Assembly: GCA_016209865.1 (NCBI GenBank)
Contig: JACQVL010000210.1
Location: forward strand, 1 to 22,065
Direction: 5' to 3'
Source: Candidatus Latescibacterota bacterium
GTDB lineage: Bacteria; JAAXHH01; JACQVL01
DNA length: 22,065 bases
Positions 1 through 22,065 of the stretch are shown one piece after another. The translations under genes were made by a program, and so were the position numbers. Position 1 is the first letter of the stretch. The number at the start of each line of letters is the position of its first letter. Below the pieces are notes generated by a model. That model saw nothing but the letters and a program-made list of their open reading frames with translations. It did no database searches and had not been told where the DNA came from.

Positions 1-1
1 A

Positions 2-292
2 GTCGACGTCGAGGCGAGCCAACTCATCCCGACGCTCGTCCCCGTCGCCCTCGATACGTCCCTCTCCGTCGTCCAGCGGATGCGGAAGGCGATGGGGTTG
101 AACGCCCCACCGGCAAAGCTCAAGGGGTTCAAAGCGGCGGAATGTAAGATGTTCTGTGACGGAATGCGGACGATCCTCGACATCCGGAACGCGGTCAGCG
201 CCGAATTCGGCGCGGTCCCCGTAGCGGATGTCCTCCAGCATTTCCGGGATCTGGAACAGCAAGGGGCGGTGACGATCAGGCGGAAAAAGTAG
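2..292 (+). CDS. C-terminal fragment of an unidentified protein with a winged-helix-like tail (5' end outside window)
   Basis: The reading frame is open from the first complete codon at base 2, so the gene begins upstream of the window. An internal ATG at 80 need not be the start. About 96 residues are visible. The last 50 residues (CDGMRTILDIRNAVSAEFG, then VLQHFRDLEQQGAVTI) have the helix-helix-strand rhythm of a PqqD-like or winged-helix module, in which a stated 'residue-count/induction' helix is followed by a helix rich in Leu/Glu and a short strand. The tail ends in basic residues (RRKK). I do not recognise the parent family. It could be the C-terminal accessory domain of a hydrolase or of a peptide-modification enzyme. 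The gene converges on the TonB receptor gene, with a long inverted repeat between them. Confidence 0.55.
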   Translation, partial: VDVEASQLIPTLVPVALDTSLSVVQRMRKAMGLNAPPAKLKGFKAAECKMFCDGMRTILDIRNAVSAEFGAVPVADVLQHFRDLEQQGAVTIRRKK

Positions 293-437
293 GGGCGAAA
301 AGGGAACGAGAGAATGAAGGAGTGGGAGAATGGGAGCAGAAAAGTGTGGGAGTGTGGGAGTCAGAGCCTCTGATCTGTTTCCCTCATACGTCCATACTCC
401 CATACGTCTTTTTTCGTTTCGCCCCTTTTCGCCCGCT
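293..437. repeat. Large imperfect inverted repeat between convergent genes (possible bidirectional terminator)
   Basis: The two ends are inverted copies: GGGGCGAAAAGGG at about 292-304 and CGCCCCTTTTCGCCC at about 419-433. The centre is an exact palindrome, TCAGAG-C-CTCTGA, near 362-374. Between centre and ends the left arm is purine-rich (GGGAG repeated) and the right arm is its pyrimidine-rich counterpart (CTCCCAT). A run of six T follows the right arm's CATACG. Placed exactly between the stop codons of two convergent genes, it could terminate both transcripts. A degenerate MITE is the alternative. Confidence 0.55.
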
Positions 438-439
438 CT

Positions 440-3073
440 TTAAAACGTCACCTCGACGCCCAGCCGGACCTCGCGGGGCGGGGAGAAATGCTGGGGGTTG
501 AGGCTCAACAGTCGCCGGAGCTGGGCAAACTCAGGGGAAGCGCCGGAGAGGCGTTCCTGCCGGTACCCGTCGTCCTCGGGCGATCCGGTGTTAGCGTACA
601 CGTTGATGACGTTCCGGCGGTCGAAGAGGTTTTCGACTTCCGTGAAGAAGGCGCAGGATTGGGTCCCCACCTGGAACCGTTTATCGAGCCGCAGGTCGAA
701 GTTCAGGGTGGCCGGCAGCCGCTCCGTGTTCGGCTCACTGTGGATGCGTTCTCCGGTGGCCGTCGTGGGGGTGTACGGCATCCCGCTCCCGTAGCGACTG
801 ATGAGGTTCACGCCCCAGCCATTCAACGGGAAGCTCAGCCAGCCCTTCCGCCAGGTGGTGGGGGTCTGGGCGCTCAGGACGGCCGTGAGGGTGTGGCGTT
901 GATCGAACGCTAACGCGAATTCGCGAAGGGAGCTTGGTTTCCCCGTCTTCGTGTAGGTGTTGTACTGCTCCTGCGGGTCTGACGCGCTGCCCGTCGCCAC
1001 CGAGTACGCATACTGGATCGTGCCCGAGATGTTCCGCGTGGCCCTCCGCGTCAGGGAGAACTCCAACCCCCGGACGGTCCCGAAGTCGGCGTTCGTGAAG
1101 ATCGAATACGTCCCGCCGGGATACCGGACCTGCGTGGTGGAGGTGAGGTTCGACAAGCTCTTGTACGTCCCGGTCAGGCTTACCCGCAGATGGTCGGTCA
1201 CGAGTTGCTCAAACCCCAGTTCATACGCCACCGTCTTCTGTGGGTTGAGGTTGGGGTTGCCCACCCTGGGGGATGCGGTACTCAAATCCGCCCGGAGGTT
1301 CTCGTAGGCAAACCGGAATTCCGGGGGCTGGAAGAAGTACCCGTAGCTGAATCGCAACAGACTCCCGGCGGTCATCGGGTAGGAGAGGCCGACGCGCGGG
1401 CTGAGCCGCATTTTGGTCGGGCTGTTGATCAGCTCCGCCTGGCCGGTCGGCAGGTTGACGAAGAATCGTTCGCCGGTATCGAAATAATCGATCCGGACGC
1501 CGGCGTTCACGATCAGCCTGGAGAACTCGATCTTGTCCTGCATGTACAGCGCCCCCTCGACCGGGTTCGCGTGGTACCGCTCCCCGGAGGGGGACGGCTG
1601 CACGAACGATTTCTCATCCCACGCCAGCCGGTACCACTGCCCTTCCAGGCCGAGCCGGACCTGATTCCTGAGGGTCACCTGGCTGCTCAGGTCGACACGC
1701 AGCCCGTAGTACGTCGTCCGGGCCCGCCGGTAGATCGGCAGGAAATCCGCGCCTCCGGTAAAGGGCAGCCCGGCATACGCCCATCCCCCCTTGTAATTGG
1801 TATCGTGGATCGTCCCGTTGTACCGTCCCTGGTCGTCGACCGAATACCCCGGCCAGGCCGTCCAGTGGGTGTCGAATAGAGCGGCCGGGGCGAGTTTCGA
1901 CTGGGCGGTGTACCGGTAGAACCGGGCGGTATAGAACGTCCGCGGGCTGAGGGTATGATTGACCGCCAGGCTCAGCTCATCACTCCTGTCCCGCCGCTCC
2001 GGGAGGCCGTCTAAGTTAAAGTCATACGAGACCCCATTCTGGTCCCGATGGTCGTAGATGCCCTGCCGGCGCGTCGCCACATGGCCGCTGACCTTCACTT
2101 TCAGGAGCGGATGCACCCGGAAGACCATGTTCCCGGTCATCGTGTTGATCGTGCTCTGATGATGCGGGAGGTCATTCCCCCCCACCTTCCGTTGGCCCGA
2201 CACGAAGAACGTCCCGCTCTCCCCCAAGCGCGGCAGCGCGCCGCCCATCGTCCCTTCGACGCTCCGGCCGTTGGCGAACGCGGGCCGGCGGTACGCCCCC
2301 CGCTGGACGTCGTACTGCGGCTGCAGGCTGACCGTACTCCGCAGCCGGCCGGTAGACCCGGCCCGGCCTTCCTTGGTGATGATGTTTACGATCCCGGACA
2401 TCGCGTCCCCGTACTGGGCATCGAACCCGCCACGGTTGATCACCATCTCCTCGATCGCGTCCAGGTTGATCTGCGTGCCAATCCCGCCCAGCAGCGGGTC
2501 GTTCAATTCTTTCCCATCCAGGTAGTACGTCAATTCATCGCTCCGGCCACCCCGGACGTGGATGCCGCCTTGCCCATCCTGGACGACGCCATTCTGGAGG
2601 AGCAGCACGCCCGACAGGTCCTTCACGGGCAACCGGAGGAGTTCGTTGCTGGAAAGGACTTCGCTCGATGCCGTGAGGTCGGGGCGGATGAGCGGACGGC
2701 TGGCGGTGATCGTCACCACCTCGTTCACGTCGAGGACGGTCGTCTGGAGGTCAAAATCAGTCCGTGTCGTCAGGTCGGTATTGACCACCACCGCCGATTT
2801 CCGGATGGTAGTGTAACCGATCATCCGGGCTTCGACGGTGTACTGCCCGACCGGCACGTTGAGGATGAAGAACTTCCCCTTCAGGTCAGAGACGGTACCC
2901 AGCCGCGTCCCGACGACGACGACGCTCACCCCCGGCAAGGGATCATGGGTGGCCTGATCGACGATCACCCCGGCGAGCTTGCCGGTCGTCTCGGCTACGC
3001 TCAGCGACGGGACGAGCAGCCCCCCCAGCAGGCACAGCAGGGGCAGAAGAGGGAAGAACGGAACGCGTCTCAT
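440..3073 (-). CDS. TonB-dependent outer-membrane receptor with CarboxypepD_reg-like N-terminal domain
   Basis: This 877-residue protein is an outer-membrane active-transport channel that would import a scarce substrate using TonB/proton-motive force. An N-terminal signal peptide (about residues 1-27, basic MRR then a Leu/Pro-rich core ending SVAE) is followed by a carboxypeptidase-regulatory-like beta-sandwich (about 31-112, GKLAGVIVD to FDLQTT). A plug domain follows (about 125-236, with LPVKDLSGVLLLQNGV, IHVRGGRSDELTYYLDG and YGDAMSGIVNIITKEG). The remainder is a beta-barrel rich in aromatic strands. The last residue is Phe (VRLGVEVTF), as expected for barrel assembly. A sigma54 promoter sits 68-85 bp upstream and the adjacent operon encodes a sigma54 activator, so expression is probably two-component controlled. 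No Shine-Dalgarno-like purine stretch precedes the ATG, which is unusual here. The ligand cannot be read from the sequence. Confidence 0.93.
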   Translation of the reverse strand: MRRVPFFPLLPLLCLLGGLLVPSLSVAETTGKLAGVIVDQATHDPLPGVSVVVVGTRLGTVSDLKGKFFILNVPVGQYTVEARMIGYTTIRKSAVVVNTDLTTRTDFDLQTTVLDVNEVVTITASRPLIRPDLTASSEVLSSNELLRLPVKDLSGVLLLQNGVVQDGQGGIHVRGGRSDELTYYLDGKELNDPLLGGIGTQINLDAIEEMVINRGGFDAQYGDAMSGIVNIITKEGRAGSTGRLRSTVSLQPQYDVQRGAYRRPAFANGRSVEGTMGGALPRLGESGTFFVSGQRKVGGNDLPHHQSTINTMTGNMVFRVHPLLKVKVSGHVATRRQGIYDHRDQNGVSYDFNLDGLPERRDRSDELSLAVNHTLSPRTFYTARFYRYTAQSKLAPAALFDTHWTAWPGYSVDDQGRYNGTIHDTNYKGGWAYAGLPFTGGADFLPIYRRARTTYYGLRVDLSSQVTLRNQVRLGLEGQWYRLAWDEKSFVQPSPSGERYHANPVEGALYMQDKIEFSRLIVNAGVRIDYFDTGERFFVNLPTGQAELINSPTKMRLSPRVGLSYPMTAGSLLRFSYGYFFQPPEFRFAYENLRADLSTASPRVGNPNLNPQKTVAYELGFEQLVTDHLRVSLTGTYKSLSNLTSTTQVRYPGGTYSIFTNADFGTVRGLEFSLTRRATRNISGTIQYAYSVATGSASDPQEQYNTYTKTGKPSSLREFALAFDQRHTLTAVLSAQTPTTWRKGWLSFPLNGWGVNLISRYGSGMPYTPTTATGERIHSEPNTERLPATLNFDLRLDKRFQVGTQSCAFFTEVENLFDRRNVINVYANTGSPEDDGYRQERLSGASPEFAQLRRLLSLNPQHFSPPREVRLGVEVTF

Positions 3074-3140
3074 GGGGGAACCAGTGTATGAAGGGGACGA
3101 CCTGAATCAGGCTATGTTCTTGAATACAACCGAGATTTAC

Positions 3141-3158
3141 GCGCAAATACTGTGCCAA
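3141..3158 (-). promoter_or_regulatory. Sigma54 (-24/-12) promoter for the TonB receptor gene
   Basis: On the minus strand the sequence reads TTGGCACAGTATTTGCGC. It matches the RpoN consensus TGGCAC-N5-TTGC, with GG at 3156-3155 and GC at 3144-3143, exactly the required spacing. Transcription would start near 3131, leaving a leader of about 58 nt before the ATG at 3073. The gene immediately upstream encodes an NtrC-type sigma54 activator, which supports a functional promoter. Confidence 0.85.
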
Positions 3159-3288
3159 GACCGCTGGGCTACGGCCGGCAGGACGTCAGGACGAGATGAG
3201 ACAGCCGGGGATCGTCATCAGCAAGCCAGAGAGACGGACATCTGGCGTCAAAACGGAGCAGGATAAATCAGGCAGGACATCGACCAGT

Positions 3289-3336
3289 CGGCAAGATTTT
3301 TCATGTCCCCCTCTGAAAAGATTTGCAGGCTTGCCG
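3289..3336. repeat. Nested inverted repeat downstream of the NtrC-type regulator
   Basis: The outer arms are CGGCAAG (3289-3295) and CTTGCCG (3330-3336). Inside them TTTTTCA and TGAAAAG form a second pair of arms around a C-rich centre. It lies between the regulator stop (3410) and the sigma54 promoter (3141-3158). It could be a weak terminator insulating the receptor gene from the operon upstream, or a protein-binding site. No long T-run follows on the minus strand, so the terminator reading is uncertain. Confidence 0.35.
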
Positions 3337-3349
3337 TGTTCGAGGCGCC

Positions 3350-3365
3350 CGCCCATTCATGGGCG
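3350..3365. promoter_or_regulatory. 16-bp palindrome, candidate upstream activator site for the NtrC-type regulator
   Basis: CGCCCAT-TC-ATGGGCG is a perfect inverted repeat with a 2-bp spacer. It lies about 195 bp upstream of the -24 element of the sigma54 promoter at 3141-3158. That distance is within the usual range for enhancer sites bound by dimers of NtrC-family proteins through their Fis-type HTH. Assignment to this regulator is inference from position and symmetry. Confidence 0.5.
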
Positions 3366-3374
3366 TGTGGCCTT

Positions 3375-3404
3375 TTCGTCCTTCGTCCTTACCCCTTCGT
3401 CCTT
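3375..3404. repeat. Three direct copies of TTCGTCCTT
   Basis: Identical 9-mers occur at 3375-3383, 3382-3390 and 3396-3404, the first two overlapping by two bases. They sit just after the regulator gene's stop codon and beside the 16-bp palindrome. Their function is unknown. They could be replication-slippage products or extra binding sites. The rest of the 3074-3409 intergenic stretch shows no open reading frame that I would support. Confidence 0.45.
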
Positions 3405-3409
3405 ATTTT

Positions 3410-4747
3410 TTACAGTCTGTATTTTTTCACTTTATTCTGCATCGTCCTGACGGTCACGCCCAAGACCTTGGCGGCTTTGGTGCGATTCCCGCCCGACTCT
3501 TCTAACACTTTTTTCAACACTAACATCTCCGCGTAATCCATCTTGTCCGCCAGCGTCCTGCCCCGCTCGATGTACGACCCGACGGCCAGGGAGAAGGGCA
3601 GGTGTTCCGGCTTGATCGTCTCATCATCGCTCAACACGACCGCGCTTTCGACCGCATGCTCCAGCTCGCGGACGTTGCCCGGCCAGTCGTACTGCTGGCA
3701 GAGGGTGAGGGCGTCGGGGGAGAAACGTTTCACCGGCATCCCATTCTCGCGGCTATACTTGGCCACGAAATGCTGGATCAGCAGGGGGATGTCTTCCTTG
3801 TGCTCACGCAGAGGGGGCATGAAGATGGGGATGACGTTCAGCCGGTAGTACAGGTCCTCCCGGTAGCGACCCTCCCGGACCGCTTTCTCCAGGTCAAGAT
3901 TCGTGGCGGCGATCACCCGGACGTCGACCTTAATGAGCGTCGTCCCGCCGAGCCGCTCGAACCGGCGCTCCTGGAGCACCCGGAGGAGTTTGACCTGCAC
4001 CGTGCTGCTGATATCTCCGATCTCGTCTAAGAAGATCGTCCCCCCGTCCGCCAGCTCGAACCGTCCTTTCCGGGTCGTGCTCAACGCCCCGGTATACGCC
4101 CCTTTCTCCGTCCCGAACAGCTCGCTCTCCATCAGGTTATCCGGGATGGCGGCGCAGCTCACCTCCATGAACTGCTTCTCGTTCCGGTAACTCTTCGCAT
4201 GAATCGCCCGCGCGATCAGCTCTTTGCCGGTGCCGCTCTCCCCGCGCAGGAGGATGGTGGCGTTACTCTTGGCGACTTTCGAGATTTTTTCGAAGATGTC
4301 CCGCATCTTCGAGCTCGTCCCGATGATGACCGGCTCCGGGGCGGACAGACCGGAAGACGGCACGGCGGGCAGCCCTTCTTTCAACCGGCTTTCCTCGATC
4401 GCCCGCTGGAGAACATCTAAGAGTTGGTCGAAATCGACCGGCTTGGTCAAATAATGGAACGCCCCGTCCCGCATCGCCTGCACCGCGGTCTCCACCGTGC
4501 CGAACGCGGTCATCATGATGATCTTCGTCTCCGGACAGGCGGTCTTGATCTTGCCGACGAGTTCCAGCCCGTCAAGCCGTGGCATCTTCATGTCCGTCAA
4601 GAGGATATCAAATCGCTTTTTCTGGGCCAGGTCGAACGCCTGTTGCCCATCCCGCACCGCCGTGACATCGTACCCTTCTTCCTTCAGGATCTCGGCCAGC
4701 CCCTCAGCGGTGTGCCGGTCATCCTCTGCAATCAGAATTCTCGACAT
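3410..4747 (-). CDS. NtrC-family sigma54-dependent response regulator
   Basis: This 445-residue cytoplasmic activator has three domains in order. The receiver (1-120) has acidic AEDD at 8-10, phospho-acceptor Asp52 in LLTDMKMP, Thr80 and Lys102. The AAA+ sigma54-interaction domain has Walker A GESGTGKE at 169-176, the sigma54-contact loop GAYTGA at 216-221 (Tyr in place of the commoner Phe), and Walker B TIFLDEIGD at 237-245. A C-terminal Fis-type HTH (about 410-445) includes GNRTKAAKVLGVTVRTMQNKV. The start at 4747 is chosen because GAGGGA stands seven bases upstream and the protein then begins MSRILIAEDD. An ATG at 4762 overlapping the kinase stop (ATGA) would add five residues. It is translationally close to the kinase gene, its presumed partner. 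The likely target is the sigma54 promoter of the neighbouring TonB receptor gene. Confidence 0.93.
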   Translation of the reverse strand: MSRILIAEDDRHTAEGLAEILKEEGYDVTAVRDGQQAFDLAQKKRFDILLTDMKMPRLDGLELVGKIKTACPETKIIMMTAFGTVETAVQAMRDGAFHYLTKPVDFDQLLDVLQRAIEESRLKEGLPAVPSSGLSAPEPVIIGTSSKMRDIFEKISKVAKSNATILLRGESGTGKELIARAIHAKSYRNEKQFMEVSCAAIPDNLMESELFGTEKGAYTGALSTTRKGRFELADGGTIFLDEIGDISSTVQVKLLRVLQERRFERLGGTTLIKVDVRVIAATNLDLEKAVREGRYREDLYYRLNVIPIFMPPLREHKEDIPLLIQHFVAKYSRENGMPVKRFSPDALTLCQQYDWPGNVRELEHAVESAVVLSDDETIKPEHLPFSLAVGSYIERGRTLADKMDYAEMLVLKKVLEESGGNRTKAAKVLGVTVRTMQNKVKKYRL

Positions 4748-4758
4748 CCCCGATTCCC

Positions 4759-6618
4759 TCATCGTGGCATCGACACGTCACCCTGGAGTTCCGGGAACGT
4801 GCGTCGTGGAGCAGCCTCCCCGGCAGGAAGGGCCGGGAGCCAGACGGTGAACGTCGACCCGCGCCCCGGCTGGCTCTGCACGTCGATTAGACCGCTGTGC
4901 TTCTCGATGATCTGCTGCGCGACCGGGAGGCCCAGGCCAGTTCCGGTGGATTTCGAGGTATAGTAAACATCAAAGATGCTATCGAGCTGATGGTCTGGAA
5001 TCCCGCACCCGGTATCCGTCACCGCGATCGTGACGTACCGTCGCGTCGTCGGCGGGGCATCGTCCGCCAGATCGGCGGTCGGCCGGCGCTCCTGGTGGCG
5101 GCTGGTGATCGTCAACGTCCCGCCGCGCTCCATCGCATCGAACGCGTTCAGGATGAGGTTGAGGAACACCTGCTTCAGTTGGTTGGCATCGACCGAGGCC
5201 ATCAGCACCGGTTGCTCGTACCGCTTCCGGATCGTGATCCCCCGCTCCTCCGCCATCGCCTGGTGGATGGTGAGGACCTCGTCGAGAATCTCGTTGACGT
5301 TCTGGTCGAACACACAGAGGGCCGGCGGGCGCGCGTACGTGAGGAAGTTTTCTAACAGTTTGTCGATCCGCCGGATCTCCGACAGGATAATGTCGTAATA
5401 TTTTGCCTTCTTCTCCGAGAGCCCGCCGTTCTTCGCCATCTCGCGTTTGAGGATCTGCAGGTTGATGACCATCGAGTTCAGCGGGTTGCGCAGCTCATGG
5501 GAGACGATCGCCGCGAATTTACTCAGGGTGGCTAAGCGTTCCGCGCGCCGGAGCTGCTTCTCCTTGTCCAGGATGTTCCGCGCCATGTTGTTGAACTCGG
5601 AGGCGAGCATCGCCAGTTCGCCGTTGCCCGGCAGGGGAATCGTGTGGGTGAGTTGGCCCTGGGCGAAGAGCTGGGTGCCACGCACCAGCTCGGAGATCGG
5701 GCGGGCGATCCGCCGGGCGAAGATGATCCCGATGAACGCCGCGGCCGCCGCGCTGATGGCCAGCAGGAGGCTGACATCCCATTTCATCTCCCGCGACCGG
5801 ACGAACGCCTCTCGGGTCGGTTGTTCGACGACGACCACCCAGCCGAGCCGTTCGATCGTCGCGTACGCCGCGATATGCTCCCCGGTCGCGTTCCGGGAGA
5901 GCAGGGTTCCGCTCTGGTCCGGCCCCAGTGCCCGGCCGACATCAGATTGCCTGATGTTGTCCTGCCGGTAGACCCGTTCGCGCTGCGGATGGGCGATCAC
6001 CGTGCCGTCGGCACTGACGACATACGCGTTGCCCTGTCCGCGCCGGTTCTGGCCGCCGATCTTCACGCTGTCGACCAGGTCCCACATGTCCTTGAGGTTG
6101 ACGTCCGCCGCGATATACCCGACCACCTGGTTGAACTGGGTGATGGGCACGGTGATCGTCACCATCGGCAGACGATCATCAGAGAAGAACACCGGGGAAA
6201 TGGCCGTCTCATGGCCGTGGGGGAGGGGGAGGCGTCGCGGAGGATGGGAGAGATGGTCGAGGCGGGTGCTGGCGACCTCGCGTCCCTGCACGTCCAGCAC
6301 CGCCACCTCCCGGAACTGTTCGTGCTTCACGACGACGTTATCGATCAGCTTCTGCCGCTCCAGGGGGGTCGCGTCGAGCATCTCCATGTTATCCGCCACC
6401 TGGCGGATGATGCCGCGCGCCTGGTCGAGGTACAGCCGGATTTCGTTCCCCGCCCGTTTGGCGACTTCCAGGTTCCCGTCAGCGACCGCGGTCTCGATCG
6501 ACTGCCGGGTCGTGCGGATGAGCAGAATCCCGACGAGGAGGACAGGAATCGTGGCCAGGCTGATGTGCGACAGCAGGAGTCGTGGCCATAAGCGACCTCT
6601 GAGCTTCACCGGTGACAT
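4759..6618 (-). CDS. Membrane sensor histidine kinase (dCache-like sensor, HAMP, HisKA, HATPase)
   Basis: This 619-residue inner-membrane kinase should phosphorylate the NtrC-type regulator encoded next to it. TM1 lies at about 12-34. A periplasmic region of about 245 residues (36-280) carries dCache-type features (FREVAVLDVQGREVAST, GYIAADVNLKDMWDLV, NAYVVSADGTVIAHP, GWVVVVEQP). TM2 is at about 282-302, followed by a HAMP domain with ARPISELVRGTQLFAQG. The HisKA H-box is IVSHELRNPL with His374. The HATPase domain shows the N-box FLNLILNAFDAM (485-496), G1 DTGCGI (535-540) and G2 GTGLGL (559-564). GGAGGGG precedes the ATG by eight bases and lies directly after the stop of the solute-binding protein gene (17-bp gap). 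That arrangement indicates one transcript. Confidence 0.93.
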   Translation of the reverse strand: MSPVKLRGRLWPRLLLSHISLATIPVLLVGILLIRTTRQSIETAVADGNLEVAKRAGNEIRLYLDQARGIIRQVADNMEMLDATPLERQKLIDNVVVKHEQFREVAVLDVQGREVASTRLDHLSHPPRRLPLPHGHETAISPVFFSDDRLPMVTITVPITQFNQVVGYIAADVNLKDMWDLVDSVKIGGQNRRGQGNAYVVSADGTVIAHPQRERVYRQDNIRQSDVGRALGPDQSGTLLSRNATGEHIAAYATIERLGWVVVVEQPTREAFVRSREMKWDVSLLLAISAAAAAFIGIIFARRIARPISELVRGTQLFAQGQLTHTIPLPGNGELAMLASEFNNMARNILDKEKQLRRAERLATLSKFAAIVSHELRNPLNSMVINLQILKREMAKNGGLSEKKAKYYDIILSEIRRIDKLLENFLTYARPPALCVFDQNVNEILDEVLTIHQAMAEERGITIRKRYEQPVLMASVDANQLKQVFLNLILNAFDAMERGGTLTITSRHQERRPTADLADDAPPTTRRYVTIAVTDTGCGIPDHQLDSIFDVYYTSKSTGTGLGLPVAQQIIEKHSGLIDVQSQPGRGSTFTVWLPALPAGEAAPRRTFPELQGDVSMPR

Positions 6619-6635
6619 CGGTCATCCCCTCCACC

Positions 6636-8354
6636 TCATCGCAGCCCGGTGATGATGTACCAGGCCGACGACGGGTTCAGGAATTCTCCGGGCGTTCCCA
6701 GGTTCCCGCAGCGCGGGTCGAACGCCACGTACTGCCGGTCGATGAAGAAGAGAAACATGCACGGCTGGTCTTCGCTGATGAGCCACTGGAGACTCTGGAA
6801 GATCGAGAACAGACGCGACCGGTCCTTGATACCGTACAGGAAGCTGATGTTTCGGTCGACCTGCCGGTTGCGGTAGCCGAGGACGTTGAACCCTAAGTCG
6901 ATCCCCTCGGAATGGAACAGGCCATAGAAATCATCCGGGGTCGGGTCGAACGCCTGGGTGGACAACGCAGCGTCGTACTCCCCGATTCGGAGCCGCTGCA
7001 CCAGCTCCTTCATCTCGACGGGGACCGGGATGACATCGACGCCGATGGCGTTGAGGTTGAGCTTCACGATCCGGATGATCTTCTCGGCGGTGACCGATCC
7101 ACGCGGGAACAACAACTCGAACTGCAGCGTCCGCCCCCCCCGATCCAGGATGCCGTCCCGGTCCTCATCCCGCCAGCCCCCCTGACGGAGCAGGGCCAAC
7201 GCCTGTACCGGGTCGTACCGGAACCGGGTCGCCCCTCCGTACGCCCAGAAATCCTGATCGACCGGGCTGTGCGCCAGGTGTCCCCGTCCTAACGCCGCCG
7301 CCTGATCGATGATCCGCATCCGGTCGGTCGCGTAGACCAGCGCGCGCCGGACGAGACGGTCGGTGAACGGGGGACGCAGGGCGTTGTAGTAGATCGTCTC
7401 GAACGCTTTCTGCTGAGGCCGGAACGTCCGAATCACCGCATCGGATCGCGCGCGCCTGAGCTCCGCGAAACTCCCGGCCCGTTCGACCTCGACTACGTCG
7501 ACTTCATGCGTGATGAACGCCGCCTGCAGTTCCTCCGGGGTGGGGTAGAACTTGAACACCAGCCGGTCGAGGAACGGACGACCCTGGTGCCAGTCGAGGT
7601 TGGCGCTGAGGACGACCGTGTTGTCCCGCAGCGGCCACGTCTCAACCTTAAACGGTCCCAGGCCGACCGGCCGGCTGATGGCGGCCGCGTAATGTGCATC
7701 TGCGAAGGTGGGGCTGCCGAGCTGGTGCCGGGGGAGGATGGGGATCGTCGCCAGGTCGGGCGGGAACTCGGAGACCGGTTCCTTCATCGTGAATTTCACG
7801 GTCAGCGGGTCAACCCGTCGAACCTCAAGGATGTTGTTGAAATACCGGTAAAAGATCGGGTCGTAGATCCGGGAGCTCTTATAGAGGGTGTACGTAAAGA
7901 CGACATCATCCGCACTGAGCGGTTTGCCGTCATGGAACCGAATCCCGACGTTCAGCCGGAAGACCCAGTCGAGACCGCCTGGCAACCGCACCGGCGGGGA
8001 CGCCAGCCCGGCGCCGAGACGGCCGGTGCTACCCCGCCGGAGCAAACCGCCGCCGTAGACAAGGTCCGCGATTTCCCGTTCGACCGCCAGACTCAGATAC
8101 AGGGGATGGAAGGTCAACGGCCCGACTGCCACCCGGCCGACCGTGAGCGTCCCCCCAGAACGCCCTTCATTCCGGTTCGCGCCGATCGCCGGACACGGCG
8201 CCGCCATGCTCCAGACACACAGGATGAGGGGGAGAACAGACACCACGAGCAGCCGGCCGGACCACCCGGATCGGACAGGAGAATCGATCAATCGAAGCCC
8301 CGCTCTGGCCTGCTGGTCGGATGATCCAGCAGGGTTGAGGAACCGATGGATCAC
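6636..8354 (-). CDS. Family 5 extracellular solute-binding protein (peptide/nickel type), likely sensory
   Basis: This 572-residue exported protein belongs to the SBP_bac_5 family (DppA/OppA/NikA-like). Its family signature region is WVFRLNVGIRFHDGKPLSADDVVFTYTLY, here around residues 140-170, and PVSEFPPDLATIPILPRHQL and GLGPFKVETWPLRDNTVVL follow as is usual. A hydrophobic signal segment (RLLVVSVLPLILCVWSMAAP) lies unusually far in, after about 33 residues. The GTG at 8354 has no clear ribosome site, so the true start may be downstream, for example a TTG near the sequence encoding IDSPVR. No permease or ATPase gene accompanies it. Instead a histidine kinase follows 17 bp downstream. I infer that it either presents ligand to the kinase sensor domain or hands over substrate imported by the TonB receptor. 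A sigma70 promoter precedes it. Confidence 0.88.
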   Translation of the reverse strand: MIHRFLNPAGSSDQQARAGLRLIDSPVRSGWSGRLLVVSVLPLILCVWSMAAPCPAIGANRNEGRSGGTLTVGRVAVGPLTFHPLYLSLAVEREIADLVYGGGLLRRGSTGRLGAGLASPPVRLPGGLDWVFRLNVGIRFHDGKPLSADDVVFTYTLYKSSRIYDPIFYRYFNNILEVRRVDPLTVKFTMKEPVSEFPPDLATIPILPRHQLGSPTFADAHYAAAISRPVGLGPFKVETWPLRDNTVVLSANLDWHQGRPFLDRLVFKFYPTPEELQAAFITHEVDVVEVERAGSFAELRRARSDAVIRTFRPQQKAFETIYYNALRPPFTDRLVRRALVYATDRMRIIDQAAALGRGHLAHSPVDQDFWAYGGATRFRYDPVQALALLRQGGWRDEDRDGILDRGGRTLQFELLFPRGSVTAEKIIRIVKLNLNAIGVDVIPVPVEMKELVQRLRIGEYDAALSTQAFDPTPDDFYGLFHSEGIDLGFNVLGYRNRQVDRNISFLYGIKDRSRLFSIFQSLQWLISEDQPCMFLFFIDRQYVAFDPRCGNLGTPGEFLNPSSAWYIITGLR

Positions 8355-8412
8355 GCGGACGCTGTAGAGTCGCTCGATGAATCAGCCGGAAGGATGTCTC
8401 TCGAACGCTTAC

Positions 8413-8441
8413 AGCATAACGCCTCCTGCTCCGTTTGTCAA
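8413..8441 (-). promoter_or_regulatory. Sigma70 promoter of the solute-binding protein/kinase/regulator operon
   Basis: On the minus strand TTGACA (8441-8436) is followed after exactly 17 bp by TATGCT (8418-8413). The -35 is a perfect match and the -10 matches four of six. Transcription would start near 8406, about 50 nt before the GTG at 8354. The rest of the 8355-8665 intergenic stretch holds the AT-rich control region of the divergent DUF2089 gene. Confidence 0.75.
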
Positions 8442-8582
8442 GCCCTTTTTGCAAATCGTGACTCCTGAGAAATTTCCCCGATTGTATGAGGTTCCCCGTC
8501 TCTCCGGCGTCATTCCCGCGTAAGGGAGAATCCGCAACATTTTAAATTTAATATCAATATGAAAATCTTTATCATAAATTTG

Positions 8583-8637
8583 TAATTTTCACTTGACTAT
8601 AACATTTTTATTTATAATTTTTACTCATTGACATAAA
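8583..8637 (+). promoter_or_regulatory. AT-rich control region with imperfect direct repeats upstream of the DUF2089 gene
   Basis: About 110 bp (8538-8650) are strikingly AT-rich in a GC-rich window. Two related blocks occur 32 bp apart: TAATTTTCAC then TTGACTATAA (8583-8602), and TAATTTTTAC then TTGACATAAA (8615-8637). A possible promoter is TTGACT (8593-8598) with TAATTT (8615-8620) at 16-bp spacing. A TATAAT at 8613 is only 14 bp from that -35. The strong ribosome site AAGGAGGAA precedes the ATG at 8666. The repeats could be operators for the HTH protein encoded next to them. Confidence 0.45.
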
Positions 8638-8665
8638 TTCTAATTCATCAACAAGGAGGAAACTG

Positions 8666-9049
8666 ATGCGGAAAGTCCTGGAACGTTGTCCAAGCTGCGG
8701 CGCCCCCGTCGAGGTGACCCAGTTGAGCTGTACCGCGTGCGAGACGATCATTCACGGGCATTTCACCCCGTGTCCGTTCTGCAAGCTGTCCCCGGAGAGC
8801 GTGCGGTTTGCCGAGCTGTTCGTGCGCTTACGGGGCAACGTCAAGGAGATGGAACGCGAATTGGTCCTCTCGTACCCGACCGTGCGCGGCCGGTTGAACG
8901 GGATCATCCGGGAGCTCGGCTTCGAGCCGGACGAGGAGCCGCAAGGGGACGAGGATACGAGTCCCGCCCGTCAGGAGATCCTGGCCAGGCTCGAACAGGG
9001 AACGGTCAATGTCGCAGAGGCGGTCGAGTTGTTGAAGAAAGTCAAATAA
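8666..9049 (+). CDS. DUF2089 family zinc-ribbon/HTH protein, probable transcriptional regulator
   Basis: This 127-residue protein has three Cys pairs at the N-terminus: CPSC (8-11), CTAC (22-25) and CPFC (36-39), a zinc-ribbon arrangement. A helix-turn-helix-like stretch follows (about 46-92, FAELFVRLRGNVKEMERELVL and SYPTVRGRLNGIIRELGF), in which SYPTVRGRL fits a recognition helix. After an acidic linker, the last 25 residues (RQEILARLEQGTVNVAEAVELLKK) form a small helical module like the start of the next gene's product. This domain order is that of DUF2089. The gene ends 16 bp before the DUF4097 gene, so the two form an operon. It is presumably a cytoplasmic DNA-binding regulator, with autoregulation inferred from the repeats upstream. 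Confidence 0.85.
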   Translation: MRKVLERCPSCGAPVEVTQLSCTACETIIHGHFTPCPFCKLSPESVRFAELFVRLRGNVKEMERELVLSYPTVRGRLNGIIRELGFEPDEEPQGDEDTSPARQEILARLEQGTVNVAEAVELLKKVK

Positions 9050-9065
9050 GTTAAGGAGAGATATT

Positions 9066-10142
9066 ATGGATGAGGCACGCATGAGGATTCTTCAGATGGT
9101 CGCAGACGGCACACTCTCGGCCGAGGAGGCTGCCCGGCTGCTCGACGCGCTGCCGGGGTCGGGGACGCTGGCTACCGACGCCCCCGTCGAGGGGACCACG
9201 GCGGCGACCGGTGACGGCGGGCTGGAACACCGGCTCGCCCGGTCATTTGCCGTCGACCCTGGCGGCCGCTTCGTCGTCGAGGCGGATCGGGGCTCGATCG
9301 AAGTCCACACCTCGGAAGCCCAGACTCTCGATGTCGAGGTGATCCGCACGGCGAACACCCGGGACCCAGTGGAGGCGCAGGCGCTCTTCAGGATGGTGGA
9401 ACTCGACTTCGACCAGCAGGGCAACGACGTGTCAGTCCGGGCGCGGGTGCAGAACGAGGAACGCCACGGGTGGCACGGGGCGGAACGGCGGCTCCGGGTG
9501 CGGTTCGTCGTGACCGTCCCTCGCCGGTACAACCTCGACCTCAAGACCGCAGGCGGCCATATCGAGATCGACGACCTGGAAGGCGAAGTCCGCAGCCGGA
9601 CGGCCGGCGGCAGTGTACACATCGGTCACATCCAGGGACCGGTCTGGGGGAAGACGTCCGGCGGGGACATCGCCCTGGCCGGATGTGTGGGCACGGCGGA
9701 CCTCAAGACGTCCGGCGGGAGCATCCGGGTCGGCGCGGCGGACGGGGACGTCGTCGCGTCGACCTCCGGCGGGTCGATCACGATCCAGCGGGTCACCGGC
9801 CGGACTGTCGCCAACACCTCCGGGGGGAGTATCACCGTGGACGAGGCGCTGAACACGATCCAGGCGGTGACCTCAGGCGGCTCCGTCACCGCCCACCTCG
9901 CGCGCCAGCCGTCCGACCATTGCCGTCTGGAGACGTCCGGGGGGAACGTCGCCGTGTACCTGTCGGAGGCGGTCGGGCTCGACGTGCACGCCCGGACGAG
10001 CGGCGGGCAGGTGGTCACGGACTTTCCGGTGACCGTCCAGGGCGAGCTGCGGAAGACCGCGCTGCAAGCGAAAGTCAACGGTGGCGGCCCGGAACTGATC
10101 GCGCGGACGTCCGGCGGGAGCGTGTATCTGAGGAAGCAGTGA
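9066..10142 (+). CDS. DUF4097-type beta-helix-like protein with SHOCT-like/YvlB-like N-terminal module
   Basis: This 358-residue protein starts with a helical mini-domain (1-30, MRILQMVADGTLSAEEAARLLDAL) of the kind found at the N-terminus of YvlB/LiaX-type proteins. After a linker, a beta-rich region (about 60-358) contains at least seven turns ending in TSGG or TAGG followed by short strands (TAGGHIEI, TAGGSVHI, TSGGDIAL, TSGGSIRV, TSGGSITI and so on). This predicts a beta-solenoid typical of DUF4097. There is no signal peptide or membrane segment, so it is likely cytoplasmic or inner-face associated. The ribosome site is AAGGAGAG. By analogy with yvlB-like operons it may act in envelope-stress signalling together with the DUF2089 protein, but this is inference. 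Confidence 0.85.
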   Translation: MDEARMRILQMVADGTLSAEEAARLLDALPGSGTLATDAPVEGTTAATGDGGLEHRLARSFAVDPGGRFVVEADRGSIEVHTSEAQTLDVEVIRTANTRDPVEAQALFRMVELDFDQQGNDVSVRARVQNEERHGWHGAERRLRVRFVVTVPRRYNLDLKTAGGHIEIDDLEGEVRSRTAGGSVHIGHIQGPVWGKTSGGDIALAGCVGTADLKTSGGSIRVGAADGDVVASTSGGSITIQRVTGRTVANTSGGSITVDEALNTIQAVTSGGSVTAHLARQPSDHCRLETSGGNVAVYLSEAVGLDVHARTSGGQVVTDFPVTVQGELRKTALQAKVNGGGPELIARTSGGSVYLRKQ

Positions 10143-10150
10143 CGAGTGAC

Positions 10151-10275
10151 CTGATGAATTTTGACGACCAAAATCGGTAAAAACCTGTAGGGGCGAATCT
10201 TGTATTCGCCCCGATGCGGGCGATCACAAGGATCGCCCCTACGGATGACCTGTTTTGATCATCAAAATTCATCAG
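10151..10275. mobile_element. MITE-like non-autonomous element with terminal inverted repeats and two internal hairpins
   Basis: The ends are inverted copies of about 23 bp with two mismatches; the outermost 13 bases (TGATGAATTTTGA at 10152-10164, TCAAAATTCATCA at 10262-10274) are exact. Inside are two perfect hairpins: GGGGCGAAT-CTTGT-ATTCGCCCC (10190-10212) and GGGCGATC-ACAAG-GATCGCCC (10218-10238). The hairpins are themselves flanked by GTAGGGGCGA and its inverse. No open reading frame is present and no clear target-site duplication is visible. It lies between the DUF4097 gene and the cupin gene and may terminate transcription between them. Confidence 0.8.
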
Positions 10276-10285
10276 AGAGTCCCTG

Positions 10286-10300
10286 TTGTGATCGTCACAA
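10286..10300. promoter_or_regulatory. Perfect palindrome TTGTGA-TCG-TCACAA, candidate operator for the cupin operon
   Basis: The two 6-bp half-sites are exact inverted copies with a 3-bp spacer, placed 20 bp before the cupin ATG and just after the MITE-like element. The half-site resembles CRP/FNR family half-sites, but the spacing (3 rather than 4-6) does not fit them. No -35/-10 pair is evident beside it. Confidence 0.35.
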
Positions 10301-10319
10301 TCGATGAGGGAGGACTGCG

Positions 10320-10673
10320 ATGCCTGTCCATCATGGCCTGTCCCCGACGAACCGTCCCGACTGGTGTGACGTGACGAGCGCGGGCATCTTCAGAGTCTTG
10401 CGCGATGGCCGGTTCGACCGGCATTACCATGATTTCAATGAGTACTGGCTGATCTACAAAGGCCGGGCGAGAGTGATGAGTGAGGGGAAGGAGTACGTCG
10501 TCGGGCCGGGGGATATCGTCTGTACCCGAACGGGAGACGAGCACGATTTTATCGAAGTCTACGAAGACGTTGAGGCCTTCTGGTTTGAGGACCCGTGTCC
10601 GCCGGGCGGGCGGCTGGGTCATCTGCATAAGCGTCCGGAGCTGGCCGAGGGGCATGTCGTGCCCGGGGCGTGA
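10320..10673 (+). CDS. Small single-domain cupin protein
   Basis: This 117-residue cytoplasmic protein has one cupin beta-barrel. Motif 1 gives likely metal ligands His35, His37 and Glu41 (RHYHDFNEYW) and motif 2 gives His75 (PGDIVCTRTGDEHDF). Such small cupins serve as metal-dependent isomerases, dioxygenases or ligand-binding domains, and the substrate cannot be assigned. GGGAGGA precedes the ATG. The amidotransferase-like gene begins 16 bp after its stop, and a transporter gene overlaps that one, so the three are likely co-transcribed. Confidence 0.8.
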   Translation: MPVHHGLSPTNRPDWCDVTSAGIFRVLRDGRFDRHYHDFNEYWLIYKGRARVMSEGKEYVVGPGDIVCTRTGDEHDFIEVYEDVEAFWFEDPCPPGGRLGHLHKRPELAEGHVVPGA

Positions 10674-10689
10674 CGCGCTGGAGGTATTC

Positions 10690-11385
10690 ATGATCATCTG
10701 GGTACGGGTTGAGACCCTCGCGAAGTACGACGCGGGGGACGGGGATTTCCGGCTCAAGCGCCGGTTCGAGGAATTATCGGGCGAGCCGTGTTGTGTCCTC
10801 CATCTGTCACAGATGACGCCGGACATCATCGCCCCGCTCCGTCCACGGGCGATGCTGCTCAGCGGGTGCGGGACGTGGTTCCGTGATTTTCCGGTGGAGG
10901 AGTTTTACCCGTTTGAAGACACGCTGAACACCCTTTCCGATGTCCCGGCACTCGCGTTCTGCGGGAGCCATCAACTCCTCGGGTTCATGTTCAACGACGG
11001 GTTCCGGAACCTGTCGCGCGTCGAGGACGAGCCGATGCGCCGGCTACGGCCGGGCGAGCCGGACCGTCCGAGTCCGCATCCTGACGGCGTGGGCTTCTTC
11101 GCGGAGGCCGGGTTTTACCCGATCCGGATCGTTAAACCGGATCCACTGTTCCACGGCCTGCCCGACCCGTTCATCGTCCAGGAAGCGCATTATTGTGAGA
11201 TCAAGCGGTTGCCGCCGGACTTCGACCTGCTCGCCACGAACGACAACTGCCGGGTCCAGGCGATGAAGCATCGCACGCGTCTGCTCTACGGCACGCAATT
11301 CCATCCGGAGGCGTACGTCGATGCCTACCCGCATGGCCGGATGATCCTGCAGAATTTCTTCCGGCTGGCGGGAATTTATGAGTGA
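10690..11385 (+). CDS. Class I glutamine amidotransferase-like protein
   Basis: This 231-residue protein has the class I GATase fold. The nucleophile elbow is ALAFCGSHQLLGF with Cys91 (usual form G-x-C-x-G-x-Q), and the other triad residues are His205 and Glu207 in YGTQFHPEAY. The family releases ammonia from glutamine or, in some branches, hydrolyses gamma-glutamyl bonds. No synthetase partner lies nearby, so it may be a stand-alone gamma-glutamyl hydrolase-like enzyme. The ATG at 10690 is preferred, with GAGG upstream, because an earlier in-frame ATG (10480) lies inside the cupin gene and would add a sequence unlike the family. It overlaps the next gene by 8 bp, which indicates translational coupling. 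Confidence 0.82.
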   Translation: MIIWVRVETLAKYDAGDGDFRLKRRFEELSGEPCCVLHLSQMTPDIIAPLRPRAMLLSGCGTWFRDFPVEEFYPFEDTLNTLSDVPALAFCGSHQLLGFMFNDGFRNLSRVEDEPMRRLRPGEPDRPSPHPDGVGFFAEAGFYPIRIVKPDPLFHGLPDPFIVQEAHYCEIKRLPPDFDLLATNDNCRVQAMKHRTRLLYGTQFHPEAYVDAYPHGRMILQNFFRLAGIYE

Positions 11386-12124
11386 GCCTGTCGTGAGCGC
11401 CTCAGAACTGTATTATCCGACCGCGTTCGTGCTCGGTGCGCTCCATTCATTCGAGCCGGGGCATGGGAAGGCGGTGATGGCAGCCTATCTGGTCGGACCC
11501 CGGCGGCGCGTCGTGGACGCGATCCTGCTGAGTCTCGTCATCACCATCACGCATACGTTCAGCGTGGTGCTGTTGGGGGTTGCGGCCTGGGTCGGCGCCA
11601 CGCATTACCACGTGGAGATCACCGGGCCGGTCCTGTCCCTCATCGGCGGACTGCTCGTCCTGGGGGTGGGTCTCTGGATGCTCGTGCGCTGGCGGACCGG
11701 CGCGTGTCCGCATCCCGGCCACGGCCATCATGTCCACGAGTCCGGCGGCGCAGACGAGCGGGAGTCCGCGGCGGCGAGAGCGAACGCGTCGATCGGCCAG
11801 TTGATCGTCGTCGGCATAGCGGGCGGGCTTGTGCCCTGCCCGGCCGGGGTCGCGTTGTTGATGACCGCGGTGGCTGACGGCCGCCTCGCCCAGGGGTTCG
11901 AGCTGGCCGCTGTCTTCAGCCTGGGGGTGGGGGTCGTCGTGATGGCGGTCGGCCTCATCGTCTGTAAGGCGGCGGCGTTCACGACGCGATGGCTCTCGGA
12001 AGTGAGCCCGTTCACGTCACGGCTGCCGCTCATCAGCGGCGTGCTGGTCACCGCACTCGGTCTGTGGCTATCGGGGAGTGCGGTCGCGGACCTGTCGAGC
12101 GGCGGGCTCTTCTCTGACTACTGA
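11378..12124 (+). CDS. NicO/RcnA-type nickel/cobalt transporter family membrane protein
   Basis: This 248-residue inner-membrane protein has about six hydrophobic segments. The N-terminal motif GALHSFEPGHGKAVMAAYLVG (20-40, with His23 and His29) is characteristic of the RcnA/HoxN/NicO group. A His-rich cytoplasmic loop (CPHPGHGHHVHES, about 109-121) would bind divalent metal, and GLVPCPAGVALLM repeats the first motif's role in the second half. Members export or import Ni(II)/Co(II), and some relatives act on other substrates. The 8-bp overlap with the amidotransferase-like gene argues for co-translation. No riboswitch is apparent ahead of the operon. Confidence 0.82.
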   Translation: MSEPVVSASELYYPTAFVLGALHSFEPGHGKAVMAAYLVGPRRRVVDAILLSLVITITHTFSVVLLGVAAWVGATHYHVEITGPVLSLIGGLLVLGVGLWMLVRWRTGACPHPGHGHHVHESGGADERESAAARANASIGQLIVVGIAGGLVPCPAGVALLMTAVADGRLAQGFELAAVFSLGVGVVVMAVGLIVCKAAAFTTRWLSEVSPFTSRLPLISGVLVTALGLWLSGSAVADLSSGGLFSDY

Positions 12125-12137
12125 CGGCTGACTACTG
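12114..12137. repeat. 10-bp tandem duplication at the transporter stop codon
   Basis: CTGACTACTG occurs at 12114-12123 and again at 12128-12137, a period of 14 bp that spans the stop codon of the transporter gene and runs into the ribosome site of the PhyH gene. It looks like a small slippage duplication. Confidence 0.5.
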
Positions 12138-12148
12138 GAGGAGGGGAG

Positions 12149-12943
12149 ATGGGAGGTGAGCGAGTGACACACTTCGGACAGGCGGAACAGGAGCGGTTTT
12201 TCGAAGCGGGGTATCTCCGGCTGGGGCGGGTCGTCTCGCGCGCCACGATCCAGGCGCTGTGCGCCCGCATCGACGACATCATGCTCGGCCGGGTGACCTA
12301 TGACGAGATGCCGATGCAACTCGATTCGCAGACGGGCCAGTACGGTGATGTCCCGGCACCGGCTCGAACGTTCTTAGGGGCGACCCTCGCGTACCGGCGG
12401 ATCGACCGGCTCGAGCGCGATCCGCTGTTTCTCTCGTACATGCAGCATCCACTTTTTCGAGCGATCACCGCGCGATTCATCGGGTCAGAGGTCTCCATCT
12501 TCCGGGCGATGTTCATGAATAAACCCGCCAGCCAGGGCACCATCCTCCCCTGGCATCAAGACATCGGCACCGGCTGGGGCATCGACACCAACCCGATCGT
12601 CACGATCTGGACCGCCCTCGACGACGCGACGGTGGCCAACGGCTGCCTGCAAATCCTCCCGGGCAGCCATCGTTTCGGGATTCTAAACGACCACCACTTC
12701 CCAACCCCTGAGCAGCAAGCTCACTACATCAAGGAGGAGGACAGCCTCTTCCTGGAAGCAGAGACCGGTGAGGCGATCCTGCTGCACAACTTTCTGCTGC
12801 ACCGCTCAGGCGTGAACCCCACGAACCAGCCACGGCGCGCGTTCAGCGTCTGCTACATGGATGCCGTCACGCGCGAGGTGGCGACGGGAGCTCGTTTTCC
12901 CCTTATCTTCGGTCGGGACGCGCTCCGTCCCTCACCGTCCTGA
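12149..12943 (+). CDS. Phytanoyl-CoA dioxygenase (PhyH) family Fe(II)/2-oxoglutarate oxygenase
   Basis: This 264-residue cytosolic oxygenase has a double-stranded beta-helix fold. The iron facial triad is His136 and Asp138 in LPWHQDIGTGWG, with distal His218 in LLHRSGVN. Arg229/Arg230 in QPRRAF is positioned to bind 2-oxoglutarate. The segment GCLQILPGSHRFG is typical of the family. Bacterial members hydroxylate or halogenate diverse small molecules, and the substrate here is unknown. The start is ATG 12149 with GGAGGGGAG upstream; a GTG at 12164 preceded by GGAGGTGAG is also possible. It begins 24 bp after the transporter gene and converges on the histone-like gene. Confidence 0.88.
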   Translation: MGGERVTHFGQAEQERFFEAGYLRLGRVVSRATIQALCARIDDIMLGRVTYDEMPMQLDSQTGQYGDVPAPARTFLGATLAYRRIDRLERDPLFLSYMQHPLFRAITARFIGSEVSIFRAMFMNKPASQGTILPWHQDIGTGWGIDTNPIVTIWTALDDATVANGCLQILPGSHRFGILNDHHFPTPEQQAHYIKEEDSLFLEAETGEAILLHNFLLHRSGVNPTNQPRRAFSVCYMDAVTREVATGARFPLIFGRDALRPSPS

Positions 12944-13050
12944 TCGTCTCGACGAGCCATCGGCCTCGGACCTGAGAAAGCTGGGTTCAGCGAAAGCGGG
13001 GAGACACGCAAAACCAGCATTACACCAGATTACACACAGGTCTTCAGGGT

Positions 13051-13072
13051 CTCTCGTCGACGTGCTCGAGAG
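13051..13072. terminator. Weak hairpin between convergent genes
   Basis: CTCTCG (13051-13056) and CGAGAG (13067-13072) can form a 6-bp stem with a 10-base loop. It lies just after the stop codon of the histone-like gene (minus) and about 110 bp after that of PhyH (plus). No T-run follows on either strand, so a terminator role is only suggested by position. Nothing else is recognised between 12944 and 13079. Confidence 0.25.
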
Positions 13073-13079
13073 TCCATCG

Positions 13080-13196
13080 TTACTTCTTGGTGGTCTTCTT
13101 GGCTGCCTTCTTGGCAGGCATCTTCTTGGCAGCCGTCTTCTTCGGAGCTGCTTTCTTCGCAGGAGCTTTCTTCGTTGACGCCTTCTTAGTAGCCAT
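13080..13196 (-). CDS. Histone H1-like lysine/alanine-rich small basic protein
   Basis: The 38-residue product is built from about seven five-residue units of the form xxxKK (ATKK, ASTKK, APAKK, AAPKK, TAAKK, MPAKK, then AAKKTTKK). It is almost entirely Lys, Ala, Thr and Pro. This is the composition of eukaryotic histone H1 tails and of bacterial H1-like proteins (Hc1/Hc2, AlgP tails), which bind and compact DNA. A strong ribosome site AAGGAGG stands eight bases before the ATG, and the reading frame has regular Lys codon use (mainly AAG), so this is very likely a genuine gene despite its size. It is encoded just downstream of a ribbon-helix-helix gene on the same strand. Nucleoid binding is inferred from composition. 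Confidence 0.8.
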   Translation of the reverse strand: MATKKASTKKAPAKKAAPKKTAAKKMPAKKAAKKTTKK

Positions 13197-13290
13197 TCAG
13201 GTATCCTCCTTCACACGTGTCTCCCCGATTTCGCCGAACCGAGTCCGGCTGAGGCCTGCTCACACGGCCGCGCCGTATGGGTTGTGAACG

Positions 13291-13515
13291 TTACATCTCA
13301 TCCTCAGGCAGGTGTTCTCCCATCATCTGTTCCCGCTCTTCCGCGGTCAATTGCATCAGGTACCGGAGAGCGGTCATCCCGACGGCATTCTTGCGGAGCC
13401 CTGTCCGTTTCATAAACCCTTCGAATTCCTCGACGAACGATTCCGGCAACCGAAACGCGATGATCTTGCTGATCGGTCGTTCCTTCGGCCGAGGCCGTCC
13501 GGTCCGTCTGGCCAT
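13291..13515 (-). CDS. Ribbon-helix-helix (CopG/Arc-like) DNA-binding protein
   Basis: This 74-residue protein has a basic N-terminal arm (ARRTGRPRPKERP) and a strand-helix-helix core (KIIAFRLPESFVEEFEGFMKRTGLRKNAVGMTALRYLMQL). In this fold IIAFRLP would be the DNA-contacting beta-strand of the dimer. A short acidic tail ends the protein. GAGGAG precedes the ATG. RHH proteins usually repress their own promoter or that of a divergent gene, and here a divergent operon and repeated TTTGTTRAC motifs stand upstream. The histone-like gene lies 94 bp downstream on the same strand. No toxin gene of the usual antitoxin pairing is seen. Confidence 0.82.
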   Translation of the reverse strand: MARRTGRPRPKERPISKIIAFRLPESFVEEFEGFMKRTGLRKNAVGMTALRYLMQLTAEEREQMMGEHLPEDEM

Positions 13516-13573
13516 GTACTCCTCGCTTCACCTGTCTCATTACCATACCCGGTATCCATGCGTTGTCACAGTC

Positions 13574-13603
13574 ATAATCTAATAAAGTTAACAAACTTGT
13601 CAA
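13574..13603 (-). promoter_or_regulatory. Candidate promoter of the RHH gene with an embedded TTTGTTAAC motif
   Basis: On the minus strand TTGACA (13603-13598) is followed after 18 bp by GATTAT (13579-13574). The spacer contains TTTGTTAAC (13595-13587), the inverted copy of a motif that occurs twice more in the same intergenic region. A repressor bound there would block the promoter, which suggests autoregulation. Confidence 0.45.
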
Positions 13604-13707
13604 GAAAAAACTTTGGCAGCAGAAAAAAATATTTGATGATGTTCACGCTAAGTTCATCACAATCGAATCGTTCGCCAGAAACATGACTATTCGATCTCAA
13701 GCATAAC

Positions 13708-13740
13708 TTTGTTGACTATTTCAGTGGTTTGTTGACAAAC
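13708..13740 (+). promoter_or_regulatory. Two TTTGTTGAC motifs 20 bp apart, candidate operators
   Basis: TTTGTTGAC occurs at 13708-13716 and 13728-13736, exactly 20 bp (about two helical turns) apart. The second copy sits in the palindrome GTTTGT-TG-ACAAAC (13727-13740). Together with the inverted copy at 13587-13595 this makes three sites in the 371-bp divergent region. The DNA around them (13570-13760) is AT-rich compared with the neighbouring genes. Confidence 0.5.
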
Positions 13741-13811
13741 GATAGAAAGGAAAATGAGAGATGGTCGTAGGACGGAAAATCGAGACCAGGATGTTCCGCC
13801 CAAAAACGAGC

Positions 13812-13841
13812 TTGACGTGTCCCGGCGTTCCGTACTATGTT
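13812..13841 (+). promoter_or_regulatory. Candidate sigma70 promoter of the dehydratase-like/creatininase operon
   Basis: TTGACG (13812-13817) is followed after 18 bp by TATGTT (13836-13841). Transcription would begin near 13848, giving a leader of about 40 nt before the ATG at 13887, which has AAGGAGGAC in front of it. Confidence 0.5.
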
Positions 13842-13886
13842 GTGTCAGCCAGGCCACCGAAAGATGGAATACTGTAGAAGGAGGAC

Positions 13887-15332
13887 ATGATGGGTGTACG
13901 GACCGCTGAGGAGTATCTGTCAGGACTCCGGGATGGCCGGACGGTGTTCTTTCGGGGAGCGCGCGTGGATGATGTGACGACGCATCCGGAGCTGCGAGTC
14001 GGCGCGGAACATACCGCGATCGACTTCCGGCTGGCAGAAGACCCGCGCTTCCGGGAATTGTTCACCGCGACCCTCCCTGACACGCATGAGCGCATCAGCC
14101 GCTACTTCCTCCCACCACGCGGGATGCAGGACCTCCTCATCCGCCGGGAGATGATCGAGACGAGCACGCGGGAAGGCGGAGGAGTCGTCCTGCTCGTCAA
14201 AGAGATCGGGACTGACGCGCTCTTCACCCTGACCCTGGTCACGCGCCGGGTGGATGAGCAGTACGGGACTGACTACCTCGACCGGGTCACACGGTACCAT
14301 GCCTACTGCCAGGCGCACGACCTGAGCCTGGCGGTGGCGCAGACGGACGTGAAGGGCGACCGGAGCCTGCTCCCGTCCCGGCAGGCCAACCCGGACTCAT
14401 ACGTCCGGATCGTGGAACGCCGGCCGGATGGGATCGTCGTCCGCGGCGCGAAGGCACACACGACGGGGACGGCGTTCACGGATGAGGTCATCGTCTTACC
14501 CACCCGGGCCCTGTCGGAAGCCGACCGGGACTACGCCGTCGCGTTCGCGGTGCCCGTGAACACGAAAGGATTGACCCTGATCGCCAGTCCGTTCGGGTTT
14601 ACCGGGTCGAGCGCCTTCCACCATCCGGTCAGTTCCCGCCACCATCTCGTCGAGACGCTCACGGTGTTCGACGACGTGTTCGTCCCCAACGACCGGGTCT
14701 TCCTGGCCGGGGAATGGGATTGTGCAGGGACGCTGGCCAACACGTTCGTCGAATTCCACCGGTACACCGCCATCTCATATAAACCGCCGCTGTGCGACCT
14801 GCTGATCGGGGCTGCGGCGCTGATCGCCGAGTACAACGGCGTGGCGGGCGCGAGTCACGTCCGGGAGAAGCTCACCCGGCTGATCGCGTATACGGAGACG
14901 GTTCGATCCCTCACGCGAGCCGCGGCGCTGGACTGCACGATCGTCGACGGGATCGCCGTTCCCAACACGATGGCGACGAACATCGCCAAGCAGTATTTTG
15001 CGATGCACTACCATGAGGCTGTCCGGGATGTACAAGACATCGCGGGCGGGCTGGTCGTCACCGGTCCATCGGAGGGAGACTGGCACAACCCGGCGACGCG
15101 GGGCTACATCGAGCGGTACTTAGGGGGCAAGCAGGGAGTCTCGACGGAAGACCGGCTGCGCGCGATCAACCTGATCCGCGACCTGACCGCGTCCGATTTC
15201 GGCGGTTACCATGAGATTCTGGCCATCCATGCGGAAGGCTCGCTGGAAGCGCAGAAGATCACGATCTACCGGGGGTACGACCTCGACCGGTGCCGGGCGT
15301 TGGCGAAGCAGGCGGCGGGGATTGGGGGATGA
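13887..15332 (+). CDS. HpaB/4-hydroxybutyryl-CoA dehydratase-like flavoprotein lacking Fe-S cysteines
   Basis: This 481-residue protein has the acyl-CoA-dehydrogenase-like fold of the 4-hydroxyphenylacetate 3-monooxygenase (HpaB)/4-hydroxybutyryl-CoA dehydratase (AbfD) family. Family-typical stretches, in order, are YGTDY (126-130), TDVKGDRSLLPSRQANPDSYVRIVE (153-177), DGIVVRGAKAHTTG (181-194), FDDVFVPNDRVF (261-272), LIGAAALIAEYNGV (306-319) and DIAGGLVVTGPSEGD (384-398). In AbfD the [4Fe-4S] cluster is held by Cys99, Cys103, His292 and Cys299. Here His291 is kept, but the equivalent of Cys299 is Tyr298, and the Cys99/Cys103 region reads GGGVVLLV. It therefore probably works with flavin alone. 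The first gene of a four-gene operon; ribosome site AAGGAGG. A second ATG three bases later is an equally good start. Confidence 0.85.
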   Translation: MMGVRTAEEYLSGLRDGRTVFFRGARVDDVTTHPELRVGAEHTAIDFRLAEDPRFRELFTATLPDTHERISRYFLPPRGMQDLLIRREMIETSTREGGGVVLLVKEIGTDALFTLTLVTRRVDEQYGTDYLDRVTRYHAYCQAHDLSLAVAQTDVKGDRSLLPSRQANPDSYVRIVERRPDGIVVRGAKAHTTGTAFTDEVIVLPTRALSEADRDYAVAFAVPVNTKGLTLIASPFGFTGSSAFHHPVSSRHHLVETLTVFDDVFVPNDRVFLAGEWDCAGTLANTFVEFHRYTAISYKPPLCDLLIGAAALIAEYNGVAGASHVREKLTRLIAYTETVRSLTRAAALDCTIVDGIAVPNTMATNIAKQYFAMHYHEAVRDVQDIAGGLVVTGPSEGDWHNPATRGYIERYLGGKQGVSTEDRLRAINLIRDLTASDFGGYHEILAIHAEGSLEAQKITIYRGYDLDRCRALAKQAAGIGG

Positions 15333-15338
15333 AGTTGG

Positions 15339-15396
15339 ATTGCCGATTGGCGATTGCGGATTGAACACCCAGTCTGTCAAATCGGCAATCGGCAAT
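15339..15396. repeat. Inverted repeat of ATTGCCGATT units between operon genes
   Basis: The left arm (15339-15355) and right arm (15380-15396) are 17-bp inverted copies with one mismatch around a 24-base centre. Each arm is itself built of repeated ATTGCCG/CGGCAAT heptamers. It fills the gap between the dehydratase-like gene and the creatininase gene. The creatininase ribosome site (ACGGAGGTCTCC) follows directly. It could be an mRNA-stabilising or processing hairpin, or a remnant repeat element. There is no T-run to suggest termination. Confidence 0.6.
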
Positions 15397-15415
15397 AGAC
15401 TACGGAGGTCTCCTG

Positions 15416-16135
15416 ATGACGCCCAAAGTTCACTACCTCGAACTCCTCCCCCATGAATTCCGTGCGCGTCTGGCCCAGCGACCGGTGGGGTATCTTCCGC
15501 TCGGGACGCTGGAATGGCACGGGGAGCAGAACCCGCTCGGCAGCGATGCGCTCATCTCACGGGGACTGTTCGAGCGGGCGGCTCACGAGTTAGGCGGCAT
15601 CGTCTTTCCGCCGCTGTTCCTGGGCCCGGACCGTGCTCGACTTGAGCCGGATGGCAGGGTGCTGCACGGCATGGATTATGCGACGGTGACGACTCCGCCC
15701 CGGCAGTTGGACGGGAGTTGCTACTGGGTCAGCAGGGGATTGTTCCTCCAACTGTGCGAAGCGGTGCTGGCGCAGGCGGCGCGGGCCGGGTTCCGGTGCA
15801 TCGTGGCGGACGGACATGGGCCGTCCCGGACTGCCTGGGGAGAGTATGCGAACGATTGGGAAGCGCAGTTTGGGTTGCGGCTGGTCAGCGTCTTCCGTGA
15901 CCTGAAAGAGGTCTGGTGCAGCCAGATCGACCATGCGGCCCGGAACGAGACGTCGCTGATGATGGCGCTGCACCCGGCCCTGGTCGATCTCTCCCAGTTG
16001 CCCACCGACCGGAGCGTCTGGCCTCAGGGGGTGGGAGGGGAAGACCCGCGTGACGCCACGGCGGCACACGGGGACGCGTGTCTGTCCACGTGCATCGCCG
16101 CGCTGCGAGACCATCTCGCCGCGTTGGGAGTATAA
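15416..16135 (+). CDS. Creatininase family metal-dependent amidohydrolase
   Basis: This 239-residue cytosolic protein matches the creatininase fold. The first metal motif is LPLGTLEWHGEQNPLGSDAL, giving ligands Glu33, His35 and Asp44. The second is ADGHGPS with His134. The family C-terminal motif HAARNETS (173-180) supplies Glu178. Members hydrolyse cyclic amides or related C-N/C-C bonds (creatinine, FAPy intermediates, a mycofactocin precursor, and dehydro-inosose ring opening in cyclitol breakdown), so the exact reaction is open. Given the TIM-barrel isomerase and bicupin genes that follow, a ring-opening step in a carbohydrate or cyclitol-like pathway is a fair inference. The length is normal for the family. 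Confidence 0.87.
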   Translation: MTPKVHYLELLPHEFRARLAQRPVGYLPLGTLEWHGEQNPLGSDALISRGLFERAAHELGGIVFPPLFLGPDRARLEPDGRVLHGMDYATVTTPPRQLDGSCYWVSRGLFLQLCEAVLAQAARAGFRCIVADGHGPSRTAWGEYANDWEAQFGLRLVSVFRDLKEVWCSQIDHAARNETSLMMALHPALVDLSQLPTDRSVWPQGVGGEDPRDATAAHGDACLSTCIAALRDHLAALGV

Positions 16136-16164
16136 CGGATCATCTGCGTGAAAGGAGGGTGACC

Positions 16165-17004
16165 ATGACCAGCACCATCGAAATCGGCATTAACCTCGAA
16201 TACGTCCGCCATAAGGACAAGAGCTTCGAGTACGGCGTGGAGACGGCGGCGAAGATGGGGTATCAGTGGATCGAGCCGTGTTTCTTGATGGGACGGTGTC
16301 TTCTGTCGAACGCCGGGTACTGTCACGTGCGGAGCATGGACATCGATCCTCAGTGGATGAAAGATTTCTGCGACCAGCACGGGGTGAAGATCAGCGGACT
16401 GTCCGCCCACAGCGACCTGTTGAACACCGAGTGGGGCGTCGCGTACGCAAAACGCGCGTGTGCGTATGCTAAGGCGGTGGGCGCGCCGGTCGTGCAGATC
16501 TGCGAGGACATGTACGCCCCACAGACGATGACGAAGGATGAAGTCTTCGCCATCATGAAGATCAACCTGAAGAGCATCCTGCCGACGTATGAAGCGAACG
16601 GCATCTACTTAGGCGTCGAGCAGCACGGACCGTATACCGCCCGCACCGAGACGATACTCCGCATCCTCGACCTGGTCGATTCTCCGATGCTCAAGGTGAA
16701 CTACGACTGCGGGAACACCTACCTGGCAGGGACTGACCCGTACGAGATGCTCGACGCGGTGGCAGACCGGGTCGTCCACGTGCATGCCAAGGACATCTCG
16801 ATCGAGCACTCCGAGGCGGAGCGCGGGAAGGTCACCGGCACCCCGGTCGGCTGCGCGTGCGGGGATGGCGTGATCGACTGGGAGCGGATTATCACGAGAT
16901 TGAAAGAGGTCAATTATTCAGGGGTTTTCTCGGTGGAGTGCGGGACAGAGGAGCAGGCGGTCCGGAGTCTGAGTTATCTGAACGGACTCTTGGCGAGAAT
17001 GTAA
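16165..17004 (+). CDS. Sugar phosphate isomerase/epimerase family TIM-barrel protein
   Basis: This 279-residue protein is of the xylose-isomerase-like/AP endonuclease 2 TIM-barrel family. Likely metal ligands are visible at the barrel's C-terminal edge: Glu152 (LGVEQHG), Asp181 (NYDCGNTY), His205/His207 (VVHVHAKD) and Glu258 (FSVECG). This is the metal-site pattern of inosose dehydratase, tagatose epimerase and similar enzymes. The ATG at 16165 is preferred, with AAAGGAGGG before it, because an in-frame ATG at 16078 lies inside the creatininase gene. It is likely to isomerise or dehydrate the product of the creatininase-type enzyme. The bicupin gene starts 18 bp after its stop. Confidence 0.87.
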   Translation: MTSTIEIGINLEYVRHKDKSFEYGVETAAKMGYQWIEPCFLMGRCLLSNAGYCHVRSMDIDPQWMKDFCDQHGVKISGLSAHSDLLNTEWGVAYAKRACAYAKAVGAPVVQICEDMYAPQTMTKDEVFAIMKINLKSILPTYEANGIYLGVEQHGPYTARTETILRILDLVDSPMLKVNYDCGNTYLAGTDPYEMLDAVADRVVHVHAKDISIEHSEAERGKVTGTPVGCACGDGVIDWERIITRLKEVNYSGVFSVECGTEEQAVRSLSYLNGLLARM

Positions 17005-17022
17005 CAGAGGAGGGTCAACATC

Positions 17023-17946
17023 ATGGTCATTCGACACTGGATGGACAGTCCGATCGTGACGACGCATGGGCGGCTTCGTGAATGGCAGATCTTCAAGAAA
17101 CGGCAGGGAACGGCTCCCAACGCGGAAACGGGAGACGTGTGTTTTGATTTTCATTGCTACGGCCGGGCGGTCGTCCTGCCGGGCGTGACGACGGAACCGA
17201 CGACGCACGATGAGGAGGTGGAAAGCTTCTTCGTCTCGTACGGCCAGGGGATCGTCCAGGAGGGAAAAGAGCGGAGAGAATTTCGAGAAGGGTCGATGCT
17301 GTTCATCCCGGCTGGCATCGAGCATCGGATTACCAACACCGGCTCTGGTGAGCTCGAGATGATCTACTCCCGCCGCCCGCCGTCTTCGCGCGACGCCGAC
17401 CGAATGTTTGGCGTCCGCCACTGGACAGAAGACCGCGATCAGGCGATCTGGGGCACCCCGTTCCAGGGACACTGGCACCACATCTACCGGGGCCCGTCGT
17501 GCGGGGACATCCACATCGGGGATATCCCGCCTCATAAACTCTCCCACCCGCACAACCATCCTGAGGTCATGGATGAGATCTGGTACGTCCGCAGCGGGAA
17601 CGGCTGGCACTGGATGGGACAGGAGTACCACGAGCACACCGCGGGCTACGCCCTCTGGCTCGACCCGTCGGAGCTGCACTCCCTGATGAACCCCGGAGAT
17701 GCCACCGTCGAGTACATCTACTGCTCATCCGGGATGCTGCTCATGGAGCGGATGGAGGCGGAGAAAGCAGCGGAGTCCGAAGCAAAGACCAACGACCCGT
17801 TCGAACTCCTCGCCCGCCTGGAGAAACACTACAAGGCGCTCGTGGCGGGGTACCGGAAAACCGGCGTGAGCATCTACCGCGTGGAGATCAACATCCCCGG
17901 GGTTGAGGCGCAGATCGAGGCGCTGAGGGCGGCGTTGAAGCGGTAA
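17023..17946 (+). CDS. Bicupin (two-cupin-domain) protein
   Basis: This 307-residue protein holds two cupin barrels. Domain 1 (about 45-118) has possible ligands His62, Glu67 and His101 (THDEEVESFF, FIPAGIEH). Domain 2 (about 160-235) has HKLSHPHNHPEVMDEIWYVRSG with a His cluster (175, 177, 179), Glu185 and His219. A charged C-terminal helix (about 245-307) may mediate oligomerisation. Cupins of this shape act as sugar isomerases, lyases or dioxygenases. GAGGAGGG precedes the ATG. It is the last gene of the operon, and no further gene follows on this strand in the window. Confidence 0.85.
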   Translation: MVIRHWMDSPIVTTHGRLREWQIFKKRQGTAPNAETGDVCFDFHCYGRAVVLPGVTTEPTTHDEEVESFFVSYGQGIVQEGKERREFREGSMLFIPAGIEHRITNTGSGELEMIYSRRPPSSRDADRMFGVRHWTEDRDQAIWGTPFQGHWHHIYRGPSCGDIHIGDIPPHKLSHPHNHPEVMDEIWYVRSGNGWHWMGQEYHEHTAGYALWLDPSELHSLMNPGDATVEYIYCSSGMLLMERMEAEKAAESEAKTNDPFELLARLEKHYKALVAGYRKTGVSIYRVEINIPGVEAQIEALRAALKR

Positions 17947-17970
17947 GCGGCCAGCGCTCGTGTGCGCATG

Positions 17971-18002
17971 GCTAAGTCATGCACCTTCGGGCTTGACTCA
18001 GC
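17971..18002 (+). terminator. Hairpin after the bicupin gene, possible terminator
   Basis: GCTAAGTCA (17971-17979) pairs with TGACTCAGC (17994-18002) apart from one mismatch, and an inner CC-TTCG-GG forms a stable tetraloop. It begins 25 bp after the bicupin stop, the right place for an operon end. No T-run follows, so termination would be weak or Rho-assisted. Confidence 0.4.
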
Positions 18003-18076
18003 TACGATGTCATCAAACTCGTCCCGATACGATTGCCCTCTCTGTGATTGGATGAGGTTTTACTTGTCGTACAGGA

Positions 18077-18101
18077 TAAAACAGTGCGACAGGATGTCGC
18101 A
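18077..18101 (-). terminator. Rho-independent terminator of the nfeD-floA operon
   Basis: On the minus strand TGCGACA-TCC-TGTCGCA (18101-18085) forms a perfect 7-bp stem with a 3-base loop, followed by CTGTTTTATC. It lies about 50 bp beyond the stop of the last gene of the minus-strand operon. Confidence 0.55.
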
Positions 18102-18150
18102 AGAGGAAAATCCATCCCTGTGAGTAGAGCCCCGCTTTGCCATGATCTCC

Positions 18151-18609
18151 CTATCGTTGGCCAGGCCGGAATGGGCGGCGGGCGCGGCAGGGACCGAGAA
18201 TCTCGGCAGCGAGGATGGCTTTTCTGAGCCCATCCCGGTTGAGCCAGTCGGACATGGAGAGAATCGGCGCTGGTTGCTCCGGATGACGGATGACCGGTAA
18301 TGCTGGCAGGACACGGTGCTCGGATACCGGTGCCGGTCTGGTCGGAGGAGAAGAGGGAACGATGACGGGCTTGGGTGTCGCAGGCGCAGGCGGCGAAGGG
18401 GATGGGGCGAGCCCGGTCTCAGAGGCTGCGTGTTGTTCCCTCTCTCTATTCTCTCTTCCCCAAGTTTCATCTAGATCCTCATCCTCCTCGACCCAACTCG
18501 GCCCTGATGCCTCCGGTTTGTCCGCCGACGTGGGCGTCTGTAGCGCCCGCAGGAGCTTCGAGACGAGATAGATGATGAGAATGGCAGCGATTCCCAGAAG
18601 CTGTTCCAT
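18151..18609 (-). CDS. Small membrane-anchored Pro-rich protein of the nfeD-floA operon
   Basis: This 152-residue protein has one N-terminal membrane segment (about 4-22, LLGIAAILIIYLVSKLLRAL), then an acidic stretch (WVEEDEDLDETWG) and a Pro/Ala-rich linker (about 68-108). A compact C-terminal motif reads SMSDWLNRDGLRKAILAAEILGPCRARRPF (about 118-147). That last motif looks conserved and peptide-like and could dock to a partner, whereas the linker is low complexity. It starts 14 bp after the floA stop in the same operon, so it probably serves with the flotillin and NfeD protease in membrane-domain organisation. I do not recognise a named family. A competing frame (18060-18470) lacks these features. 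Confidence 0.75.
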   Translation of the reverse strand: MEQLLGIAAILIIYLVSKLLRALQTPTSADKPEASGPSWVEEDEDLDETWGRENREREQHAASETGLAPSPSPPAPATPKPVIVPSSPPTRPAPVSEHRVLPALPVIRHPEQPAPILSMSDWLNRDGLRKAILAAEILGPCRARRPFRPGQR

Positions 18610-18623
18610 GTGCGGGGGTACCC

Positions 18624-19616
18624 CTATGATGACGGTGTTTTGCCTTCCTCTGACGACCCGGACAGCGTTTCCCGCATGCGAGTATCCGCCTGGATATTCT
18701 GCATGGTATAATAATCGAGGACACCCAGACGTCCGGTTCGAAAGGCTTCCGCGATGGCCCTCGGAATTTCTGCCTCCGCCTCGACCACCTTCGCCCGCAT
18801 TTCCTGGACACGTGCCTTCATCTCTTGCTCGAGGGCGATCGCCATCGCCCGTCGTTCCTCCGCCTTTGCCTGGGCGACCTTTTTGTCCGCCTCGGCCTGG
18901 TCTGTCTGGAGCTTCGCCCCGATGTTGTCCCCGATGTCGACGTCCGCGATGTCGATCGACAGGATTTCAAACGCCGTCCCGGAGTCAAGCCCCTTCTCAA
19001 GCACGGTCCTTGAGATCCGGTCGGGGTTCTCCAGCACCGCTTTATGCGACTGGGAGGATCCAATCGTCGTGACGACCCCTTCTCCTACGCGGGCGATGAT
19101 CGTCTCCTCTCCCGCGCCCCCGATGATCTGATCGAGGTTCGTGCGGACAGTCACCCGCGACGTCGCCGTCACCTGAATCCCGTCCATCGCCACGGCCGCC
19201 ACCATCGGGGTCTGAATCACCTTCGGGTTGACGCTCATCCTCACCGCCTCGAACACGTCTCGACCTGCCAGGTCGATCGCCGCCGCTCGTTCGAACGTCA
19301 GGGGAATGGCGGCTTTGTCCGCCGCGATCAGGGCGTTCACGACCGCCGTCACGTTCCCACCAGCGAGAAAGTGGGCTTCTAACTTGTCCGCGCTGATATC
19401 CAGGCCGGCCTTTGTCGCGCTGATGAGCGACTTCAGGATGAGCGGCGGCGGCACACGGCGGAGCCGCATTCCGACGAGACTGAACAGACTGATCTGGACC
19501 TTCGCGGCGACCGCCGAAATCCAGAGACCGACCGGAATAAAGTAGCTGAACACCGCGAAAAAAACGAAGAGCGCGATGATCAGCAGGACCACAAGTCCGA
19601 GTGTCAATCCTTCCAT
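18624..19616 (-). CDS. floA: Flotillin-like protein FloA (SPFH family)
   Basis: This 330-residue bacterial flotillin organises functional membrane microdomains. An N-terminal hydrophobic hairpin (about 4-48, [42 protein letters not shown], given as its span) anchors it from the cytoplasmic side. The SPFH/YqfA core (about 55-230) includes [22 protein letters not shown] and [20 protein letters not shown], and a coiled region rich in Ala, Glu and Lys (about 240-290) drives oligomerisation. The length matches FloA/YqfA proteins. It is encoded 84 bp downstream of an NfeD gene, the usual partner, on the same strand. The C-terminal tail is variable. Confidence 0.93.
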
Positions 19617-19700
19617 GATCGCCTCCCATCATACGGTGTGGATCAGTAAACCACGGGCCCCTGATACCAGAACGATCCGGTGTGACGCTCCGTCTTCAGT

Positions 19701-21020
19701 TCAGATTTCCCGTACGACCACCCGGTTTCCGGCCACCTCCATGACCTGGATCCGATGCTCTTTAAGGATGAATTCTCCTTCCGAGACGACCTGAATGCGG
19801 CGATTGTTGAACAGGCCGATGCCCGACGGACGCAGCGGAGTCACCGCGGTCCCGACCGCTCCGATGAGACCGGCCAGATCCTCTGGGGTCCCTCGGTCTT
19901 CGCGTGTCACCGTCGCCTGGAGGATTATCCGCCGCCACAGCCTGCTCTGGGGGAGGAAGGCGAGCATGAGGAGCGACCCTGCAATCGTGAGAAGGAAGGA
20001 GACGCCGACGGTCGTCAGCGCTCGGGTGAGTGCCGAGATGTCGAAATACTGCCCACTCATCAGACTCAGCACGAGACTCACAAACATGAGCCCGAGGCCC
20101 AGTATGCCTACCAGTCCGAACCCGGGCACGAACAGGATCTCAATGAGCAGGAGCCCAGCCCCGATAAAGAACAGGATAATCTCGACCCAATCCGCCAGCC
20201 GGATGATCCAGTGGCTTCCGAAGAATAAGCCGAGCGCAAGCAAACCGATCGCGCCGGCAAGGCCCCAGCCGGGCGATTGTAGCTCGAACAGCAGGCCAAG
20301 CATTCCGAGAGTGAGCAACAGTGAACTGACGATCGGGTCTGTCACAAATCGCACCACCCGTTCCGCCCAGGTAATCTCCGGATGGATGACTTCGGCATCG
20401 CTGAGCTGGTAGAAGCGAAGGACGTCGTCGAGCGACACGGCAATCGTGTCGATGAACCCGTATCGTAGCGCTTCTTCGGCGGTTAGACTCAAGATCTTTC
20501 CTTTCGGGACGATCCCAGGGATCTCCACGTCCTCATCCACCATCGCCTCCGCAAAGTCGCTCCGGTGGCCATTCGCCTCCGCCGCGGATTTCATCTCCTT
20601 TCGAAGGTAGGACACGACCTTTTCACTCGCCTTCTGGCCCTGCAGATCGACTGGCGTGGCCGCGCCGATCGTCGCGCCAGGGGCCATCACAATGTGATCA
20701 CAGGCGATGGCGATGAGCGCTCCAGCGGACCCGGCCTCCTTGTTGATGTACGCGATCGTCCGGACCTTCGTCCCGATGAGCGTATTCTTGATCTCCGTCG
20801 CTGCATCGACGCGTCCCCCGAATGTGTTGATGTCGAGAATGACCGCGCCGGCACGGGCGGATTCTGCATCGTGGACCACACGCTCGATGAACGGAGTCAA
20901 CCCAAGATCGATCGTGCCATGAATGGGAACGACATAGACGGTCGACAGCGCGGCGATTGCGGGGCCAGCGGCAAGCGCGACACAGAGGATGATGCAGGCG
21001 TAGGCACGCGGGGAGGACAT
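19701..21020 (-). CDS. nfeD: NfeD family membrane-bound ClpP-like serine protease (long form)
   Basis: This 439-residue protein is the long NfeD type, a partner of flotillins. A signal/anchor (about 6-24) precedes a periplasmic ClpP-like protease domain (about 27-225). The likely catalytic dyad is Ser98 (KEAGSAGALIA) and Lys134 (SEKVVSYLRK); the oxyanion region is DINTFGGRVDA. Four to five membrane segments follow (about 235-365), and a C-terminal OB-fold-like domain (about 375-439) has VGTAVTPLRPSGIG and GEFILKEHRIQVMEV. The start at 21020 (MSSPRAY) is chosen because AGGAG lies eight bases upstream and the promoter at 21064-21092 lies within the alternative longer frame that would begin at 21095. 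It leads the operon nfeD-floA-membrane protein. Confidence 0.9.
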   Translation of the reverse strand: MSSPRAYACIILCVALAAGPAIAALSTVYVVPIHGTIDLGLTPFIERVVHDAESARAGAVILDINTFGGRVDAATEIKNTLIGTKVRTIAYINKEAGSAGALIAIACDHIVMAPGATIGAATPVDLQGQKASEKVVSYLRKEMKSAAEANGHRSDFAEAMVDEDVEIPGIVPKGKILSLTAEEALRYGFIDTIAVSLDDVLRFYQLSDAEVIHPEITWAERVVRFVTDPIVSSLLLTLGMLGLLFELQSPGWGLAGAIGLLALGLFFGSHWIIRLADWVEIILFFIGAGLLLIEILFVPGFGLVGILGLGLMFVSLVLSLMSGQYFDISALTRALTTVGVSFLLTIAGSLLMLAFLPQSRLWRRIILQATVTREDRGTPEDLAGLIGAVGTAVTPLRPSGIGLFNNRRIQVVSEGEFILKEHRIQVMEVAGNRVVVREI

Positions 21021-21063
21021 GGCTGAAGCTCCTGTCTCCTGGATGACTCGATAGTTGATCACA

Positions 21064-21092
21064 TATATAAACCCACTATCCTCGCTCGTCAA
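21064..21092 (-). promoter_or_regulatory. Sigma70 promoter of the nfeD-floA operon
   Basis: On the minus strand TTGACG (21092-21087) is followed after 17 bp by TATATA (21069-21064). Transcription would begin near 21057, leaving a leader of about 37 nt before the ATG at 21020. This excludes the ATG at 21095 as start. Confidence 0.7.
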
Positions 21093-21149
21093 CATCTTTG
21101 ATGCGAAGCGATGGCCCGCTCACACAGCAGGAGTAGCCAGACTTCGTCA

Positions 21150-22065
21150 TTACCTTTTCTTGCCTCCCCGTATCCTCTCAAACACCACCAGCAGACCCAC
21201 CACGCAGCAGACGTACGCGAACACATCCCCGTACCGCGTGTAGAACGTGATCGCTCCGCTCCCCGGACGGATGCGCTCCATCGTGGTCGTCGGGGCGAAG
21301 AGCGGCGTGCGGCCGGACATCCGGCCGGTTACGGTGATGAACCCGGAGATCCCGGTGTTGGCCGCGCGGATGATGGGCACGCCGTTCTCGACCGCCCGGA
21401 GCACCGCCATCGAGAAGTGCTGCGCGGGCGCGGACGACGTCCCGAACCACGCGTCGTTCGTCATGACGACGAGCACGTTCGCCCCGCGCTTGACGAACTG
21501 GCGGACGAGGTCGGGGAAGATCGATTCGTAGCAGATGACCGTCCCGACCCGGACATCCCGCCCCGGCAGCGTCATCACGGAGAGGTCCTTCCCCGGCGTG
21601 AACACCCCGATGTCTTCCGTCAGGCCGCTGAGGAACGAGAACAGCCACGGCATCGGCAGGTATTCCCCGAACGGGACGAGGTGCATCTTGCTGTACCGCC
21701 CGACGATCCGGCCGCCCGGGACGAGGAGGAACGCGCTGTTGTAGATCACCCCGCGTTGTCCCGGTTCATACCCCAGACCGCCCGTCAACAGGGACACGGC
21801 CGCGTCGTCCACCAGCCGGTAGACCTGGTCGGTCAACGCGGCGTACGCCGGGCTCTCCGGGTAGAACGTCAGCGCGGTCTCCGGGAAGACGATGAAATCA
21901 GGATGCTGGGGCAACATCTGGCGCGCCAGGCTGTCGTAGATGGCCACCGTCCGACGGATGAGCAAATCCGACCACTTCAAGTCCTGCGAGACACTCCCCT
22001 GCACGACCACGACGGTCATCGGCGAGGCCTTCGCTTCGCGGGCGCGTTCGCGGGACAGGACGTGG
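21150..22065 (-). CDS. lnt: Apolipoprotein N-acyltransferase, C-terminal part (5' end outside window)
   Basis: The frame is open from the window edge through the ATG at 22019, which is therefore internal. About 305 residues are visible. This integral inner-membrane enzyme N-acylates the terminal Cys of lipoproteins. The nitrilase-like (CN hydrolase) domain shows the catalytic triad Glu in FPETAL, Lys in YSKMHLVPFGEYLP and Cys in VICYESIFP, followed by NVLVVMTNDAWFGTSSAPAQH and the C-terminal membrane helix (VFAYVCCVVGLLVVFERI) before the basic tail. The first visible residues (SRERAREAKASP then VVVVQGSVSQDLKW) match the usual linker after the N-terminal membrane domain. It is upstream of the nfeD operon but separated from it by that operon's promoter. 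Confidence 0.92.
   Translation of the reverse strand, partial: HVLSRERAREAKASPMTVVVVQGSVSQDLKWSDLLIRRTVAIYDSLARQMLPQHPDFIVFPETALTFYPESPAYAALTDQVYRLVDDAAVSLLTGGLGYEPGQRGVIYNSAFLLVPGGRIVGRYSKMHLVPFGEYLPMPWLFSFLSGLTEDIGVFTPGKDLSVMTLPGRDVRVGTVICYESIFPDLVRQFVKRGANVLVVMTNDAWFGTSSAPAQHFSMAVLRAVENGVPIIRAANTGISGFITVTGRMSGRTPLFAPTTTMERIRPGSGAITFYTRYGDVFAYVCCVVGLLVVFERIRGGKKR

Follow-up and report, generated by a model that had tools for sequence, protein, structure and literature searches.

The window analysed here is a whole contig of 22,065 bp (G000:C140) from a Candidatus Latescibacterota draft genome (G000) that is 83% complete. Four genes on its minus strand are transcribed in the order solute-binding protein (SBP), histidine kinase (HK), NtrC-type activator and TonB-dependent receptor. 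The first (6636-8354) encodes a 572-aa family 5 solute-binding protein (SBP_bac_5, Pfam E 6.6e-62) with a hydrophobic, signal-like stretch at its N-terminus, and is followed by the gene for a 619-aa sensor histidine kinase (4759-6618) with the Pfam architecture dCache_1-HAMP-HisKA-HATPase_c. The third gene (3410-4762) codes for a 450-aa sigma54 activator with Pfam matches to Response_reg, Sigma54_activat and HTH_8; its receiver, its AAA+ domain with a GAYTGA loop and its Fis-type helix-turn-helix are the features expected of the NtrC class. The last gene (440-3073) encodes an 877-aa TonB-dependent receptor with a carboxypeptidase regulatory-like domain (CarboxypepD_reg) at the N-terminus, in which the plug (PF07715) and the TonB barrel (PF00593) both score above the Pfam cut-off. 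These open reading frames (ORFs) and domains match those of an initial annotation of this DNA, which had described a 572-aa family 5 SBP, a dCache kinase, an NtrC-type regulator and a TonB receptor.

The first three genes are closely packed, with a gap of 17 bases between the SBP and kinase genes and an overlap of 4 bases between the kinase and NtrC genes, and the spacing from the NtrC gene to the receptor gene is 336 bases. A sigma70-type promoter, TTGACA-17-TATGCT, is located ahead of the SBP gene (8413-8441, minus strand) and the design TTGACA-17-TANNNT recurs at the same place in all 12 relative loci tested, in agreement with the sigma70-driven operon proposed initially. No terminator was found between the NtrC and receptor genes in the window. 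Transcription from the sigma70 promoter could therefore run on into the receptor gene and make its expression independent of sigma54, which counts against the explanation favoured below. An inspection by eye of the ORF lists for the window and for the loci L047 and L051 revealed no recognisable ABC permease or ATPase genes beside the SBP gene and no SusD-like ORF adjoining the receptor gene.

Upstream of the operon, an intergenic stretch (8500-8660) that is strikingly rich in A+T and contains internal repeats separates it from a divergent gene pair (8666-10142, plus strand) encoding a DUF2089 zinc-ribbon/helix-turn-helix protein and then a SHOCT-like and DUF4097 protein with repeated TSGGS motifs. 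Elsewhere in the window, the minus-strand region 18624-21095 encodes a pair of membrane proteins, one FloA-like and one of the NfeD/ClpP class, as judged by ORF sequence only.

Conservation of the cluster

For the comparative analysis, we used a phylum sample of 16 genomes including G000, most of them deposited as Candidatus Latescibacterota and some as Gemmatimonadetes or Zixiibacteriota. Orthologs of the SBP were present in all 16 genomes, with 53-58% identity across the 15 relatives. The gene order SBP-HK-NtrC-receptor, the conservation of which had been suggested in the initial annotation as a check on its reading, was identical in 11 of the 11 relatives with a contig that spans the cluster. 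The cluster proteins were 52-67% identical in these relatives and the receptor orthologs 55-63% identical. Of the remaining window genes that were tested, none was present at the 11 cluster loci. The linkage of regulator and receptor is kept across the families f1 and f2 despite differing flanking genes. A contig scan with a single SBP query gave no matches, and a scan with an SBP alignment recovered only the same phylum and four distant SBPs in other phyla, which have no HK or TonB partners. Nor was a second SBP-HK-NtrC set found beside the other SBP5 genes of G000.

The residues needed for signalling are also retained. In the NtrC orthologs, the phospho-acceptor aspartate D57, the Walker A motif GESGTGK and ELFGTEKGAYTGA are invariant, as is the GAYTGA loop in the eight orthologs compared for it, and the SHE-RNPL, N and G boxes of the kinase are unchanged among the relatives. 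The gene for sigma54, rpoN, was found in 14 of 15 genomes, and ExbD in all five genomes tested, G000 included.

The receptor promoter and the search for an activator site

The receptor gene is preceded by a sigma54 -24/-12 element, TTGGCACAGTATTTGC (3143-3158, minus strand), about 70 bases before its ATG. Since a one-mismatch match to the sigma54 pattern turns up somewhere in 45 of 100 shuffled windows, the bare match is weak evidence. Its conservation is strong evidence, as the element is located upstream of the receptor gene in 15 of the 15 genomes for which that DNA was available, and the sigma54 promoter of the initial annotation, which had also proposed this check, was thereby borne out. 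Across five divergent lineages, the sequence identity was 75% inside the element, a value biased upward because the sites were chosen by pattern, against 25% in the flanks, which is the chance level. The invariant columns in this element-anchored comparison were GGCA, TTGC and a lone position at -2. The same conserved block was recovered when the window and 11 relatives were aligned with MAFFT without an anchor.

In G006 and G008, two genomes with few contigs, the form YGGCAYRNTATTTGC has a single site, at the receptor promoter, and nearly every genome of genus g3 likewise has a single occurrence at this promoter. A looser sigma54 pattern was not enriched in G006, G008 and G009, yielding 24-30 matches as compared to 33-42 for a reversed control, and genome-wide match lists were for this reason left uninterpreted.

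The search for a binding site of the activator gave no such signal. The initial annotation had noted a palindrome at enhancer distance as a presumed enhancer. The 16-bp palindrome CGCCCATTCATGGGCG (3350-3365) exists, but shuffling the intergenic region yields one equally good in 16% of cases and no counterpart was seen in the upstream sequences of the relatives' receptor genes, and we rejected it as an unsupported activator site. In the f2 relatives that were read, a family 2 glycosyltransferase gene is inserted between the NtrC and receptor genes (for example L051:14290-15171); the window and G014 lack it at this position. Just past the stop codon of the glycosyltransferase gene lies a strongly conserved non-coding block, with CTTTCACATCGTTCCGAAGG in most of the f2 relatives. 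As a candidate activator site this TTTC-N9/10-GAA block was dropped, given that its spacing varies and that it is missing in the window. No motif was shared by the upstream blocks of the receptor gene and of a second TonB operon described below, as compared by eye. No activator-binding site for NtrC could be identified in these sequences, which counts against the favoured explanation.

A proposed circuit and its alternatives

Our preferred reading, to which we assign a probability of roughly 0.6, is that a whole three-component circuit controls the TonB receptor via sigma54. In such a circuit, the sigma70 promoter would maintain basal levels of the binding protein, the kinase and the activator. 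A periplasmic ligand would be bound by the family 5 SBP, the SBP would then engage the kinase at its dCache domain, and the kinase would phosphorylate the NtrC-type activator. The activator would remodel sigma54-RNA polymerase at the -24/-12 promoter of the receptor gene, and the receptor would import more of the same ligand. The parts, their order, both promoters and the intact catalytic and sigma54-contact motifs are established by the DNA and its conservation. We have moderate confidence that the SBP signals through the adjacent kinase and, separately, moderate confidence that the sensed ligand is also the imported substrate of the receptor. Of the sense-and-import circuit described in the initial annotation, the path from kinase and activator to the receptor via sigma54 is a well-supported inference, whereas the palindrome is not supported. 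The term self-contained was too strong, since sigma54, ExbB/D-TonB and an inner-membrane transporter, if there is one, would be supplied by genes elsewhere.

Direct binding of small ligands is common among dCache domains, and the kinase could sense its ligand without a partner. The SBP would then serve uptake, carrying the substrate imported by the receptor to an ABC permease with genes elsewhere. We consider this case unlikely; sigma54 control of the receptor would hold in it all the same. The constitutive-looking promoter of the SBP gene and its co-transcription with the regulators are compatible with a part in uptake, but fit a sensor role equally well. The loci that were read show no ABC permease gene next to the cluster, and in every relative the SBP gene is located in the operon of the regulators rather than with an importer, both of which argue against a mere uptake function. 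A survey of characterised SBP-kinase couples bears on both sides: the genes are close to each other in 10 of 11 couples, which speaks for a signalling pair, while some neighbouring sbp and kinase genes encode proteins that do not interact (PMC11113362). It is for the latter reason that the SBP sensing step is held with no more than moderate confidence.

A second, unlinked TonB/PorV operon was identified in 14 of the 15 genomes searched and was not found in G000. It encodes a TonB-like receptor, then a large protein of no assigned family and then a PorV-like protein (L188:786-8183; G006:C2). All 14 upstream regions read contain a near-perfect sigma54 element of the TGGCACGNNGTTTGC form, located about 280 bases ahead of the start codon, and no activator gene was present near the operon in two loci read. 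Two receptor classes of the phylum are identified in this way as likely sigma54 targets. It is a more doubtful proposition that sigma54 in this phylum is chiefly a switch for outer-membrane import and that the three-component system of the window also controls the distant TonB/PorV operon of the relatives. If true, one periplasmic binding protein would set the repertoire of outer-membrane gates.

The equally good sigma54 element of this operon, with no activator nearby, can also be taken to mean that another activator serves the receptor promoter, or that the NtrC mainly serves other promoters, such as that of the TonB/PorV operon, its adjacency to the receptor gene being an ancestral relic. 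The 14 strong sigma54-activator domains in G000 and the failure to find a shared activator-binding site point in the same direction. We nevertheless regard this as improbable: in G006 and G008, the least fragmented genomes, there are three strong sigma54-activator domains each, of which one is this NtrC and the other two belong to one adjacent pair elsewhere, and regulator and receptor stay linked in both f1 and f2 although the flanking genes differ. Taken together, the intact motifs, rpoN, ExbD and the genomes with three activators make an action of NtrC at this promoter likely, and we have strong confidence in this step of the preferred circuit. The adjacent pair formed by the other two activators of G006 and G008, both of them response-regulator/sigma54-activator genes, was observed at L173:3780-6969 and at G006:C1 near 2057353-2059476.

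An envelope or surface function of the cluster (glycosylation, a cell-surface protein), with the TonB-like protein as a structural or secretion-related barrel, would accommodate the glycosyltransferase gene of the f2 relatives, the PorV-like protein of the second sigma54-TonB operon and the proposal that sigma54 controls the bacterial exterior (PMC3162934), but is highly improbable since neither the window nor G014 has the glycosyltransferase gene at this position, the plug, barrel and ExbD are all present and the SBP comes from an import family.

As for the ligand of the preferred circuit, the closest solved sequence to the SBP in a profile comparison was the oligopeptide-binding AppA (1xoc_A, E 3.2e-72), followed by heme-binding protein A and then by dipeptide-binding proteins. 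Members of SBP family 5 also bind nickel, heme and sugars. The predicted structure of the SBP (AlphaFold, pLDDT 40) was too poor for searching, so the ligand class rests on sequence similarity. Downstream of the receptor gene, the window contains the C-terminal end of a convergent gene (2-292, plus strand), most of which, including its 5' part, lies beyond the contig end. Over 92 aa, its product shares 64% identity with the C-terminal end of the protein encoded at L047:13456-15333, a Pfam match to Peptidase_M28; this conserved C-terminal part is outside the M28 domain and alone matches no Pfam model. The same convergent M28-relative neighbour follows the receptor gene in G001 and G015 (L178) and spans three families (f1, f2/g2 and f3), and is absent from the receptor-adjacent site in the genera g3 and g4. 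This neighbour and the oligopeptide-type SBP suggest peptides as the ligand. An oligopeptide or peptide-like compound is our best guess, a tentative one at somewhat less than even odds, and we hold it with weak to moderate confidence.

Comparison with known systems

The sequence family of the cluster SBP is that of the oligopeptide-binding proteins AppA and DppA, which are encoded with ABC permeases, whereas the genes that accompany the SBP in the cluster are those for a kinase and an activator. In the SusC/SusD loci of Bacteroidetes, a hybrid two-component kinase senses a periplasmic ligand and induces a TonB-dependent importer. These loci differ from the cluster in having a hybrid sensor-regulator with AraC-type output, without a separate binding protein or sigma54, and no SusD-like gene was seen in the cluster.

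The AioX-AioS-AioR/aioBA system combines a periplasmic binding protein, a kinase and an NtrC-family activator with a target gene that has a -24/-12 promoter, and resembles the cluster in its three-component signalling and, in alpha-Proteobacteria, in its gene order (PMC3834237). The cluster shares with it a secreted binding protein, kinase and sigma54 regulator encoded together and a conserved -24/-12 element before the adjacent target. However, AioX binds arsenic oxyanions and its system acts on arsenite oxidase (PMC3834237), whereas the binding protein here is of the SBP_bac_5 family and has a TonB receptor as its adjacent target, and the cluster can be ruled out as AioXSR proper. Moreover, two conserved palindrome-like sites were reported for AioXSR. 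Such activator sites would be expected 100-200 bases upstream of the target; the window showed only the chance-level palindrome, with none seen in common with the relatives. The aioXSR set was present only in Proteobacteria in that survey (PMC3834237).

In CuaD-CuaS-CuaR/cuaABC, a dedicated signalling SBP encoded beside a two-component system induces, like the one proposed here, the uptake genes for its own ligand (PMC10384115). The organism is a clostridium without an outer membrane, the target is a cellobiose ABC importer, and an NtrC/sigma54 element is not named in the text consulted (PMC10384115). With AioXSR (PMC3834237) and CuaDSR (PMC10384115), the logic of the circuit is already known. 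The initial annotation had considered the arrangement not to be a described system. As far as we found this holds for the set of parts, but not for the logic: a family 5 SBP combined with sigma54 control of a TonB receptor was not found in an open-access library searched for it, which is not proof of absence. What is new is that the output is a TonB receptor, the likely input being a family 5 binding protein. The cluster would then represent ordinary parts with an unusual output, a TonB receptor under sigma54 control by a linked binding protein, kinase and activator, and its conservation across families of an uncultured phylum provides a testable handle on uptake and on the regulation of outer-membrane import.
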